Made by a program: the position numbers and the translations under genes. The notes under the pieces were generated by a model. It saw nothing but the letters and a program-made list of their open reading frames with translations, was not told the DNA's origin and did no database searches. Source: Glycomyces artemisiae (GTDB taxonomy: Bacteria > Actinomycetota > Actinomycetes > Mycobacteriales > Micromonosporaceae). Taken from it: a stretch of DNA of 64,000 nt. Positions 1-64,000 of this stretch are shown in pieces. Position 1 is the first letter of the stretch. Each line of letters opens with the position of its first letter. The stretch covers positions 310,001 to 374,000 of the forward strand of contig NZ_PVTJ01000004.1 in NCBI RefSeq assembly GCF_003002955.1, in the 5' to 3' direction.

Positions 1-115
1 CGGCGTAAGCGAAGAGCGCGCCGCCGCGCTGGTCGAGGTGCAGGGTCACGAGGCCGCCGCCGCGGTTGGCGGCGAAGAACTCGGCGGGCCTGCGGGACGG
101 GCGCTGATCGGTCAC
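1..115 (-). CDS. 5' fragment of an unidentified protein
   Basis: The first 38 codons of a leftward gene cut by the window edge. It starts at GTG 115 and reads VTDQRPSRRPAEFFAANRGG, followed by a Gly/Leu-rich stretch. I chose this start because a TAGGAT box lies exactly 6 nt upstream, the leaderless arrangement seen at many genes here, and the frame stays open to base 1. The peptide is hydrophilic, with no signal peptide or known motif, so no function is proposed. Confidence 0.5.
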   Translation of the reverse strand, partial: MTDQRPSRRPAEFFAANRGGGLVTLHLDQRGGALFAYA

Positions 116-121
116 GCGGCG

Positions 122-127
122 ATCCTA
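122..127 (-). promoter_or_regulatory. -10 box of a leaderless gene
   Basis: TAGGAT on the minus strand, 6 nt before GTG 115. The spacing puts transcription start on or next to the start codon. Confidence 0.45.
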
Positions 128-363
128 TCGGGAAGACCCCGCAGGACCGGGTGGCCTCGGTCGCAACGCATCCGACCTGCACGGCGACGGAGCGTCGCCG
201 GAGGGAACCCGGTTGTGTCAAGATCCCGACACCGCCGCGATGGGCGACTCCCTAATATGAGCGCGACCTACACCATTTGGGACGAAACAACTTCTCCCTT
301 GGTAGCCAGCGCATGACCAAGCGTCCTAGAGTTGATGGACGTTCGATTCCTGGGGAGGAACAT

Positions 364-1860
364 ATGGGCGACGAGGTGACCGGCTCTGCCTTGAAGCACT
401 GGGATCACCCGGCATATTCGGCGAGACTCCAGGCGGGACGAGCGGCCCTCGCGCAGTTGCTGGCCGAGGAGCGCCTGGACCGGGGCAGGCCGATGACGGG
501 TCTCGAACTGGAGCTGGACCTCGTTGAGCCCGACGGGGACCCGGCGTTCGCGAACGACGCGGTGCTGGAGCACCTGCACACGTCGGGCGAGGAGGACGCC
601 CTGTACGGCGCGCAGCACGAGCTGGGGGCGTTCAACATCGAGCTGAACCTGCCGCCGCGGCTGCTCGACGGGGCCGGGCTGTCCTGGTACGAGAGCGATC
701 TGGCGGCGGTGCTCGCCGAGGTGCGGGAGGCGGCCGGGAAGGCCGGGGTGCAGATCTGCCCGATCGGGACGATGCCGACGCTGGCGACCGACCACATGGG
801 CGTGGACGCGCTGTCGACCGCGCGCCGGTACCGGATCCTCAACGAGGAGATCATGTCGCAGCGCGGGGAGGACCTGCGGATCGACATCCGGGGCGCGGAG
901 TCGGTGGACTTCACGTCCTCGTCGATCGCGCCGGAGTCGGCGAACACGTCGGTGCAGTTCCACTTGCAGGTCGCGCCGGAGGACTTCGCGCGGTACTGGA
1001 ACGCGGCGCAGGCGTTCGCGGGCGTGCAGGTGGCGACGGCCGCGAACTCGCCGTACCTGTTCGGGCGGCAGCTGTGGGCCGAGACGCGGGTGATCCTGTT
1101 CGAGCAGGGCACCGACACGCGGCGGGCGAACCAGCGGGCGGCGGGCGCCAAGCCGCGGGCGTGGTTCGGGGAGCGGTGGATCGGCGGCGTGCTCGACCTC
1201 TTCGACGAGAACTACCGGCACTTCTCGCCCCTTTTACCGCTGTGCGACGAGGAGGACCCCGCGGCGGTCGTGTCCGGCGGCGGGGTCCCGAGCCTCCAGG
1301 AGCTGCGGTACCACAACGGGACGGTGTACCGCTGGAACCGCCCGGTGTACGACGTGTTCCGGGGCAGGCCCCATGTGCGCGTGGAGAACCGGGTGGTCGC
1401 GGCGGGGCCGACGGCGGTGGACATCTGCGCGAACATGGCGCTGTTCTACGGCCTGGCGGTGCACTTCGCGGACGCGGAGGTCCCGTTGAGCGAGCGGATG
1501 GACTTCGCGCAGGCGGCGGCGAACTTCCGGTCGGCGGCGCGGCACGGCATCAACGCGGACCAGTGGTGGCCGGGCCTGGGCCTGGTCCCGGTGCGGCGCC
1601 TGGTGGTCGACGAGCTGCTGCCGAAGGCCGCGGAGGGACTGTCGTCGCTGGGCGTGAGCGGGCGGGACGCGGACCGGTTCCTCGGGGTGATCGAGTCGCG
1701 GTGCCGCCGCGGCGTGAACGGCGCGACCTGGCAGGTCGCGCGCGTGCAGGTCGCCGAGCACCGGCAGCGCCTCGAACGCCGGGACGCGCTGCGGGCCATG
1801 GTCCTCGACTACGCGGCGCGGTCCGCGGACGGGCGGCCGGTCCACGAGTGGGAGGTCTGA
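364..1860 (+). CDS. Glutamate-cysteine ligase family protein (GshA-like)
   Basis: 498-residue member of the actinobacterial glutamate-cysteine ligase family, predicted to be cytosolic and to join glutamate to an amine such as cysteine using ATP. Family signatures are the early acidic strand TGLELELDLV (about residues 48-57), the SIAPESANTSVQFHLQV segment, AANSPYLFGRQLW, the WFGERWI box and LQELRYHNGTVYRWNRP. Length is normal for the family. ATG 364 was chosen over in-frame starts further upstream because GGGGAGGAA lies just before it and conserved sequence begins soon after. No ergothioneine (egtB-E) or mycothiol genes are adjacent, so the true amine substrate cannot be read from context. A shared hairpin terminates it against the convergent membrane-protein gene. 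Confidence 0.85.
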   Translation: MGDEVTGSALKHWDHPAYSARLQAGRAALAQLLAEERLDRGRPMTGLELELDLVEPDGDPAFANDAVLEHLHTSGEEDALYGAQHELGAFNIELNLPPRLLDGAGLSWYESDLAAVLAEVREAAGKAGVQICPIGTMPTLATDHMGVDALSTARRYRILNEEIMSQRGEDLRIDIRGAESVDFTSSSIAPESANTSVQFHLQVAPEDFARYWNAAQAFAGVQVATAANSPYLFGRQLWAETRVILFEQGTDTRRANQRAAGAKPRAWFGERWIGGVLDLFDENYRHFSPLLPLCDEEDPAAVVSGGGVPSLQELRYHNGTVYRWNRPVYDVFRGRPHVRVENRVVAAGPTAVDICANMALFYGLAVHFADAEVPLSERMDFAQAAANFRSAARHGINADQWWPGLGLVPVRRLVVDELLPKAAEGLSSLGVSGRDADRFLGVIESRCRRGVNGATWQVARVQVAEHRQRLERRDALRAMVLDYAARSADGRPVHEWEV

Positions 1861-1929
1861 TCTCCGCAAGCCCCGCGCCCGCGGGGATGAGCCGGGCCCG
1901 TCCGCGAACGGGAGGGGTGTGAACACGTG

Positions 1930-1960
1930 AGCGGCCGGGCCCGAATAGGGCCCGGCCGCT
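1930..1960. terminator. Bidirectional hairpin terminator
   Basis: Perfect 13-bp stem (AGCGGCCGGGCCC and its complement) around a GAATA loop, between the convergent stop codons at 1860 and 1975, followed rightward by TTTGCG. Confidence 0.85.
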
Positions 1961-1974
1961 TTGCGTTGCGGTGC

Positions 1975-3255
1975 TTAGGATTCGGCGTCGCCGGAGTCGA
2001 TCTTGCGGCGGGTGCGCGCGGTGGTCTTCTTGGCGCGGCGGGGCTTGGGGGCCTCCTTGGCCTCCTCCTCCATGTCGACGGCCTTGAGCTCCTGCACCCA
2101 GTCGACGTCGGGGTTGGGGGTCTCGTCGCCGGCCTGCGGCTCCCATTCGGCGCGCTTGGCGGCCTCCTGCTTCGCGGCGCGCTCGGAGTCCTTCGCGGCC
2201 TGCTTCTCGCGGCGGGTGGGGCGCTTGGGCTTGACGGGAGCGGCGGCGAGGTCGGCGGTGGTGCCGTCGTTCGCGTCGTCGTACGAGGAGGCGGGGGCGG
2301 GGACGGTCCAGCCGGGGACGGTCTCGGTGAGCCCGTCGGTGCGCGGCGCCTCGGTCCGCTGCTCCGGCCGGTCGTCGATCTGCCCGCCCGCCTTGGGGAG
2401 CGCGCACACGATGAGGGAGCCGAGGAGTCCCGCGATGGCCGCGTAGGGGCCGACGAGCATGACCGCGAGGGACTCGGCGTTGTCGAGCCGCGAGGGGCCC
2501 GCGACCAGGTGCGCGACGGTGACGATGAGGGGCCCGGCGATGCCGGAGGCCGCGGCGATGCGGTACCCGGAGGAGGAGATGTGGCTGCGGCGCGCGAACG
2601 CGGCGACGACCGCGCCGATGACGAGCGAGCCCGTCACGAACGGGATCGCGATGGAGAACCCGCGGGTGCCCAGGAACGTGTCCGAGGCGGCCCACGAGCC
2701 CCACACGCCGAGCTCGGTGACGGGCGAGACGCGCTCGCCGACGTCCACGAACACCGCGAGGATCGCGAGGACCCACACGAGGGCCGCCGAGGCGCCGACG
2801 TTCACGGCGACCGAGCGGGAGGAGAGGCCGATGAGGGCGAGGGCGAACCCGACGGCGGCGCCGAGCCCGGCGGCGACGAGCGGGTCGGTGGGGAAGCCGT
2901 CGGAGACGGCGCCCTGCTCGGCGGAGAGGGCGACGAGGGGGCCGACGGCGAACGCCCCGGCCGCGGACGCGAGGACCGCGGCGAAGCGGGTGCCGGGGGT
3001 GGCGTGCGCGGAAGCGCGGGAGCCGATCGCGCCGGAGGCGAGGCCGCCGACGACGCAGGAGGCCGCGGCGAACCAGGCGACCCACGCGAGGTTGGCGTTC
3101 CAGCGGTAGTCGAGGACGGGGTCGGCGGCACCGGGGGCCGCGTCGGCCCAGGAGAGGAGCCCGAAGCCGTAGGCCAGGCCGAGCTGCGCGAGCGCGGCGA
3201 GGGCCGCGACCGCGAATCCGGCGCCGACGGTCTTCGCGGCGGATCTAGGTGACAT
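1975..3255 (-). CDS. Polytopic membrane protein of unknown function
   Basis: 426 residues. Starts [20 protein letters not shown] and runs through about eight or nine Ala/Gly/Val-rich membrane segments to about residue 320. A cytoplasmic hydrophilic tail follows with alternating basic ([14 protein letters not shown]) and acidic stretches, ending in an Arg/Lys-rich cluster. ATG 3255 is preferred because it begins just before the first membrane span and a TAGCGT box lies 7 nt upstream with no Shine-Dalgarno; upstream in-frame codons give no sensible protein. It is divergent from glyA across about 190 nt. I do not recognise the family; the basic tail could bind nucleic acid or lipid headgroups, but that is inference. 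Confidence 0.75.
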
Positions 3256-3262
3256 ACGTCGC

Positions 3263-3268
3263 ACGCTA
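3263..3268 (-). promoter_or_regulatory. -10 box of a leaderless gene
   Basis: TAGCGT on the minus strand, 7 nt before ATG 3255; no ribosome-binding site between them. Confidence 0.5.
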
Positions 3269-3445
3269 CTGCGTGTACGCAATGGAGTCTCGAACGGCCG
3301 ATCCGGTGAGCGTGAGACCGGTCGCGGCGTCTCACACGAGGGGAAACGGCCGGGCCCGGCGGGCGGGGATGCGGCTATGCTCGGACCGTCAAGGCCACCT
3401 GCCCGGTCGCCGTGCGAGATCATGCCGATCAGCGAGGAGCATTGC

Positions 3446-4720
3446 ATGTCCGACGCCTACGAGGCCCTCACCGCGAACCTCGCGGCCGCCGACCCCGAGA
3501 TCGAGCGGCTCATCGAGGCCGAGGGCCGCCGCGAGTCCGAGAAGATCCGCCTCATCGCGTCCGAGAACTACGTGTCCCAGGCGGTCATGGAGGCGACGGG
3601 CTCGATCCTGACCAACAAGTACTCCGAGGGGTACGCCGGGAAGCGCTACTACGAGGGCCAGCAGCTCATCGACCAGGTCGAGCAGCTCGCCATCGACCGG
3701 GCGAAGGCCCTGTTCGGGGCCGAGCACGCGAACGTCCAGCCGTACTCCGGGAGCCCGGCGAACCTGGCCGTGTACATGGCGTTCCTGAACCCGGGCGACA
3801 AGGTCCTGGGCATGGGCCTGCCCGCGGGCGGGCACCTGACCCACGGCGCGAAGGTCTCGGCCACCGGCAAGTGGTTCGACGCGGTCTCCTACGGGGTCCG
3901 CCGCGACACCGGGCGCATCGACCTCGACGAGGTCGCCGAGATCGCCCGCCGCGAGCAGCCGAAGATGATCATCTGCGGCGGCACCGCGATCCCCCGCACC
4001 GTCGACTTCGCGGGCTTCAAGGCCATCGCCGACGAGGTCGGCGCGGTCCTCATGGCCGACATCGCGCACATCGCCGGGCTCGTCGCGGGCGGCGCGCACC
4101 CGACCCCGGTCGGGCTCGCCGACGTCGTGACGACCACGACCCACAAGACGCTCCGCGGCCCGCGCGGCGCGATGATCCTCGCGAACGAGGAGCACGCGAA
4201 GGCGATCGACAAGGCCGTCTTCCCTGGCCTCCAGGGCGGGCCGCACAACCACACCACCGCGGCCATCGCGGTGGCGCTGCGCGAGGCCGCGAAGGACTCG
4301 TTCAAGGACTACGCGGCGCAGATCGTGAAGAACGCGAAGGCGCTCGCCGCGGGCCTGACCGCGCGCGGCTTCGACCTGGTCTCGGGCGGCACCGACAACC
4401 ACCTGATCCTCGTCGACCTCACCAGCAAGGACATTCCGGGCAAGCCCGCGGCGAAGGCCCTGGACGCGGCCGGCATCGAGCTGAACTTCAACTCGGTCCC
4501 GTTCGACCAGCGCAAGCCCTTCGACCCGTCGGGCCTGCGCATCGGCACCGCTTCGGTGACGACCCGCGGCATGACCGAGGGCGACATGGACCTCATCGCG
4601 GGCTGGATCGACCGGGCCGTCGCCGCCGCGAAGGACGGCAAGGATGCCGAGCTCGACGTGGTCGCCGGTGAGATCCGCGAGCACACGAAGGCGTTCCCGA
4701 TCCCGGGCTGGAAGGCCTAA
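3446..4720 (+). CDS. glyA: Serine hydroxymethyltransferase
   Basis: 424-residue PLP enzyme converting serine plus tetrahydrofolate to glycine plus 5,10-methylene-tetrahydrofolate, the main entry of one-carbon units. The conserved N-terminal block [13 protein letters not shown], the GSPANLAVY region, the DIAHIAGL strand and the PLP-lysine motif [15 protein letters not shown] (Lys234 by codon count) are all present, and length is typical. ATG 3446 follows GAGGAGC at a normal distance. The gene stands alone, divergent from the membrane protein upstream, and ends at a strong palindromic terminator. A TATGCT box near 3375 may be its promoter. I looked for a folate-type riboswitch in the leader and saw none. 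Confidence 0.97.
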
Positions 4721-4737
4721 CCGCATCAGCGAACCAG

Positions 4738-4765
4738 GGGCGCCCGTCCGGCCGGACGGGCGCCC
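4738..4765 (+). terminator. glyA terminator
   Basis: Perfect 28-nt palindrome forming a 12-bp stem with a GGCC loop. Its central 24 nt (4740-4763) recur exactly in the terminator at 6491-6518, so the first LPXTG gene is bracketed by near-identical hairpins. Confidence 0.85.
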
Positions 4766-4798
4766 TTCGCGCGTACCGGGGGAAAAGTTCACCTCGGC

Positions 4799-4828
4799 TG
4801 CATCATTCGGGGCCGCCGCGGCGTCTAG
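4799..4828 (+). promoter_or_regulatory. Putative ECF-type promoter, copy 1
   Basis: TGCATCA, 16 nt, then CGTCTAG, 66 nt before the first LPXTG gene. The same two words at the same spacing occur before the second paralogue (6562-6591). A CGTC -10 element with a TG-rich -35 is the general form of ECF sigma promoters; the assignment is inference. Confidence 0.5.
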
Positions 4829-4893
4829 TAGCCAAAGAGCCCCTCAACGTGACCGACCGCCGGGGGCCGACGAGCTCCCGAGGAAACCCAGCC

Positions 4894-6471
4894 ATGAACG
4901 CACCCTTCAATCGCCTGGCCGCGGCAGCCGGGGCCGCCGTCATCGGCGCGGGCCTGTTCGCCCTCCCGGCGTACGCGCAGGCCCCCGCCCCGGTCGACGT
5001 GGTCCACCCGAGCGACCACCGCATCACCGCCGACGACTCGGAGCACGCGGGCTCGCTCACCATCGTGTTCGGCGACGACTTCGCCGAAGGCGAGCACGAC
5101 GTCACCGCCGTGTTCAGCCTCGCGCCCGACACGGGCGTCTACTACTGGGCGGACAACGACCCGTCGTACGGCGGCTGCGGCCCCGAAGCAACGAGCGGCC
5201 TGCTCACCTGCGAGGCCGAGGACGCGGACGCCACGGTCGAGTTCACCTACTGGTACGCGGCCGAGACCGGCGCCGACCCCGGCGCCCACCCGTACACGAT
5301 CACCATCGCCGTCGACGGCGAGACCGTCCAGGTCGTTGACGAGACGATGGGCGTCGCCGCCCCCGGCGGCGAACGCTCCTACTGGCACAGCAACATCGCC
5401 TTCGACCCGGTCGAGCCCGGCTCCGCCGTCCAGGTGAGCCCCGAGTTCCTCCAGAGCGGACCGCTGCCCGCGGACACGGCCGCCGTCGTGGTCACCGTCA
5501 GCGGCTCCGACTACCTCTCGAACGGCCTGACGCGGCCGGCCGCGGACTTCGACAACTGCGTCGCCGAGGAGTACCCGGCGGTCCACTGCGTGGTCACCGA
5601 CTTCCCCGACGAGGCAGGCAGGGCGTTCACGTTCAGCGACCCGGTCGGCATCGACGTGGACGCCGCCGCCCCGGGCCCGATGACCGTGTGCGGCTGCTCC
5701 TTCTCCGTCGAGGCGATCAACCAGGACCTGCTCGACGAGCGGTTCGGCGGCGTCTTCTGGGACGAAGGCGCCGCGGGCTTGTTCGGCATCGAACCGGTCG
5801 CCGACCCCGGGTCGGAGTTCCTCGACTCCCCAGCCGGGTACATCGACATCGCCACCGCCAGGCACTACTACGACCTGGCCGTCGCCGACGGGACCATCGA
5901 GAGCGGCGAGGTCACGACCACCGTCACCGTCCGGAACCTCGGCACGGCCGCCGCCCCTCCGGTGTTCGACGGCCCCGGCTCGTACGCGCTCATCGTGGAC
6001 CTGCCCGCCGGAGTCGAGCCGGTCGGGGCCGCCGCGGTCGGCGAGTGGTCGTACTGCGAGGACGACGCCGCGGACAACCCCCTCTTCCTCGACACGATGC
6101 CTGCCGCCGACCTGGACGGCGCGGACGTCGTCTGCATCTTCCAGTCCCTTGGCCCCGAGAGCGACCTCGCGTTCGAGCTCACCGTCAAGGCGACCGGCCC
6201 GGGCGCGGGTGCCGACGGGTCCGTGCAGGTCGTCGCGTTCGGCGACCACGACTACCCGGGCCGCCTCGACGCCGACGAGGGCAACAACAGCGCGGACCTG
6301 ACGCTGAACGGCGCGGGCTCGGGGCAGCTCCCGAAGACCGGCTCGTCCCTGACGTGGATCCTCGCCGGGGCGGCCGCCGCGCTCGTGATCGGGATCGTGC
6401 TGTTCGTCGTCTCCCGGCGCCGCAGGGGCGATGACACGGCCGAGGAGTCCGCGGAAGGCCCGGCCGAGTAG
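4894..6471 (+). CDS. LPXTG-anchored surface protein, paralogue 1
   Basis: 525-residue secreted protein. A signal peptide ending ALPAYAQ (about residue 29) is followed by an N-terminal beta-rich domain with FGDDFAEGEHDVTAV (about 50-135). A second domain carries four conserved Cys (FDNC...VHC and CGC), then a DUF11-like beta domain (about 325-470). The sortase signal LPKTG starts at residue 479, with a hydrophobic span and an RRRR tail after it. Sortase would attach it covalently to the wall; no sortase gene is in the window. ATG 4894 is preceded by GAGGAAACC and begins the signal peptide. It is the first of three tandem paralogues, each with its own terminator. Binding partner or activity is unknown. 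Confidence 0.85.
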   Translation: MNAPFNRLAAAAGAAVIGAGLFALPAYAQAPAPVDVVHPSDHRITADDSEHAGSLTIVFGDDFAEGEHDVTAVFSLAPDTGVYYWADNDPSYGGCGPEATSGLLTCEAEDADATVEFTYWYAAETGADPGAHPYTITIAVDGETVQVVDETMGVAAPGGERSYWHSNIAFDPVEPGSAVQVSPEFLQSGPLPADTAAVVVTVSGSDYLSNGLTRPAADFDNCVAEEYPAVHCVVTDFPDEAGRAFTFSDPVGIDVDAAAPGPMTVCGCSFSVEAINQDLLDERFGGVFWDEGAAGLFGIEPVADPGSEFLDSPAGYIDIATARHYYDLAVADGTIESGEVTTTVTVRNLGTAAAPPVFDGPGSYALIVDLPAGVEPVGAAAVGEWSYCEDDAADNPLFLDTMPAADLDGADVVCIFQSLGPESDLAFELTVKATGPGAGADGSVQVVAFGDHDYPGRLDADEGNNSADLTLNGAGSGQLPKTGSSLTWILAGAAAALVIGIVLFVVSRRRRGDDTAEESAEGPAE

Positions 6472-6490
6472 GCCCGAAGGAAACCAGGAA

Positions 6491-6518
6491 GAGCGCCCGT
6501 CCGGCCGGACGGGCGCTC
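6491..6518 (+). terminator. Terminator of LPXTG gene 1
   Basis: 12-bp perfect stem with GGCC loop and CGTTTC tail; shares a 24-nt core with the glyA terminator at 4738-4765. Confidence 0.85.
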
Positions 6519-6561
6519 GTTTCGCATATCACAACAAAACATGAGAAATCTCTGGATCGGG

Positions 6562-6591
6562 TGCGTCAGATCCGCGGGGCCCCTCGTCTAG
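6562..6591 (+). promoter_or_regulatory. Putative ECF-type promoter, copy 2
   Basis: TGCGTCA, 16 nt, then CGTCTAG, 56 nt before the second LPXTG gene; matches copy 1 at 13 of 14 element positions with identical spacing. Confidence 0.5.
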
Positions 6592-6646
6592 GTATCAGGA
6601 ACCCCGGCAACGGACCGAATCCGTTTCAGCGCAAAGGAAACCCGCC

Positions 6647-8185
6647 ATGTCACCCGTCAAGTCCGCCCTCCGCGGCGCGGCCGCCCTCGCCGCCGCGGCC
6701 CTCGGCGCGGGAGCGTTCGCGCTCCCCGCCCAGGCCCAGACCTTCACGCCCATTGAGGTGTTCGTCGAGGACTACTCGCCGATCGCCTACGGGGACGCGC
6801 CCGAGAAGTTCGGGCTGCGCATCGCGTTCGGCGACGACTTCGCCGAAGGCGAGCACGACGTCACGGCCGTCGTCGAGATCGACGCCCCCGACGGCGGGTT
6901 CGCGATCGGCCTGCCCGACGGCACCGGCAGCGACTGCCCCGCGAACGACGCGGGCACCGTCGTCTCCTGCTCGTGGGAGGACGCCCCGTCGGCCTCGTTC
7001 TGGGAGTTCCGGTACGCGCCGACCGCGGAGCTCGCCTCCGGCGAATACCCGTACACCGTCACGTTCGCCGTGGACGGCGAGACCGTCGCGACCGAAGCGG
7101 ACGCCATCGAGGTCGTCGGCACCGACACCGACCGGCCCTACCTGCACGGCATCGCCGACTACACGGACGTCGCGCCCGGCTCCTCCATCGGCATCGAGGC
7201 CGAGGTGCTCCAGCAGGCGGCCCTGCCCGCCGACACCGCCGCGGTCGTCGCCGTCCTCTCCGGCCCCGTCTACGCCGTCATCGAGGGCGTCGAGGTGACC
7301 GCCGGGTACGACAACTGCACCGGGGACGCCTGGGGCGGACCGGGCGTCACCTGCGTCATCACCGACTTCCCCGACGAGCCCGGGACCGCGTTCGCGCTCT
7401 CGCCCGTGGACTACGCCCTCGCGGCGGACCTGCCGGGCCCGTACTGGTACTGCGACTGCGAGTACGAGGTGTTCCCGGTCGATGCGGACGGGCTCGCCGC
7501 GTACGGCGGCGTCACCTGGGACGAGGGCTCGGCGAACCTGATGGGCCTGGAGGCCTCCGACGGCCCCGGCGAGTACAGCGACCCGTTCACCGGCTACCTC
7601 AACATCCAGACCGCCGCGCAGCAGTATGACCTGTCGGTCGCGAACCTGAACGCCAAGGGCGCCAAGGACACCGAGACCACTGTGACCGTGTCGGCCACCA
7701 ACGCCGGGCCCGCCGGTGCCGTGCGGCTCTTCGACGAGGTCGGCTCGTACGCGATCCTCGGGAAGCTGCCGGCCGGTCTGGAGCTCGTCGCGGTCGACGA
7801 CGAGGACGCCGTCTGCCCCGACGCCGCCGAATGGGCGGACCTGCTGCCCCGCGAAGACGTCGACGGGCTCGACTTCGTGTGCTTCTTCGACGCGCTGCCC
7901 GCCGGGGAGACCATGAACCTGGCGCTGCGCGTGAAGATCACCGGGGACGGTGCGGCGAACGACGGCACGCTGGCCGTCGCGTCCCGCGAGTACGAGGAGT
8001 TCGGCTTCGAGGCCGACCGCTCCGACAACGACGCCGTGTTCAGCGTCAACGCGGGCGGCTCGGCGAACCTGCCGACCACCGGCACGTCGATGACGGTGCT
8101 CCTCGGCGGCGCGGGCGCGGCCCTCACCGCGGGCGCGGGTCTGGCGTTCACCGCCCGGAAGCGACGCATCCCCAGCGCCGCATAG
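6647..8185 (+). CDS. LPXTG-anchored surface protein, paralogue 2
   Basis: 512 residues with the same architecture as paralogue 1: signal peptide ending FALPAQAQ, an N-terminal domain with FGDDFAEGEHDVTAV, a four-Cys domain (YDNC...VTC and CDC), a DUF11-like domain, LPTTG at residue 475, a hydrophobic span and an RKRR tail. A 38-nt block encoding FGDDFAEGEHDV is identical in genes 1 and 2 (5068-5105 and 6827-6864), against moderate protein identity elsewhere, suggesting gene conversion or constraint. ATG 6647 follows AAAGGAAACC. It probably shares a promoter type with gene 1. No enzymatic motif is visible; an adhesin or wall-structural role is inferred. Confidence 0.85.
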   Translation: MSPVKSALRGAAALAAAALGAGAFALPAQAQTFTPIEVFVEDYSPIAYGDAPEKFGLRIAFGDDFAEGEHDVTAVVEIDAPDGGFAIGLPDGTGSDCPANDAGTVVSCSWEDAPSASFWEFRYAPTAELASGEYPYTVTFAVDGETVATEADAIEVVGTDTDRPYLHGIADYTDVAPGSSIGIEAEVLQQAALPADTAAVVAVLSGPVYAVIEGVEVTAGYDNCTGDAWGGPGVTCVITDFPDEPGTAFALSPVDYALAADLPGPYWYCDCEYEVFPVDADGLAAYGGVTWDEGSANLMGLEASDGPGEYSDPFTGYLNIQTAAQQYDLSVANLNAKGAKDTETTVTVSATNAGPAGAVRLFDEVGSYAILGKLPAGLELVAVDDEDAVCPDAAEWADLLPREDVDGLDFVCFFDALPAGETMNLALRVKITGDGAANDGTLAVASREYEEFGFEADRSDNDAVFSVNAGGSANLPTTGTSMTVLLGGAGAALTAGAGLAFTARKRRIPSAA

Positions 8186-8214
8186 CGATACGAGACCACC
8201 GAGGGAAACCCGCT

Positions 8215-8245
8215 GGGCGCCCGGCCCCCCACAGGCCGGGTGCCC
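8215..8245 (+). terminator. Terminator of LPXTG gene 2
   Basis: 12-bp stem with one G-T wobble (GGGCGCCCGGCC against GGCCGGGTGCCC), 7-nt loop, directly after the gene. Confidence 0.75.
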
Positions 8246-8331
8246 GCTCCGTGTTCACCGGAAATTCGATCCGGAGGTCGCAACCGGTGACGCCGACCGC
8301 ACGTTTCCGTTGTGGACGGAAGGAGCACCCC

Positions 8332-9498
8332 ATGAAGGCAGCACACCGGCTCGCAGGCGCGGCCGCAATTGCGGCACTGGCGGCCGCGCTCGGCGCTGCG
8401 CCCGCGCAGGCGCAGCACTCCTACTACCCGTACACCGAGGAGGACCTGGCGTTCACCGATGTCGCCCCGGGCGACTCGGTCGAGGTGAATCCCCGGTTCC
8501 TGCAAGAGGACCCGCTGCCCGCCGACACGGCGGCCGTGGTCGTCACGTTCGGCGGCTCCGGGCGCGGCGGATGGCCCGTCGACGGCGCCGAGGCGACCGC
8601 GGGCTACGACAACTGCAAGCGCATCACGCCGGGCGACAACTGGAACGGCGTCTCCTGCTACTTCCTCGACCCGCCGGACCTGCCGGGAGAGATCCTCACC
8701 CTCACCGGGCCGGTGGAGTTCCACGTGGACGAGGGCCTGCCGGGGCCGCTCGCGGCCTGCGCCTGCTCGTACAGCGCCTCCGTGATCGACGCGGACGAGC
8801 TGGCGTGGCAGATCGGCGCGCCCGACTGGGACCCCGGCTCGCCGAACCTGCTGCACCTGACGACCGCCGACGCCTGGGACGGCCCGGGCGACGGCCGGAT
8901 CACGATCGAGACGACCGCGAGCACCTACGACCTGGCGGTCGACCCGATCACGGTCGCTGGAAGCGAAGGCGACGAGGCGCAGACCGCGTTCTCGGCGGCG
9001 AACCTCGGCCCCGCGAACGCGCCGTTCCTGCACCCGGACGGCTCGTACACGGTGCGCGGGCAGCTGCCGGGCGGCCTCGACCTCGTGTCCCTCGAATCCA
9101 ACGAGCACTGGGAGTGCCTCGACCCGGCAGACCTCGCCGCGGCCCACGAGGCGGCGGAGACGGCGCTCGACCGGTTCGACTTCGCCTGCACCACGAACCA
9201 ACTGGATGCCGGCGACGAGTACGGGCTGTCGTTCACCGTGCGGATCGCCGACGCCGGTGACACGACGGACGGGGCGGTGGAGATCGACGCGGTGCGCGAC
9301 GAGGGCGTGCCGCTCCTCGACGGCGACCTTGCGAACAACACGGCGGCGTTCACGCTCGACGCGGACGCGCCCGCGGGCCCGGCCGCGAAGCTCCCCGAGA
9401 CCGGGGCGCCGCTGTCCGGCTGGCTCGCGGCGGCCGGCGCGACTCTTGCGACCGGTGCGGCGCTCCTGGTCCTCGCGAGGCGCCGTTCACCTGCATAG
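8332..9498 (+). CDS. LPXTG-anchored surface protein, paralogue 3 (lacks N-terminal domain)
   Basis: 388-residue shorter paralogue. A signal peptide ending APAQAQ leads directly into the second domain of genes 1 and 2 (FTDVAPGDSVEVNPRFLQ, ADTAAVVVTF, YDNC...VSC, ACAC). The DUF11-like domain, LPETG at residue 354, a hydrophobic span and RRR follow. The FGDDFAEGEHDV domain is absent, so the gene lost it or represents the ancestral form. ATG 8332 is preceded by AAGGAGCACCCC. The ECF-like motif of genes 1 and 2 is not found upstream, so it may be expressed differently. Confidence 0.85.
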   Translation: MKAAHRLAGAAAIAALAAALGAAPAQAQHSYYPYTEEDLAFTDVAPGDSVEVNPRFLQEDPLPADTAAVVVTFGGSGRGGWPVDGAEATAGYDNCKRITPGDNWNGVSCYFLDPPDLPGEILTLTGPVEFHVDEGLPGPLAACACSYSASVIDADELAWQIGAPDWDPGSPNLLHLTTADAWDGPGDGRITIETTASTYDLAVDPITVAGSEGDEAQTAFSAANLGPANAPFLHPDGSYTVRGQLPGGLDLVSLESNEHWECLDPADLAAAHEAAETALDRFDFACTTNQLDAGDEYGLSFTVRIADAGDTTDGAVEIDAVRDEGVPLLDGDLANNTAAFTLDADAPAGPAAKLPETGAPLSGWLAAAGATLATGAALLVLARRRSPA

Positions 9499-9543
9499 AC
9501 AGGCCCTCGCAAGACGCCGCGCAATCCCGCCTTGGACGAGGAC

Positions 9544-9572
9544 GCGGGCCCCGGCCGATGGCCGGGGCCCGC
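9544..9572 (+). terminator. Terminator of LPXTG gene 3
   Basis: Perfect 13-bp stem GCGGGCCCCGGCC with a 3-nt GAT loop. Confidence 0.85.
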
Positions 9573-9593
9573 TCCCGTGTCCGGGCGGACGAA

Positions 9594-9620
9594 ACGCGCC
9601 GGGCCCGCAGGCCGGCGCGT
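9594..9620 (-). terminator. Hairpin downstream of the small gene at 9686-9904
   Basis: 9-bp perfect stem ACGCGCCGG with a 9-nt loop, on the 3' side of the leftward small gene. Confidence 0.5.
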
Positions 9621-9685
9621 CGCGTTCGGTGGGTTGAGTTGTGCAGTCGGGCGCGGCGCCTTGTGGGCGCGCTCGCCTCCGGGAC

Positions 9686-9904
9686 CTAGCGGGCCAGGCC
9701 GGCGAGGGCGCGGCCCTCGACGCGGTCGGCCACGCGGCGCAGGGCGCCGGCGGTCGAGAGGCGGACCTTCTCGGGGCGGGTGACGCCGAAGACATACGGC
9801 TTGTCGGCCCGTCCGTCGTCAACGACCGGCGCGTTCGGCAGGGCCGAGGTGGCAACGGTGTTGGCGGCGTCGACTGCGAGGTAAGCACCTACGAACTCGT
9901 ACAT
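9686..9904 (-). CDS. Small protein of unknown function (72 aa)
   Basis: Starts MYEFVGAYLAVDAANTVATS and ends RVEGRALAGLAR. A strong Shine-Dalgarno GGAAGGAA lies a few bases before ATG 9904, which supports it as a real gene. No signal peptide or membrane span; the first 20 residues are mildly hydrophobic and the C-terminal 25 basic. It stands alone in a divergent position to the P1 peptidase. I do not recognise the family. Confidence 0.65.
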   Translation of the reverse strand: MYEFVGAYLAVDAANTVATSALPNAPVVDDGRADKPYVFGVTRPEKVRLSTAGALRRVADRVEGRALAGLAR

Positions 9905-10138
9905 TGTGATTCCTTCCCGGCGGGGTGCGCCGGATCGTGGATCTTCTGAAGGGGGACCGCTCGTCGATGACGCCATTGTCGACGGCGGGGAACCGTCGCG
10001 ATCGCCTTGGACCGCTTCGGGAGGCCGCTGGCGGAAGCGGTTCGGGTTCGCCGTTCCGGCTCCGCGTCTCCGTGCCTCTGGAATCAATGGTAAGCGCCTT
10101 CGTCCAGGGAAATCCAGGGATTTCGCGTGGGTCACATG

Positions 10139-10159
10139 TAGTCCACAACACTGTCCACA
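10139..10159 (+). promoter_or_regulatory. Two tandem DnaA-box-like sites
   Basis: TAGTCCACA (10139-10147) and CTGTCCACA (10151-10159), each one mismatch from the actinobacterial DnaA box TTGTCCACA, 3 nt apart in the same orientation. They may instead be a repeat for another regulator. Confidence 0.35.
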
Positions 10160-10218
10160 AAGCACTTAGTTACCGTTCGGTTATCTTATTTCGCGGGCGT
10201 TTCGGAGCCCGCTGAAGG

Positions 10219-10224
10219 TACGCT
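10219..10224 (+). promoter_or_regulatory. -10 box of a leaderless gene
   Basis: TACGCT, 6 nt before ATG 10231. Confidence 0.5.
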
Positions 10225-10230
10225 GTCCGG

Positions 10231-11055
10231 ATGCGGGACTTGGGAGTTCGCGTCGGGCACTGGACCGGCGAGCACACCGGCTGCACGGTGCTGCTGTTCG
10301 ATCGGGCGGTGCTCGCCTCGGGCGAGGTCCGCGGGGGCGCCCCCGCCAGCCGCGAGATCGAGCTCCTCGACCCCCTCCGCACGAACGCCGGGATCGACGC
10401 GGTCCTGCTCACCGGCGGCTCCGCGTTCGGGCTGGCCGCCGCCGACGGCGTCATGCAGTGGCTCGCCGAGCGCGGCCGCGGCGTCCCGACCCCCGGCGGC
10501 ACCGTCCCGATCGTGCCCACGCTCGGCCTCTACGACCTCGACGGCACCGGGACCGTGCCCGGCCCCGCGCAGGGGTACGAGGCGTGCGACGCGGCGATGG
10601 CGCCGTTCGAGCCCGCGCTCGACGGCCCGATCGGCGCCGGGCGCGGCGCCACCGTCGGCCAGTGGCGCGGGGTCACGCTCCCGTCGGGGCTGCGCACGGC
10701 GACCGTGGCCGCCGGGCCCGTGGTCGTCGCCGCGCTCGTGGCCGTGAACGCGTTCGGCGAACCGGGCCCGCTCGACCGCGGGCTGCTGCGGCCGGAGGGC
10801 TTCGCGTCGGGGAGCTTCGGGCGCAACACCACGATCGGCGCGGTCGTCACCAACGCGCGGCTCGACAAGGTGGCGTGCGCGCTCGTCTCGCAGGGCGCCC
10901 ACGACGGCCTCGCGAAGGCGGTCAGCCCGGTCCACACCCGCATGGACGGCGACGCGTTCATCGCCGCCGCCACCGGCGCGGTCCCGGCGGACGTCGACGT
11001 CGTGCGGGCCCTCACGGTCGAGGCGGTCGCGGAAGCGATCAGTGCGGGCGCCTGA
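10231..11055 (+). CDS. P1-family (DmpA/S58) peptidase
   Basis: 274-residue cytosolic hydrolase of the DmpA/BapA Ntn-hydrolase fold. These proteins cleave themselves to expose a Ser/Thr nucleophile and act as aminopeptidases or amidases on small peptides and beta-peptides. Visible motifs are the opening GVRVGHWT, LLTGGSAFGLAAADGVMQWL, the VPIVPT strand and RNTTIGAVVTNARL, where Thr200 or Thr201 is the expected nucleophile. The start is an ATG with a TACGCT box 6 nt before it. The protein is somewhat shorter than characterised DmpA (about 375) but normal for the actinobacterial P1 group. Substrate unknown. Confidence 0.88.
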   Translation: MRDLGVRVGHWTGEHTGCTVLLFDRAVLASGEVRGGAPASREIELLDPLRTNAGIDAVLLTGGSAFGLAAADGVMQWLAERGRGVPTPGGTVPIVPTLGLYDLDGTGTVPGPAQGYEACDAAMAPFEPALDGPIGAGRGATVGQWRGVTLPSGLRTATVAAGPVVVAALVAVNAFGEPGPLDRGLLRPEGFASGSFGRNTTIGAVVTNARLDKVACALVSQGAHDGLAKAVSPVHTRMDGDAFIAAATGAVPADVDVVRALTVEAVAEAISAGA

Positions 11056-11180
11056 ACCGGGAGCGCCACGGCGGTTCTCCGCAAACCGGACACCCTGGGG
11101 ACCCCCCAATTTCAACGCTACGCGCGGCCTCCGACATCACCACAGAGGCGACCAAAACTCGCAATGTAGACGGACCGCGT

Positions 11181-11186
11181 TAGGCT
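11181..11186 (+). promoter_or_regulatory. -10 box of a leaderless gene
   Basis: TAGGCT, 7 nt before ATG 11194. Confidence 0.5.
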
Positions 11187-11193
11187 CCGGGCC

Positions 11194-12111
11194 ATGAGAC
11201 GCATCGGCGCCGCCATCGCGGCCCCACTCCTCCTCCTGGCCGGATGCACCATCGCCGACGCCGACCCGCTCGGCCAGCCGCTCCCCGAGGACGGCGCCGA
11301 CACGGAGGCCGCCGCGGGCAGCTGGCTCTACCAGCTCTCCGGCTACGAGGACGGCACGCTCGACGCCGTCGCCGCCGCGCCCCAGACCACCGCGGTCGTC
11401 GACCTCGCGCGCGACGGCGGCGAGGGCTACTGGACCGCGGACGAGATCGACGCGCTCCACGAGGCCGGGAAGACCGTCTACGCGTACTTCTCCATGGGCT
11501 CCATCGAGACCTACCGCCCCGAGTACGACGCCGTCGTGGCCGCGGACTCCGGTCTCGTCCTCAACCAGTGGGGCGACTGGCCCGACGAGTACTTCGTGAA
11601 GTACTGGGAGCAGGACTGGTGGGACCTGGTCATGGAGCCGCGCCTCGACCAGGCCGCCGCGGCCGGGTTCGACGGGGTCTACCTCGACGTGCCGAACGCC
11701 TACGAGGAGATCGACCTCGCCCTCGTCCCCGGCGAGACCCGCGACACGCTCGCCCGCAAGATGGCCGACCTCGTCATCGCCGCCGACGACTACACCGCCG
11801 ACGGCCTCGCGATCCTCCCGCAGAACTCCCCCGAGCTCGTCGACCAGGACGGCTACCTCGACGCCATCGACGGCATCGGCATCGAAGAGCTCTGGTTCCT
11901 CAACGCCGACACCCCGTGCGACGAGGAGTGGTGCGCCGAGAACCTCGCGAACACCCGCGCCATCCACGACGCCGGAAAGCTCATCCTCGCCGTCGACTAC
12001 GCCGCCGACCCGGCCAACAAGGCCGCGGCCTGCGCCCACTACGCCGAAGAAGGCTTCTGGGGCGCCGTCGCCGGAGTCGACCTCGACACGGTTTACGAAC
12101 CATGCCAGTAG
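11194..12111 (+). CDS. Lipoprotein with GH114/TM1410-type TIM-barrel domain
   Basis: 305 residues. The signal peptide has lipobox LLAGC (Cys about residue 18), so the protein should be lipid-anchored outside the membrane. The rest matches the TM1410/MJ1477 family (glycoside hydrolase 114-like): WLYQLSGYE, VVDLARDG, TVYAYFSMGSIETYRPEY, the acidic strand FDGVYLDVPNAYEEID, LAILPQNSPEL, and IEELWFLNADTPCDEEWC. Relatives are proposed endo-alpha-1,4-polygalactosaminidases, but specificity here is unproven. Its last 19 nt overlap the convergent diguanylate cyclase gene. Leaderless start likely. Confidence 0.85.
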   Translation: MRRIGAAIAAPLLLLAGCTIADADPLGQPLPEDGADTEAAAGSWLYQLSGYEDGTLDAVAAAPQTTAVVDLARDGGEGYWTADEIDALHEAGKTVYAYFSMGSIETYRPEYDAVVAADSGLVLNQWGDWPDEYFVKYWEQDWWDLVMEPRLDQAAAAGFDGVYLDVPNAYEEIDLALVPGETRDTLARKMADLVIAADDYTADGLAILPQNSPELVDQDGYLDAIDGIGIEELWFLNADTPCDEEWCAENLANTRAIHDAGKLILAVDYAADPANKAAACAHYAEEGFWGAVAGVDLDTVYEPCQ

Positions 12112-13667
12112 ACCTCGCCGAAGTCCTCCGGGTCGCCCGCCTCGTCGGGAGTTAAAAGGCCGCCCTTGCGGGACCGCTTCATCTGGTACATCGCCTGGTC
12201 GGCGGCCCACAGGGTCTGGGCGGGGTTGCCGCCCGCCGCGAGGCGCGCCCACCCGATCGACACGTCGACGGGCGTGCCCGGCACCGAGTACTCCCAGTTC
12301 TCGGCCGCCACGGCGACGCGGATGCGCTGGGAGACCGCGTCGGCGTCGTACTCCGAGGCGCCCGGCAGGACCATGATGAACTCGTCGCCGCCGGTGCGCG
12401 CCAACAGGTCTCCGGACCGCACGACGCTCGACAGGAGCGCCGCGAGCCGCTGGAGGATCGCGTCTCCGGCCTGGTGGCCGTGGGTGTCGTTGACCGCTTT
12501 GAACCCGTCGAGGTCGAGGACGGCGATCATGCCGTCGCCGTCGACGTCCGAGAGGAACGCGTCGAGGCGGCGCCGGTTCGGCAGGCCCGTCAGCTCGTCG
12601 GTGTTCGCCCGGTCGGCCCAGCCCGCGGCCGCGCGCCGCAGCTGGTCGTGGTCGACGAGGGCCGCCGCCGACGCGAGGTAGATCGTGTGGAACTCGTTGA
12701 TCTGCTTGTACAGCGCGTACGTCGTGGCGTGCGCGGCGAGGATCGACGCCGCGTGGTCGCCCTTCGCCACCAGCGCGAGGGACCGCAGGTGCTGGGGCTC
12801 CATGACGCCGAGCGTCTCGTCGCCGATGTCGCGCGCCTCCAGGACCTCCAGGGCCTCCAGGCCCCGCGCCTGCGCGATGAGCCGCGACGCGCGCGCCATC
12901 GTCCGCAGGTCCATCGCCTCCACCGACGAGGTCTCCTCCGGCAGCAGGTGCTCCACCGACCACTGCTCGCTGAAACCGAGGAGCGAGAGCCGCGCGAGCG
13001 CGTAGTGCACCCACTCCAGCTCCCGCGTGTCGAGGTCGTGCAGGTTCGGCTTGACGCGCCGCAGCTCCTGCCGCAGCAGGCCCGTGCAGGCGCGCGGGTC
13101 GCCGGTGTAGTAGCGCAGCAGGGCGTCCCGCACCCGGATCTCCACGCCCTCCACAGAGGACCTGGTGACCCCGGCGCGCTCGGCGAGCATGTGGCACTGG
13201 TCGAGCGACCCCGCCGCCTGCTGCTGGTACCCGCAGTTGGAGAGGATCACCGCCAGGTCGTACCAGGCGTCGACGGCGGCCTGACTGGCCTCGGTCATCG
13301 ACCGCAGCGCGCGCGAGGAGAGCACGAGGCGCTGCGCGGTGAAGTCCAGGGACTTGATGTGGTGGTGGTAGTACCAGGCCGCGAGCGCGTGGTACTTCCC
13401 GTCGAGGCGGGGGTCGCGGCAGCGGGCGACGGCGGCGCCGGCCTGGTCGATGGTGCCGGGGATCTTGTCGATGGCGCGCTGGGAGATCTGGCCCTGGAGG
13501 ATGAACAGCCACGCCTGGGCGCGCTGCTGGGCGGTCTCGGAGTTGTAGACGATCCAGGTCGCCTCGCTGACGGCCTCGGCGACCTGGCCGGACCGGACGA
13601 GTCCGCGCAGACGCCGGTACTGGTCGGCATAATCACGCGCTGACGTGAGCTCCCTCCGTGGCGTCAC
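12093..13667 (-). CDS. Diguanylate cyclase: TPR-like sensor region plus GGDEF
   Basis: 524 residues. The first ~340 are helical, Ala/Leu-rich TPR-like repeats with no membrane span; a C-terminal GGDEF domain (about 350-510) should make cyclic di-GMP from two GTP. The active-site GGDEF is intact at 426-430, preceded by DLDGFKAVNDTHGH (metal/GTP binding). The product-inhibition I-site RSGD lies exactly five residues before GGDEF, so an active, feedback-inhibited enzyme is expected. No EAL domain. GTG 13667 is the only in-frame start near the domain boundary; its upstream signal is weak. Coding 3' ends overlap with the GH114 lipoprotein. A YajQ protein, a family with reported c-di-GMP binding, lies at 24.5 kb. 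Confidence 0.92.
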   Translation of the reverse strand: MTPRRELTSARDYADQYRRLRGLVRSGQVAEAVSEATWIVYNSETAQQRAQAWLFILQGQISQRAIDKIPGTIDQAGAAVARCRDPRLDGKYHALAAWYYHHHIKSLDFTAQRLVLSSRALRSMTEASQAAVDAWYDLAVILSNCGYQQQAAGSLDQCHMLAERAGVTRSSVEGVEIRVRDALLRYYTGDPRACTGLLRQELRRVKPNLHDLDTRELEWVHYALARLSLLGFSEQWSVEHLLPEETSSVEAMDLRTMARASRLIAQARGLEALEVLEARDIGDETLGVMEPQHLRSLALVAKGDHAASILAAHATTYALYKQINEFHTIYLASAAALVDHDQLRRAAAGWADRANTDELTGLPNRRRLDAFLSDVDGDGMIAVLDLDGFKAVNDTHGHQAGDAILQRLAALLSSVVRSGDLLARTGGDEFIMVLPGASEYDADAVSQRIRVAVAAENWEYSVPGTPVDVSIGWARLAAGGNPAQTLWAADQAMYQMKRSRKGGLLTPDEAGDPEDFGEVYWHGS

Positions 13668-13789
13668 GCGTACTATCCTGCCACCGCCGCGCGGATATAT
13701 CCAGTGCCGCAGGTCGCAGGGGGCGCGCTGCGGGATATCGGATGGTCATGGGCGCGAAGCATTTCCGTCCGGCGGGGCGGCCGGGGACC

Positions 13790-13795
13790 TAGCAT
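13790..13795 (+). promoter_or_regulatory. -10 box of a leaderless gene
   Basis: TAGCAT, 7 nt before GTG 13803; this decides GTG 13803 over ATG 13812. Confidence 0.5.
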
Positions 13796-13802
13796 TGGGG
13801 CA

Positions 13803-14777
13803 GTGCCCGAAATGGAAGGATGGTGGGCTTTGCTCCCTGCGTGTCCGTGCACGTCCTGCGGTGCGCCCCTCGCGGTGGCGCCGGGGGCGACGGTGCTGGC
13901 CTGCGACGCCTGCGGGACGTCCCTGCACGGGCGGCCCGCGGCCAAGCGGCTCGTCGACCCGGACTGGGCGGCGTTGCCGCCCAAGGTGAAAGCGAGCTAC
14001 GCGGACGACACGCCGGAGCGGATCACCGTCCCCGACGCGGTGGTGCCGTTCAGGATCGAGCGGGCGACGGCGCGGCGGCTCCTGCGGGAGCGGGCCGCCC
14101 GCCGGTGGCTGGCGCCGCGGGCGTTCCGGCGGGTCGACGAGTCGCCGTCGTTCCGGGCGGCGTACCTGCCGCACTGGGTGTGGGGGGCGTGGACGCGCTC
14201 GCGGTACCGGGCGGCGCGCGGGGACTACCAGTGGTCGCAGGCGGGCCGGGCGGGCGCGTCGCGGGGCTCGCGGGTGCGGGGCGTGCGGTGGAGCCCGGCG
14301 GCGGGCACCGTGGACCGGGCGTTCTCCGACGTGTCGGTCCCGGCGACGGTGCGCGTGGACGCGCGGATGCTGGAGGACCTGGCGCGGGACTGGACGCTCG
14401 CGGACGCGACGGCGTTCGACCCGGGCCTGCTCGAAGGCCGGTGGGTGCAGCGGTACGACCTGGAGCCGGAGGTGGGCCTGGAGCTGGCGAAGGCGCGCAT
14501 GGCCGCCGCGATCGAGCGGGAGGTGCGGGCCCTGGTCGGCGGGGACGCGCAGCACGTGCCGGTCATCGAGACCGCGTACGCGGGGCTGGGGTACCGGCTC
14601 GTGCTGCTGCCGGTGTGGCTGGCGTCGTACCCGCACCGGGGGCGGCGGCGGATGGTCGCGGTCCACGGGGAGACCGGCCGGGTGGTCGCGGACCGCCCAT
14701 GGAGCGGAATGAAGCTCGGAATCGTGTTCGCGCTCGCGACCGCTGTGGCAGGCGTCATACTGTATTCGCTCCTGTAG
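13803..14777 (+). CDS. Zinc-ribbon membrane-tethered protein of unknown function
   Basis: 324 residues from GTG 13803 (alternative ATG 13812, three codons in). An N-terminal zinc ribbon with CPCTSCGAPL and, some 20 residues later, LACDACGTSL (two CxxC pairs). A long Arg/Trp-rich globular region follows, and a single C-terminal membrane span (LGIVFALATAVAGVILYSLL) ends the protein, giving a tail-anchored form with the ribbon in the cytoplasm. This resembles bacterial zinc-ribbon proteins seen near membrane-quality genes, but I cannot name the family. No Shine-Dalgarno; a TAGCAT box supports leaderless expression. It sits between the diguanylate cyclase and the LCP cluster. Confidence 0.75.
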   Translation: MPEMEGWWALLPACPCTSCGAPLAVAPGATVLACDACGTSLHGRPAAKRLVDPDWAALPPKVKASYADDTPERITVPDAVVPFRIERATARRLLRERAARRWLAPRAFRRVDESPSFRAAYLPHWVWGAWTRSRYRAARGDYQWSQAGRAGASRGSRVRGVRWSPAAGTVDRAFSDVSVPATVRVDARMLEDLARDWTLADATAFDPGLLEGRWVQRYDLEPEVGLELAKARMAAAIEREVRALVGGDAQHVPVIETAYAGLGYRLVLLPVWLASYPHRGRRRMVAVHGETGRVVADRPWSGMKLGIVFALATAVAGVILYSLL

Positions 14778-14955
14778 TCCCGTTTCGACCGGTCGCAAGG
14801 CCCGTCGGGGGAGTGCACGAGGCGGTTACCGGATGAACATGAACTACTGTTCGGTGAACGCAACCCTGCTTGCGGACCACGCGTGTTCCCCGCAGAGCGG
14901 GCCAGCCTCCCCCGGCTGCGCCGCGACACCCCACTTGTAGTTCCCGGGAGAGGCA

Positions 14956-16095
14956 ATGGGCGACCCGATCAAGCACGCTGCGAAGGCGACCTCGCCTTGG
15001 TGGGCGAAGGCGATGGTCATCACCGGCTCGATGGTCATGGTCGTCGCCGGCGGCGGCGCCATCGCCGCGCAGGTGAGCCTCAACCTCGTCAACAACTCCG
15101 TGAACCAGCAGGACCTCCTGGGCGACCAGGGCATCGACGTGGAAGAGGGCGAGCCGATCAAGGGGCCGCTGAACTTCCTCGTCCTCGGCACCGACGAGCG
15201 CGTGGACGCGGGCGGCGAGGCCCGCACCGACGCCGACATCATCGTGCACCTCAACGAGGACCTCACACAGGTGTCGATGATCTCCCTGCCGCGCGACCTG
15301 CTCGTGGAGATCCCCTCGGGCGTCCCCGCCGACGAGACGAAGCTGACCGAGGCGTTCGCGTACTCCGAGGACTGGGGCGAGTCGTTCCAGAACACCGCCG
15401 AGACCATCACGCACCTCACGGGCATCGAGTTCAACGGCGGCGCCATCGCGAACTTCGAGGGCTTCCTGGAGATGGTCGACGAGCTCGGCACGATCGAACT
15501 GTGCCCCTGGCACGAGATCACCTCGATCCACACCGACAAGACGTTCCCCGAGGGCTGCGCCGAGTACGACAAGAAGGACGCCCTCGACCTGGTGCGCCAG
15601 CGCTACGGCTGGGACTCCGACGAGGACTACGCCAACGGCACCTGGGGCGACTTCGGGCGCCAGAAGATGCAGCAGCAGGCCATCAAGAAGATCCTGGAGC
15701 GGGCCAAGGAGCAGGGGTACGCGACGAACCCCGCGAAGGCCGTGGAGCTGCTGAACTCCTTCGGCGACGCGCTCACCGTCGACGTCGGCGGGTACAACCT
15801 CGTCGACATGATCACGCAGATGCGCGACATCGACCCCAACGAGATCCTCTCGGTCGGCACGCCGTCCTCCGAAGGCTCCATCAACGGCACGTCGTACGTC
15901 CTCATCCACGAGGGCACCGACGAGGAGACCGCCTCCGACGCGCTGTGGGACGCCATCAAGAACGACACCATCGAGCAGTGGGCCTGCGAGAACCCCGACT
16001 GGCTCTCCGGCGACTCCGCGCCCGACTGCTCGACCGTGACCGGCGGCACCACGTCGGCACCCCCTACCGACGGGGCCACCGAGACCGCCGATTAG
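14956..16095 (+). CDS. LytR-CpsA-Psr (LCP) family ligase 1
   Basis: 379-residue type II membrane protein. A short cytoplasmic N-terminus and one span (about residues 18-40) lead to an extracellular LCP domain with FLVLGTDER, RTDADIIVHL, MISLPRDLLVEIP and DALDLVRQRYGW. LCP proteins transfer undecaprenyl-linked glycopolymers (arabinogalactan, teichoic-type or capsular) to peptidoglycan. ATG 14956 follows GGGAGAGGC. The C-terminal tail is acidic and Thr-rich. First of three tandem paralogues with gaps of 67-81 nt; it is the most diverged, lacking the Cys-containing loop of the other two. Acceptor and glycopolymer unknown. Confidence 0.92.
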   Translation: MGDPIKHAAKATSPWWAKAMVITGSMVMVVAGGGAIAAQVSLNLVNNSVNQQDLLGDQGIDVEEGEPIKGPLNFLVLGTDERVDAGGEARTDADIIVHLNEDLTQVSMISLPRDLLVEIPSGVPADETKLTEAFAYSEDWGESFQNTAETITHLTGIEFNGGAIANFEGFLEMVDELGTIELCPWHEITSIHTDKTFPEGCAEYDKKDALDLVRQRYGWDSDEDYANGTWGDFGRQKMQQQAIKKILERAKEQGYATNPAKAVELLNSFGDALTVDVGGYNLVDMITQMRDIDPNEILSVGTPSSEGSINGTSYVLIHEGTDEETASDALWDAIKNDTIEQWACENPDWLSGDSAPDCSTVTGGTTSAPPTDGATETAD

Positions 16096-16176
16096 CCTGG
16101 GGCGGGGCGCGACCGGGGGGCGTTACCCACCAAGCGTGAACAATTCGGTCGATGCCGTCCAGACCCTGGGAGAAGC

Positions 16177-17292
16177 ATGGCAGTGAAGAGCGGCGCACCC
16201 TGGTGGGCCCACCTGATGATGTACGCCGGCGGCGTGACCATGGTCGTCGCCGGGGCCACCGCGGGGATCGCCCAGTACGCCCTCCACACCGCGAACAACA
16301 CCATCGAGTCCGAGGACATCCTCGGCGACAACCGCGCCGAGATGGACGTCGAGAACATCGAGGGCCCCCTGAACATCCTCGTCCTCGGCGTCGACAAGCA
16401 GGGCGGGTCCACCCGCTCCGACACGATGATCATGGTGCACGTCAACAAGGAGCTCACCGAGGTCTCCATGGTGTCGCTCCCCCGCGACCTCTACGTCAGC
16501 ATCCCCGACTGCGGCCCCGACTGGGGCAACAACCCCTGCCAGCAGAAGCTCAACCACGCCGCGTCGATCTCCGACGACTGGGACGTCACGCGCGCCAACG
16601 TCGTGCAGACCATCTACGACCTCACCGGCGTCGAGTTCCACATGGGAGCCACCGTCGACTTCAACGGCTTCATGGACCTCGTCGACCTCGTCGAGGAGAT
16701 CGAGCTGTGCCCCTGGCACGAGATCCAGTCCATCCACGGCGACAAGCGCGTCTTCCCCGAGGGCTGCAACTACTACAACAAAGAGGAAGCGCTCGACCTC
16801 ATCCGCCAGCGCTACCCCTGGGACGACCCCGAGGACTACGAGTCCGGCCTGTGGGGCGACTACGGCCGCCAGGCCATGCAGCAGCAGGCCATCAAGTCGC
16901 TCATCAAGGAGCTCAAGGCCGACGGCTACGCCTCCGACCCGACCCGCCTCACCCAGGTCCTCGACGGCCTCGAAGGCAAGCTGACGATGGACATGCCCGA
17001 CGGGCTCTCCACGATCGACCTCGCCCTCAACCTCCGCGACCTCAACCCCGAGGACATCACCTCCATCCGCGTCCCCGCGACGTCCCAGGAGACCGAGGTC
17101 GGCTCCTCCGAGGTCATCGCCGAAGGCGAGCAGCAGATCGCCGCCGACGCGCTCTGGGAGGCCCTCCAGAACGACACCATGACCGAGTGGATCGCCCAGT
17201 ACCCCGAATGGGTCAAGCAGACCGGAAGCAACACCGGCCCGGCGACCGACGAGCCCGCGGGCGACGGCGCCTCCGAGTCGACCACCGACTGA
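16177..17292 (+). CDS. LCP family ligase 2
   Basis: 371 residues: one N-terminal span (about 12-33), then an LCP domain with NILVLGVDKQGGSTRSDTMI, MVSLPRDLYVSIPDCG, LNHAASISDDWDVTRANVV and ALDLIRQRYPW. An extracellular loop carries two Cys (PDCGPDWGNNPC) that could form a disulfide, shared with LCP 3 but not LCP 1. ATG 16177 follows GGGAGAAGC. LCP 2 and 3 share long stretches of identity, indicating recent duplication. Confidence 0.92.
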   Translation: MAVKSGAPWWAHLMMYAGGVTMVVAGATAGIAQYALHTANNTIESEDILGDNRAEMDVENIEGPLNILVLGVDKQGGSTRSDTMIMVHVNKELTEVSMVSLPRDLYVSIPDCGPDWGNNPCQQKLNHAASISDDWDVTRANVVQTIYDLTGVEFHMGATVDFNGFMDLVDLVEEIELCPWHEIQSIHGDKRVFPEGCNYYNKEEALDLIRQRYPWDDPEDYESGLWGDYGRQAMQQQAIKSLIKELKADGYASDPTRLTQVLDGLEGKLTMDMPDGLSTIDLALNLRDLNPEDITSIRVPATSQETEVGSSEVIAEGEQQIAADALWEALQNDTMTEWIAQYPEWVKQTGSNTGPATDEPAGDGASESTTD

Positions 17293-17327
17293 GGGCAACG
17301 CCGGGGCGCGTCCGCGGCGTCTCTATG

Positions 17328-17344
17328 GTCGGAACGGTTCCGAC
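17328..17344 (+). promoter_or_regulatory. Inverted repeat between LCP genes 2 and 3
   Basis: GTCGGAAC G GTTCCGAC, a perfect 8-1-8 palindrome 16 nt before LCP 3. A TATGGT word overlaps its left arm, so it may be an operator on an internal promoter. Confidence 0.4.
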
Positions 17345-17359
17345 GACGCTTGGAGACGC

Positions 17360-18469
17360 ATGGCCGGCAAGAGCGGCGCGCCCTGGTGGGCCCATTTCCT
17401 GATGTACGCGGGCGGCTTGACGATGGTCGTCGCCGGCGCGACCGCCGGGGTCGCGCAGTACGCACTGAACCGGGCGAACAACACCATCGAGCACGAGGAC
17501 ATCCTCGGCGACAACCGCGCCGAGATGGACGTGGAGAACATCGAGGGGCCCCTCAACATCCTCGTCCTCGGCACCGACAAGCAGGGCGGCTCCACCCGCT
17601 CCGACACCATGATCATCGTCCACATCAACGGCGACCTCACCCAGGCCACCATGGTGTCCCTCCCGCGCGACCTCCTCGTCGACATCCCCGACTGCGGCCC
17701 CGACTGGGGCGACAACCCGTGCCAGAACAAGCTCAACCACGCCGCGTCGATCTCCGACGACTGGGACGTCACGCGCGCCAACGTCGTCCAGACGGTCCAC
17801 GACCTCACCGGCGTCCAGTTCCACATGGGCGCCACCGCGGACTTCAACGGGTTCGTCGACATGGTCGACCTGGTCGGCACCGTCGAGATCTGCACGTGGA
17901 AGACCTTCCAGTCCCACCACACCGACCGCGTCTTCGAGGAGGGCTGCCACGACTATGACAAGGAGGCGGCCCTCGACCTGGTGCGCCAGCGGTACCAGTT
18001 CTACGACACGATCGACTACGACCTGAACCTCTACGGCGACTACGCGCGGCAGAACTTCCAGCAGCAGGCCATCAAGTCGCTGCTGGAGCGCGCGAAGGAG
18101 CAGGGCTTCCTCCAGGACCCCGCGAAGCTCACCGAACTCCTCGAAGGCTTCGGCGACAAGGTGACCCTCGACCTCCCCGAGGGTGTCACGGTCACCGACC
18201 TCGCGGTGAACCTGCGGAACATCGACCCGAGCACCATGACGACGATCCGCGTCCCGGCCAGCTCCGAGCAGGGCACCGAACTGGGGGACGTCGAAGTCAT
18301 CCACGAAGGCGTCGAAGCGGAGGCGGCGGCGTCCCTGTGGCAGGCGCTCCAGGACGACACTCTCGACGCGTGGATGGCCGCGAACCCCGAATGGGTCAAG
18401 AGCGACGCGGCGAACCCCGACAGCTACACGGACGCGGGAACCGAGACGGAATCCGAGGGAACCGACTGA
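17360..18469 (+). CDS. LCP family ligase 3
   Basis: 369 residues, closest to LCP 2: same N-terminal span, NILVLGTDKQGGSTRSDTMI, MVSLPRDLLVDIPDCG with the paired Cys loop, LNHAASISDDWDVTRANVV and ALDLVRQRYQF. The LCP 1/2 motif ELCPWHEI is replaced by EICTWKTF and the following loop differs, so substrate preference may have diverged. ATG 17360 follows TGGAGACGC. The tail is acidic and Thr/Glu-rich. Confidence 0.92.
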   Translation: MAGKSGAPWWAHFLMYAGGLTMVVAGATAGVAQYALNRANNTIEHEDILGDNRAEMDVENIEGPLNILVLGTDKQGGSTRSDTMIIVHINGDLTQATMVSLPRDLLVDIPDCGPDWGDNPCQNKLNHAASISDDWDVTRANVVQTVHDLTGVQFHMGATADFNGFVDMVDLVGTVEICTWKTFQSHHTDRVFEEGCHDYDKEAALDLVRQRYQFYDTIDYDLNLYGDYARQNFQQQAIKSLLERAKEQGFLQDPAKLTELLEGFGDKVTLDLPEGVTVTDLAVNLRNIDPSTMTTIRVPASSEQGTELGDVEVIHEGVEAEAAASLWQALQDDTLDAWMAANPEWVKSDAANPDSYTDAGTETESEGTD

Positions 18470-18547
18470 GCGGCTGAGCGCTTGAGGGACTCCGGCGCGC
18501 TGCGGCTCCGATGCGGGACCGCTCCGGCGCCGCTCCGGCCGGGGCGC

Positions 18548-19402
18548 CTAACCTCGCCGGCTGGCGGCCTTGGCCTCGTCGGCCTCGTCGACGGCGTTCC
18601 ACTCCCGCTTCGACGACCGCCACCCGTCCTCGTCGTGCCCGGCGCGCCAGTACCCCGAGACCGACATCCGCTCGCGCGGCAGCTCCCGGTCGAACCGCAG
18701 GTAGCGGCGGATCTCGCGGACGAACCCGGCCTCGCCGTGGACGAACGCGTCCACGTCCCCGGCCGGGAACTCGAACCCGCGGACCGCGTCGACCAGCTTG
18801 CGCCCCAAGGTCTCCGAGCCGCGGTGCAGCCAGGTCACGGTCACGTCCCCGACGGACTTGAGCTGCTGCTCCTCGTCGGGTCCGTCGACTTCGAGGAACA
18901 CGTGGGCCCGCGCCCCGGGGGCGAGGCTCTCGACGGCGGCGGCGATCGCGGGGAGGGCGCTGGCGTCTCCGGCGAGGAGGTGCCAGTCGGCGGCGGGGGC
19001 GGGCGCGTAGGCGCCGCCGGGTCCGGCGAAGCGCAGGAGCGAGCCGGGGCGGGCGTTGGCGGCCCAGGGGCCGGCGACGCCCTCGTCGCCGTGGTAGACG
19101 AAGTCGATCCACAGCTCGCGGGCGGCGGGGTCCCAGCGGCGCACGGTGTACGTGCGGGTGACGGGCCACTGCTCGGGCGGGAGCTCCTCGCGGACCTTGG
19201 CGAGGTCGAAGGGCTCGGGGTAGTCGACGCCCTCGATCGGGAACTGGAGTTTCAGGTAGTGGTCGGTGAAGTCGCCGCACTGGAAGTCCGCGAGGCCCTC
19301 GCCGCCGAGGACCACGCGGATCATGTGCGGCGTGACCCGCTCGGTCCGCACCACTTCGGCGGCCCTGAGGATGGGGCTCCTGCGCTCACGACGTTCAGCC
19401 AT
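18548..19402 (-). CDS. Siderophore-interacting protein (flavin-dependent ferric-siderophore reductase)
   Basis: 284-residue cytosolic flavoprotein of the SIP/ViuB family, which reduces imported ferric siderophores to release Fe(II). An FAD-binding beta-barrel holds TPHMIRVVLGG, DHYLKLQFP and RTYTVRRWD. The NAD(P)H-binding half has HLLAGDASALPAIAA, AHVFLEVDG, and the closing VSGYWRAGHDED typical of the family. ATG 19402 follows AAGGAG; an upstream in-frame Met has no such site. A perfect iron-box palindrome lies about 85 nt upstream, so repression by a DtxR/IdeR-type regulator under iron sufficiency is likely. No siderophore synthesis genes are in the window. Confidence 0.95.
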   Translation of the reverse strand: MAERRERRSPILRAAEVVRTERVTPHMIRVVLGGEGLADFQCGDFTDHYLKLQFPIEGVDYPEPFDLAKVREELPPEQWPVTRTYTVRRWDPAARELWIDFVYHGDEGVAGPWAANARPGSLLRFAGPGGAYAPAPAADWHLLAGDASALPAIAAAVESLAPGARAHVFLEVDGPDEEQQLKSVGDVTVTWLHRGSETLGRKLVDAVRGFEFPAGDVDAFVHGEAGFVREIRRYLRFDRELPRERMSVSGYWRAGHDEDGWRSSKREWNAVDEADEAKAASRRG

Positions 19403-19485
19403 TCGGGCTCCTTCGGTCAAGCGGCTCAACGACTCCATGCGGCAGGACCCCCGAGCCGCAACACCGGCCCCGCCTGGAGAAGCAT

Positions 19486-19503
19486 GGTTAGGCGAACCTA
19501 ACC
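19486..19503 (-). promoter_or_regulatory. Iron box (DtxR/IdeR-type operator)
   Basis: GGTTAGG CGAA CCTAACC, a perfect 7-4-7 inverted repeat matching the TTAGGTTAGnCTAACCTAA consensus half-sites, upstream of the siderophore-interacting protein gene. Confidence 0.8.
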
Positions 19504-19630
19504 CTCACCCCATCAGTTGTACCCCGCCGCCCCACCCGCATGCCCGCCGCGCCCGCCCCAATCTCCCCCGACCAGAAGGCATTAGTAGGCACATCCACCC
19601 CAAAACCCCCGCCACCAGCACAGACAAAAG

Positions 19631-19690
19631 TTATCCACAACCGGAAAATCAAACCTTGGCAAGACTTTCCCGGCATGTGATTGTGGATAG
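19631..19690. promoter_or_regulatory. Pair of facing DnaA-box-like sites
   Basis: TTATCCACA (19631-19639) equals the E. coli consensus DnaA box. TGTGGATAG (19682-19690) is one mismatch from its complement. Their 9-nt cores TATCCACAA/TTGTGGATA form an inverted repeat with 40 nt between, an AT-rich spacer by local standards. Confidence 0.45.
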
Positions 19691-19738
19691 CAAAAACACC
19701 TGTCTCTGGTGGTGGTGGAGAGGAGGCAGGTGGAGCTG

Positions 19739-19831
19739 GTTCCGGTAGGACTGGCGGTGAATGTGGGAATCCCCGGGGGCCGCCCCCGAAGACCGCGAGC
19801 GGGTGCATCCGCTCGCGGCTCCTACCGGAAC
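19739..19831. repeat. Nested inverted repeats
   Basis: Outer arms GTTCCGGTAGGA (19739-19750) and TCCTACCGGAAC (19820-19831) are perfect 12-nt complements. Inside them CCGCGAGCGG (19793-19802) pairs with CCGCTCGCGG (19809-19818) around GTGCAT. A 12-nt palindrome ACCTCGCGAGGT follows at 19835-19846. Confidence 0.7.
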
Positions 19832-19853
19832 ACCACCTCGCGAGGTACGAATC

Positions 19854-19886
19854 GCGGGCGCACCGGCACCCAGCCGATGCGCCCGC
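19854..19886. repeat. Inverted repeat
   Basis: GCGGGCGCA and TGCGCCCGC, perfect 9-bp arms with a 15-nt loop. Confidence 0.65.
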
Positions 19887-19909
19887 ACCAAACAACCGGC
19901 AACCGACCA

Positions 19910-19936
19910 CCGGCCCTCGCACCCGTCACGGGCCGG
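19910..19936 (-). terminator. Likely terminator of the ABC permease gene
   Basis: CCGGCCC/GGGCCGG, 7-bp stem with a 13-nt loop, ending one base beyond the permease stop codon. Confidence 0.5.
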
Positions 19937-19937
19937 A

Positions 19938-21902
19938 TCAATCGGGCCGCGGGCTCACATCCCGCATGACCGACCGCAGCAGCGGCCGGGCCAGGGCCCC
20001 GGCGGCGATCACCGATGCGGTCCCGGCGGCGAGGGTGCCGCCGAGGATCAGGGCGCCGCTCGCGTCGAAGCCCATGGCGCCGATGACCGGGGCGGTCAGG
20101 AGCATGCCGGTGAGGACCGATGCGCCGCCGAGGAAGGCGAGCGGGAGCAGGGTCTCCTGGCGGCGCGCCTGGTCGAGGACCTGTTGGGGAGTCCCGGCGA
20201 GGTGGAGGAGGCGGTAGGTGCGGCGGCGGTCGAGAACCGAGCCGATGGCGTTGATCGCAGTCGAGACGGCCGCGGTCAGGAAGACCACCGCGAGGACCAC
20301 GGTCACGCCGGTGCGGACCGAGTTGACCAGGCGGTTCGACATGATGCTGGAGTCGATCTCCCGCTGTGGCGGATCGCCGGGGAGGACCGCGGTCATGGTG
20401 CTGCGCACCGCTTCGAGGTCGGCGCCCGAGGTGGTCGCCTCGATGACGGCCGAACCGGGGCCGGCGGTGAGGTAGCCGCTGCTGTCGGCGACCGCGACGT
20501 CGCCCCGGTCGCCGAGGTCGGCCGCGAGGGTCGCGGCGAGCGCTTCGGCGTCGGCTGCGGGGACCAGGGCGGCGACGGACTCGGTGGCCTGGGCGCCGGT
20601 GTCGGTCACGAGCATCGGGAAGAGGGCGACCGATCCGGCGACGAAGCCCGCGATGGCGACACCCGAGACGGTGCGCCAGGCGGCCTTCGGGTCCTCGGCG
20701 AGGCGCCGCGCCGCCAGGAGGCGAGCGGGGCCGCGGGCGGTGCGGGCGAGGATGCGGCCGAGGCGCTGGACCAGCCAGGGGCCGATGAGGTTCACTGCGG
20801 CGAGGGTCGCGGCGAAGAGGACTATGAGGATTGCCACTGCGATCATGCTGCCGCTGACCAGTTGCGTCGCGATCATGAACATGGCTGCCAGGCCCGCGAA
20901 GATCAGGACTCGGATCGCCTTGAGGCCTTTGGGTTTGACGCGGCGGACCACGCCCAGGGGGCTGATGACGACGCTGCGGAGGCCGAGGAGGGCCGAGGCG
21001 GCGACGAGGACCGGGACCGCGAGGGCGACGACCGCGATCCACGGCGCGCCGGCCCACAGGTCGGCGGTGAACCAGCGGCCGCCGTCGATGGGGATGAGCG
21101 CGACGAGGGGCGTCACGAGCATCCACAGGATCGAGCCCGCGATCGATCCGGCGACCGCCGCGAGCACCGTCTCGATGAGCGTCAACCGCATCACCTGGCC
21201 CGGGGTCGCACCGATGAGCCGCAGCGTCGCGAGCCGCTCGTCGCGGCGCGACACCGTCAGCCGGGCCGCCGCGGCACCGAACACCGCCGCCGGGACGGCC
21301 ATGAGGATCGCCGCGAGCACCATGAGGATCAGGTAGAACCCGTATACCGAGTCCGGCTGCCCACCGCCGAACCCGTCGACCGCGCGCGGCGAGACCCCGT
21401 CGGCGCTGAACCGCTCCGCGGCCATCACCGGGTCGTCGGCGCTGCGCCCCACGACAGCGACCAGCTCGTTCGGGTGCGCGAGCGCCTCCGGCCCCAGCTC
21501 GCCCGCGACCTCCACGTCGCCGTAGCGCGCCAGGAAGTCCGAGTCCGGCACGCCGTCGAGGAGGTCGGCCGCGGCCGGGGACAGCCACACCTCGCCGACC
21601 GCCGGGAACGCGTCCATGCCGGGCGGCGCGGGCGCGTCGCCGTCGAGCGCGGCGAGGTCCACGCGGGTGATCGAGTCCCCGCCGTAGTGGTCGGCGGCCG
21701 TCGCGAGCAGCACGTCCCCGCCGTCGGCCTCGGGCGCGGCGCGCCACGACGTGCGGTCCGCGCGGGCGTCGAACGCGAAGTTCCCCGCCACCGCGAACTG
21801 GAGCAGCAGCGTCGCCACAGCGACGGCGAGCGCCGTCAGGCCCGTGCTCAGCAGCGCGCTGCGCCCGCCCAGCCGGGTCAGGCGCCAGGCCAGCGCCGTC
21901 AT
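19938..21902 (-). CDS. FtsX-like ABC transporter permease
   Basis: 654-residue MacB/FtsX-type permease. The N-terminal span (about 15-38) is followed by an extracytoplasmic region of ~170 residues. A block of membrane segments including the FtsX signature (LTVSRRDERLATLRLIGATPGQV, about 215-240) and a second extracytoplasmic loop precede a C-terminal FtsX block with DRRRTYRLLHLAGTPQQV. The duplicated architecture is typical of single-chain permeases of about 650-800 residues. ATG 21902 overlaps the ATPase stop codon (ATGA), implying translational coupling. With the ATPase it forms a mechanotransmission-type exporter; substrate (peptide, lipid or antibiotic) unknown. Confidence 0.9.
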   Translation of the reverse strand: MTALAWRLTRLGGRSALLSTGLTALAVAVATLLLQFAVAGNFAFDARADRTSWRAAPEADGGDVLLATAADHYGGDSITRVDLAALDGDAPAPPGMDAFPAVGEVWLSPAAADLLDGVPDSDFLARYGDVEVAGELGPEALAHPNELVAVVGRSADDPVMAAERFSADGVSPRAVDGFGGGQPDSVYGFYLILMVLAAILMAVPAAVFGAAAARLTVSRRDERLATLRLIGATPGQVMRLTLIETVLAAVAGSIAGSILWMLVTPLVALIPIDGGRWFTADLWAGAPWIAVVALAVPVLVAASALLGLRSVVISPLGVVRRVKPKGLKAIRVLIFAGLAAMFMIATQLVSGSMIAVAILIVLFAATLAAVNLIGPWLVQRLGRILARTARGPARLLAARRLAEDPKAAWRTVSGVAIAGFVAGSVALFPMLVTDTGAQATESVAALVPAADAEALAATLAADLGDRGDVAVADSSGYLTAGPGSAVIEATTSGADLEAVRSTMTAVLPGDPPQREIDSSIMSNRLVNSVRTGVTVVLAVVFLTAAVSTAINAIGSVLDRRRTYRLLHLAGTPQQVLDQARRQETLLPLAFLGGASVLTGMLLTAPVIGAMGFDASGALILGGTLAAGTASVIAAGALARPLLRSVMRDVSPRPD

Positions 21903-22678
21903 CGCCACACCTCCGCGACCGGCTCGGGCCCGAAGCGGCCGTCGCCCGCGATCACGGGGCGCTGCCCGGCGGCGTCGCCGCCGAAGCCGTCGAAGCCCTT
22001 GCCCGCCCGCGGCACGCCTCCCAGGCGGCCGTCCCGGATCTCGATCGTGCGCGTGCACCGCGCGGCGATGCGCGGGTCGTGCGTGACGACCACCAGCGCC
22101 GCGTCGAGGTCCTTGACCGTGTCGAGGAGCACGCCCATCACCTGGTCGCCGGTGGTCCGGTCGAGCGCGCCGGTCGGCTCGTCGGCGAACACGACGGCCG
22201 GGCGGATCACGAGCGCCCGCGCCAGCGCGACCCGCTGGGCCTCGCCGCCGGACAGCTCGCCGGGGCGGCGACCCTCCTTGCCTTCGAGGCCGAGCCGCCG
22301 CAGCTGCTCGCGGGCGGGTCCGAGCGCGGCCTTGCGCGGCGTGCCGTCGAGCATGAGCGGCAGGGCGACGTTCTCTTCGGCGGGCAGTTCCGGCAGGAGC
22401 TGCCCGAACTGGAACAGGAACGCGAACCTGGTGCGCCGCAGGTGGCTGCGGGACCGCTCGGAGAGGGTGTCGATGCGCTCGTCGAACAGGCGCACCTCTC
22501 CGGAATCGGGCCGCATGATCCCGGCGAGGCAGTGCAGGAGCGTGGACTTCCCGGACCCGGAGGGCCCGGTGACGGCGACCGATTCGCCTGGTGCGACGGC
22601 GAAGTCGACGCCGTCGAGGGCCGGGGCGGTGCCGAAGTGCTTGACGAGGGCGCGGGCGCTGAGCATGGGGGGCCTCAT
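21899..22678 (-). CDS. ABC transporter ATP-binding protein (MacB/LolD type)
   Basis: 259 residues with Walker A GPSGSGKST, Q-loop FLFQFGQLLPELPAEENV, signature LSGGEAQRVALARAL, Walker B VVFADEPTGALD and H-loop VVVTHDPR. The EPTGALD form and the EENV loop place it in the MacB/LolD/FtsE group that pairs with FtsX-type permeases. ATG 22678 is chosen because it overlaps the TGA of the upstream microprotein gene (ATGA); an in-frame ATG at 22666 is the alternative. A poorly conserved C-terminal tail of ~35 residues ends the protein. Confidence 0.92.
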   Translation of the reverse strand: MRPPMLSARALVKHFGTAPALDGVDFAVAPGESVAVTGPSGSGKSTLLHCLAGIMRPDSGEVRLFDERIDTLSERSRSHLRRTRFAFLFQFGQLLPELPAEENVALPLMLDGTPRKAALGPAREQLRRLGLEGKEGRRPGELSGGEAQRVALARALVIRPAVVFADEPTGALDRTTGDQVMGVLLDTVKDLDAALVVVTHDPRIAARCTRTIEIRDGRLGGVPRAGKGFDGFGGDAAGQRPVIAGDGRFGPEPVAEVWR

Positions 22679-22788
22679 CGGCGGGCCTTGCGGGGCTCGG
22701 TCAGGAAGGGCGCGGCGGTGCCCGCGATGAGGAAGACCGCGGTGAGCACGAGGCCCAGGGCGGTGCCGATTGCCAGGATTCCGTTCAT
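22675..22788 (-). CDS. 37-residue single-span membrane microprotein
   Basis: Reads MNGILAIGTALGLVLTAVFL and ends with TEPRKARR: one hydrophobic span (about residues 3-26) and a positively charged C-terminus, predicted outside-in. GAGG sits 8 nt before ATG 22788, and its TGA overlaps the ABC ATPase ATG by four bases, so it heads the operon and is probably translationally coupled. Its size, topology and coupling suggest a small partner or regulator of the ABC exporter, like microproteins known to bind transporters; that role is inference. Confidence 0.65.
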   Translation of the reverse strand: MNGILAIGTALGLVLTAVFLIAGTAAPFLTEPRKARR

Positions 22789-22889
22789 GCAGCAAGCCTC
22801 GTCCCGGACGGGCCCCCGCCGCTTCGGCTCGGCGACGGGTTTCGGGCGGCGCGGGTCGGCCGTTCGACCGAGGACGCCTGTATCCGGGT

Positions 22890-22895
22890 TACCTT
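22890..22895 (+). promoter_or_regulatory. -10 box of a leaderless gene
   Basis: TACCTT, 7 nt before ATG 22903. Confidence 0.5.
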
Positions 22896-22902
22896 CGAGC
22901 CC

Positions 22903-24123
22903 ATGAACGCTCCCAGGGCGGCCGCGGGCGGCCGCTTCAACCGGCTCGTGATGCGGCTGCTGAAGATCGGCATCGTCTCAGGCCTGCTGCTGGTGCTCCT
23001 CGCGGAGTCGATGTCGAGCCTGCCGGATGAGCGGCCGCCGTACGTGTCGTGGGTGTCGTGGGTGCAGATGGCGACGGCGCTGTTCGCGATCGGCGTGTAC
23101 ACGTACTACCGGCCGGGCCGCAAGCGGTGGATCGCGGCGGCGGCGCTCGCGTCGCTGGCCGCGACGGGTCTCGACGCGGTGTACGACCAGGGGGAGGTGC
23201 GCGGCGTGGGGACCGCGGAGCTGCTCTCCCTGGGTCTGCTGATGCTGTTCGCGGTGCGCCACTGGGACGCCGCGCCGGGGCGGTGGGTGGCGTTCGCGAC
23301 GGGCGCCGCGGTGATGACGATCGGGTCGCGCCTGTTCGTCATCGAGGGCGCGGCGGTGGGCGGGACGGCGCTGATCCTCATGGCGATGCTCAGCGTCATC
23401 GGGTTCGGCGCGTACCTGCGGTCGATGGACAAGCTGCGGCGCGAGACGCAGGAGGAGGTGCGCCGGGCCGAGCGGCTGGAGCTGGCGCGGGAGATGCACG
23501 ACTTCGTGGCGCATCACGTCACGGGCATGGTGGTCCTCGCGCAGGCGGGGCAGGTGGCGGCGACCGATCCGCTGAAGTCGTTCGCGGACATCGAGGAGGC
23601 GGGATTGGCGGCGCTGGCGTCGATGCGGCGGATGGTGCGGATGCTGCGCGACGACGACGCCGCGGGGGGCGTGAACCCGCTGGGGGACCTCTCGCAGATC
23701 GAGGACCTGGTGGACCGGTTCACGAGGGAGGGGATGGACGCGTCGTGCTTCATCTCGCCGGAGCTGGCGGGCGCGGTGGCGCCGGAGATCGCGGCGACGG
23801 CGCACCGGGTGGTGCGGGAGGCGCTGACGAACGTGCGCAAGCACGCGCGGGGGGCGACGCGGGTGCGGGTCGTGGTGGCCGCTGCGGGCGGGCAGGGTGT
23901 GGAGGTGTCGGTGCGGGACGACGGCCGGGCGGCGCGGTCCCGCCTCGGCCGCGAGCCCCTGGCGGAGTCGGGCGGCGGCCTGGGCCTGGTGGGGCTGCGT
24001 GAGCGCGTCGAGGCGGTCGGCGGGCAGTTGCGGGCGCAGGTGCGTCCGGAGGGCGGCTGGGAGACGGCGGCGTGGCTGCCGCGGGCGGTGGCCGAGGTCC
24101 GCGCCGACGCCGCGGGATCGTAG
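22903..24123 (+). CDS. DesK-type (HisKA_3) sensor histidine kinase without adjacent regulator
   Basis: 406 residues. Five or so membrane segments (about 20-165) are followed by a HisKA_3 dimerisation domain with phospho-acceptor His199 in LAREMHDFVAHHVTGMVV. A HATPase_c domain follows with HRVVREALTNVRKHARG (N box) and GGLGLVGLRERVEAVGG (G box). Kinases of this class normally sit next to a LuxR-type regulator, but none follows: the gene ends in a hairpin and tRNA-Tyr lies beyond. It diverges from the ABC operon, a common arrangement for antibiotic- or lipid-stress sensing. The start is leaderless. Confidence 0.93.
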   Translation: MNAPRAAAGGRFNRLVMRLLKIGIVSGLLLVLLAESMSSLPDERPPYVSWVSWVQMATALFAIGVYTYYRPGRKRWIAAAALASLAATGLDAVYDQGEVRGVGTAELLSLGLLMLFAVRHWDAAPGRWVAFATGAAVMTIGSRLFVIEGAAVGGTALILMAMLSVIGFGAYLRSMDKLRRETQEEVRRAERLELAREMHDFVAHHVTGMVVLAQAGQVAATDPLKSFADIEEAGLAALASMRRMVRMLRDDDAAGGVNPLGDLSQIEDLVDRFTREGMDASCFISPELAGAVAPEIAATAHRVVREALTNVRKHARGATRVRVVVAAAGGQGVEVSVRDDGRAARSRLGREPLAESGGGLGLVGLRERVEAVGGQLRAQVRPEGGWETAAWLPRAVAEVRADAAGS

Positions 24124-24151
24124 ATCCTATAGGAAATAGGATCTACGATCC
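24115..24151. terminator. A/T-containing perfect hairpin over the kinase stop codon
   Basis: 16-bp perfect stem (GGATCGTAGATCCTAT and complement) with an AGGAA loop, overlapping the TAG stop at 24121. It lacks a T tract and is far less GC-rich than other terminators here, so it could also be an operator. Confidence 0.55.
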
Positions 24152-24169
24152 GGTTCGGCGGGAACGTGT

Positions 24170-24197
24170 AAGGCCCGCATCGAGCGATGCGGGCCTT
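24170..24197 (-). terminator. tRNA-Tyr terminator
   Basis: AAGGCCCGCATCG pairs perfectly with CGATGCGGGCCTT around a tiny AG-centred loop, just 3' of the leftward tRNA. Confidence 0.8.
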
Positions 24198-24202
24198 GTC
24201 GG

Positions 24203-24284
24203 TGGCAGGTGCAGGATTCGAACCTGCGAAGTCGATGACGGCTGATTTACAGTCAGCTCCCTTTGGCCACTTGGGTAACCTGCC
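24203..24284 (-). tRNA. tRNA-Tyr(GTA)
   Basis: Class II tRNA, 82 nt without CCA: acceptor GGCAGGT/ACCTGCC, D-arm with CCCAAGTGGCC, anticodon loop CTGTAAA (anticodon GTA), a long variable arm, and T-arm GCAGGTTCGAATCCTGC. The 3' CCA is not encoded (CCG follows the discriminator A). Confidence 0.95.
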
Positions 24285-24511
24285 GTGGCGTGTAGCGAGA
24301 GCAAGAATAGCGTCCCCTCCCGGCGGGTCCGCAAGCGGGTTCTCCTCGGTTGAGACGGCGTTCACTGCGGCGGCCGCGGGCGCGGTCGCCCTGTGCGGCG
24401 GTGCGGGACTAAGCTTGGCGGTCGCGCCCCTTGCGCGGCGCGCGCCGCCGCGCCCGCGGCCGCCGCAGCGCCGATGCTGAGCCGCCTACGACACTGGAAG
24501 GACCGGACGCC

Positions 24512-25003
24512 ATGGCCGACGCCTCGTTCGACATCGTCTCCGAGATCGATCTCGCGGAGCTCGACAACGCGATCAACCAGACCCAGCGGGAGCTGGGGAC
24601 CCGGTTCGACTTCCGCGGGACCGGCGCGGCGGTGGAGCGCTCCGGCGAGGAGGCGGCGGTGATCTCCGCCGAGACCGAGGACCGCGCGAAGGCGGCCCTG
24701 GACGTGCTGAAGGAGAAGCTCATCAAGCGGGGCATCTCCTTGAAGGCCCTGGACGCGGGGGACCCGCGCCAGTCGGGCAAGGAGACGAAGATCGACGTCG
24801 CGTTCAAGCAGGGCATCTCGACCGAGGACGCGAAGAAGATCGGGAAGATCATCCGCGACGAGGGCCCGAAGGGCGTGAAGCCGCAGGTGCAGGGCGACAA
24901 GCTGCGGGTCACCGGGAAGAAGCGGGACGACCTCCAGGAGGTCATCGCGCTCCTGAAGGGCAAGGACCTCGACGTCGCGCTCCAGTTCACGAACTACCGC
25001 TGA
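24512..25003 (+). CDS. yajQ: YajQ family nucleotide-binding protein
   Basis: 163-residue YajQ/DUF520 protein with the family opening [20 protein letters not shown], a TRFDFRGT strand, the [20 protein letters not shown] helix and the final [13 protein letters not shown]. Length equals the family norm. Members bind nucleic acid or nucleotides; Xanthomonas and Pseudomonas homologues are reported c-di-GMP effectors, which fits the diguanylate cyclase at 12-13.7 kb, though linkage is inferred. ATG 24512 follows TGGAAGGACC. A 67-codon gene starts 4 nt after the stop. Confidence 0.95.
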
Positions 25004-25007
25004 TCCG

Positions 25008-25211
25008 ATGGACGTCTCCGACCTGGTCGCCCTCGCCCTGTTCGTGGTGGGCGGGGGCCTGGTCGCGCTCATGGTGGTGATCACGCAGCGCGCGTACAAG
25101 AAGGACGAGCGCTCCGAGTTCTGGGTGGTGTACCCGACCGCGAACGGCGAGAAGCCCATCGAGCAGATCGAGAACCCGGTCCGGCGCGTCGAGGCGCCGC
25201 AGGAGGACTAG
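25008..25211 (+). CDS. Small single-span membrane protein
   Basis: 67 residues: MDVSDLVALALFVVGGGLVA begins one N-terminal span (about 5-27), then a basic stretch RAYKKDERSEFW and an acidic cytoplasmic tail ending APQED. It starts four bases after the yajQ stop and is presumably co-transcribed and coupled. It overlaps the recD2 stop by four bases. Function unknown. Confidence 0.75.
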   Translation: MDVSDLVALALFVVGGGLVALMVVITQRAYKKDERSEFWVVYPTANGEKPIEQIENPVRRVEAPQED

Positions 25212-27460
25212 CGCGGGTCCTGGGCGGCGAGCCGGTGCGTGAGCCCGGTGTGGCGCTTCCCGCTCCCGGCGGTGCGCACGGCGACCGCGAGGGCCTGCTT
25301 CGAGCCGACGAGGACGACGAGGCGTTTCGCGCGGGTGATGGCCGTGTACACGAGGTTGCGCTGGAGCATCGTCCAGGCGCTGGTGGTGACGGGCACGACG
25401 ACCGCGGGGTACTCCGAGCCCTGCGAGCGGTGGACGGTGAGCGCGTACGCGTGCTGGAGCTCGTCGAGCTCGGTGAACTCGTAGTCGACGTCCTCGTCCT
25501 CGTCGGTGCGGACAGTGAGGGTTTGAGCGACGGTGTCGATGCCCTGGACGATGCCGACGGTGCCGTTGAACACCCCGGCCTTCCCCTTCTGGTAGTCGTT
25601 GCGGATCTGCACGACCTTGTCGCCGGTGCGGAAGACGCGGCCGCCGTGGCGGCGTTCGGGCAGGCCGTCGCGGGCGGGCGTGAGGGCCTCCTGGAGGCGG
25701 GCGTTGAGGTTCCCGGCGCCGGGGCCGCCGCGGTGCATGGGGGTGAGGACCTGGACGTCGCGGACGGGGTGGAGTCCGAAGCGGGCGGGGATGCGGCGGG
25801 AGACGATCTCGACGACGCGGTCGGCGACCAGGTCGTTGTCGTCGCACGTGAACCAGAAGAAGTCGGGGTAGCCGTCGAGTTCGGGGAACTGGCCGCGGTT
25901 GACCTTGTGGGCGTTGGCGACCACGCCCGATTCGGCGGCCTGTCGGAAGATCCGGGTGAGGCGCACGCGGGGGATCGTGTCGGCGGCGAGGAGGTCGCGC
26001 AGGACCTCCCCGGCGCCGACGGACGGCAGCTGGTCGACGTCGCCGACGAGCAGCAGGTGCGCGCCGGGCGGGACGGCCTTGACGAGCTTGTTCGCGAGGA
26101 CCGTGTCGAGCATCGAGGACTCGTCGACGACGAGGAGGTCGACGTCGAGGGGGTTGTCGCGGTCGTAGGCGGCGTCGCCGCCGGGCCGCAGTTCGAGCAT
26201 CCGGTGCAGGGTGCGGGCCTCGAACCCGGTGAGCTCGGCGAGGCGCTTCGCGGCGCGGCCGGTGGGGGCCGCGAGCATCACCTTGGCGCCCTTGGCCCGG
26301 GCGAGGGCGACGATCGAGGAGACGGTGAACGACTTCCCGCAGCCGGGCCCGCCGGTGAGGACCGCGACCCGCTCGGTGAGCGCGAGGCGCACCGCCTCGG
26401 CCTGCTCGGGGGCGAGTTCGGCGTCGGTGCGGCGCCGCAGCCACGCGAACGCCTTGTCCCAGTCGACGCCGCCGAAGACGCCGAGCCGGTCCTCGCTGGT
26501 GCGCAGGAGCGCGAGGAGCCCCGCGGCGAGGCCGCGCTCGGCGTGGAAGAACGGCGCGAGGTACCGGGCGGGCACGGTGGCGTCGCCGACGGGCACGTCC
26601 TCGGCGATCACCCGCTCCCCCGCCTCCGCGAGCTCCGCGAGTGCGGCGGCGACGAGGCGCGCGGGGAGCGCGAGGAGCTCCGCGGTGTCGGCGACGAGGT
26701 TCGGGGCGGGCAGGAAGCAGTGGCCGCCGTCGGAGGCCTGCGACAGCGTGTACTGGAGGGCCGCTTTGATCCGCTCGGGGGAGTCCTCGGGGACGCCGAC
26801 GGCGCGGGCGATCGCGTCGGCGGTCTTGAACCCGATGCCCCACACCTCGTTCGCGAGCCGGTACGGCTCGTTCTTGACCACGCCGATCGACGCGTCCCCG
26901 TACTGCTTGTAGACGCGCACGGCGAGGGAGGTGGACACGTCGACCGACTGGAGGAACACCATGACCTCCTTGATGGCCCGCTGCTCCTCCCAGGCCGCGC
27001 CGATCGCCTTGGTGCGCTTGGGGCCCAGGCCCGGGACCTCGATGAGGCGGCCGGGGTCGGCGTCGATGACGTCGAGGGTCGCGGTCCCGAAGTGGGCGAC
27101 GATCTTCGCGGCGGTCTTGGGGCCGACGCCCTTGACGAGCCCGGACCCGAGGTACCGCTCGATGCCCTGGACGGTGGCGGGCAGCACGGTCCGGTAGGAC
27201 CAGACGTCGAACTGGCGGCCGTACTTGGGGTGGCTGGACCAGCGGCCGGTCAGCGACAGGGACTCGCCGACCTGCGCGCCCAGCAGCGGCCCCACCACCG
27301 TGACGAGGTCGGGGCCGCCGCGGGCGGGGCTGGCGCGCGCGATCGTGTAGCCGGTCTCCTCGTTCGCGTACGTGACGCGTTCGAGCACCGCCTCAAGGAC
27401 CGTGCCCGGCACGCCGTCGCTTCGAGGGGCGCCGCCGGGGCGCCGCTGCTCCTCCGCCAT
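25208..27460 (-). CDS. recD2: RecD2-type ATP-dependent DNA helicase
   Basis: 750-residue SF1B 5'-3' helicase of the stand-alone RecD2 class. An N-terminal OB-like domain and helix-hairpin-helix region (GSGLVKGVGPKTAAKIV, VPGLGPKRTKAI, VWGIGFKTADAI) precede the motor: Walker A GGPGCGKS near residue 370, TGRAAKRL, DESSMLD motif II, GDVDQLPSVG motif III, and the C-terminal motif VHRSQGSEYPAVVVPV. RecD2 acts in DNA repair and replication-stress tolerance without RecBC. Length and domain order are complete. ATG 27460 has no ribosome-binding site but a TACCGT box 6 nt upstream. Confidence 0.96.
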   Translation of the reverse strand: MAEEQRRPGGAPRSDGVPGTVLEAVLERVTYANEETGYTIARASPARGGPDLVTVVGPLLGAQVGESLSLTGRWSSHPKYGRQFDVWSYRTVLPATVQGIERYLGSGLVKGVGPKTAAKIVAHFGTATLDVIDADPGRLIEVPGLGPKRTKAIGAAWEEQRAIKEVMVFLQSVDVSTSLAVRVYKQYGDASIGVVKNEPYRLANEVWGIGFKTADAIARAVGVPEDSPERIKAALQYTLSQASDGGHCFLPAPNLVADTAELLALPARLVAAALAELAEAGERVIAEDVPVGDATVPARYLAPFFHAERGLAAGLLALLRTSEDRLGVFGGVDWDKAFAWLRRRTDAELAPEQAEAVRLALTERVAVLTGGPGCGKSFTVSSIVALARAKGAKVMLAAPTGRAAKRLAELTGFEARTLHRMLELRPGGDAAYDRDNPLDVDLLVVDESSMLDTVLANKLVKAVPPGAHLLLVGDVDQLPSVGAGEVLRDLLAADTIPRVRLTRIFRQAAESGVVANAHKVNRGQFPELDGYPDFFWFTCDDNDLVADRVVEIVSRRIPARFGLHPVRDVQVLTPMHRGGPGAGNLNARLQEALTPARDGLPERRHGGRVFRTGDKVVQIRNDYQKGKAGVFNGTVGIVQGIDTVAQTLTVRTDEDEDVDYEFTELDELQHAYALTVHRSQGSEYPAVVVPVTTSAWTMLQRNLVYTAITRAKRLVVLVGSKQALAVAVRTAGSGKRHTGLTHRLAAQDPR

Positions 27461-27466
27461 GCCGCA

Positions 27467-27472
27467 ACGGTA
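27467..27472 (-). promoter_or_regulatory. -10 box of a leaderless gene
   Basis: TACCGT on the minus strand, 6 nt before ATG 27460. Confidence 0.5.
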
Positions 27473-27485
27473 GCGGCGGGGTCCG

Positions 27486-29018
27486 TCAGTCCCGTGCGGG
27501 CGCCGGGACCGTCCTGTTCGAAGGCTCGGCGGCGTCGGCGACCGCGTCGGAGGGCAGCATCCGCCAGTCGGGGCGCGAGAAGAACTCGCGGGTCTCCCGG
27601 TACACCAGCGGCGTCAGCATCATCAGGCCGATGAGGTTGGGCAGGGCCATGAGCCCGTTCGCGATGTCCGACAGGCCCCACAGCAGGTCGAGGCTGGTGA
27701 CCGCGCCGAGGTAGGACACGAGGACGTACACGATCCGGTAGGGCAGGATGAGCGCCCGGCCGGTGTACCGCTCCAGGCACTTCTCGCCGTAGTAGGACCA
27801 GCCGATGATCGTGGAGAACGCGAACGTCGCCAGGCCGACCGCGACGATGAACCCGCCGATCGCGCCGCCGGTCGTGCCGGGCCCGCCGAGGCCCTCCTCG
27901 AACGCGAGGCGCGTCAGCGCCGAGGAGGTCACGAGCTCCCCGTCGGCGTCGACGGTGCCGAGGACGCCGGTGACGACGATGACCAGGCCGGTCATGGTGA
28001 CGACGATGATCGTGTCGATGAACGTCTGCGTCATCGACACCATCGCCTGGCGCACGGGCTGGTCGGTCTTCGCGGCGGCCGCGGCGAACCCGCCCGTGCC
28101 CAGGCCCGACTCGTTCGAGAAGATGCCGCGCGCGAACCCGATCTGGATGGTCAGCATGATCGCCGAGCCGGTGAACCCGCCGACGGCCGCGCCGCCGGTG
28201 AACGCCTGCTCGAAGATGGTGGCGATGGCCGTGCCGAGGGCGTCCCAGTTGAACGCGAGGACCGCGAGCGCCCCGGCCACGTAGAACACGATCATGAACG
28301 GCACCAGGGCCGCGGCGACGTGCCCGATCCACTTGATGCCGCCGAGGATCGTCACGCCGACGAGCACGAAGATGACCAGGCCCGTCAGCTGCGGCGTCCA
28401 CCACGAGTCGGCGGGCAGCTGCGCGTCGAGGGCGCTGGTGACGTTCCCCGACTGGACGGCGTTGCCGATGCCGAAGGACGCGACGACGCCGAACAGCGCG
28501 AACAGGAACGCGAGGACCTTCCCGATGGGCCCGGGGATGCCGTCCGAGAGGTACCGCTGCGGGCCGCCGGACTGCTCGCCGTGCTTGTTGACGGTGCGGA
28601 ACTTGACGCCCAGGAGCGCCTCGGAGTACTTCGTGGCCATCCCCAGGAACCCGGTGACCCACATCCAGAACAGGGCGCCGGGCCCGCCGATCGCGATGGC
28701 CGCGCCGACGCCGCCGATGTTCCCGACGCCGACCGTGGCGGCGAGGGCCACCGACAGGGCCTGGTAGTGGCTCAGGTCCCCTTCGGAGCCGGCGTTCTCC
28801 TTGCGCTTGAACAGGGCGAGCCACAGGGCGTAGCCGAGGCGCCGGAACTGGACGCCCTTGAGCTGGATGGTGAAGATCAGGCCGACGCCGAACAGCGTGA
28901 AGACCAGCAGGGGCCCCCAGACCACGGCGCCGACGTCGGCGACCGCGTCGCCGTAGCGGGCGGTGAGTCCGTCGGACCAGGTCTGGACGGCGTCCGTCAC
29001 GGGATCGAGGAAGTCCAT
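27486..29018 (-). CDS. AGCS-family sodium/alanine (or glycine) symporter
   Basis: 510-residue transporter of the alanine-or-glycine:cation symporter family with ~10-11 membrane segments. Signatures are ALSVALAATVGVGNIGGVGAAIA, GPGALFWMWVTGFLGMATKYSE, FARGIFSNESGLGTGGFAAAAAKT and the late WSYYGEKCLERY. It imports a small neutral amino acid with Na+. AAAAGGAGC precedes ATG 29018. Just 25 nt separate its stop from recD2 downstream, so the two may be co-transcribed by chance proximity; the recD2 leaderless promoter argues for independent control. Confidence 0.95.
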   Translation of the reverse strand: MDFLDPVTDAVQTWSDGLTARYGDAVADVGAVVWGPLLVFTLFGVGLIFTIQLKGVQFRRLGYALWLALFKRKENAGSEGDLSHYQALSVALAATVGVGNIGGVGAAIAIGGPGALFWMWVTGFLGMATKYSEALLGVKFRTVNKHGEQSGGPQRYLSDGIPGPIGKVLAFLFALFGVVASFGIGNAVQSGNVTSALDAQLPADSWWTPQLTGLVIFVLVGVTILGGIKWIGHVAAALVPFMIVFYVAGALAVLAFNWDALGTAIATIFEQAFTGGAAVGGFTGSAIMLTIQIGFARGIFSNESGLGTGGFAAAAAKTDQPVRQAMVSMTQTFIDTIIVVTMTGLVIVVTGVLGTVDADGELVTSSALTRLAFEEGLGGPGTTGGAIGGFIVAVGLATFAFSTIIGWSYYGEKCLERYTGRALILPYRIVYVLVSYLGAVTSLDLLWGLSDIANGLMALPNLIGLMMLTPLVYRETREFFSRPDWRMLPSDAVADAAEPSNRTVPAPARD

Positions 29019-29113
29019 TGAGTCGTATAGCTCCTTTTCGCGGGGGTTACGTGCGGTACGCCGGGGTTGTACCGCGCCCGGAGAGCATATAGGGGATTGT
29101 CGGTGCCGCCCGC

Positions 29114-29119
29114 TACGGT
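29114..29119 (+). promoter_or_regulatory. -10 box of a leaderless gene
   Basis: TACGGT, 6 nt before ATG 29126. Confidence 0.5.
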
Positions 29120-29125
29120 GTTCGC

Positions 29126-29803
29126 ATGAGCGAGCGATGGTTTGAGGGGCCCCTGCTGGGGTTCGACACCGAGACGACGGGCGTCAGCGTCGAGCAGGAC
29201 CGGATCGTCCAGGCCGCCCTGGTCACCGGGACCGGGAGCACCACGTGGCTGATCGACCCCGGCGTCCCGATCCCCCCGGGCGCCACCCGCGTCCACGGCA
29301 TCACCGACGAGCAGGTCCGCGCGGCGGGCCGGCCCCCGGCCGAGGCCCTCGCCGAAGTCGCCGCCGCGCTGCGCGCCGCGGCCGACACCGGGACGCCCGT
29401 CGTGGCGTTCCGCGCCGGGTTCGACTGCACGCTCCTGTCGTACGAGCTGGAGCGCCACGGCCTCGACCAGCCCGCCTGGGAGCGCCTCGCCGTCATCGAC
29501 CCGTCGGTGCTCGACAAGCGCGTCGACAAGTACCGGCGCGGCAAGCGCACTCTCGGGGCGACGGCCCTCCAGTACGGGGTCGTCCACGACGGCGCCCACT
29601 CCGCGGCCGGGGACGCGGAGGCGACGGTGGCGCTCGCCCGCGCGATCGGCGCGCTCTACCCGGAGGTCGGCGACCTCACCCCGCAGGACCTCCACGCCTC
29701 GCAGGTCCGCTGGCACGCCGAGGACGCCGCGAGCCTGGAGGCGTACTTCAAGCGCAAGGGGCGGGAGGAGGCGGTGGACCGGCGCTGGCCGCTCCAGCGG
29801 TGA
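29126..29803 (+). CDS. DnaQ-like 3'-5' exonuclease (DEDDh)
   Basis: 225-residue single-domain exonuclease. Exo I motif GFDTETTGVS (residues 12-21), Exo II AFRAGFDCTLLSYEL and Exo III HSAAGDAEATVAL carry the four acidic residues and the catalytic His of the DEDDh class. It should degrade or proofread single-stranded DNA or RNA ends with two metal ions; it is not fused to a polymerase or GIY-YIG domain. The final 30 residues are Lys/Arg-rich. The start is leaderless. Confidence 0.92.
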   Translation: MSERWFEGPLLGFDTETTGVSVEQDRIVQAALVTGTGSTTWLIDPGVPIPPGATRVHGITDEQVRAAGRPPAEALAEVAAALRAAADTGTPVVAFRAGFDCTLLSYELERHGLDQPAWERLAVIDPSVLDKRVDKYRRGKRTLGATALQYGVVHDGAHSAAGDAEATVALARAIGALYPEVGDLTPQDLHASQVRWHAEDAASLEAYFKRKGREEAVDRRWPLQR

Positions 29804-29810
29804 CGCGGAC

Positions 29811-29838
29811 GGGGCCCGGTCCTCGCGGACCGGGCCCC
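29811..29838. terminator. Bidirectional terminator
   Basis: Perfect 12-bp stem GGGGCCCGGTCC with a TCGC loop between convergent genes. Confidence 0.85.
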
Positions 29839-29866
29839 GGAAACGAAGCTGCTGTGCGCCTGGGCC

Positions 29867-30562
29867 TCAGTGGCCTTCGGCTTCCTCGGCGGGCTCGTAG
29901 TACTCGCGCTCGTCGGGTTCGAGGGCCTGGCCGACGGGGAGCTGCGCGGCCACTTCCTGGCCGTTGGAGAACAGGAACACGACCTCGATCGTGTCGCCGG
30001 ACTTCAGCTCGGTCGCGAGGTCCTCGATGAGGAGGTAGTCGCCGCCCTCGACGCCCTCGTCGAGGCGCTCGTAGTCGCCGACGGCGATCGGGATGTCGAA
30101 GGTCGTCTCGCCCTCGAAGGGGTCCTCTTCAACAGCGGGGGCGGAGCTCTCCGCGCCCTCGGGGGACGACTCGCCCTCGGCGGGGCTGCTCGGCTCGTCG
30201 GACGCGGCGGCCTCTTCGGCCTCCTCGGCGGCCTGCGCGGCCGGGCTCACGAAGGTGACGGTGCCGGCCTCGGTCTCGACGCCGACGAGGCTGACCTCCT
30301 CCTCGCCCTCGTTGCCGATCCACACGCGCAGCGCGGCGGTGTCGCCCGCGGCGTAGCCCTCGGCGGAGTCGAACTCGACCTGGAGGTCGCGCAGCGCGAG
30401 GTCGCCCTCGTCGACGTTCACCCCGGCGATCGCGCTCACCTTCAGGTCGGTCTGGGTCTCCTGACCCGCGCCGCACGCCGACAGCGCCGCGGCCGCGGCG
30501 CCCGCGATCGCGATGGCGGCCGCGCGGCGGGCCGTGATCGCCGTCCTGATCCCCTTGGCCAC
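29867..30562 (-). CDS. LpqE-like lipoprotein
   Basis: 231-residue lipoprotein with a twin-positive N-terminus, hydrophobic core and lipobox LSAC (Cys30). A conserved beta-sandwich half follows: DLALRDLQVEFD, GDTAALRVWIGNEGEEEVSLVGVET. An Ala/Ser/Glu/Pro-rich linker of ~50 residues precedes a second half with YLLIEDLATELKSGDTIEVVFLF. The divergent position beside carD matches mycobacterial lpqE, a conserved actinobacterial arrangement, and the fold resembles PCu(A)C-type copper chaperones, although the metal-binding Met/His set is not evident. RBS is weak: GAGAGGACCAGCAGTGGCC before ATG. Confidence 0.8.
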   Translation of the reverse strand: MAKGIRTAITARRAAAIAIAGAAAAALSACGAGQETQTDLKVSAIAGVNVDEGDLALRDLQVEFDSAEGYAAGDTAALRVWIGNEGEEEVSLVGVETEAGTVTFVSPAAQAAEEAEEAAASDEPSSPAEGESSPEGAESSAPAVEEDPFEGETTFDIPIAVGDYERLDEGVEGGDYLLIEDLATELKSGDTIEVVFLFSNGQEVAAQLPVGQALEPDEREYYEPAEEAEGH

Positions 30563-30970
30563 TGCTGGTCCTCTCCGAGTTCCGACAGGAATGCTGACGA
30601 CAGCGTAGACGACTCGCTCTCACCTCTCGCCCGGGCCGGTGCGGCGGTGGAACGCACGTCTCACGCACCGTCCGGTCCCGTTGCGGCCCTGCGGCATCGG
30701 TGAGCGCCCGGCCCCGCCCGGCCCGTCCCGGACGGTTACGCTTCGTCCACTCCTGCGAACACCGGTCCGCACCGCGCACGCCCGGGGCGGCGCCGCGCAC
30801 GCCGGAGCGACCTGGGCCTCATTCGCCCCAACCGTCGGCCGCGCGAAAGCCCAAGGTGCCGTAGAGTAATCAGTCACATACCAATTGACCAGGGAATTCG
30901 TGGCGATCCGATGTCGGGAAAACCCCGACCGCCGTGTTAAGCTGGACACAGCGAAAGGGGTTTCGATCCT
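30563..30970. other. Gene-free divergent promoter region of the lpqE-like gene and carD
   Basis: 408 nt. The right half is AT-richer and contains TTGACC (30885-30890), a TTAAGCT word near 30937, and a small stem GTCGGG/CCCGAC (30913-30929), consistent with a carD promoter and 5' leader. The left half is ordinary GC-rich sequence with no supported gene. Confidence 0.55.
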
Positions 30971-31468
30971 ATGGGTTTTAGTGTCGGCGAGACCGTTGTC
31001 TACCCCCACCACGGGGCCGCACTCGTTGAAGCTGTAGAGACTCGCACCATCGGTGGTATCGAACAGGAATACCTCGTGCTGCGCGTCGAGCAGGGTGACC
31101 TCACGGTCAAGGTTCCAGCCAAGAACGTCGAGCTCGTCGGCGTCCGGGAAGTCGTCGGCGCGGAAGGCCTCGAAGAGGTCTTCGAGGTGCTGCGCGCCCC
31201 CCACACCGAGGAACCCACCAACTGGTCGCGGCGCTACAAGGCGAACGTCGAGAAGCTGGCCTCCGGTTCACCGCTGAAGATCGCCGAGGTCGTCCGCGAC
31301 CTGTGGCGGCGCGACCGCGAGCGCGGCCTCTCGGCCGGGGAGAAGCGGATGCTCTCCAAGGCGCGCGAGATCCTCACCGGCGAGATCGCCCTCGCCGAGG
31401 ACTGCGTCAAGGACGAGGCCGACAACATCCTCGACAAGGTCCTGCTCCAGGAGGCCCCGGTCAAGTAG
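30971..31468 (+). CDS. carD: CarD-family RNA polymerase-binding transcription regulator
   Basis: 165 residues. The N-terminal RNAP-interaction domain ([23 protein letters not shown], residues 1-60) is Tudor-like and contacts the beta subunit. The helical DNA-binding C-terminal half ([29 protein letters not shown]...) inserts next to the -10 element to stabilise open complexes, especially at rRNA promoters. Sequence and length match mycobacterial CarD. GAAAGGGG precedes ATG 30971. Next gene: ispF, 25 nt downstream, in one operon. Confidence 0.97.
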
Positions 31469-31493
31469 GCCGGCACCGCCAGCAGACCGCACC

Positions 31494-31979
31494 GTGACCA
31501 GTCCCAATACGCCCTACGTCATCGGGCACGGCACCGACGTGCACCGGTTCGACCATGGCCAGCCCTGTCGCCTCGCCTGCCTCGAATGGCCCGGCGAGGC
31601 CGGGCTGGCCGGGCACTCCGACGGCGACGCCGCCGCCCACGCGGCCTGCGACGCGCTGCTCTCCGCCGCCGGACTCGGGGACCTCGGGTCCAACTACGGC
31701 ACCGACCGCCCCGAATGGGCCGGCGCCTCGGGCGCCGCGCTCCTCGCCGAGACCGCCCGCCGCGTCCGCGACGCCGGATGGGCCATCGGCAACGTCTCCG
31801 TCCAGGTCGTGGGCAACCGCCCCCGCATCGGGTCCCGCCGCGCCGAGGCCGAGGCCGCCATGGCCGCCGCCGTCGGCGCCCCCGTCAGGCTCTCCGCGAC
31901 CACCACCGACGGCCTGGGCTTCACCGGACGCGGCGAGGGCGTCGCGGCGACCGCGGTAGCGTTGCTGTACCAGCCCTGA
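31494..31979 (+). CDS. ispF: 2-C-methyl-D-erythritol 2,4-cyclodiphosphate synthase
   Basis: 161-residue MEP-pathway enzyme converting CDP-ME 2-phosphate to the cyclodiphosphate. Zinc ligands are in GTDVHRF and [19 protein letters not shown]; the C-terminal [23 protein letters not shown] is characteristic. GTG 31494 is the start. In mycobacteria and many actinomycetes ispD sits between carD and ispF; it is absent here, so IspD must be encoded elsewhere. The TPR-protein gene follows after 21 nt and may be in the same transcript. Confidence 0.96.
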
Positions 31980-32000
31980 GACCTGTCCGGGAGTAGACCC

Positions 32001-32825
32001 ATGGACGCAGACCCCAAGCGCACGGTCGCCGAGCACCTCCAGAGCGCCGAGCTGCTCTATGAGCTCGGCCAGGTGCCCGACGCGCGCGCCGAAGCGGACG
32101 CGGCCCTGCGCCTCGACCCCCTCAGCCCGGACGCGAACGCCATGGCCGCCGCGTGCGCCCTCGCCGACAACGACCCCGACGAGGCCCTGGTCTACGCGGG
32201 CGCCGCGCTCGCCCAGATCCCGGGCCACCGCCGCGCCATGATCACCCGCGGGTACGCGCTCGCCGACGCGGGCCGCAAGGACGAGGCCATGCAGGCCGCC
32301 GCGTCGCTCCTCGACCTGGACCGCACCTCCTGGCTCCACCACGTCCACTACGCGCTCATCACCCGCCGCGCCGGCGCGGCCCAGCCCGCGCTCGACGCGG
32401 CGTGGAACGCCGTCAACATCGCCCCGGACCAGCCGCGCACCCACCGGGTCCTCGCCGCCATCGCCGAGGACCTCGGCATGGACGACCTCGCGAAGCGCTC
32501 CCGCCGGGCCGCCGCCGAACTCGACCCGGGCCTGGCCGTCGAGGACAACGTCCACGTCATGCCGCCCGAGGCCCGCCGCGTGCGCCGCCGCTGGGTCGAC
32601 GCCGACCCCGCCGACCCGGCCTGGCGCAGCAAGCTCTACGGCCCCGGCCTGTTCCGCGGCGCCCTCGGCCGCTCCGTGCTCCTCGGGATCGCCGTGGTCT
32701 TCGCCGTCCCCGCGCTCCTCGGCTCCGACATGGACTCGGGGGTGCGCCTGGTCTTCGCGGCCGTCGCCGTCGCCGCGTGGGTGGGCTGGTTCACAGTTCT
32801 GCGCCGCCACCGCCGTCCCGAGTGA
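32001..32825 (+). CDS. TPR-repeat membrane protein
   Basis: 274 residues. Residues about 8-180 form TPR-like helix pairs rich in Ala/Leu (LLYELGQVPDARAEADAALRLDP, ANAMAAACALADNDPDEALVYAG, ALDAAWNAVNIAPDQ). Two membrane segments lie near the C-terminus (SVLLGIAVVFAVPALLG and LVFAAVAVAAWVGWFTVL), and the protein ends RRHRRPE. The TPR part is therefore cytoplasmic and membrane-tethered, presumably a scaffold. Its position behind ispF suggests co-expression only; no function is assigned. Confidence 0.85.
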   Translation: MDADPKRTVAEHLQSAELLYELGQVPDARAEADAALRLDPLSPDANAMAAACALADNDPDEALVYAGAALAQIPGHRRAMITRGYALADAGRKDEAMQAAASLLDLDRTSWLHHVHYALITRRAGAAQPALDAAWNAVNIAPDQPRTHRVLAAIAEDLGMDDLAKRSRRAAAELDPGLAVEDNVHVMPPEARRVRRRWVDADPADPAWRSKLYGPGLFRGALGRSVLLGIAVVFAVPALLGSDMDSGVRLVFAAVAVAAWVGWFTVLRRHRRPE

Positions 32826-32882
32826 CCTCGGGGCGTCCGCGCTCGTTAGTCCTTCACCACCGATCCGATGGAGGACGAGCAA

Positions 32883-33977
32883 GTGACGACGTGCTGGGTT
32901 CCCGGGGCCGACGAGAGTCCCTACAACATCCACAATCTGCCGTTCGGGGTCTTCTCGACCGCCGACGAGACCCTGCCGCGCATCGGCGTGCGCATCGGCG
33001 ACCACATCCTCGACATGCACAAGGCGGTCCTGTCGGGCGACTGCCAGACCTGCGCGGCCTGCACCGCCCTGCGCGACCCGGCGCTGAACCGGCTCCTGTC
33101 GCTCGGGAAGGCCGCCTGGAAGCAGGTCCGGGCCCAGGTCCAGGAGGCCCTGACCGAGCCGAGCCTCCAGGACGTGGCCTCGAACTGGCTGACCCCGATC
33201 GGCGAGGCGGTCATGCACGCCCCGCTCCTGGTCACCGACTACGTCGACTTCACCATGCGCGCCAAGGACTCCGACCGGGTCTACCCGCGCGCCTCCAACG
33301 GCCGGCCGTCGACGCTCATCCCCTCCGGGCTGGACCTCGTGCGGCCCGCCGGGCACCGCCTCGGCGAGGACGGCCAGGCCGTGTTCGGCCCCACCCGCGC
33401 GCTCGACATCGAGGCCGAGGTCGGGTTCATCATCGGCGGCGAGTCCGAGCTGGGCCGCCCGGTGTCCCCCGACGAGTTCGAGGACTACGTGTTCGGCGCG
33501 GTCCTGCTCAACGACTGGACCGCCCGCGACTTCCAGGAGCTGGAGACCGACGGCCTCGGCCCCGTCGCCTCCAAGTCCTTCGCGACGTCGATGAGCGCCT
33601 GGATCACGCCCATCGAGGCGCTGAGCGCCGCGCGCACCGCCGCGCCGCAGCCCGCGCCCGACATGGCCTCCTACCTGAAGGAGTCCGACCGGTACGGCTT
33701 CGACCTGCACCTCGACATCCACGTCAACGGCGTGGCTGTTGCGGGCGCGGACTTCGCGGAGGCCTGCTGGACGCCCGCGCAGCAGCTCGCGCAGCTCACC
33801 GCCGGCGGCGCGGTCCTGCGGCCGGGCCTCATGTACGGCTCCGGCGAGGCCGTCACCGGCCAGTGGCGCCTGGAGAACGGCGACGTCGTCAAGGTCACCG
33901 CCTCCGCGCCCGGCCCGCGCGGCACCACGATCGCCCTCGGCGAGGTCGAGACCCGCGTGCTCCCGTCCATCACCTGA
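32883..33977 (+). CDS. Fumarylacetoacetase-like protein lacking the catalytic His
   Basis: 364 residues from GTG 32883, which is preceded by GGAGGAC; an in-frame ATG at 32868 has no such site. The whole fumarylacetoacetate hydrolase (FAH) frame is recognisable: metal Asp in DYVDF (Asp122), Glu177 and Glu179 in LDIEAEVGF, Asp211 in NDWTARD, Lys231 in ASKSFATS, and LRPGLMYGSGEAV. However, the family SSRQHATN segment with the catalytic His reads RAKDSDRV, and the following NWLHLPVGYHG loop is missing. Metal binding is probably retained but normal hydrolysis is doubtful. No tyrosine-catabolism genes are nearby. It may be a related C-C hydrolase, decarboxylase or non-enzyme. Confidence 0.85.
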   Translation: MTTCWVPGADESPYNIHNLPFGVFSTADETLPRIGVRIGDHILDMHKAVLSGDCQTCAACTALRDPALNRLLSLGKAAWKQVRAQVQEALTEPSLQDVASNWLTPIGEAVMHAPLLVTDYVDFTMRAKDSDRVYPRASNGRPSTLIPSGLDLVRPAGHRLGEDGQAVFGPTRALDIEAEVGFIIGGESELGRPVSPDEFEDYVFGAVLLNDWTARDFQELETDGLGPVASKSFATSMSAWITPIEALSAARTAAPQPAPDMASYLKESDRYGFDLHLDIHVNGVAVAGADFAEACWTPAQQLAQLTAGGAVLRPGLMYGSGEAVTGQWRLENGDVVKVTASAPGPRGTTIALGEVETRVLPSIT

Positions 33978-33987
33978 TGAACGAAGA

Positions 33988-34018
33988 ACCGGTCGGTCCC
34001 TGCGCGGGACCGACCGGT
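33988..34018. terminator. Bidirectional terminator
   Basis: Perfect 13-bp stem ACCGGTCGGTCCC with a TGCGC loop between convergent genes. Confidence 0.85.
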
Positions 34019-34032
34019 ACGAGTCGATGTTC

Positions 34033-34515
34033 CTAGACCAGCACCGTCTTCGCGCTCGGGGCGAGCCGGGCCACCAGCTCGACCTCGACCGGCGCGTCCA
34101 AGGGCAGCACTGCCACGCCCACGGCGCTTCGCGCGTGCGTCCCGGCCTCGCCGAACACGTCGCCGAGGAGCTCCGAGGCACCGTTGACGACCTTCGGCTG
34201 GCCGGTGAACTCCGGCGCCGACGCCACGAAGCCCACGACCTTCACGATCTGCACGACCTCGTCCAGCGGCGCCACGGAGGCGACCGCGGCGAGCGCGTTC
34301 AGGGCGCAGATCCGCGCCAGGCCGTACGCGGCCTCCGGGTCGACCTCCGCGCCGACCTTCCCGGTCGCGGCGAGCGCGCCGTCGACCATCGGCAGCTGGC
34401 CCGAGGTGTACACGTAGTCCCCCGAGCGGACCGCGGGCTGATAGGCCGCGACCGGCGGCACGACCGCGGGCAGCTCCAGGCCCAGGCGCGCGAGCGCCGC
34501 TTCCACGTCGGCCAC
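34033..34515 (-). CDS. RidA/YjgF family imine deaminase
   Basis: 160-residue member of the RidA (YER057c/UK114) family, which hydrolyses reactive 2-aminoacrylate and related imines and forms trimers. Signatures are YQPAVRSGDYVYTSGQLPMVDG and the C-terminal SAVGVAVLPLDAPVEVELVA. It is a little longer than the usual ~130 and belongs to the actinobacterial type. GTG 34515 follows AAGGAGCA; its first base is the last base of the upstream stop (TAGTG), so it is translationally coupled to the DUF4177-type microprotein. Confidence 0.93.
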   Translation of the reverse strand: MADVEAALARLGLELPAVVPPVAAYQPAVRSGDYVYTSGQLPMVDGALAATGKVGAEVDPEAAYGLARICALNALAAVASVAPLDEVVQIVKVVGFVASAPEFTGQPKVVNGASELLGDVFGEAGTHARSAVGVAVLPLDAPVEVELVARLAPSAKTVLV

Positions 34516-34673
34516 TACTGCTCCTTCTTGCGCTTGAAGTACGCCACCAGCTGCTCCGAGTTCTGGCCCGGCAGGACCGTCACCAGTTCCCAGCCGTCGT
34601 CCCCGAACGTATCGAGGATCATCTTCGTGTTGTGGATCAGCAGCGGCGCCGTGAGGTACTCCCATTTCTCCAT
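34515..34673 (-). CDS. DUF4177-type microprotein coupled to RidA
   Basis: 52 residues starting MEKWEYLTAPLLIHNTKMIL and ending VAYFKRKKEQ, with the WELVTVLPG core that typifies DUF4177-like proteins. These small beta-alpha proteins are widespread next to ridA in actinobacteria. Its stop overlaps the ridA GTG by one base. Cytosolic, no span. Function unknown; the conserved coupling suggests a partner of RidA. Confidence 0.8.
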   Translation of the reverse strand: MEKWEYLTAPLLIHNTKMILDTFGDDGWELVTVLPGQNSEQLVAYFKRKKEQ

Positions 34674-34788
34674 GCCGCCCACAGTACGGCGTCTTGATTC
34701 GCCCGCGGCGCACCGCTACGCTCAGAGTGCGTCGCCTCCCCGAAGAGTCCCGCGGCCCCGTGCCGCACCAGTGAACCAGGGAGTCCCC

Positions 34789-35364
34789 ATGTCGTCAGAC
34801 ACTGCGGCGCATCCGTCGGGAGCACCGTCGTCGAAGGCGCAGTCCGGCGCCGCCGAGGCGACGTCCGCGGGCCGCGTCCCGCGCCAGGAGCCCGCGCCGC
34901 CGAGGCCGACCGGCCCGCCGCCTTCACCCGAACCGCAGTCCGGTCTCTTGTGGACCGTCGTGACGGCCGTGGCGGCCGTCCTGTTCTGCGCCGCGCTCGT
35001 CTTCGGCGCCACGCGCCTGTTCATCGGCGACGCGTCCGGCGACGTCACCGACTCGCCCGAGCGCACCGTCTCGGCGTTCCTCGGCGCGCTCCTGGACGAC
35101 CGCGATGCCGAGGCCGCGGCCGCCTGGCTGTGCACCGACAAGGCCGACCGCGACCTGGGTTCGGCCGTCGCCGCGATGGCCGACGCCGCCGACCGCGGCT
35201 TCGAATGGGGCGAGGTCGATGAGACCGGCCGCACCGTCGGTGCTGCGACCGTGACCGCCGAGATCGGCATCGACGGCGGCGCGTCCCCGGCGACCTGGGC
35301 GTTCACGCTCGTGGCCGAGGAAGGCGACCCGCAATGGCTCATCTGCGGGATCGCCGCCGGATGA
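34789..35364 (+). CDS. Single-span membrane protein with extracytoplasmic domain
   Basis: 191 residues. A Pro/Ser/Ala-rich cytoplasmic N-terminus of ~50 residues, one membrane segment (LLWTVVTAVAAVLFCAALVF) and an extracytoplasmic domain reading SPERTVSAFLGALLDDRDAE...AAAWLCTDKAD. It ends with TFTLVAEEGDPQWLICGIAAG-type sequence (AFTL in this protein). The domain resembles DUF4878/lumazine-binding-like folds common in actinobacteria. Two Cys (LCT and ICG) could pair. ATG 34789 follows CAGGGAGTCCCC. It lies 14 nt before the ArsA-like gene. Confidence 0.78.
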   Translation: MSSDTAAHPSGAPSSKAQSGAAEATSAGRVPRQEPAPPRPTGPPPSPEPQSGLLWTVVTAVAAVLFCAALVFGATRLFIGDASGDVTDSPERTVSAFLGALLDDRDAEAAAAWLCTDKADRDLGSAVAAMADAADRGFEWGEVDETGRTVGAATVTAEIGIDGGASPATWAFTLVAEEGDPQWLICGIAAG

Positions 35365-35365
35365 C

Positions 35366-35371
35366 TAGACT
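35366..35371 (+). promoter_or_regulatory. -10 box of a leaderless gene
   Basis: TAGACT, 7 nt before ATG 35379; it overlaps the 3' edge of the previous gene region. Confidence 0.45.
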
Positions 35372-35378
35372 CCGATGA

Positions 35379-36326
35379 ATGACTGCCTCTGCGCTCCCGG
35401 TGCCGCGCCTGCACATCGTCACCGGGAAGGGCGGCACGGGGAAGACCTCGGTCGCCGCGGCGCTCGCGCTCTCCCTCGCCGGGCCCGGCAGGCGGGCCCT
35501 GCTCGTGGAGGTCGAGGGCAGGCAGGGCATCGCGCCGCTGTTCGGGGCCGCGTCACTCGGGTACGAGGAGCGGCACCTCGCGGCGGGCGCGGGCGGCGGT
35601 GAGGTCTTCGGGCAGTCCGTGGACGCCGACGAGGCGCTCCTGGACTACCTCGCCCTGTTCTACCGGCTCGGTTCGGCCGGGCGGGTGCTCCAGAAGTTCG
35701 GGGCGATCGACTTCGCGACGACCATCGCGCCGGGCCTGCGGGACATCCTGCTCACCGGGAAGCTCAAGGAGGCCGTGTCGCGGGCCGAGTCGGGGCGGAT
35801 GGCGTACGACGCGGTCGTCCTCGACGCGCCCCCGACGGGCCGGATCGTCAAGTTCCTCAACGTCACGGTCGAATCGGGGCGGCTCGCGAAGACCGGGCCG
35901 ATCGGGAAGCACTCCAGGTCGGTGGCGCGGATGCTGCACTCGTCGCTGACGAACGTGCACCTGGTGACGACGCCCGCGGCGATGCCCGTGCAGGAGACCG
36001 TCGACGCGTACAAGGAGCTCGCGGCCGCGGACCTGCCGGTGGGCCGGATCGTGCTGAACAAGGTCGCGGGCGCGAAGTCCGGCGAGGTCACCGAAGACGA
36101 GCTCGAAGCGGGCCTGGCCCGCGCCGGGATCAGCCCCGAGCCCGCGCTCCTGGCCGGGCTCATGGCCGAGTACGGGTCGGCGCGCGAGGAGCTGCGCGCC
36201 GTCGACGCCTACCGCGACCGGCTCGAACAACTCGGGCGGCCGGTCGAGGAGCTGCCGCTCCTGCCCGAGGGCGTGGACCTGTCGGGCCTCTACCAGCTGG
36301 CGCGCGCACTCGGAGGCGAGGCATGA
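35379..36326 (+). CDS. ArsA-type ATPase, subunit 1 (Rv3679-like)
   Basis: 315-residue deviant-Walker ATPase: GKGGTGKTS (residues 16-24) with the signature lysine Lys17, switch II VVLDAPPTGR, and nucleotide-base strand VLNKVAG. It corresponds to Mycobacterium tuberculosis Rv3679. With the next gene it forms the paired ArsA/Get3-like system conserved beside whiB4 and ponA2. The MTB pair is implicated in metabolite stress and membrane or nucleotide-dependent regulation rather than arsenite export. Stop overlaps the next start (ATGA), so the two subunits are coupled. Confidence 0.93.
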   Translation: MTASALPVPRLHIVTGKGGTGKTSVAAALALSLAGPGRRALLVEVEGRQGIAPLFGAASLGYEERHLAAGAGGGEVFGQSVDADEALLDYLALFYRLGSAGRVLQKFGAIDFATTIAPGLRDILLTGKLKEAVSRAESGRMAYDAVVLDAPPTGRIVKFLNVTVESGRLAKTGPIGKHSRSVARMLHSSLTNVHLVTTPAAMPVQETVDAYKELAAADLPVGRIVLNKVAGAKSGEVTEDELEAGLARAGISPEPALLAGLMAEYGSAREELRAVDAYRDRLEQLGRPVEELPLLPEGVDLSGLYQLARALGGEA

Positions 36327-37567
36327 GCACCGATCTCGACGTCGACGCCCTCCTGGGCGACGCGGGCAAGCACGTCATCGCCTGCTGCGGCTCGGGCGGC
36401 GTCGGCAAGACCACCACGGCCGCTTCGCTGGCGCTGCGGGCCGCCGAAGTCCACGGGCGGCGCGCCGTGGTGCTCACGATCGACCCGGCGAAGCGCCTGG
36501 CCCAGTCGCTCGGCATGGAGGCGCTCGACAACACGCCCCGGCCGGTCGCGGGCGTGCGCGACGGGTCGCTCGACGCGATGATGCTCGACATGAAGCGCAC
36601 GTTCGACGAGGTCGTGGCCTCGCACACCTCGGCGGACCGGGCCGCGGAGATCTTCGCGAACCCGTTCTACCAGGCGGTGTCCTCGACGTTCTCGGGCACG
36701 CAGGAGTACATGGCGATGGAGAAGCTCGGCCAGCTGAGGGCGACGGGCCGGTGGGACCTCATCGTCCTCGACACGCCGCCGTCGCGCTCGGCCCTCGACT
36801 TCCTCGACGCGCCCGCGCGCCTGGCCCGGCTCCTCGACGGCCGGGTCATCCGGCTGCTGTCGGCCTCGACGCCGGGCGCGCGCCGCTCGATGCTGTCGCT
36901 CATGGGCGCCAGCGCCGCGGTGTTCACGCGGGTGTTCAACAAGGTCCTCGGCGGGCACCTGCTCACCGACGTCGCGGAGTTCACGGCGAGCCTGGAGGAC
37001 ACGTTCGGCGGGTTCCGCAAGCGGGCGGAGGCGACGTTCCGGGCGCTCCAGGACGACCAGACGTCGTTCCTGGTCGTGGCGGCGCCTGAGCCCGCGGCGG
37101 TCGGGGAGGCCGTGTACTTCACGCGGCGGCTCACCGAGGAGCGGATGCCGCTCGACGGGATGATCCTCAACCGCCTGACCCCGGTCTCGGCGGACCTGTC
37201 GGCGGAGCGGGCGCTGGGGGCGGCGGCCCAGCTGGAGGAGGCCGACCCGGAGGACCCGGTGGCGGCGGTGCTGCGCACGCACGCGGACCTGGCCCGGCGC
37301 CGGGCCGCGGAGGAGCGGGTGGCGGCGCGGTACGCGGCGGCGTGCCCGGAGGTGCCGCAGCGGTGGCTGCCGTCGCTGGGAGTGGAGGTCGTGGACCTGG
37401 AGGACCTGCGGTCGTTCGGCGCGGCCGCGGCGGGCGTGCACTCGGAGTTATCCGCGGAACGGCGTTGTCCACAGGCTGTGGAAAACCGAACGCGCCCGGA
37501 CGGCTGGCCGTCCGGGCGCGAAAGCTTGTCTGGGCCGCGGATGCGCGGCCTGCCGGTCAGAAGTTGA
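36323..37567 (+). CDS. ArsA-type ATPase, subunit 2 (Rv3680-like) with extended C-terminus
   Basis: 414 residues. P-loop CGSGGVGKTT (residues 22-31; Ser24 replaces the signature Lys of subunit 1), DPAKRLAQSLG, and switch II VLDTPPSRSALDFLDAP mark it as Rv3680-like. ATG 36323 overlaps the partner stop and follows GGAGGCGAG. The last ~40 residues (from SELSAERRC) are low-complexity and run through two DnaA-box-like sequences and a perfect terminator hairpin before stopping 11 nt inside the convergent whiB gene. The original stop has apparently been lost, giving a read-through tail. Confidence 0.92.
   Translation: MSTDLDVDALLGDAGKHVIACCGSGGVGKTTTAASLALRAAEVHGRRAVVLTIDPAKRLAQSLGMEALDNTPRPVAGVRDGSLDAMMLDMKRTFDEVVASHTSADRAAEIFANPFYQAVSSTFSGTQEYMAMEKLGQLRATGRWDLIVLDTPPSRSALDFLDAPARLARLLDGRVIRLLSASTPGARRSMLSLMGASAAVFTRVFNKVLGGHLLTDVAEFTASLEDTFGGFRKRAEATFRALQDDQTSFLVVAAPEPAAVGEAVYFTRRLTEERMPLDGMILNRLTPVSADLSAERALGAAAQLEEADPEDPVAAVLRTHADLARRRAAEERVAARYAAACPEVPQRWLPSLGVEVVDLEDLRSFGAAAAGVHSELSAERRCPQAVENRTRPDGWPSGRESLSGPRMRGLPVRS
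37465..37485. promoter_or_regulatory. Facing DnaA-box-like sites inside the ArsA 2 tail
   Basis: TTGTCCACA (37465-37473, the actinobacterial consensus) and TGTGGAAAA (37477-37485, complement TTTTCCACA), inverted with 3 nt between. TTATCCGCG lies just upstream near 37449. Confidence 0.4.
37491..37520. terminator. Terminator hairpin inside the ArsA 2 tail
   Basis: Perfect 14-bp stem CGCGCCCGGACGGC with a 2-nt centre, followed by AAAGCTTGTC. It probably serves the convergent ArsA and whiB genes although it lies within the open frame. Confidence 0.75.
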
Positions 37568-37883
37568 GGTTCACCGGTATCCGGCGCCGGCTGCTCTTGC
37601 GGGCGCTGCGCTGCTCTTCATCGAGGGCGACTTCGAAGACCGCCCTCCACGAGCGGACGTCCGAGTGCTTGCGCAGCAGTGCTCTCCGTTCCCTTTCGGT
37701 CATGCCGCCCCACACGCCGAACTCGATGCGGTTGTCGAGTGCGTCGGCAAGGCATTCGAGCCGGACCGGACAGCCGCGGCATACCTTCTTCGCATTGTTC
37801 TGCTCCGCCCCTTGCACGAACAAGGCATCAGGATCGCCGTCCTGACATAGCGCCTTGGTCGTCCAGTCGATCAGCAGTCCCAT
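37557..37883 (-). CDS. WhiB-family [4Fe-4S] transcription regulator (WhiB4/WblA type)
   Basis: 108 residues. Four Cys ligands (ALCQ, then VCRGCPVRLEC), the GVWGGMTERERRAL turn and the basic C-terminal KSSRRRIP are diagnostic of Wbl proteins, which bind sigma-A and DNA in response to redox state. Position between Rv3679/3680-like ATPases and ponA2 equals whiB4 of mycobacteria (wblA in streptomycetes, a developmental and antibiotic repressor). Of two ATGs, 37883 is chosen because GGGGAGG is 8 nt before it; 37889 would leave only 2 nt. Confidence 0.94.
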   Translation of the reverse strand: MGLLIDWTTKALCQDGDPDALFVQGAEQNNAKKVCRGCPVRLECLADALDNRIEFGVWGGMTERERRALLRKHSDVRSWRAVFEVALDEEQRSARKSSRRRIPVNLNF

Positions 37884-38224
37884 CTGCATGACCTCCCCGT
37901 GAGATCTACCCTTCATACCCCCCGACGACTACAGTCGAGTGACCTCTCGATCACACAACGTCGCCGTCAGAACGGACCCTACACCTCTTGTAAGTGTTTG
38001 ACTACTCTCCGAGACGAAAATCGGACTCCATGGGACGGCTTCACCCCTACGGTTCGCTAAGCGAATGCGACTCGCGATAATAACGATTCCAATACGGGGG
38101 CACCCTCGATCCGCGTTCGCGGCGTACCACTCCTGGGCGCCGTTGCGACGGGTTCCGAGGCCGTGCTCAGCACACGTGCCCGGCAGTCCCCGCCCCTTCC
38201 CGACGTCCGTTCTAATCTGAGGCG
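37884..38224. other. Gene-free divergent region of whiB and ponA2
   Basis: 341 nt, AT-richer than average (e.g. TTGTAAGTGTTTGACTACTC near 37988 and CGATAATAACGATTCC near 38074). It holds a TTCGC TAA GCGAA palindrome (38053-38065), a candidate operator, and the ponA2 -10 box at its right edge. Long leaders are usual for wblA/whiB genes. No coding sequence seen. Confidence 0.55.
38213..38218 (+). promoter_or_regulatory. -10 box of a leaderless gene
   Basis: TAATCT, 6 nt before GTG 38225. Confidence 0.5.
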
Positions 38225-40657
38225 GTGGAGACCTTGAAACGCGACCGCAGTCCCCTCGGGGATGCCGTAGCCCTGCTCGTGTGCGGTGTCCTCGCCGGAA
38301 TCCTCGCGGCCGCGGCCGCCTTCCCCCTGGCGGGGCTGTTCGGCATGGCCGCCGAGAACGGCATCCAGTCGTTCGAGTCGCTGCCGACGGAGCTCACGAA
38401 GCCCACGCTCCCGCAGACGTCCTATGTGTACGCATCTGATGGCGAGACCCTGATCACCTCCTTCTACGAGGAGAACCGCCGCGAGGTGACCCTCGACGAA
38501 GTGTCCCCGCTCATGATCGACGCATTGCTGGCCGCCGAGGACTCGAAGTTCTACGAGCACAACGGCGTCGACTGGGCCGGCATCATCCGCGCCGCAGTCG
38601 CGAACCAGGGCGGCGACTCGCAGGGCGCGTCGACGCTGACCATGCAGTACGTGCGCAATACCCTGATCTACTCGGCCTCAACCATCGACGAGGTCATCGC
38701 CGCGTCCGAGGACACGTACGAGCGCAAGCTCCGCGAAGCCCGGTACGCCATGGCGATCGAGGACTCGATGTCCAAAGAGGAGATCCTTGAGGGGTACCTG
38801 AACGTCATCTACCTCGGCAACCAGGCGTACGGCGTCCACGCCGGCTCCTACTCCTACTTCAACAAGCCGCCGAGCGAACTGGAGCTGTGGGAGGCCGCCA
38901 CCCTGGCCTCGCTCCCGAAGTTCCCCTCCTACGCCGACGGCCTCCTCGACGGCGAGGGCGACGACACCCAGATCGTGGAGCGCCGCAACTGGATCCTCGA
39001 CCGCATGGCCTCCCTCGGCTACATCACCCAGGACCAGGCCGACACCGCCAAGGAGCAGCCCCTCGGCCTCAACCCGCGGCCCGTCCGCAGCGAGTGCGTC
39101 GACGTCGCGACCGCCAACTGGGGCTTCTTCTGCGACTACTTCAAGGCCTGGTGGGGCGACCAGGAGCTGTTCGGCGAGACCGAGCGCGACCGCATCTCCC
39201 TGCTCAAGCGCGGCGGCTTCAAGATCGTCACCTCCCTCGACGCCGACCTCCAGAACCAGGCCACCGAGCGCCTCTCCGACGAAGTCGACGTGGACAGCCC
39301 CGAAGCGCTCGGATCGGTGACCATCACCCCGGGCACCGGCCACATCAGGGCCATGGCCGTCAACCGCATCTACAGCCTCGACCAGACCGACAACGGCCCG
39401 AGGACCGACGGCGACGACTCGAAACCCTCGAACTACCCGAACACCACGATCCCGCTGCTGTCGGGGAACAGCGAGGTCTCCGGCTACCCGGCGGGCTCGA
39501 CGTTCAAGATGTTCACCCTGCTCGCCGCCCTCGAAGAGGGCTGGCCGCTGAAGACCACGATCCCCAACCCGTCCAAGTACGTCTCGCAGTACCCCGCGGG
39601 CAACGACGCCGATCCGGACGTCACCTGCTCCCGGGGCGGCCGGAACGTCTGGTGCCCCAACAACTCCATCTCCTCCTCGGCGCCCCTGAACCTGTGGAGC
39701 CTGTTCGGCAGGTCCTCGAACACCGGGTTCGTGCAGCTCCAGGAGATGGTCGGCACCAGCAAGGCCTACGACGCGGCGAAGCGCGCCGGCATCTCCTTCT
39801 ACTCCCCCGGCGGCGTCGTCGCCGCCGAGGAGAACGGGAACGTCGACGACTACGGCTCGTTCACCCTCGGCATGGACCCGACGACCCCCCTGGACATGGC
39901 CGAGGCCTACGCCACGGTCGCCGCGGGCGGCCTCCACTGCAACCCGCTGCCGGTCATGCAGGTCATCGACGCCACCGGTGAAGAGTGGACCGAAGCCTCA
40001 GCGCCGCAGTGCGACCAGGCGTTCTCCGAGGAGGTCGCGTACGCGGCCGTCAGCGCCGGGCGCTGCGTCGTCGGCCAGAACGCCGAGGGCACCCAGTGTT
40101 CCGGCAACGGCACCGCCGCCGCCTACACCGGCGGGTTCGACCGGCCGCTGTTCGGCAAGACCGGTACCGCCGAGTCCGACCGCTCCTACTGGTTCATCGG
40201 CTCGACCCCGAACGCCACCACCGCGACCTTCGTGGGCGACACCGACGCGACGTTCCGATCCGAGGTCGCCAGCGAGTCCCTCAAGGTCTCCGTGAAGGAG
40301 GTCGGCGTGTGGATCCTCAAGAAGGCCGTCAAGGACCTCGAAGAGGAGGGCTGGCCCAAACCCACCGGCGACATGGTCAACGGCAAGAACCTCACCTCGA
40401 TCCCGTCCATCGGCTGCATGGACGCCGACGAGGCCCGCTCCCGCGTCGCGGGCGCCGGGTTCGACGCCTCGATCGCGGGCGGCCAGTTCGCGTCCGACTG
40501 CAAGGAGGGCGAGGCCTTCGGGACCTCCCCGTCCGGGTCCGCGCCCGGCGGCGCCCCCGTGTACATCCTCATCTCCGACGGCTCCGGCTACGAGGAGGAG
40601 CCCACGGGCGATGAGACGACCGGCGGGCCCGGAGGCGGCGGTCGCGGAGACGACTGA
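38225..40657 (+). CDS. Class A penicillin-binding protein with PASTA domain (PonA2 type)
   Basis: 810 residues: N-terminal membrane anchor (about 12-38), then a GT51 glycosyltransferase with AAEDSKFYEHNGVDWAG and the GASTLTMQYVRN motif. The transpeptidase has Ser425-Thr-Phe-Lys428, SSN at 497-499 and KTGT at 645-648. One PASTA domain (about 715-780) and a Gly/Glu-rich tail finish it. It polymerises and cross-links peptidoglycan outside the membrane. Size, PASTA domain and context (ArsA pair, whiB) equal mycobacterial ponA2, which matters in stress and dormancy. GTG 38225 is preferred because of the TAATCT box; a TTG at 38234 is an alternative. Confidence 0.95.
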   Translation: METLKRDRSPLGDAVALLVCGVLAGILAAAAAFPLAGLFGMAAENGIQSFESLPTELTKPTLPQTSYVYASDGETLITSFYEENRREVTLDEVSPLMIDALLAAEDSKFYEHNGVDWAGIIRAAVANQGGDSQGASTLTMQYVRNTLIYSASTIDEVIAASEDTYERKLREARYAMAIEDSMSKEEILEGYLNVIYLGNQAYGVHAGSYSYFNKPPSELELWEAATLASLPKFPSYADGLLDGEGDDTQIVERRNWILDRMASLGYITQDQADTAKEQPLGLNPRPVRSECVDVATANWGFFCDYFKAWWGDQELFGETERDRISLLKRGGFKIVTSLDADLQNQATERLSDEVDVDSPEALGSVTITPGTGHIRAMAVNRIYSLDQTDNGPRTDGDDSKPSNYPNTTIPLLSGNSEVSGYPAGSTFKMFTLLAALEEGWPLKTTIPNPSKYVSQYPAGNDADPDVTCSRGGRNVWCPNNSISSSAPLNLWSLFGRSSNTGFVQLQEMVGTSKAYDAAKRAGISFYSPGGVVAAEENGNVDDYGSFTLGMDPTTPLDMAEAYATVAAGGLHCNPLPVMQVIDATGEEWTEASAPQCDQAFSEEVAYAAVSAGRCVVGQNAEGTQCSGNGTAAAYTGGFDRPLFGKTGTAESDRSYWFIGSTPNATTATFVGDTDATFRSEVASESLKVSVKEVGVWILKKAVKDLEEEGWPKPTGDMVNGKNLTSIPSIGCMDADEARSRVAGAGFDASIAGGQFASDCKEGEAFGTSPSGSAPGGAPVYILISDGSGYEEEPTGDETTGGPGGGGRGDD

Positions 40658-40691
40658 CCCGCGGCCCTGAAAGGCCCGCACACCAATGGGA

Positions 40692-40721
40692 GAGGGCCCG
40701 CGCCTCACGGCGCGGGCCCTC
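40692..40721 (+). terminator. ponA2 terminator
   Basis: Perfect 13-bp stem GAGGGCCCGCGCC, TCAC loop and GTTTTCC tail; the most canonical terminator in the window. Confidence 0.9.
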
Positions 40722-40745
40722 GTTTTCCTTGGGAGGGTGTAAGGC

Positions 40746-41558
40746 TCAGGGGGCTTCGGCGGGGGCGCCGACGTGGTTGCCTTCGCGCAGTTCGCCGTCG
40801 CGGATGGTGACGGCGCGCTGGGCGCGCTCGGCCACGTCGTGGTCGTGGGTGATCATGAGGACCGTGAGGCCCCCGGCGTGCAGCTCGTCGATGGTCGCCA
40901 GGACCGCCTCGGCCGTATGCGAGTCGAGGTTGCCGGTGGGCTCGTCGCACAGCAGCAGGCTCGGCTCGGCCGCGAGGGCGCGGGCGATGGCGACGCGCTG
41001 CCGCTCGCCGCCCGAGAGGGTGGTGGGGAGCGCGTCGAGGCGGTGGCCGAGGTTCACCAGTTCGAGCTTCTCGCGGGCGATCTGGCGGCGGCGCCGCCGC
41101 GGGATCCCCTGGTACACCAGGGACATCGCGACGTTCTCGGTCGCGGTGCGGTGCGCCATGAGGTGGAACGACTGGAAGATGAACCCGATCTTGTCGGCCC
41201 GCAGGCGGGTGCGCATCGACTCCTTCATCGCCGAGGTGTCGTGCCCGTCGAGCCAGTACGTGCCCGACGTGGGCGCGTCGAGCAGGCCCAGCAGGTTCAG
41301 CAGCGTCGACTTGCCGGAGCCGGAGGGGCCGACGATCGCGACGTACTCGCCGTCGGCGACGGTGAGCCGCACCGGCTTCAGCGCCTCCACGGGCGGCGGG
41401 CCCGGGTAGGTCATGCCGACGCCGTCGAGCTCGATGAGCGCCCGCGGGCCGGCATCGGCCTCCGGCGACTCGGCGACGCGCGCGAACACGGCGGTGTCGT
41501 CCGCGGCGCCCTCCGCGGTCACGGTCGGCAGGATCAGCGTGGCGTCGTTCTCGGTCAC
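40746..41558 (-). CDS. ABC transporter ATP-binding protein (MacB/LolD type), no permease adjacent
   Basis: 270 residues. Walker A GPSGSGKST, Q-loop FIFQSFHLMAHRTATENV, signature LSGGERQRVAIARAL, Walker B LLLCDEPTGNLD and H-loop MITHDHD place it in the macrolide-export/lipoprotein-release group. A ~40-residue N-terminal extension is unusual. GTG 41558 is the start; its upstream signal is weak. No FtsX-type permease gene is next to it; the upstream neighbour on the same strand is an EEP-domain protein, so the membrane partner must be elsewhere. Confidence 0.92.
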   Translation of the reverse strand: MTENDATLILPTVTAEGAADDTAVFARVAESPEADAGPRALIELDGVGMTYPGPPPVEALKPVRLTVADGEYVAIVGPSGSGKSTLLNLLGLLDAPTSGTYWLDGHDTSAMKESMRTRLRADKIGFIFQSFHLMAHRTATENVAMSLVYQGIPRRRRRQIAREKLELVNLGHRLDALPTTLSGGERQRVAIARALAAEPSLLLCDEPTGNLDSHTAEAVLATIDELHAGGLTVLMITHDHDVAERAQRAVTIRDGELREGNHVGAPAEAP

Positions 41559-41597
41559 GTCAGTGAGACGCCGGAGCCCCGGTCCGGGGTTGCCCGC

Positions 41598-42524
41598 TCA
41601 GAACGCGAAATCGGCCGAGACGGGCCGGTGGTCCGAGGCGGTCGCGTCGAGGACCCCGGAGCCGGTCGCGTTCAGGCCCCGGTACAGGACCTGGTCGATC
41701 CGCGCCATCGGCGTGTCCGCGGGCCAGGTGAACCCGAAGCCCTTCCCGGCGGAGGCCTGCGCGGACTCCAGCTGGTACGTGATCGGGGCGAGCGACCGGT
41801 CCTGCACCGTGCCGTTCAGGTCCCCGGCGAGCACGACCCGGTCGAGCTCCTCGTCGGCGATGGCCTCCCCGAGGAGCTCGGCGGTCTCGTTGCGCTGCTC
41901 CGACGTGAAGCCCTCCGAGTTGACGCGCACCGACAACAGGTGCGCGACGTAGAACGCGACGGGCTCCCCGTCGATGTCGATCGCGGCGCGGAACGCCCGC
42001 GCCCAGCCGAGGTTGAGGTCCACCTCGTTCGACTCGGCCACCGGGTACACCGACCACAGGGCCACCGTCCCGTACGCCGCCGAGTACGGGTACCGCTCCT
42101 CCAGGACCTCGCCGAACGCCATCCGCTGGTCCTCGGTGAGCTCGACCAGGACGATCACGTCCGGGTCGGCGGCGAGGAGCGTCGCGGCGGTCGCCTCGGT
42201 CTCGGTGTTCTCGGCGTTGACGTTGTGGGCCACGACCCGGAAGTCGCCGTCGCCGTCGTGCTTGTCGGGGATGAGCGCCGCGTACATCTGGAACCACACG
42301 AGCGCCGGGAGGATCGCGCAGACGATCGCGAGGGGCCTGCGGCGGACCGCGGCGAGGACGATGAGCACCGGCACGCCCAGGCCGAACCACGGCAGGAACG
42401 TCTCGATGAGGCTGCCGAGGTTGTACCAGTTGTTCGGGATGAAGCGGTGCAGCAGCAGGATCGCGGCCAGCAGCAGCGACAAGAAGATGACGATGCCGCT
42501 GTAGATCTTCCCGGTCTTGGCCAT
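41598..42524 (-). CDS. Membrane-anchored endonuclease/exonuclease/phosphatase (EEP) protein
   Basis: 308 residues. Three N-terminal membrane segments (about 8-85: SGIVIFLSLLLAAILLLHRF onwards) are followed by an EEP domain. Catalytic elements are RVVAHNVNAEN (metal-binding Asn), VIVLVELTEDQ (Glu), VLAGDLNG (Asp-Asn), and the final ATASDHRPVSADF (Asp-His). The fold covers nucleases, sphingomyelinases and phosphoinositide phosphatases; with membrane anchoring outside the cell a lipid or extracellular nucleic-acid substrate is plausible. ATG 42524 follows GAAGGGCGGACCGGG. Confidence 0.88.
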   Translation of the reverse strand: MAKTGKIYSGIVIFLSLLLAAILLLHRFIPNNWYNLGSLIETFLPWFGLGVPVLIVLAAVRRRPLAIVCAILPALVWFQMYAALIPDKHDGDGDFRVVAHNVNAENTETEATAATLLAADPDVIVLVELTEDQRMAFGEVLEERYPYSAAYGTVALWSVYPVAESNEVDLNLGWARAFRAAIDIDGEPVAFYVAHLLSVRVNSEGFTSEQRNETAELLGEAIADEELDRVVLAGDLNGTVQDRSLAPITYQLESAQASAGKGFGFTWPADTPMARIDQVLYRGLNATGSGVLDATASDHRPVSADFAF

Positions 42525-42606
42525 CCCGGTCCGCCCTTCACGGTCGGCGGCCCGCACCGGCCGCTGTGGAGTTTCGACAGCCTAGCGGGAGGCCGCCAGG
42601 AACGGC

Positions 42607-42637
42607 GAACGCCGGGCCTCGGCGAGGCCCGGCGTTC
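42607..42637 (-). terminator. tRNA-Ser terminator
   Basis: GAACGCCGGGCCTCG and its exact complement around a single G: a 31-nt near-palindrome directly 3' of the tRNA. Confidence 0.85.
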
Positions 42638-42643
42638 GGACGT

Positions 42644-42734
42644 TGGCGGTAGCGGTGGGATTTGAACCCACGGTCAGGGGTTACCCGACACTCGCTTTCG
42701 AGGCGAGCTCCTTCGGCCGCTCGGACACGCTACC
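42644..42734 (-). tRNA. tRNA-Ser(CGA)
   Basis: 91 nt including an encoded CCA. Acceptor GGTAGCG/CGCTACC with discriminator G, D-arm TCCGAGCGGCCGAAGGA, anticodon arm CTCGCCTCGAAAGCGAG (anticodon CGA), long variable arm, and T-arm GTGGGTTCAAATCCCAC. Confidence 0.95.
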
Positions 42735-42843
42735 GCCGAAAAGGTTACCGGACGCGCACGGCCGCCCGGCGGGCGGGATCGCGCGATTCAGCTCACAGGT
42801 GGTCTCCGGGAATTCATGGGATGTTTATGAGAGGCTGGGCGGC

Positions 42844-43551
42844 ATGACTGCACACATCTCCGCCGAGCCCGGCGACATCGCCGAGAGCGTCCTCCTGCCC
42901 GGGGACCCGCTGCGCGCGAAGTGGATCGCCGAGACCTTCCTCACCGACGCCGAGTGCTACACGCAGGTGCGGAACATGTTCGGGTACACCGGCACGTACA
43001 AGGGGAAGCGCGTCTCGGTCCAGGGCACGGGGATGGGCCAGCCGTCGGCGTCGATCTACACGCACGAGCTGCTCGACGTGTACGGCGTCAAGACCGTCGT
43101 CCGGGTCGGCTCCGCCGGGGCCATCCACGATGACATCGAGCTGCGGGACGTGGTCGCGGGGATCGGGGCGTCGACGAACTCGTCGATGAACCGCATCCGC
43201 TTCAACGGGGTCGTCGACTACGCGCCCGTCGCCGACTTCGGGCTGCTGCGCAGCGCCGTGGACGCGGCCGCCGCGCGGGGCGTGAACCTGCACGTGGGCC
43301 AGCTGTACTCCTCCGACACGTTCTACACGGACGCCCCGGACGTGGAGGCGAAGCTCGCCGACTACGGCATCCTCGCGATCGAGATGGAGGCCGCGGCGAT
43401 CTACACGCTCGCGGCGAAGTTCAAGGCGCGGGCGCTGGCGCTGTGCACGATCTCCGACCACATCCTCAAGGGCACGGAGCTGCCCGCGGCGGACCGGCAG
43501 GAGTCGTTCTCGGAGATGGTCGAGATCGCCCTCGACGCCGTCACCGCGTAA
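42844..43551 (+). CDS. deoD: Purine-nucleoside phosphorylase (DeoD type)
   Basis: 235-residue hexameric PNP that phosphorolyses purine (deoxy)ribonucleosides in salvage. Conserved elements: VLLPGDPLRAKWIAETFL, phosphate-binding VVRVGSAGAI, IEMEAAAIYTLAAKF (nucleoside site) and the catalytic Asp region CTISDHILKGTE. Length is exactly that of E. coli-type DeoD. ATG 42844 opens a family-typical N-terminus; GAGAGGCTGGGCGGC lies upstream. Monocistronic after tRNA-Ser, convergent with the acyltransferase gene. Confidence 0.96.
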   Translation: MTAHISAEPGDIAESVLLPGDPLRAKWIAETFLTDAECYTQVRNMFGYTGTYKGKRVSVQGTGMGQPSASIYTHELLDVYGVKTVVRVGSAGAIHDDIELRDVVAGIGASTNSSMNRIRFNGVVDYAPVADFGLLRSAVDAAAARGVNLHVGQLYSSDTFYTDAPDVEAKLADYGILAIEMEAAAIYTLAAKFKARALALCTISDHILKGTELPAADRQESFSEMVEIALDAVTA

Positions 43552-43595
43552 GCGAGGTCTTGCAGGGCCCGGTCCGCTCGGACCGGGCCTGCGCG

Positions 43596-45662
43596 CTATC
43601 CGAGGGCCGCGGCGAGCTCGGCCTCCAGGTAGGGGCCGAGGGTCGCGGCGAACGTGTTGGTCATGTGCGCGTCGTCGCGGTAGACGAGGACGTTGCCGAC
43701 GACGGGCTCGCAGGTCTCGGGGCCGCAGATCGCGTCGGTCAGGTCGATCTTGTGGACGCCGTCGGGGACGTCGAGCCCCGCGAACGCGCCCTCGTCGTAG
43801 TAGGCGTCCCGGTCGACGGCGCACTCGGGCGACTCGGGCCCGTGGAGGTCCACGCACAGCGGGATGTCGAAGCGGGGGCTCGGGGTGTCGCGGATGACGG
43901 CGACGCTCGTGCCGGTGGCGAGGAGCTGCTCGTACCGGTCGGTGTAGTCGGGGAACGTCTCGTACGCCTCGTACCCGACGCGGGAGCCGTACGTGAACAC
44001 CAGGTCGGGGGCGAGGTCGCCGATCTCGGCGACGACGGCGTCGTTCCAGGCCGCGCAGGACCGGTACCGCTCCTCGCCGAGGGCCTCCTGGCCGGTCTCG
44101 ATGATGCACGCGTTCTTCGTGTACGCCACGACGTGCCAGTGCCGCGACTCGGCCGCGGCGAGCACCGCGGGCAGCCACTGCCAGATCTTCGAGCCGCCGT
44201 ACATGACCACCGTCGCGGCGGCGTCGGCCTCGGGCGTCCCGAAGTCGCACCGGATCGGCTCGTAGCCCTCCATGGTCTGGTTGCAGTCCCCCGAGAGCGC
44301 CGGGTCGTAGTCCTCGGCGGCGTCGAGCGTCGAGGGCGCGAAGTCGAGTTCGGGGACCGCGGCGCCCTCGGCGAGGGCCGCGGCCCCGGGGTAGAGGGCC
44401 GGGTCGGCGGCGGCCTCGGCGAGGCGGGCCCGCTCGTGCGCGATGTACCAGCTCATCGACGCGCACGCGGCGAGGACGAGCGCGATGCACGCGGCCCCGA
44501 GCGCGAACGCGCCCCGCGCGGTCGACTGGCCGAGCCCCGAGGCGGGGAGGCGGACCTCGACGGCCCAGTGCGTGAGCGCGGCGAGCGCCGTGGCCGCGGC
44601 GAGGATGAGCAGGCCGCCGGTCAACGTGGCGGTGTCGCGGCCGGTCGCCGTCAGGTAGCAGACGAGGATCGGCCAGTGCCACAGGTACAGCGTGTACGAG
44701 AGCGTGCCGAGGCGCTGGAGCGGCCACGTGTTCAGCAGCAGCCCGGCGCCCTTGCCGGGCGCGGCGGTGGCGGCGACGATGACCGCGCAGGCCCCGGCGA
44801 CGGGCGCGAGCGCGGCCCAGCCGGGGAACTGGGTGGATTCGAGGAACGCGCCCGCGAACACGAGGACCGCGACGCCCGTCCAGCCGAGGGCGGCCGCGGC
44901 GAGGCGCGGGAGGCGCGCGGCCCAGCCGCGCACCGAGGGCCTGAGCGCCAGCGCGAGCAGGCCCCCGGCGGCGAACTGCCAGATGCGGGCGCGGGTGTCG
45001 AAGTACGCGTACGCCTGGTTCTCGGCGGTCTCCCACAGCGCGAACGCGAACGACGCGGCGAGCACCGCGGCGAGGACGGCGGCGACGGTGCGCATCGGCG
45101 GGAGCCCGGCGCGGCGGGCGGCCCACAGGACCAGGCCGACCAGGACCGGCCACAGCACGTAGAACTGGGTCTGGACGCCGAGGGACCAGTAGTGCTGGAC
45201 GATGCTCGCGCCGTTGTTCGAGGACAGGTAGTCCACGGAGTGCGCGGCGAGGTTCCAGTTCCCGTAGTAGAGCGCGGAGGCGGCGATGTCGCCGAGCTGC
45301 TGGCCCCAGGTGGCGCGGGGGAGCCACAGCAGCACCATGAGGACGGTGCCCGCGGCGACGACGAGCGCGGGCGGGAAGATGCGCCGCACGATGCGGGCCG
45401 CGTACGGGAGGTAGCCGAGGCCGCGCCCGGCGTCGGCGGAGCGCAGGAACCCGGCGGTGATGAAGAACCCGGACATGAGCAGGAAGATGTCGACGCCGCC
45501 GGAGACGCGGTCGAACCAGATGTGGTAGACGGCGATGACGGCGATGGCGAGGCCGCGGAGGCCGTCGATCTCGCGCAGCCGCGGCGGCCGGGCGGGCGCG
45601 GCGGCGCGTTCCGAGGCTGCCGGTTCGTCTGCCGCGGGGTCGGCGGTGGAGGTGGCGCTCAT
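43596..45662 (-). CDS. Acyltransferase-3 / SGNH fusion protein
   Basis: 688 residues. The N-terminal OafA-type acyltransferase has ~10-11 spans, with the opening REIDGLRGLAIAVIAVYHIWF, the His-containing motif, GVDIFLLMSGFFITAG and WSLGVQTQFYVLWP. A C-terminal extracytoplasmic SGNH-hydrolase-like domain starts at about residue 480. Such fusions O-acetylate cell-surface glycans. In block I the usual GDSH reads GGSK (VVMYGGSKIWQWLP): the Ser is kept, Asp and His changed; the late catalytic DxxH is present as DDAH. ATG 45662 follows GGAGACCC. Likely target: peptidoglycan or a wall polymer. Confidence 0.92.
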   Translation of the reverse strand: MSATSTADPAADEPAASERAAAPARPPRLREIDGLRGLAIAVIAVYHIWFDRVSGGVDIFLLMSGFFITAGFLRSADAGRGLGYLPYAARIVRRIFPPALVVAAGTVLMVLLWLPRATWGQQLGDIAASALYYGNWNLAAHSVDYLSSNNGASIVQHYWSLGVQTQFYVLWPVLVGLVLWAARRAGLPPMRTVAAVLAAVLAASFAFALWETAENQAYAYFDTRARIWQFAAGGLLALALRPSVRGWAARLPRLAAAALGWTGVAVLVFAGAFLESTQFPGWAALAPVAGACAVIVAATAAPGKGAGLLLNTWPLQRLGTLSYTLYLWHWPILVCYLTATGRDTATLTGGLLILAAATALAALTHWAVEVRLPASGLGQSTARGAFALGAACIALVLAACASMSWYIAHERARLAEAAADPALYPGAAALAEGAAVPELDFAPSTLDAAEDYDPALSGDCNQTMEGYEPIRCDFGTPEADAAATVVMYGGSKIWQWLPAVLAAAESRHWHVVAYTKNACIIETGQEALGEERYRSCAAWNDAVVAEIGDLAPDLVFTYGSRVGYEAYETFPDYTDRYEQLLATGTSVAVIRDTPSPRFDIPLCVDLHGPESPECAVDRDAYYDEGAFAGLDVPDGVHKIDLTDAICGPETCEPVVGNVLVYRDDAHMTNTFAATLGPYLEAELAAALG

Positions 45663-45735
45663 GGGTCTCCGGGGCGTGGCGGGGCGGTCGCTGCGGGGTG
45701 TCGCCACCGAGCGTAGAAGGCGGTTCGCGGATGCG

Positions 45736-45764
45736 TTGACACGGGGCTCCGGGCGGGACACAAT
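45736..45764 (+). promoter_or_regulatory. Sigma-70-type promoter of the accD operon
   Basis: TTGACA (45736-45741), 17-nt spacer, CACAAT (45759-45764): consensus -35 and a 4/6 -10 ending just before the operator. Confidence 0.65.
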
Positions 45765-45770
45765 AGCGAT

Positions 45771-45792
45771 GACCTTAACGATCGTTCAGGTC
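45771..45792 (+). promoter_or_regulatory. TetR-type operator of the accD operon
   Basis: 22-nt inverted repeat centred on the palindrome AACGATCGTT, with flanks GACCT/AGGTC and one mismatched pair. It covers the expected transcription start, as repressor sites of acyl-CoA-responsive TetR regulators often do. No TetR gene is in the window. Confidence 0.65.
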
Positions 45793-45818
45793 GGTGGATC
45801 GTCAAGGAGGACGTCATC

Positions 45819-47342
45819 GTGGACTTCAGCGGGGACTACCCGGCCGAACGGCAGCGCATCGAGCGCGGCGGGGCCGAGAAGTACCACCAGGCGGCGGCCG
45901 CGGCGGGCAAGTACCACGCCCGCGAGCGCATCCGCCGCCTGTGCGACCCCGACTCGTTCCGCGAGGACGCCCTCTGGGCCAACCCCGACCCGACCCTCCC
46001 CGCCGACGGCGTCGTCGTCGGGTCCGCCACAGTGCAGGGCCGGCCGGTGCGGATCGTCGCGAACGACTCCACCGTCAAGGCCGGGTCGTGGGGCGCGCGC
46101 ACCGTCGAGAAGATCATCCGCACCATCGAGGCGGCCCAGCTGGAGCAGCACCCGATCGTCTACCTCGTGGACTCCGCGGGCGCGCGCATCACCGACCAGG
46201 TGCAGCTGTTCCCCGGCCGCCGCGGCGCCGGCCGGATCTTCCACGAGCAGGTCCGCGCCTCGGGGAGGATCCCGCAGGCGTGCGCCCTGTTCGGGCCCAG
46301 CGCCGCCGGGGGCGCGTACATCCCCGCGTTCTGCGACATCGTCGCCATGGTCGACGGCAACGCGTCGATGTACCTCGGCAGCCCGCGCATGGTCGAGATG
46401 GTCACCGGCGAGAAGACCACCCTGGAGGACATGGGCGGCGCGCGCGTCCACACCGAGCTGTCGGGTGTGGGGCACTTCCTGTGCCGCAACGAGGACGAGG
46501 CCATCGCCGACGTGCGCCGCTGGCTGTCCTACCTGCCGTCGAACTGGACGCAGCCCGCGCCCGTGCGCGCGGCCCGCCCGCCGCTCCCGGTGGACCTCGC
46601 CGCGGTCGTGCCGCCGAGCGAGTCCGCGCCGTTCGACATGCACTCGTTCCTCGACGGGCTCGTCGACCAGGGGTCCGTGCTCGAAGTGCAGGCCCGGTGG
46701 GCAGGGGAGCTCATGACCGCGTTCGCGCGCCTCGACGGGCGGCCCGTCGGAGTCGTCGCCAACAACTCCGCGGTGCGCGGCGGGGTCCTGTTCTCCGACT
46801 CCGCGGACAAGGCCGCCCGGTTCGTGAACACCTGCGACGCGTTCAACGTGCCGCTGCTGTTCCTCGCCGACGTCCCCGGGTTCATGGTCGGCTCCGCCGT
46901 CGAGCACGCCGGGATCATCCGCCACGGCGCCAAGATGATCGCCGCCGTCGCCGAGGCCACCGTCCCCAAGGTCTGCGTCGTGGTCCGCAAGGCCTACGGC
47001 GCGGGGCTGTACGCGATGGCCGGGCCCGCGTTCGGGTCCGACGCCGTGCTCGCGCTGCCGACCGCGCGGATCGCCGTCATGGGCGCCGAGGCCGCCGTGA
47101 ACGCCGTGTACGCCAACAAGATCGCCGCGATCGACGACCCCGCGCAGCGGGAGCGGTTCGTCGCCGACCGCCGCGCCGAATACGAAGCCGACGTCGACCT
47201 GCGAAGGCTCGCAGGAGAACTCGTCGTCGACGACGTCCTCGCCCCCGAGGAGCTGCGCGATGACCTCATCGCGCGGTACCGCCGGCTGACCCACAAGGAC
47301 CGCCGGTTCGCCGACCGCCGACACCCGATCACACCGGTGTGA
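45819..47342 (+). CDS. Acyl-CoA carboxylase carboxyltransferase subunit beta
   Basis: 507-residue biotin-dependent carboxyltransferase (AccD/PccB/MccB class) with two crotonase-like domains. Motifs include VYLVDSAGARITDQVQLFPG, CALFGPSAAGGAYIPAFCD, VRGGVLFSDSADKAARFV, PLLFLADVPGFMVG and KAYGAGLYAMAG. It carboxylates an acyl-CoA; pairing with an acyl-CoA dehydrogenase 13 nt downstream resembles branched-chain or methylcrotonyl/geranyl-CoA pathways and mycobacterial accD2-fadE13. The biotin-carboxylase subunit is not in the window. GTG 45819 follows AAGGAGGACGTCATC, the strongest RBS seen here. Confidence 0.92.
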   Translation: MDFSGDYPAERQRIERGGAEKYHQAAAAAGKYHARERIRRLCDPDSFREDALWANPDPTLPADGVVVGSATVQGRPVRIVANDSTVKAGSWGARTVEKIIRTIEAAQLEQHPIVYLVDSAGARITDQVQLFPGRRGAGRIFHEQVRASGRIPQACALFGPSAAGGAYIPAFCDIVAMVDGNASMYLGSPRMVEMVTGEKTTLEDMGGARVHTELSGVGHFLCRNEDEAIADVRRWLSYLPSNWTQPAPVRAARPPLPVDLAAVVPPSESAPFDMHSFLDGLVDQGSVLEVQARWAGELMTAFARLDGRPVGVVANNSAVRGGVLFSDSADKAARFVNTCDAFNVPLLFLADVPGFMVGSAVEHAGIIRHGAKMIAAVAEATVPKVCVVVRKAYGAGLYAMAGPAFGSDAVLALPTARIAVMGAEAAVNAVYANKIAAIDDPAQRERFVADRRAEYEADVDLRRLAGELVVDDVLAPEELRDDLIARYRRLTHKDRRFADRRHPITPV

Positions 47343-47355
47343 ACAGGAGCCAGCA

Positions 47356-48483
47356 ATGAAACTCGACATCGAGCAGACCGAATTCGCCGCCGCCGTGCGC
47401 GCCTACGCCCAGGAGCAGATCCGCCCCGTCATCGGCGACTTCTACGAGCGCGGCGAGTTCCCGATCGAACTCGTCCGGGGCCTCGGCAAGCTCGGCGTCC
47501 TCGGGGTGACCCTCCCCGAGGAGCACGGCGGCGCCGGGATGGGCCTGTTCATGCTCGGCCTCGCACTGGAGGAGATCGCCCGCGTCGACGCGTCCGTCGC
47601 GGTCACCGTCGAGGCGTCGGTGACCCTCGGCGCCGAGGCCATCGCCAAGTTCGGTACCCCTGCGCAGCAGGCGAAGTGGCTGCCGAACCTCGCCGCCGGG
47701 CAGGGTCTCGTCGCGTTCGCGCTCACCGAGCCGGGCGGCGGCACCGACGCCGGGCACACCGACACCAAGGCCCGCCTGGAGGACGGCGAGTGGGTCGTCG
47801 ACGGCGCGAAGTGCTTCATCACGAACGCGGGCACCGCGATGACCGACCTCGTCATCGCCACCGCGCAGACCGGACCCGGCGAGGTCTCGTGCATCGCCGT
47901 CGAACCGGGCACGCCCGGCCTGGAGATCGGGCCCGAGTACTCCAAAGTGGGCTGGCGGGCCTCCGACACGCGGCCCGTGTACTTCGACAATTGCCGCGTC
48001 CCGGAGGCGAACCTCATCGGGCAGCGGGGGCGCGGATTCGTGCAGTTCCTCGAACTGCTCGACTCCGGGCGCGTCGCCATCGCGGCGCTCGCCACCGGCT
48101 CCGCGCAGGGGTGCCTGGACGAGGCGCTCGCGCACGCGAAGGAGCGGCAGGCGTTCGGGCGGCCCATCGGCGAGAACCAGGCGATCGCGTTCATGCTCGC
48201 GGACATGAAGCTCCGCGCGCACACCTCCCGCCTGGCGTGGCAGGACGCGGCGCTCAAGGCCGAGGCCGGGGAGCCGTTCGGCACTGACGCGGCGCTCGCG
48301 AAGCTGCACGCGTCGCTCGCGGCGGTGGACAACGCGCGGGACGCGACGCAGATCTTCGGCGGGTACGGGTTCATGAACGAGACGCCGGTGGCGCGGGCCT
48401 GGCGCGACGCGAAGGTCCTGGAGATCGGCGAGGGCACCAACGAGGTCCAGCGGATGCTCATCGCGAGGTCCCTGGGGCTGTAG
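47356..48483 (+). CDS. Acyl-CoA dehydrogenase
   Basis: 375-residue FAD enzyme of the acyl-CoA dehydrogenase family: ALEEIARVDASVAVTVE (N-domain), FALTEPGGGTDAGHTDTKA (FAD/substrate loop), KCFITNAGTA, and the C-terminal RDAKVLEIGEGTNEVQRMLIAR with the catalytic-Glu/hinge region. It oxidises an acyl-CoA to the 2-enoyl thioester, passing electrons to ETF. Operon partner of the carboxyltransferase (13-nt gap, CAGGAGCC before ATG 47356). Chain specificity (isovaleryl, 2-methylbutyryl or citronellyl-type) cannot be set from sequence alone. Confidence 0.94.
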   Translation: MKLDIEQTEFAAAVRAYAQEQIRPVIGDFYERGEFPIELVRGLGKLGVLGVTLPEEHGGAGMGLFMLGLALEEIARVDASVAVTVEASVTLGAEAIAKFGTPAQQAKWLPNLAAGQGLVAFALTEPGGGTDAGHTDTKARLEDGEWVVDGAKCFITNAGTAMTDLVIATAQTGPGEVSCIAVEPGTPGLEIGPEYSKVGWRASDTRPVYFDNCRVPEANLIGQRGRGFVQFLELLDSGRVAIAALATGSAQGCLDEALAHAKERQAFGRPIGENQAIAFMLADMKLRAHTSRLAWQDAALKAEAGEPFGTDAALAKLHASLAAVDNARDATQIFGGYGFMNETPVARAWRDAKVLEIGEGTNEVQRMLIARSLGL

Positions 48484-48677
48484 GGGTTCGGGGCGTCGGC
48501 CGGGGCCCCGGCCGCCGCCTGAGAGTTTACTGAAAACTTCAACTAAAGGTCTTGAGTTTCCGCCCCGAATCGTGACAAGCTCGGCTCTTCGGCAGTAGCG
48601 TTGCCGCCGCGGCCCGAAACCTCCCCAGGCTCGCAGGCTGCCGCGGGGGACGGGCCGCATGGACAAGGAGCTCAGAC

Positions 48678-49160
48678 ATGACCGACAGCAAGACCGGTAG
48701 CGACCTCGCGCGGCGGGTCATCGCCTCGCGGCGCGGGTTGATGTGCGGCCTGGCCGGGCTCGGGGCCGCCGGGGCCCTGGCCGCGTGCGGGACCGCCGAG
48801 CCGTCCGACGACTCGACGACGTCCGGTTCGGACGCGACGACCGGCGGTTCGAGCGACGGGTCGTCCAGCGGCGCGGGCGGCGACGCGCTCGCGGCGACCG
48901 CCGACGTCCCCGAGGGCGGCGGGATCGTCGTCCAGGACACCGTGATCGTGCAGCCCGCGGCCGACGAGTTCCTCGCGTTCTCGGCCGCGTGCCCCCACAT
49001 GGGGACGATCGTGAACCCGCCGGACGCCGCCGGCGACATCATCTGCCCCAACCACGGCTCGACGTTCTCCCTCGAAGGGGAGCTGGAGAAGGGCCCGGCC
49101 GAGACCGGCCTGACCCCGGTGGACATCAACGTCGAGGACGGCCAGATCTTCCTCGCCTAG
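48678..49160 (+). CDS. Rieske [2Fe-2S] lipoprotein
   Basis: 160 residues. A Tat-like N-terminus SRRGLM with hydrophobic core runs to a lipobox LAAC (about residue 37), then a Ser/Gly-rich linker. A C-terminal Rieske domain follows with both cluster motifs CPHMGT and CPNHGSTF. It is an exported electron-transfer or sensor protein; the Tat motif would allow cluster insertion before export. AAGGAGCTCAGAC precedes ATG 48678. No bc1 partner is adjacent, so it is not the cytochrome bc1 subunit. Confidence 0.92.
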   Translation: MTDSKTGSDLARRVIASRRGLMCGLAGLGAAGALAACGTAEPSDDSTTSGSDATTGGSSDGSSSGAGGDALAATADVPEGGGIVVQDTVIVQPAADEFLAFSAACPHMGTIVNPPDAAGDIICPNHGSTFSLEGELEKGPAETGLTPVDINVEDGQIFLA

Positions 49161-49172
49161 CAGGGCGGGACG

Positions 49173-49206
49173 AAGCGGCCGGGAAGCGAGTGCTTCCCGG
49201 CCGCTT
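49173..49206. terminator. Bidirectional terminator
   Basis: Perfect 15-bp stem AAGCGGCCGGGAAGC with a GAGT loop between the Rieske and DUF3151 genes. Confidence 0.85.
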
Positions 49207-49218
49207 CTCGCTCCGCTG

Positions 49219-49626
49219 CTAGGTCAGTGCGTCGGCCGCGGCCGGGTCCGAGTCGCGCAGGAACTGGGCGCAGCGGGCGGCCTCGTCGGCCTCGCCGATC
49301 GCGGCGGCCGCGCGGGACAGCTGGTGCAGGGACTTGAGGAACCCGCGGTTGGGCTTGTGCTCCCAGGGGATCGGGCCGTGCCCCTTCCAGCCGCTGCGGC
49401 GCAGCTGGTCGAGCCCCCGGTGGTACCCGGTGCGCGCGAAGGCGTAGGCGGTGACGTCGTCGCCCGACTCCAGGGCGTTCTTCGCCAGCCGCGCCCACGC
49501 GGCGCAGAACCACGGGAACTGGCGGACGGTGTCCTCGGGCGTGTGCGCGTCGAGGTACGTCCGGGCCTCGGTGTCCTCGGGCAGCAGCGTCGCCGGAGGC
49601 TGTGACATCAGATTCTGCGGAGCCAA
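49219..49626 (-). CDS. DUF3151 family protein
   Basis: 135-residue actinobacteria-specific protein with the diagnostic AYAFARTGYHRGLDQLRRSGWKG block and PNRGFL; function unknown. The start is probably TTG 49626 (APQNLMSQPPATLLPED follows, as in relatives), with GAGG eight bases upstream; an internal ATG at 49608 would lose the conserved N-terminus. It sits 14 nt downstream... of nothing on its strand but its start abuts the nhaA 3' end at 49641, so it is likely read from the same transcript as nhaA. Confidence 0.88.
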   Translation of the reverse strand: MAPQNLMSQPPATLLPEDTEARTYLDAHTPEDTVRQFPWFCAAWARLAKNALESGDDVTAYAFARTGYHRGLDQLRRSGWKGHGPIPWEHKPNRGFLKSLHQLSRAAAAIGEADEAARCAQFLRDSDPAAADALT

Positions 49627-49640
49627 TTCGGGTCCTCACT

Positions 49641-51074
49641 CTAGGGTCGAGTCGCTCGTGAAAAGCAGTGGGCCAAGCCTAACCCCGCCTCGCGGGCGTC
49701 CTCCAGCTCCGGGTCGGCGTCGTCCTCCTGCGCCGTGCGGGGCGCCGTGAAGTGCACGGCGACGCCCCCGACCAGGGCCGCGGCGATCGACGCGGTGAGG
49801 ACGCCGATCTTGGCCTCGTACGCCAGGACCGGGTCGCCGCCGTAGAACGCCAGTTCGGCGATGAACAGGGCCACGGTGAACCCGATGCCCGCGACGGCGG
49901 CGATCGCGGTGAGCAGCGGCCAGGAGGTCCCCCGCGGCATCCGGCCCAGGCCGAGCTTCACGACCAGCCACGTCACGAGCGTGATGCCCAGGGTCTTGCC
50001 GAGGACGAGGCCGAGCACGATCCCGAGCGTCACCGTGGACCCGAACGCGGCGGCGACGAGGTCGGAGGAGAGCGGCACGCCCGCGTTGGCGAGCGCGAAC
50101 AGCGGCAGGACCACGAAGGAGGAGAACCGGTGGTTCTGGTGCTGGAGCCGGGCCGCGGGCGGCTGCGCGTCCCGGGTGAGCTTGACGAGGCGCTCGGTCT
50201 CTTCGAGGGTGAGGCCGTCCTTGGCGAGCTCCTGGGCCTCGTCGTGGGCGACGGCCGGGTCGAGGAGCGGCCGGGCGGCGATGATGAGGCCCATGACGAC
50301 CCCGGCGATGGTGGCGTGGACGCCGGACTGGAGCATCGCGACCCACAGCAGGACCCCGATGACGAGGTACACGGCCGGGGACCACACGTTGAGCAGGCGC
50401 ATGAGGACCGCGAGGGCGACCAGGGCGGCGGCGGCGATGAGCCATTCGGTGGCGAGGTCGTCGGTGTAGAACACGGCGATGACGGCGATCGCGCCGAGGT
50501 CGTCGACGATCGCGAGCGTGAGCAGGAAGATCCGGGCCGCGGAGGGGATGCGGGAGCCGAAGAGCGCGAGGACGCCGACGGCGAACGCGATGTCGGTGGC
50601 CATGGGGATGCCCCAGCCGTGGGCGCCGTCGCCGCCCGAGTTCAGGGACGCGTAGATGAGCGCCGGGACGGCCATGCCGCCGACGGCCGCGGCGATCGGC
50701 GGGACGGCGTTGCGGGGGCTGGCGAGCTCCCCGGAGACGATCTCCTGCTTGATCTCCAGGCCGACGACGAAGAAGAACACGGCCATGAGGCCGTCGTTGA
50801 TCCAGTCCTTGAGGGTGTGGTGGAGGCTGAAGTCCCCGAACGTGAACGTGATGTCCAGGCCCCACACCGCCTCGTAGGACCCGGACCAGGGCGAGTTCGC
50901 CCAGAGCATGGCGAGCACGGCGCAGACGACGAGGACGACGCCCGCGGCGGGCTCGATCTTGAGGAACTCCGCGGCGGGGCGGCCGACGTAGCGGGCGATG
51001 GGGCGGCGCGAGTAGAGGAACGCGGGGCGGTTCCTCCAGATGTCGGACTTCCAGGGCTCCTCGGGCAGTGTCAT
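49641..51074 (-). CDS. nhaA: Na+/H+ antiporter NhaA
   Basis: 477-residue NhaA with about 12 spans. The family core is complete: FFFVVGLEIKQEIVSGEL, GWGIPMATDIAFAVGVLALFG (ion-binding and pH-sensor region), LTLAIVDDLGAIAVIAVFY with the paired Asp, and a Lys-containing late span (LVLGKTLGI). It expels Na+ in exchange for protons. Hydrophilic N- and C-terminal tails are longer than in E. coli (388). ATG 51074 precedes EEPWKSDIW; the upstream RBS is not obvious. Downstream is the DUF3151 gene. Confidence 0.95.
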   Translation of the reverse strand: MTLPEEPWKSDIWRNRPAFLYSRRPIARYVGRPAAEFLKIEPAAGVVLVVCAVLAMLWANSPWSGSYEAVWGLDITFTFGDFSLHHTLKDWINDGLMAVFFFVVGLEIKQEIVSGELASPRNAVPPIAAAVGGMAVPALIYASLNSGGDGAHGWGIPMATDIAFAVGVLALFGSRIPSAARIFLLTLAIVDDLGAIAVIAVFYTDDLATEWLIAAAALVALAVLMRLLNVWSPAVYLVIGVLLWVAMLQSGVHATIAGVVMGLIIAARPLLDPAVAHDEAQELAKDGLTLEETERLVKLTRDAQPPAARLQHQNHRFSSFVVLPLFALANAGVPLSSDLVAAAFGSTVTLGIVLGLVLGKTLGITLVTWLVVKLGLGRMPRGTSWPLLTAIAAVAGIGFTVALFIAELAFYGGDPVLAYEAKIGVLTASIAAALVGGVAVHFTAPRTAQEDDADPELEDAREAGLGLAHCFSRATRP

Positions 51075-51146
51075 GCGCCAGAGCCTATCCGGGCGGCCAG
51101 GAAGTCACCGGGTGCTACCGAACAGTGACGGCATCGGGCCGGTGCG

Positions 51147-51566
51147 TCAGGCGGCGGCGCGGCAGTCGGGGCACAGGCCCCGGTAGGTGACGGCGGCGCT
51201 GGTGACGGTGAAGCCGTGGCGCTCGTCGCCGGGGAGCCACTCGATGGGGTCGGCGACGGCGTGGACGTCTTTCATGAGGCCGCAGCCGTCGCAGATGAGG
51301 TGGTGGTGGTCGTGGTCGGCGTTCGGGTCGTACCGCTTGGACCGGCCCTGGAGGGACAGCTCGATGACCTCGCCGAGGGCGACCATCTCGTTCAGGGTGT
51401 TGTAGACCGTGGCGCGGGAGATCTCGGGCATGCGCTCGCAGGCGCGTTCGAGGACCTCGTCGGCCGTGTAGTGCACGTGGGAACCTTCGAGGGTCTCGGC
51501 GATGACGCGTCGCTGAGGGGTGATGCGCCAGTTGTGGCGCCGCAGTCGGGTTACCAGGTCGCTCAT
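51147..51566 (-). CDS. Fur-family metal or peroxide regulator
   Basis: 139 residues: winged-helix N-terminal half (RHNWRITPQRRVIAETLE, ISRATVYNTLNEMV) and a metal-binding C-terminal half with DHDHHHLICDGCG and a terminal CPDC forming the structural zinc site. Actinobacterial Fur paralogues control iron, zinc, nickel or peroxide genes; sequence alone does not choose, though it is not next to katG as FurA/CatR usually is. An iron-box-like palindrome lies about 100 nt upstream. ATG 51566 has GAGAGAAC before it. Confidence 0.93.
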   Translation of the reverse strand: MSDLVTRLRRHNWRITPQRRVIAETLEGSHVHYTADEVLERACERMPEISRATVYNTLNEMVALGEVIELSLQGRSKRYDPNADHDHHHLICDGCGLMKDVHAVADPIEWLPGDERHGFTVTSAAVTYRGLCPDCRAAA

Positions 51567-51663
51567 GCTGTTCTCTCAACGGTCCGGAAGTCGAACCCCA
51601 CTCTAGCAGGACAAACGAGCCCCGCACCACTGATGCTGGACGGCTTCTCACTTTAGACCGCTT

Positions 51664-51679
51664 CTAAGGTTCGCCTAAG
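51664..51679 (-). promoter_or_regulatory. Iron-box-like palindrome upstream of the Fur gene
   Basis: CTAAGG TTCG CCTAAG, sharing AGGTTCGCCTAA with the iron box at 19486-19503. Outer CCGCTT/AAGCGG arms (51658-51682) extend it into a longer inverted repeat. Confidence 0.5.
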
Positions 51680-51712
51680 CGGCCCGGCCGGGCGCTCGGG
51701 GCGGACACCGCG

Positions 51713-51743
51713 GCGGCCCCCGCGCGGGTCGCGCGGGGGCCGC
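51713..51743 (-). terminator. Terminator of the TnpB-derived gene
   Basis: Perfect 13-bp stem GCGGCCCCCGCGC with a GGGTC loop, 12 nt beyond the stop codon. Confidence 0.8.
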
Positions 51744-51755
51744 GGTGCACCGGGC

Positions 51756-52352
51756 CTAGTCCTCCAGGACGCGCCCGCACTCGCCGCATTCCGGCGGCTT
51801 CTGCCGCGGGACCTCCACGAACTCCTCGGCCACGATCCACAGCTTCCACCGGTCGTGCTCGCGGATCACCGTGATCGAGGTGATGTCGTCGCGGCCGGGC
51901 CGCTCCAGGCCCCACATGATGTCCAAGGGCTCCTTGTGCTTCGCGAGCTTCACCTCGCGGCCCTTCAGGTAGTACCCGGCCCGCGAGTACACCAGCTGCA
52001 CCTGCTCGCCGTGCTCCTTCGGCGCGGGTTCGCGGCTGCGGCCGTTGAGGAACGCGTGGTACTCGGTGTGCAGCTGGCGCGCGATCTGCTGGAGCGGCAC
52101 GGACGAATAGGCCTTGACCCACCGGTTCGCGGGCTGGTTCTTCCACTTGGTCAGCCGCGCGGAGATCTCGGCGTAGGAGATCTTCTCCCCCTTCGCGCGC
52201 CACTCGCGCTGGAACACCGACAGGGACCAGTTGTACACGGCGCGAACCGCTTCGAGGGTCTCCTCAAGGTTCCGCAGCTGCTGCTCGTCGGGGTCGAACG
52301 TATACTCGTACCCGCGTTTCACCAAGTGGGTCATAGGCTTCGTCATGTCCAT
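51756..52352 (-). CDS. RuvC-less TnpB (IS605 OrfB) N-terminal-half protein
   Basis: 198 residues matching the first half of IS200/IS605 TnpB: the opening KRGYEYTFDPDEQQ, an HTH/REC-like helical block (ETLEAVRAVYNWSLSVF), the TnpB-typical WVKAYSSVPLQQIARQL, LAKHKEPLDIMW, and a last strand WKLWIVAEE. At the point where RuvC-I should begin it ends with the short Cys motif CGECGRVLED. The RuvC nuclease, target-nucleation and long zinc regions are absent, and none appears in the following 190 nt. Yet the frame is intact and closed by a strong terminator. AGG lies 8 nt before the second Met (52346), the probable start. Either an internal-deletion relic or a domesticated DNA/RNA-binding protein. Confidence 0.82.
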   Translation of the reverse strand: MDMTKPMTHLVKRGYEYTFDPDEQQLRNLEETLEAVRAVYNWSLSVFQREWRAKGEKISYAEISARLTKWKNQPANRWVKAYSSVPLQQIARQLHTEYHAFLNGRSREPAPKEHGEQVQLVYSRAGYYLKGREVKLAKHKEPLDIMWGLERPGRDDITSITVIREHDRWKLWIVAEEFVEVPRQKPPECGECGRVLED

Positions 52353-52429
52353 GACCTGTTGATATCAGACGATTACGCACCGCCACGTGTTCCTCACCTC
52401 ATCGGCGTGTCGACTGGCCGTGCGGCAAG

Positions 52430-52435
52430 TAACTT
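52430..52435 (+). promoter_or_regulatory. -10 box of a leaderless gene
   Basis: TAACTT, 6 nt before GTG 52442. Confidence 0.5.
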
Positions 52436-52441
52436 GGCCTG

Positions 52442-53230
52442 GTGCCCTTCGACATCGACCCCGGCCTCTTCGCGCTGCTCATCGTCGCGGCCGTCTTCGC
52501 CGGATGGGTCGACGCGGTCGTCGGGGGCGGCGGCCTCATCCAGCTCCCCGCGCTCCTGGTGGCGTTCCCCACAGCCCCGGTGCAGCTCATGCTGGGCACC
52601 AACAAGATGGCGTCGGTGTGCGGCACGACGATCTCCGCGATCACCTACTCCCGCAAGATCAAACTGGAGCACCGGCTGCTGTGGCCCACCGTCGGCCTCG
52701 CGCTCCTCGGCTCCGGCGCCGGGGCCGTCGCGGCCCTCGCGGTCTCCGCGAGCGCGTTGAAGCCCATCATCATCGGGGTGCTCCTGGCCGTCCTCGTCCT
52801 GGTCATCGCCCGCCCCCAGCTCGGCCTCGAACCGCAGCCCCGGCTGCGGACCCCGCTGCGCGCCGCCGCGCTCATGCTCACCGCCGGCGTCGCGGTCGCG
52901 TTCTACGACGGCGTCATCGGCCCCGGCACCGGGATCTTCCTGTCCGTGGCGTTCACGGCGATCATCGGCTTCGACTACGTCACAGCCGCCGCGCACACCA
53001 AGGTCGTCAACGCCGCCACCAACATCGGCGGCGTCACCGTGTTCGCCCTCCAGGGCAACGTGTGGTGGATCCTCGGCCTGGTCATGGGCCTGGGCTGTAT
53101 GGCGGGCGCGTGGTTCGGAGCCCGCACGGCGATGGCGAAGGGCTCCCGGTTCGTGCGGATCGTCCTCGTCGTCGTGGTGCTCGCGCTCCTGGCCCGGCTC
53201 GGCTGGGACGTGTGGGCCGCGGCCCGTTAA
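52442..53230 (+). CDS. TauE/SafE-family sulfite/anion exporter
   Basis: 262-residue membrane protein with about 8 spans and the family hallmark GWVDAVVGGGGLIQLPALL near the N-terminus plus the repeated IGPGTGIFLSVAF motif. Family members export sulfite, sulfoacetate or other small anions. GTG 52442 is a leaderless start. It is divergent from the TnpB-derived gene and convergent with the CaX antiporter, sharing overlapped stop codons (53227-53230). Confidence 0.9.
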   Translation: MPFDIDPGLFALLIVAAVFAGWVDAVVGGGGLIQLPALLVAFPTAPVQLMLGTNKMASVCGTTISAITYSRKIKLEHRLLWPTVGLALLGSGAGAVAALAVSASALKPIIIGVLLAVLVLVIARPQLGLEPQPRLRTPLRAAALMLTAGVAVAFYDGVIGPGTGIFLSVAFTAIIGFDYVTAAAHTKVVNAATNIGGVTVFALQGNVWWILGLVMGLGCMAGAWFGARTAMAKGSRFVRIVLVVVVLALLARLGWDVWAAAR

Positions 53231-54324
53231 GGGTTGATCGCGAGGAACAGGTAGGCCGCGAGCAGCGCCAGGTGGACGCCGCCCTGGAGGCGGGTCGCGC
53301 GGCCGGGGACCACGGTCAGGACCGAGACCACGAGGGTCAGGCCCAGCAGCACGATCTGCGTCGAGCCGAGCCCGAGCAGCAGCGGCCCGTCCATGAAGAA
53401 CGAGGCGACCGCGATCGCCGGGATCGTCAGGCCGATCGAGGCCATCGCCGACCCGTACCCGAGGTTGATCGAGGTCTGGATGCGCTCGCGGCGGGCCGCG
53501 CGGATCGCCGCGATCGACTCCGGGAGCAGCACGAGCAGCGCGATCGCGACGCCCACGGACGAGGCGGGGAAGCCCGCGGCGTCGACGCCGGCCTTGATCG
53601 CCGGGGACTCGACCTTCGCGAGGCCGACCACGCCGACCAGGGCGACCATGAGCATCCCCAGGCTGAGCAGCGCGGTCTTCCCCGACGGCGGGTCCGCGTG
53701 GGTCTCCTCGGTGACCGGGCCCGCCTCGGTGATCGGGAGGAAGAAGTCGCGGTGGCGCACGGTCTGGGTGAACACGAACAGGCCGTACAGGACGATCGAG
53801 ACGACCGCCGCGAACACCAGCTGCGAGGCCGTGTACTCGGGGCCGGGCGCGCTCGTGGTGAACGTCGGCAGGACCAGGCCGAGGACCGCGAGGGTCGCGA
53901 CGGTGGCGAGGGCCGCGCCCGAGCCCTCCGGATTGAACAGGGTCGTCCCGTACTTGAGGGCGCCGATGAGCAGCGAGATGCCGACGATGCCGTTGGTGGT
54001 GATCATGACCGCGGCGAACACGGTGTCGCGGGCCAGCGTCTCGGCGTCGTGCCCGCCGGAGGCCATGACGGTGACGATGAGGGCGACCTCGATGACCGTG
54101 ACGGCCACGGCGAGGACGAGGGAGCCGTAGGGCTCGCCGACCCGGTGCGCGACCACCTCGGCGTGGTGGACGGCGGCCAGGACCGTCGCCATGAGGGCGG
54201 CGGCGGCGACCGCGACGAGGGCGGTCTCGGATTCGCGGCCCCAGGTGAAGGCCAGGACGACGATGCCGACAATCGGCGCGATGACGGTCCAGGACAGCAG
54301 CGGGGATCGTTTCGCGGCGCTCAT
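53227..54324 (-). CDS. CaX-type cation/proton antiporter (ChaA-like)
   Basis: 365-residue Ca2+(Na+)/H+ exchanger with ~11 spans. Two inverted-repeat motifs are visible: SLVLAVAVTVIEVALIVTVM...GISLLIGALKYG and VGVAIALLVLLPESIAAIRAA...INLGYGSAMASIGLTIP, carrying the conserved Glu pair. It exports calcium or sodium in exchange for protons. ATG 54324 (with AGG ~10 nt before) is preferred over ATG 54333. The stop overlaps that of tauE. Confidence 0.93.
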   Translation of the reverse strand: MSAAKRSPLLSWTVIAPIVGIVVLAFTWGRESETALVAVAAAALMATVLAAVHHAEVVAHRVGEPYGSLVLAVAVTVIEVALIVTVMASGGHDAETLARDTVFAAVMITTNGIVGISLLIGALKYGTTLFNPEGSGAALATVATLAVLGLVLPTFTTSAPGPEYTASQLVFAAVVSIVLYGLFVFTQTVRHRDFFLPITEAGPVTEETHADPPSGKTALLSLGMLMVALVGVVGLAKVESPAIKAGVDAAGFPASSVGVAIALLVLLPESIAAIRAARRERIQTSINLGYGSAMASIGLTIPAIAVASFFMDGPLLLGLGSTQIVLLGLTLVVSVLTVVPGRATRLQGGVHLALLAAYLFLAINP

Positions 54325-54462
54325 ACGCGACATCCTGTCATGGGACCGTCGCAATGTTCCCGGTACCGCGGCGCGGCCATGCGCCATGACACACCTGTAC
54401 TGTCCCTTGTGGCTCGTTCGAGGCGGCGCGGGCGCACGGCGCCGCGGAAGGGCCGGAGTCGC

Positions 54463-54468
54463 TAGAGT
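54463..54468 (+). promoter_or_regulatory. -10 box of a leaderless gene
   Basis: TAGAGT, 6 nt before ATG 54475. Confidence 0.5.
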
Positions 54469-54474
54469 CGTCCC

Positions 54475-55866
54475 ATGGCGAGCGAGTTCACACCTGAGTC
54501 CCCCTCGGACACCGTCTCGCGCCTGCGGGCGCACTTCGACACCGGCCGCACCAAACCCGTCCCGTGGCGCCTTGAGCAGCTCAAGGGCCTCGACCGGATG
54601 CTCCGCGAGGCCGGGGAGGAGCTCGCCGACGCGCTCCGCGCCGACCTGGGGAAGGCCGCGCCCGAATCGTTCCTCGCCGAGATCGACTTCGTGTCCGCCG
54701 AGGTGCGGGCCCTGCGCAAGCACCTGCGGTCCTGGCTGCGGCCCAAACGGGTCTACACGCCGCCGCACCTCCAGCCCGCGAAGGCGTACGTGCTGCGCGA
54801 GCCGCTCGGCGTGGTCACCGTCATCGGGCCGTTCAACTACCCCGTGCAGCTCCTCCTCGCGCCCCTCGCGGGGGCGCTGGCCTGCGGGAACGCCGTGGTC
54901 GTGAAGCCCTCCGAGTCGGCGGCGGCGACCGCGTCGGTGCTGGGGCGGCTCATCGGCGAGTACCTGGATCCCGAGGCCGTCGCGGTCGTGCAGGGCGGGG
55001 CCGCCGAGACCGCGGCGCTGCTCGCGGAGCGGGTCGACCACATCTTCTTCACCGGGTCGCCGCGCGTGGGCCGGATCGTCGCGAAGGCCGCGGCCGAGCA
55101 CCTGACGCCGGTGACGCTCGAACTCGGCGGGAAGTCCCCCGCGATCGTGGAGCCGGGCGCGGACCTGGCGACCGCGGCGCGGCGCATCGCCTGGGGCAAG
55201 TTCATGAACGCCGGGCAGACGTGCATCGCCCCCGACTACGTGCTCGCCGTCGGCGGCACCGGCCCCGAGCTGGAGAAGCACCTCGCCGAGGCGGTGCGGG
55301 AGATGTACGGGCACGCGCCCGCCGACAGCCCCGACTACGGGCGGATCATCGACGAGCGCGCGTTCGACCGCCTGGAGCGGTTCCTCGGCGAGGGCCGCCT
55401 GGTCGTCGGCGGCGGGCGCAACCGCGCCGACCGGTACATCGCGCCCACGGTCCTGGCCGACGTCTCCCCCGAGGACGCCGTCATGGGCGAGGAGGTGTTC
55501 GGGCCGGTCCTGCCGGTGCTCGCCGTCGACACCCTCGACGAGGCGATCGCGTACGTCAACGCCGGGGAGAAGCCGCTCGCGCTGTACGCGTTCACCGCCT
55601 CCGATGCGACCCGCCGCAAGCTCCTGACGCGCACGTCCTCGGGCGCGGTCGGGTTCAACATCCCCATGGCGCACATCGACGTCCCGGGACTGCCGTTCGG
55701 CGGCGTCGGGAACTCCGGGCTCGGCGCCTACCACGGGCGGCACTCGATCGAGGTGTTCTCCCACGCGAAGTCGGTGCTGGACAAGCCGCTCGCGCCCGAC
55801 ACGATGCGGGTCGTGTACCCGCCGTTCACGGCCCTCAAGGAGCAGGTGATGCGCCGCCTCCGCTAG
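54475..55866 (+). CDS. Class 3-type aldehyde dehydrogenase
   Basis: 463-residue NAD(P)-dependent aldehyde dehydrogenase. TVIGPFNYPVQLLLAPLAGAL, FFTGSPRVGRIVAKAA, catalytic Glu in ELGGKSP, and catalytic Cys250 in GQTCIAPDY are intact. The length and short N-terminus match the class 3/fatty-aldehyde dehydrogenase (YwdH/CalB) group. It oxidises aliphatic or aromatic aldehydes. Leaderless ATG start. Its last 32 nt overlap the convergent marR gene. Confidence 0.95.
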   Translation: MASEFTPESPSDTVSRLRAHFDTGRTKPVPWRLEQLKGLDRMLREAGEELADALRADLGKAAPESFLAEIDFVSAEVRALRKHLRSWLRPKRVYTPPHLQPAKAYVLREPLGVVTVIGPFNYPVQLLLAPLAGALACGNAVVVKPSESAAATASVLGRLIGEYLDPEAVAVVQGGAAETAALLAERVDHIFFTGSPRVGRIVAKAAAEHLTPVTLELGGKSPAIVEPGADLATAARRIAWGKFMNAGQTCIAPDYVLAVGGTGPELEKHLAEAVREMYGHAPADSPDYGRIIDERAFDRLERFLGEGRLVVGGGRNRADRYIAPTVLADVSPEDAVMGEEVFGPVLPVLAVDTLDEAIAYVNAGEKPLALYAFTASDATRRKLLTRTSSGAVGFNIPMAHIDVPGLPFGGVGNSGLGAYHGRHSIEVFSHAKSVLDKPLAPDTMRVVYPPFTALKEQVMRRLR

Positions 55867-56329
55867 CGAGGTGGGCGTTGACGCGCCCGAGGAGCGAGAA
55901 CAGCTGCGCGCGTTCGGCTTCGCTGAGCGGGGCCATGACGCGGTCGTTGACGTCGTCGAGGACCGCCTCGATCTCGGCGAGCCGCCCGCGGCCCCGGTCG
56001 GTGATGGTGATCGTGTTGCGGCGCTTGTCGGCCGGGTCGGGGGCGCGGACGATCCAGCCGCCCTCGGCGAGCTCGTTGAGGACGGCCACCAGGTCGGAGC
56101 GGTAGATCCGGGCGCGGTCGGCGATCTCCGACTGGCTGGCGGGCCCGCCCTCGGCGAGGACGGCGAGGACCACGAAGTGGGCCTTGTGCGCGCCGAGCGG
56201 CGCGAGCGCCTCCGAGGCGACGCGGCTCGCCTGCGCGCTCGTCATGCCCAGGAGTCGCGAGAGCTGGCGCCGCAGCCGTCCCGGAGTGCCGTCGCCGCGG
56301 TCGAACCGCAGATCATCGCTGGTGTCCAT
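55835..56329 (-). CDS. MarR-family transcription regulator
   Basis: 164-residue winged-helix repressor: helices SRLLGMTSAQASRVASEAL, recognition region ASQSEIADRARIYRSDLVAVL, wing DPADKRRNTITITDRG and dimerisation C-terminus. It diverges from the SnoaL/SnoaL/dehalogenase operon across about 95 nt filled with CTAACG repeats, so autoregulation plus control of that operon is the obvious role. Leaderless start. An aromatic or halogenated ligand would fit the operon. Confidence 0.94.
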   Translation of the reverse strand: MDTSDDLRFDRGDGTPGRLRRQLSRLLGMTSAQASRVASEALAPLGAHKAHFVVLAVLAEGGPASQSEIADRARIYRSDLVAVLNELAEGGWIVRAPDPADKRRNTITITDRGRGRLAEIEAVLDDVNDRVMAPLSEAERAQLFSLLGRVNAHLASGGGASPAP

Positions 56330-56335
56330 GGGAAG

Positions 56336-56341
56336 AGCCTA
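56336..56341 (-). promoter_or_regulatory. -10 box of leaderless marR
   Basis: TAGGCT on the minus strand, 6 nt before ATG 56329. Confidence 0.5.
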
Positions 56342-56350
56342 CCCCGCTTG

Positions 56351-56412
56351 CGTTAGTCCCACTAACGATGTAGATTCGTTAGCGACATAAACGTTCGACT
56401 CACTAACGAATC
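56351..56412. promoter_or_regulatory. MarR operator cluster
   Basis: CGTTAGT CCC ACTAACG (56351-56367) is a perfect 7-3-7 palindrome beside the marR -10 box. GATTCGTTAG (56373-56382) and CTAACGAATC (56403-56412) are perfect 10-nt inverted copies of the same word on the operon side. Together they give two or three binding sites controlling both directions. Confidence 0.75.
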
Positions 56413-56424
56413 AGGGGGCCGCTC

Positions 56425-56856
56425 ATGAGCGACACCGACACCCTCGTCCGCGACCTCGCCGACCGCGCCGCGATCACCGAGCTCCTCGCCCGCCAGAGCC
56501 GCTGGCTCGACGAGCGCGACGCCGCCGCCACCGCCGCGGTCTTCACCGACGACGCGGTGGCCCGCACCCCGGGCGGCGAGGTCCGCGGCGCCGCGGCCGT
56601 CGCCGAGCACGCCTTCGCCCGGCACGCCGGGTACGAGCGGACCGTGCACGCCATGCACGGCATCGTGATCGACCTCGCCGGGGACGAAGCGGTCGTCGAC
56701 TGCGGCGTCAAGGCCGTGTTCGCCACCGGCGAGGCCGTCCAGTTCATCGACGCCCGCTACCGCTTCGACGCCCGCCGCACCCCCGAGGGCTGGCGCCTCG
56801 CGAGCATCGCCGTCACGCCCCTGACGCGCACCGCCGACATCGCCCGGACCCTCTGA
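56425..56856 (+). CDS. SnoaL-like (NTF2-fold) protein 1
   Basis: 143-residue SnoaL-like polypeptide of the NTF2 superfamily: RAAITELLARQSRWLDERD, AVFTDDAVARTPGGEVRG, and a C-terminal beta-sheet ending TRTADIARTL. Such proteins act as small cyclases, isomerases, hydratases or ligand binders. Paralogous to the next gene (same fold, length 143 versus 144). Start ATG 56425 lies just after operator repeats with CAGGGGG upstream. Substrate unknown. Confidence 0.85.
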   Translation: MSDTDTLVRDLADRAAITELLARQSRWLDERDAAATAAVFTDDAVARTPGGEVRGAAAVAEHAFARHAGYERTVHAMHGIVIDLAGDEAVVDCGVKAVFATGEAVQFIDARYRFDARRTPEGWRLASIAVTPLTRTADIARTL

Positions 56857-56888
56857 GGCCCTTGCTTTTTCACCAACACCATGAGTCG

Positions 56889-56903
56889 CACTAACGAACC
56901 AGG
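56889..56903 (+). promoter_or_regulatory. Copy of the operator word inside the operon
   Basis: CACTAACGAACCAGG repeats CACTAACGAATCAGG (56401-56415) with one change, immediately before the ribosome-binding site of the second SnoaL gene. It may be an internal control point or a duplication scar. Confidence 0.55.
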
Positions 56904-56910
56904 AGACCCC

Positions 56911-57345
56911 ATGGACAGCGCAGACATCCTCCGCCGCCTCGCCGACCGGGCCGAGCTCGAAGACCTCGTCGCCCGCCACAGCGTGTGGGTCGACGAGGGC
57001 CGCTGGGACGAGACCGACCGGATCTTCACCGGCGACGTCGTCATCACCTCCCCGCGCGGCGGCGAACTGCACGGCATCGACGCGGTCGTCGAGCACGTGC
57101 GCCGCAGCCAGGGCACCTTCGCCCGCACCCTCCACAACAAGGCGAACCTCGTCATCGACCTCGACGGCGACACCGCCGACGTGCGCGCCCACGACATCGG
57201 GGTCTTCGCGATCGACGACGCGACCGCGCAGGTCGCGGCCGGGATCGCCCGCTACCGCGCCGTGCGCACCCCCGCGGGCTGGCGGTTCGCCGGCCTCGCA
57301 CTCGAAGCGGTCGCCCTGACCGCCGCCATCGACCGAGCACTCTGA
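56911..57345 (+). CDS. SnoaL-like (NTF2-fold) protein 2
   Basis: 144 residues: DRAELEDLVARHSVWVDEGRW, RIFTGDVVITSPRGGELHGID, and a tail AVALTAAIDRAL. Paralogue of the preceding gene, and its upstream leader (operator word plus CAGGAGACC) is a copy of the first gene's leader, so the whole gene-plus-leader was duplicated. ATG 56911 follows AGGAG. The haloalkane-dehalogenase-like gene begins 12 nt later. Confidence 0.86.
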   Translation: MDSADILRRLADRAELEDLVARHSVWVDEGRWDETDRIFTGDVVITSPRGGELHGIDAVVEHVRRSQGTFARTLHNKANLVIDLDGDTADVRAHDIGVFAIDDATAQVAAGIARYRAVRTPAGWRFAGLALEAVALTAAIDRAL

Positions 57346-57357
57346 AAGGCCGACACC

Positions 57358-58263
57358 ATGAAGACCATCGACCTCCTCGACTCCCGCATCGCCTACACCG
57401 AAGCGGGCGAAGGCGACACGACCGTCGTCCTCCTGCACGGCAACCCGACCTCCTCGCACATCTGGCGGCACGTCGTGCCGCGCCTGGCCGACCGCGCCCG
57501 CGTCATCGCGCCGGACCTCATCGGCATGGGCGCCTCGGGGAAGCCCGCGATCGCCTACGACTACGCCGACCACGCCGCGTACCTGGAGGCGTTCCTCGAC
57601 GCCGTCGGCGCGGACCGGCCGGTGCTCGTCGGCTACGACTGGGGCGGCTCGCTCGCTCTCGACTGGGCCGCACGGCATCCCGACAGAGTGCGCGGCATCT
57701 CGGTGATGGAGACGTTCCTGCGGCCGATGACCTGGGCCGAGTACCCGGCCGGGGCCGTGGAGTTCTTCCGCACGCTCCGCACGCCCGGCGCGGGCGAGCG
57801 GATGGCCCTGGAGGAGAACTGGTTCATCGAGACCGCGCTGCGCGCCACCAACGGCGGCATCTCGGACGCGGACCTCGCGGTCTACCGCGAGCCGTACCCC
57901 GACCCGGACTCGCGCCGCCCGCTCCTGGCCTGGCCCAGGCAGATCCCGCTCGCCGAGGCCGAGGGCGAGCCGTTCGAACCCGCGGCGGTGGCCGCGCGCT
58001 TCGACGCGTACGGGGCGTGGCTCGCGTCCTCCCCCGAGGTCCCGAAGCAGCTGCTGACGGCGAGCCCCTACGGGCTCGGCTCGCCCGCGATGATCGAGTG
58101 GGCGCGCGAACACGCTGCGGCCCTGGAGATCCGGAGCATCGGCGAGACGGTCGGGCACCACGCGCCGGAGGACGCCCCGGAGGCGATCGCCGACGCGGTG
58201 GGGGACCTGCTCGACCGCGTATCCGAAGCGGCCCTCGACGAGGCGGCGGCCCCCGCGGCGTGA
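57358..58263 (+). CDS. Haloalkane-dehalogenase-like alpha/beta hydrolase
   Basis: 301 residues. HGNPTSSHIWRHVVPRL with the halide-binding Asn, the nucleophile elbow GYDWGGS (Asp94 followed by Trp), and a catalytic His at 267/268 (GHHAPEDAP) match DhaA/LinB-type dehalogenases, which replace carbon-bound halogen by hydroxyl. A related epoxide hydrolase or ester hydrolase remains possible, but the Asn and the D-W pair favour dehalogenase. It is the last gene of the MarR-linked operon (AAGGCCGACACC before ATG). Confidence 0.9.
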   Translation: MKTIDLLDSRIAYTEAGEGDTTVVLLHGNPTSSHIWRHVVPRLADRARVIAPDLIGMGASGKPAIAYDYADHAAYLEAFLDAVGADRPVLVGYDWGGSLALDWAARHPDRVRGISVMETFLRPMTWAEYPAGAVEFFRTLRTPGAGERMALEENWFIETALRATNGGISDADLAVYREPYPDPDSRRPLLAWPRQIPLAEAEGEPFEPAAVAARFDAYGAWLASSPEVPKQLLTASPYGLGSPAMIEWAREHAAALEIRSIGETVGHHAPEDAPEAIADAVGDLLDRVSEAALDEAAAPAA

Positions 58264-58301
58264 CGCCGCGCCCGCCCGCCGGGGAGTCGACACAGAAAAC
58301 A

Positions 58302-58333
58302 GGCCCTGACCGGCGCGGACGCCGGTCAGGGCC
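58302..58333 (+). terminator. Terminator of the dehalogenase operon
   Basis: Perfect 14-bp stem GGCCCTGACCGGCG with a CGGA loop. Confidence 0.85.
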
Positions 58334-58589
58334 CATACCCCTCGAAGACAAGTCTGCGCTCAGGCTATCACCCGCCTTGCGCGCGCTACCGTTGGGGAGA
58401 CGTGTTCGATGTCCTACGCCCCCAAGGGAAACGGCTCCACAGCGGAACACCGTGAGTCTAATGGGGACTTCCAGTCCGACGGGGGCGTTTCGGTTGCGGC
58501 GCCCGGGTATGTACACGACAGGGGCGCATCGGTAATATTGCACCGATTGGGAGTGACAATCCATTCCTTTTAGGACGCAAGGACGCCCC
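58334..58589. other. Gene-free leader with an AT-rich palindrome
   Basis: With the 3' end of the operon this makes about 326 nt without a gene. Notable parts are ATCGGT..ACCGAT arms (58528-58547) enclosing TAATATTG, which combines a TAATAT -10 word with an inverted repeat, and an AAGGACGCCCC ribosome-binding site. No coding sequence is seen. Confidence 0.55.
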
Positions 58590-59774
58590 ATGCGACGAAT
58601 GGTGCTGAACGCCGCTCTCGGCCGGTCCGCCCGGGTCCGCCGCGACCCCGCCGAGACGCTCGCGCTGTGGCGCAAGTGCATCCGCGAGACCGTCGCCGCC
58701 GCGGACACCGAACCCGACCTGCGCGACTGGGAGTTCATCGAGGACCTCGGGTTCCTCCTCCAATGCTTCGCCGCCGTACCGGAACTCACCCCGCTGGGCT
58801 GGACCCTCCAGCTCCGCGGCGCCGTCCACCGGCTGGAGAACCGCCTGCGCGTCAAGTGGATCCACGCCCAGAACCCCCTGGTCGGGGCCGCGCCGGTCGA
58901 GCGGCCGATCTTCATCGTGGGCCTGCCCCGCGCCGCCACCGGCCTCGCCCACCGCGTCCTCGCCGCCGCCCCCGGCCACCGCGCCCCGCACCTGTGGGAG
59001 ATGCAGCGCACCGGCCTCCCCCGCGACGACGCCGCCCGCGGCCGCACCGCCATCGAACGCCAGGTCGCGGCCCTGCGCCGCCTCGCCCCCGACTACGACG
59101 CCGCCCGCCCCCTGCGGGCCGACCGGCCCGAGGAGCACACCGCCGTCCTGTGGCGCACCTACGCGCCCCTCGCCGCCGCGCCCCTGCCCGAGTACCGGAC
59201 CTGGCTCGACCAGCAGGACGCCACCGGCGACTACGAGTACCTCAAGCTGGTCCTCCAGGTCCTCCAGTACGGCGCGCCGCCGCGGCGCTGGATCCTGCGG
59301 TTCCCCGGCGACGTCGCCCACCTCGACGTCATCCGGCACGTGTTCCCCGACGCGGTGTTCGTCTGGATGCACCGCGACCCGGTGGCGGCCGTCCCGTCGT
59401 TCTGCTCGACCGTGGAACGCCTCACCGCCCTGCACTGCAAGGAGGTCGACCCCCTCGCGATCGGCCGGACCTGGCTGCCGGTCCTCGCCGAGTCGATCGA
59501 ACGCGGCCGCAAGCTCCGGCGCTCCCTCCCCGACGACGCGGTCGCCGACGTGAACTACCACCGCTTCACCGGGTACCCACACGAGTTCGCACCGCGCCTG
59601 TTCGAGCGCATCGGCGCCCTTTGGACCGTCTCGGACCGCAACGGCCTCAACGCGATCCTCGACGAGCACCGCCCCGACCACGAGTACGCGATGGACCGCT
59701 ACGGCTTCGGGAAACCCGACGTCGAAGCGGCCTTCGGCGACTACCGGGAGCAGGTCGCGGCGCTGCGCGGGTAG
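58590..59774 (+). CDS. Sulfotransferase-fold protein with an altered PAPS loop
   Basis: 394 residues matching the Sulfotransfer_3 family: PIFIVGLPR strand, LWEMQRTGLP, the ILRFPGDVAHLDVIRHVFPDAVFVWMHRDP core (3'-phosphate loop region) and NYHRFTGYPHEF. The 5'-phosphosulfate loop, normally GLPRSGTT-like, reads GLPRAATG, losing the Gly-Thr-Thr that cradles the sulfate. PAPS-dependent transfer is therefore doubtful; a different nucleotide or a non-enzymatic role is possible. ATG 58590 follows AAGGACGCCCC. Confidence 0.85.
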   Translation: MRRMVLNAALGRSARVRRDPAETLALWRKCIRETVAAADTEPDLRDWEFIEDLGFLLQCFAAVPELTPLGWTLQLRGAVHRLENRLRVKWIHAQNPLVGAAPVERPIFIVGLPRAATGLAHRVLAAAPGHRAPHLWEMQRTGLPRDDAARGRTAIERQVAALRRLAPDYDAARPLRADRPEEHTAVLWRTYAPLAAAPLPEYRTWLDQQDATGDYEYLKLVLQVLQYGAPPRRWILRFPGDVAHLDVIRHVFPDAVFVWMHRDPVAAVPSFCSTVERLTALHCKEVDPLAIGRTWLPVLAESIERGRKLRRSLPDDAVADVNYHRFTGYPHEFAPRLFERIGALWTVSDRNGLNAILDEHRPDHEYAMDRYGFGKPDVEAAFGDYREQVAALRG

Positions 59775-59840
59775 GCGGCACCGCACCGCCGGGCCGTGAC
59801 TCGCCCCACAGCGGTTTGCGTTCGAGCGCGCTCGAAGCCA

Positions 59841-59846
59841 TAGCGT
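59841..59846 (+). promoter_or_regulatory. -10 box of a leaderless gene
   Basis: TAGCGT, 7 nt before ATG 59854. Confidence 0.5.
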
Positions 59847-59853
59847 TCCGGGC

Positions 59854-60708
59854 ATGACACAGCAGACCTGGATCATCACCGGCGCCGCCCGCGGGCTCGG
59901 CCGCTCCATCACCGCCGCCGCACTCGACGCCGGCGCGAACGTCGTCGCCGCCGTGCGCCGCCCCGAAGCGCTCGCCGACCTCGCCGCGGCCCGCGCCGAC
60001 CGCTTCCTCGCCGTCCCCTACGACGTCACCGACACCGCCGCCGCGCCCGGCCTCGTCCAGGCCGCCCTCGACCGGTTCGGCCGCGTCGACGTCCTCGTCA
60101 ACAACGCGGGGCGGGCCGTCGTCGGCGCCGTCGAGGAGGTCGACGACGCCCAGCTGCGCGACCTCATGGACCTCCACCTCTTCGGCCCCGCCGCGCTCGT
60201 GCGCGCCGCGCTCCCGGCCATGCGCGCGCAGCGCTCGGGCACGATCGTGCAGATGAGCAGCCAGGGCGGGCGCATCTCCTTCCCCGGCGTCGCGGCCTAC
60301 TCCGCGTCCAAGTTCGCCCTCGAAGGCTGGTCCGAATCGCTCGCCGGGGAGGTCGCCCCGTTCGGCGTCCGCGTCATGATCGTCGAGCCCAGCCGCTTCC
60401 GCACCGGCTTCCACGGCTCCCTCGAATTCACCGACGCCGCCGACGCCTACGGCGACGCGCTCGCCGCCGTCCGCGCCGACATGGCGGGCGTCGACGGCCG
60501 CCAGGAAGGCGACCCCGACCGGGCCGCCCGCATCATCGTCGACCTCGCGACCGGCGACGACGTCCCCCTGCGCCTCCCGCTCGGCGCCGAGGCCGTCACC
60601 CGCCTCTACGCGGCCTGCCAGCGCGACCTCGACTCGATCGAGCGCCTCGCCGACCTCGCCCGCTCGGCCGACTTCGAGGGCGTGGCGCCTTCGGTCCGGC
60701 CGGTCTAG
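59854..60708 (+). CDS. Short-chain dehydrogenase/reductase
   Basis: 284-residue classical SDR: NAD(P) motif TGAARGLG (residues 9-16), NNAG strand DVLVNNAGRAVVG, catalytic Ser in VQMSSQGGRISFPG and YSASK catalytic pair. Length and the C-terminal extension resemble enzymes using lipid or steroid-like alcohols, but the substrate is unknown. Leaderless. The MerR gene downstream begins so close that its -10 box overlaps this stop codon. Confidence 0.94.
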   Translation: MTQQTWIITGAARGLGRSITAAALDAGANVVAAVRRPEALADLAAARADRFLAVPYDVTDTAAAPGLVQAALDRFGRVDVLVNNAGRAVVGAVEEVDDAQLRDLMDLHLFGPAALVRAALPAMRAQRSGTIVQMSSQGGRISFPGVAAYSASKFALEGWSESLAGEVAPFGVRVMIVEPSRFRTGFHGSLEFTDAADAYGDALAAVRADMAGVDGRQEGDPDRAARIIVDLATGDDVPLRLPLGAEAVTRLYAACQRDLDSIERLADLARSADFEGVAPSVRPV

Positions 60709-60711
60709 GTT
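60706..60711 (+). promoter_or_regulatory. -10 box of a leaderless gene (overlaps SDR stop)
   Basis: TAGGTT, 6 nt before ATG 60718; its TAG is the stop codon of the SDR gene. Confidence 0.45.
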
Positions 60712-60717
60712 TGGCCC

Positions 60718-61194
60718 ATGGCCACCGACGAACTGCTGACGAGGGCGCTCGAATCCCTCGGCGACGACGGCCCGGTCTCGGTCGAGGCGATCCGCAGCCT
60801 CGCCGACCCGGCCGCCGTCCCCGAGTCGATGACGATCGCCGAGGCTGCCGACCTCCTCGACGTCTCGGCCCACACGCTCCGCTACTACGAGCGCGCGGGC
60901 CTCGTCGAGGTCTCCCGCGACAGCCTCGGCCACCGCGTCTACGACGCCGCCGCCGTCCGCCGCCTCGTCTTCCTCACCCGCATGCGCTTGTCGGGCATGC
61001 CGATGCGCGACCTCCAGCACTACATCGCGCTCGTCGACGAAGGCGCGGGCACCGTCCCGGAGCGCCTCGACATGCTCATCGAGCACCGCGACACGATCCG
61101 CCGCCGCATCCGGGAGCTCACGCTCTCCCTCGCCGCCACCGAGTTCAAGATCGCCACGTACGGCGGCGACGCGGGCCCCGACGCGATCGACTGA
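60718..61194 (+). CDS. MerR-family transcription regulator
   Basis: 158 residues. A ~37-residue N-terminal extension precedes the MerR HTH (MTIAEAADLLDVSAHTLRYYERAGLVEVSRD, about 38-68) and the RVYDAAAVRRLVFLTRMRLSGMPM wing. The C-terminal coiled-coil dimerisation helix lacks the Cys of metal-sensing members, so it belongs to the NmlR/SDR-linked aldehyde or unknown-ligand group. Adjacent to the SDR gene, which it probably regulates. Confidence 0.92.
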   Translation: MATDELLTRALESLGDDGPVSVEAIRSLADPAAVPESMTIAEAADLLDVSAHTLRYYERAGLVEVSRDSLGHRVYDAAAVRRLVFLTRMRLSGMPMRDLQHYIALVDEGAGTVPERLDMLIEHRDTIRRRIRELTLSLAATEFKIATYGGDAGPDAID

Positions 61195-61195
61195 A

Positions 61196-61771
61196 TCAGG
61201 CGCGGTTCCTGCGCCGCAGCCACCACAAGACCTGGAGCGCCGCCCCGAGCGCGGGCAGCCCCAGGAACGCCCACGCGAACAGCTCATCCTTCGTCACCCA
61301 GTCGATCCCCGGGTAGTACGACGTGTCCGATGACAGCACCCGCAGCCCGACCCCGATGACGACGCACGCGAGCGCGGCCGCCCCGTAGGCGATCCTCCGG
61401 CCCGGCAGCGGCACCGCGGCGGCGACGAACACCGCCGCCGCACCGAAGTAGATGAACATGAATGCGAGCGGCGCCGGCCCCTCCCTGGCGATCATGAACG
61501 CCAGCACCGTGAGGTACAGCGCCACGGCCCCGGTCAGCAGCGCCCCAGCTTCGGCGAAGTACGTCCCTGCCCGCGGCCGCGGCATCCGCCACGCGGTCCA
61601 CAGCAGCCACGGCGCGGGGATCGCCAGCAGCACGACGAGCACCGCGATCGTGCCCCCGCTCAGAAAAAGCCAGCCGACCAGCGCCAGCATCCAGGCGACC
61701 GGGGCCGCAACCCAGCCCGCAACGGACTTCGCCGTCCCGGACCGGTCGACAGTGTTCGAAGTAGTGGTCAT
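61196..61771 (-). CDS. Polytopic membrane protein of unknown function
   Basis: 191 residues from ATG 61771: a short polar N-terminus (MTTTSNTVDRSG), about six spans (AAPVAWMLALVGWLFLSGG, TIAVLVVLLAIPAPWLLW and later segments) and a basic C-terminus WWLRRRNRA. No family recognised. Its stop abuts the MerR stop (61194/61196). Upstream signal is weak. Confidence 0.72.
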   Translation of the reverse strand: MTTTSNTVDRSGTAKSVAGWVAAPVAWMLALVGWLFLSGGTIAVLVVLLAIPAPWLLWTAWRMPRPRAGTYFAEAGALLTGAVALYLTVLAFMIAREGPAPLAFMFIYFGAAAVFVAAAVPLPGRRIAYGAAALACVVIGVGLRVLSSDTSYYPGIDWVTKDELFAWAFLGLPALGAALQVLWWLRRRNRA

Positions 61772-61963
61772 GCAGCCAGTCTCGCAACCCTGCGCAAGCG
61801 CTCCATCACTGAAATCGGACACGAATTGGAGGCTCCCCACAACAATCCCGCCCCGTCACCCCCGAATGCCCCGATTTTTTCTAGGTTCCCACCAAACGAT
61901 TCCGACCCCCCGGGGCAGTGAAGCGCACGATGGTCCAGTCGAGGCCGGATCGAGAGCGCGGAA

Positions 61964-61969
61964 TAGATT
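61964..61969 (+). promoter_or_regulatory. -10 box of a leaderless gene
   Basis: TAGATT, 7 nt before ATG 61977. Confidence 0.5.
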
Positions 61970-61976
61970 GGACGCC

Positions 61977-62387
61977 ATGGGTTCATGGGGAGTGAAGGCG
62001 CTTGAGAGCGACGAGGGCCTGGAGGTCCTCGACTTGGTCGAAGGGCTCACCCGCGACCGCGAGCAGGTCACGGCCGACGAGCTGGTGGCCGCCGCCCAAG
62101 AGTCAGGCCTCCTCGGCGACGATCCCGCAGTCGACGAGTACCTCTACGACATGACCGCCCTGGCGCTCGCCGAAATCCTCACCGGCGACACCGCGCACCT
62201 CGCAGACCCCGACTTCGCCGGAACGACCTTCGTCGCGACCCCCGCGGGCACCGCGACCCTGATCGAGTGGCTCTCCCAACTGCACGACGGCGATCCGGAC
62301 CGCGAGTTCCGAGAACTGCGAATGCACTCCCCTGAGCACGCCGACCACGTCACCGCAACCCTGAGCGCCCTGACCCGCGCCCGATAG
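61977..62387 (+). CDS. DUF4259-like protein
   Basis: 136 acidic residues beginning MGSWGVKALESDEGLEVLDL, the MGxWGxxxxxxD opening of the DUF4259 family, whose members often neighbour toxins or mobile DNA and have no proven biochemistry. No signal peptide or span. It is the last gene before the tRNA fragment and the GC drop, hence on the chromosomal side of the island junction. Leaderless start. Confidence 0.75.
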   Translation: MGSWGVKALESDEGLEVLDLVEGLTRDREQVTADELVAAAQESGLLGDDPAVDEYLYDMTALALAEILTGDTAHLADPDFAGTTFVATPAGTATLIEWLSQLHDGDPDREFRELRMHSPEHADHVTATLSALTRAR

Positions 62388-62455
62388 CGACAAGAAGAAA
62401 CCCCGCCTCTCAGCATTGACGCTGGTAGACGGGGAGAAACACCTGGAAACAAGTG

Positions 62456-62502
62456 TGGCCAGGGCCGGGGTCGAACCGGCGACCTTCCGCTTATCGGACG
62501 GA
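62456..62502 (-). other. 3' fragment of a tRNA gene; candidate att site
   Basis: On the minus strand: an anticodon stem-loop TCCGT-CCGATAA-GCGGA (anticodon position reads GAT, but position 33 is C instead of T), AGGTC variable loop, T-arm GCCGG-TTCGACC-CCGGC, acceptor 3' strand CCTGGCC and discriminator A. The 5' acceptor strand and D-arm are missing. A 3'-half tRNA copy is the usual scar at one end of an integrated element. The element would lie to the right. Confidence 0.6.
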
Positions 62503-62510
62503 CGCTCACG

Positions 62511-62735
62511 CTAGTCACGCAGAAACTCGCCGACCTGCGATTCACTCCAGTCCGAGATTGTCTCGCCATCAACAGCCACGAGTTCGAATCCCCTAAGCTC
62601 CACAAACGGACATACAGAACAAGAAGGCTCTTCATGTAAGCAGTACAAGGTCAGGATGACGAACGTGGTGCGGGACCCGATCGACCGCACCAGATAGCGA
62701 ATTCCGGGGCCCGAGGCTACAGACCACCCGCATTC
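62511..62735 (-). pseudogene. Possible 3' remnant of an unknown gene
   Basis: A frame ending VAVDGETISDWSESQVGEFLRD reads like real protein (mixed hydrophobic and acidic, Cys-containing CLHEEPSCSVCPF). Upstream, the frame runs antisense into the IS remnant and becomes Arg/Ser-rich. It may be a gene truncated by the insertion. Low certainty. Confidence 0.3.
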
Positions 62736-62741
62736 GTTGCC

Positions 62742-62904
62742 GACCGCTACCTCGACCGCGCCAGCGTCGAACCGGCCATCACCCGCCTCAAGCAACACCG
62801 CGCCCCGGTGCGACAAGCTCGCCATCCGATACCTGGCCACCGTCCACGTCGCCATCATCCTCAACCGGCTCCGCGGCTTACCAAACACGACCTGGGTCGC
62901 TCTA
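62742..62904 (+). pseudogene. C-terminal remnant of an IS5-type transposase, frameshifted
   Basis: DRYLDRASVEPAITRLKQHR in one frame continues after a +1 shift near 62802 as RCDKLAIRYLATVHVAIILN. Together they match the C-terminal signature of IS5/DDE_Tnp_1 transposases (NVVER..NRLKQ.R...TRYDKLA..YLA.VHLA). The rest of the element is gone, so it is inactive. Confidence 0.75.
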
Positions 62905-63263
62905 CCGGCGTCGCGGGCGCTCTGGTGTGCAATGGCGGAAGCGCAGGCCGTGAGAATTGCGAGGGTGCTCGAACGACGGACCGAGGTCCAATTGCACATC
63001 TGGTGCCGGTCGAGTCCGAAGCGTGTGAGGCTCGGCGACAGGAACGGATTGGATGCGGAGGGAGCTCTCGGTGAGGAACTGTGCACCATCAGTTCTTGGG
63101 AGGCTAAAAGGGGCTCCTTCAAGCCACGCAAGAATCACTCCAATAACATTAGTAGTTACTTCATCGTAAGGTTATTCAGTATGGTCTCCATGTACCGCGA
63201 AATTCTGAGCATCCTGCTACGCTCATGTCGTTTCCGACCCCTCGCCCTCGAAGGAATCTACGC
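62905..63263. other. Low-GC gene-free region of the island
   Basis: 359 nt without a supported gene. Base composition is visibly AT-richer (e.g. CAATAACATTAGTAGTTACT near 63141). A TACGCT word at 63218-63223 could be the promoter of the lipoprotein gene. Confidence 0.5.
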
Positions 63264-63668
63264 ATGACTGCCCGATTTCACCATTCAGCATCGCTCGCGC
63301 TGATTGGCATTGCCGGCCTTATGGTCGTCGCTGTAAGCGGGTGCGGAGACGAAGAGGAGAATCACGATTCCATCGCAGTTGATGAATCGGTGAGCGACGA
63401 GATCGATATAGTAATTCAAGGATTGCTATGGCTCGATGACGCCGGAGGCTGCTCGAACGAGTGCGAACTGGTGTCGGTAGAGGAGTCTTCCGATCCTGTC
63501 GCTTTCAGTTATGAAGCGACCTGGTGTGTGGTCTTTCAGCACCCCGAAGAAGACGAATACCATACCGGATTCGTCGGCCGTGATGGTCTCTTGTACGAGT
63601 GGATCGAGAGTGCCGAAGAAGAGGCGTTCCTCCGCGCTGGATGCGGAAATTACGAATCACGGTTATGA
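63264..63668 (+). CDS. Small lipoprotein of unknown function
   Basis: 134 residues with signal peptide LALIGIAGLMVVAVSGC (lipobox VSGC) followed by an acidic secreted domain. Four further Cys (GGCSNEC, TWC, GCGNYES) could form two disulfides. GAAGGAATC precedes ATG 63264. Codon usage is less GC3-biased than the rest of the window, consistent with acquired DNA. No family recognised. Confidence 0.75.
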   Translation: MTARFHHSASLALIGIAGLMVVAVSGCGDEEENHDSIAVDESVSDEIDIVIQGLLWLDDAGGCSNECELVSVEESSDPVAFSYEATWCVVFQHPEEDEYHTGFVGRDGLLYEWIESAEEEAFLRAGCGNYESRL

Positions 63669-63743
63669 AGCCTTAATACCAGCATGCATCTTTCGCGAAG
63701 GTGCTACGACCGCATTGGCGTCACCCCTTGAAAGGATGCCGAC

Positions 63744-64000
63744 ATGGCAGATAGCGACACTCCCGTTGTCCCTGGCGACGACGGGCTGAGCGTGGACCGC
63801 GCAGGCGAGTTCGTCAAGCAAGTCGAGGAATTCGTGATGAACGAGCCTCCGCCGGGGGCTGTTGCAGACTCGATCATTGGGGGCCGGCCCCACTGTTGTT
63901 CCGCAAGAAGCCCCGCCGCAAGCACCCCGGCAGCAACCCTCGCCCGAGGCGCCTCCGATCGCCGTGCCAAGGCAGCCGGAACGGCCTTGGTGGGCATGGC
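63744..64000 (+). CDS. 5' part of an unknown protein running off the window
   Basis: Starts MADSDTPVVPGDDGLSVDRA with AAAGGA before ATG 63744 and stays open to base 64000. The first ~50 residues are acidic and plausible; after IIGGR the sequence becomes Ser/Ala/Arg-rich and may have shifted frame. It lies 75 nt after the lipoprotein gene, within the low-GC block. Confidence 0.5.
   Translation, partial: MADSDTPVVPGDDGLSVDRAGEFVKQVEEFVMNEPPPGAVADSIIGGRPHCCSARSPAASTPAATLARGASDRRAKAAGTALVGM

Follow-up and report, generated by a model that had tools for sequence, protein, structure and literature searches.

In Glycomyces artemisiae, a chromosomal gene at positions 51756..52352 (minus strand) of the window, by which we mean the whole 64,000-nucleotide stretch of DNA analyzed here, encodes a 198-aa protein that corresponds to the WED and REC lobe of TnpB and ends where RuvC-I would be expected to start. 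In our preferred reading, it is an exapted TnpB lobe, probably a guide-free regulator that binds double-stranded DNA and likely controls its own gene; judged from sequence comparison, we give this reading as a whole a probability of slightly under one half. Exaptation is well supported, and we infer DNA binding and autoregulation by the short protein. These findings suggest that the DNA-recognizing half of an RNA-guided nuclease was turned into a small non-cutting DNA-binding protein and kept as a conserved chromosomal gene.

The gene encodes a TnpB lobe without RuvC

The open reading frame starts with ATG and stops with TAG. Its product matched the Pfam family HTH_OrfB_IS605 (2.8e-10) and the NCBIfam model guided_TnpB (2e-15, profile positions 1-190 of 389, under the curated cut-off), and it shared the motifs SSVPLQQ and LAKH..PLDI with full TnpBs. 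Structure prediction gave, with good confidence, the WED and REC fold of TnpB, such that the N-lobe feature of TnpB, a WED/REC lobe with the HTH_OrfB_IS605 domain, is present. The RuvC domain with its D/E/D triad was absent from the short protein, as was the TNB zinc ribbon with two CxxC (PF07282); a single CxxC was found, and the Pfam scan returned no PF07282 match up to E 10. When TnpB frames longer than 370 aa were compared with positions 51000-53000 by tblastn, the N-lobe was recovered and the RuvC part matched the minus strand at E of at least about 0.06, indicating no RuvC remnant below the stop. These results confirmed the original prediction of an N-terminal half of TnpB with neither RuvC nor a downstream remnant of it. 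A 13-bp terminator had also been proposed. A hairpin is present 12 bp past the stop (51713..51743, no strand assigned), read from the sequence as a perfect inverted repeat of 14 bp, not 13, with a 3-nt loop; it was given no score by the terminator scan, and we list it as a possible terminator without a T-run. In relatives, a different GC-rich hairpin was noticed downstream of the short gene (by eye, in part of the output).

The short gene is conserved at one locus

The protein search retrieved 16 proteins, of which 13 were 190-200 aa long and came from Glycomyces, Haloglycomyces, Salininema, and metagenomes, at down to 68% identity; the Haloglycomyces and Salininema homologues had 190-194 aa and 67-68% identity. 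The profile search retrieved 15 proteins and no further relatives. Both searches were confined to a length range of 0.55 to 1.75 times that of the query, which by design excluded full TnpBs. One copy of the short form, at 80-100% identity and free of internal stops, was present in each of the 22 Glycomyces genomes, and 17 of these held further matches at 24-36% identity, most of them in frames as long as a full TnpB. Outside the genus, G033 alone among the listed matches had the short form (68%; 150 genomes drawn from the family). Databases label the family members as transposase or helix-turn-helix protein. Collections of 72,556 plasmid records and 50,697 phage records contained no match of at least 60% identity.

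Pfam matches confirmed that the gene lies between fur and a TauE exporter gene, as originally described. The TauE-family gene (52442..53230, plus strand) is divergent from the short gene and neighbors it in most Glycomyces loci; in 19 of 21 loci (L048-L068) the two were about 90-150 bp apart, the exceptions being L064, with tauE about 960 bp away, and L061, where it was not found. On the other side lies the Fur-family regulator gene (51147..51566, minus strand; Pfam and locus comparison), which we infer to be CatR-like from its place beside catA in relatives. Of the 20 loci reaching that far (L068 ends before), 19 had a convergent catalase gene separating the short gene from fur, the exception being L054 with a run of N at that place, and fur was present in all 20. 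In the Haloglycomyces locus (L081), tauE was not adjacent and was not seen, and the order was aldh, short gene, catA, fur, and nhaA. The placement of the short gene looks older than the split of Glycomyces and Haloglycomyces, because Haloglycomyces keeps the same order (aldh, short gene, catA, fur). The variable location of a mobile element was not observed; in Haloglycomyces as in the other loci read, the short gene kept its position. As for the catalase gene, catA was missing at 51147-51756 of the window, where there is no N-run and the Fur-family gene is kept, and it was not seen at 6597-6995 of L054 (Glycomyces dulcitolivorans), where the N-run lies and the Fur-family gene is likewise kept.

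The short gene is under purifying selection

By the Nei-Gojobori method, dN/dS of the short gene had a median of 0.24 (range 0.06-0.52) over the 231 of 253 pairs with dS <1, the other 22 pairs being dropped for a dS of at least 1 or undefined; the count takes no account of high GC, and comparison with neighboring genes is the safer statement. For the 171 pairs common to five genes, the medians were 0.255 for the short gene, 0.249 for fur, 0.322 for tauE, 0.219 for aldh, and 0.381 for nhaA, showing that the short gene is under purifying selection comparable to that of its housekeeping neighbors.

The alignments comprised 31 short rows, namely 23 loci and 8 of the 16 proteins from the protein search, which are partly non-independent. 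For full TnpBs, 26 of 32 loci were kept; L028 had no frame at the match, L039 and L041 had short frames, L080 was divergent, and L070 and L072, which lie at contig ends, represent the element already counted as L071. A tree of 14 of the 31 short rows, with the last 12 residues removed, and the 26 full rows separated all short rows from the full ones by a single branch (100/100), and this branch, about the midpoint root, measured 2.66 plus 1.92 changes per column. Most simply, a single loss of the whole nuclease half would have occurred in an ancestor shared by Glycomyces, Haloglycomyces, and Salininema, after which the RuvC-less TnpB would have been inherited as a host gene.

The gene could instead be a recent deletion relic or a drifting pseudogene. 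Members carry the name transposase or helix-turn-helix protein in databases, and short TnpB frames do exist, such as the 174-aa frame of L039. This explanation has next to no probability, as it is ruled out, as far as sequence can show, by the 22 of 22 genomes without internal stops, the dN/dS of 0.255, the single syntenic locus, and the frozen leader described below. Rather than one unique protein with relaxed selection, we found homologues that were widespread, syntenic as far as Haloglycomyces, and constrained. Together with the predicted fold, these findings agree with the original view of an exapted protein rather than decay. L039 itself (G146:C29) is a TnpB relative whose open frame spans just 174 aa, possibly a truncated relic.

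The REC positions that read the TAM are unchanged

In ISDra2 TnpB, the TTGAT TAM is read by Y52, S56, K76, F77, and Q80 of REC and by T123 and N124 of WED (available part of PMC10097598). A gapless HMMER alignment to ISDra2 placed the five REC positions at Y60, S64, S84, V85, and Q88 of the short protein (52089..52175, minus strand), and these residues were invariant in the 14-row alignment and the same as in the consensus of 26 full TnpBs. Among residues 1-183, 73 positions are conserved in at least 90% of TnpBs, and 32 of them were unchanged in at least 97% of short rows; all five mapped REC positions belonged to these 32 (P 0.013, uncorrected). The WED stretch YT(K/R/T)SAF of full TnpBs was replaced by YSRAGY in the short family, and T123 and N124 of ISDra2 could not be mapped; the WED part of the TAM cleft may therefore be changed.

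At the same cut-off, 4 of 11 conserved basic TnpB positions were unchanged in the short rows, and R37 and K112 were still basic in 97% and 94% of them. The median net charge of residues 13-180 fell from +15 in TnpB to +2 in the short family, and the corresponding values for the FKxKKR loop were +5.5 and 0. Conversely, all short rows were basic at eight positions where TnpB is basic rarely or sometimes (K80, R132, K135, R151, R154, R183, K185, and R194), and the family-specific invariant residues include W42, F47, Y82, E150, R151, and R154. The low net charge and these family-specific invariants would suit a protein-protein adaptor or structural subunit that has given up nucleic-acid binding. 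We consider such a role quite unlikely, because it would neither need the REC TAM positions to stay unchanged nor account for the gain of new invariant basic residues.

The omega-RNA scaffold of ISDra2 TnpB is held by WED and RuvC: RuvC holds stem 1, the triple helix, and stems 2 and 3a, and WED contacts stem 4 and shares the omega-RNA pseudoknot with RuvC (available part of PMC10097598). As the REC TAM positions are unchanged, the charge fell, and RuvC is gone, the REC part of the DNA-reading cleft appears to be retained and the RNA-binding surfaces appear to be reduced or gone. For the bound nucleic acid, a choice that the original view did not make, the evidence leans to double-stranded DNA, through the TAM cleft, over RNA.

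The protein might also be a TldR-like regulator that takes an omega-RNA from elsewhere and represses by RNA guidance, as there are nuclease-inactivated TnpBs that apparently retain both guide RNA and DNA binding (in the part of PMC13418256 available). We regard this as the least probable of the functional alternatives, because RuvC, which holds most of the ISDra2 scaffold, is absent. In addition, Rfam at gathering scores matched only two tRNAs in the window and nothing 3' of the short gene that would be an omega-RNA, and no omega-RNA-like block was noticed downstream in relatives, where the GC-rich hairpin alone was seen (by eye, in part of the output). PF07282 was found in 6 of 8 genomes examined; the draft assemblies G008 and G013 had no match and kept the short gene. 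Hence no TnpB was seen in these two whose RNA could be borrowed, and in them the short gene does not look like an accessory of a TnpB resident there.

Full Glycomyces TnpB elements are inserted 3' of T(C/T)AT

The TAM of the full relatives was derived from three insertion sites of full TnpB elements compared with empty sites in other genomes. The elements start with CGCCT in three copies (L030, L032, and L074) and end with GCCAA in four (the same three and L002). At the L032 site, GTCAT precedes the element, and the three empty sites printed of five compared all read CGTCAT; L002, at the same site, has ATCAT at the corresponding place. At the L074 site, CTCAT precedes the element and was found in all four empty sites printed of 12 compared. 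At the L030 site, all three printed of 11 compared had TTAT, and the filled copy has CTAG; one of these 11 loci, L124, is not a clean empty site. From these empty-site sequences, the TAM of the full relatives is apparently T(C/T)AT, with the elements lying 3' of it. The alternative 'TTAC' before the relatives' tnpB was ruled out as a TAM by the empty sites. L002 and L032 occupy the same site in two species, before an acetyl-CoA acetyltransferase-like gene (name by eye).

T(C/T)AT fits the residues of the cleft, in which Y and S meet -1T and Q meets -2A, and K76, which reads -3 G in ISDra2, is S here. By analogy, the short protein is predicted to recognize the core T(C/T)AT if its cleft still works. 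Since its REC TAM positions equal those of the resident TnpBs, and further, more distant matches accompany it in 17 of 22 genomes, the lobe might occupy TAM sites or compete with active TnpBs and so limit the spread of insertion sequences. Such a defensive role is improbable in our view: the gene is kept in the 2 of 8 genomes examined that lack a PF07282 match, and a genome bearing it can hold many TnpBs (14 matches in G021, including the short one).

A frozen leader precedes the short gene

Directly 5' of the ATG lies a nearly invariant leader of 59 bp (52353..52411, minus strand). Across 22 Glycomyces loci, 47 of its 59 columns were identical, and its mean pairwise identity was 0.951, compared with 0.677 at fourfold sites. 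Upstream of the leader, none of the columns in four sampled ungapped 10-bp blocks was invariant. The conservation ran into the first 45 nt of the coding sequence (52308..52352, minus strand), where the TTG and AAA codons were invariant in the 22 loci. The leader persisted where tauE was not found or is distant (L061 and L064) and was partial in Haloglycomyces. Both of its halves occurred at the short gene in 22 of 22 genomes; the other matches were of the first half with 3 mismatches, once each in G003 and G007, and the reversed control pattern matched once, in G019. No regulon for the leader motif was found across the 22 genomes, and a regulon motif was rejected because the matches were essentially confined to the short gene. 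Positions 52308-52411 of the window, leader plus first codons, occur once per genome and are a possible operator or promoter.

Several other identities of the leader were examined. It is not coding, as in 15 of the 22 Glycomyces loci the main frame runs into a TGA 15 nt ahead of the ATG, and the variable sites alter amino acids in two frames (by eye). A sigma-70 promoter was not found there. The motif GGAAC-N17-CGTC, which we take to be of ECF-type promoters, has a possible match in the leader of the window; its second part varies (CATC, CGTT), and we make no claim of such a promoter. Enrichment of T(C/T)AT in the leader was not significant (P 0.086 in the window and 0.25-0.54 at three other loci), and it was dropped as a leader motif; in the window, TCAT alone gave P 0.038 and GTCAT P 0.020.

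As the gene-bound leader adjoins the gene for a nucleic-acid-binding fold, we suggest that it is a gene-bound control region through which the short protein autoregulates. Another regulator could bind it, or RNA-level control could act there. In particular, an exapted RNA-binding protein might control translation by binding the leader of its own mRNA, or another RNA. The conservation that crosses the start codon would fit this, as would the contacts of the ISDra2 WED with stem 4 and, shared with RuvC, the pseudoknot (available part of PMC10097598). However, a structured RNA was unsupported, as the leader folded no better than shuffles (z 0.20), and in the consensus fold of 17 sequences (alignment A2, 17 of 23 loci) only 1 of 28 pairs had changes on both sides. 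Moreover, the short protein no longer has the basic loop or several of the K/R residues conserved in TnpB, and RuvC, the holder of stem 1, the triple helix, and stems 2 and 3a, is lost. We regard this as unlikely, albeit the least so of the alternatives.

In the preferred reading of a DNA-binding autoregulator, the short protein would use the former TAM cleft to bind double-stranded DNA, independently of a guide RNA, its recognition of the T(C/T)AT core would be widened by additional contacts, and it would act as a small transcription regulator with its own frozen leader as the first target. Against this stand the absence of a significant excess of T(C/T)AT in the leader (P 0.086 in the window and 0.25-0.54 at three other loci), the differing WED stretch and the two unmapped WED residues, owing to which part of the cleft may have changed, a 4-bp core that alone is too short for a regulator, and a net charge of +2 that is low for a DNA-binding protein. 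Furthermore, it is normally the complex of TnpB and its omega-RNA that binds target DNA, and thus the bare lobe may bind DNA weakly.

The C-terminal tail and a proposed zinc site

Two further elements of the short protein stand out. H95 and H99 form an HxxxH (52056..52070, minus strand) that is invariant in the short family only, and residues 183-198 (51759..51806, minus strand) form a tail with an invariant RQKPPExxxCGR-type core and a CxxC (C189 and C192). All four residues were invariant in 31 of 31 short rows, whereas full TnpBs had Q at position 95 in 96% and A at position 99 in 46%. The tail looks like the first zinc knuckle of the TnpB TNB (PSSKxCSxCG), with weak tblastn matches (E 1.4-4); given this resemblance, the gene may have originated not by simple truncation but by an internal deletion that removed RuvC. 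The tail blocks (residues 181-198) had a mean pLDDT of 66-68.

We propose that one zinc ion could be bound by HxxxH and CxxC. In this candidate site, the tail would be pinned to the last REC helix and would replace the packing lost with RuvC. A fuller version of the preferred reading, in which a guide-free TnpB acts as a stand-alone DNA-binding autoregulator with its tail pinned by a new C2H2-type zinc site, is more tentative, and we give it somewhat less credence. If true, TAM/PAM reading would work alone as a DNA-binding domain, exapted without RNA.

Comparison with known systems

Relative to TnpB of IS200/IS605 (ISDra2 TnpB; PDB 8h1j, 8ex9, 8exa, and 8bf8), the short protein lacks RuvC and a complete TNB zinc ribbon, and its gene differs from that of ISDra2 TnpB in having a fixed locus, a product of low charge, a frozen leader of its own, and no omega-RNA seen. 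Its recognition-lobe fold is similar to those of Cas12f, Cas12m, and Cas12k, and it gave weak profile matches to Cas12f and Cas12u4; Cas12f, Cas12m, and Cas12k carry a RuvC fold and use CRISPR RNA. The short TnpB-like profiles of PHROG 13964 (237 positions) and 25073 (114 positions) also matched; these are phage families, unlike the chromosomal short gene, and may be either selected short forms or fragments. They may include further lobe-only proteins in phages. Among the matches listed in the open-licence literature, we found no description of a RuvC-less TnpB lobe protein, and no paper on Glycomyces together with TnpB was found there.

To our knowledge, the domesticated TnpBs and Cas12s known so far, such as Cas12k and Cas12m, keep the RuvC fold and a guide RNA. 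Nuclease-dead domesticated TnpBs are already known as TldR, which the short protein resembles as a domesticated TnpB without nuclease activity; in the available part of PMC13418256, TldRs have an inactivated nuclease domain and keep the RuvC fold, guide RNA, and DNA binding, whereas the entire RuvC half is missing from the short protein. Here, the recognition lobe alone survives, under selection comparable to that of housekeeping neighbors and with unchanged REC TAM positions. This family, therefore, offers a naturally occurring protein of about 200 aa that consists of a TAM-reading lobe, and it raises the testable question of whether a TAM/PAM reader can bind DNA and regulate without RNA.
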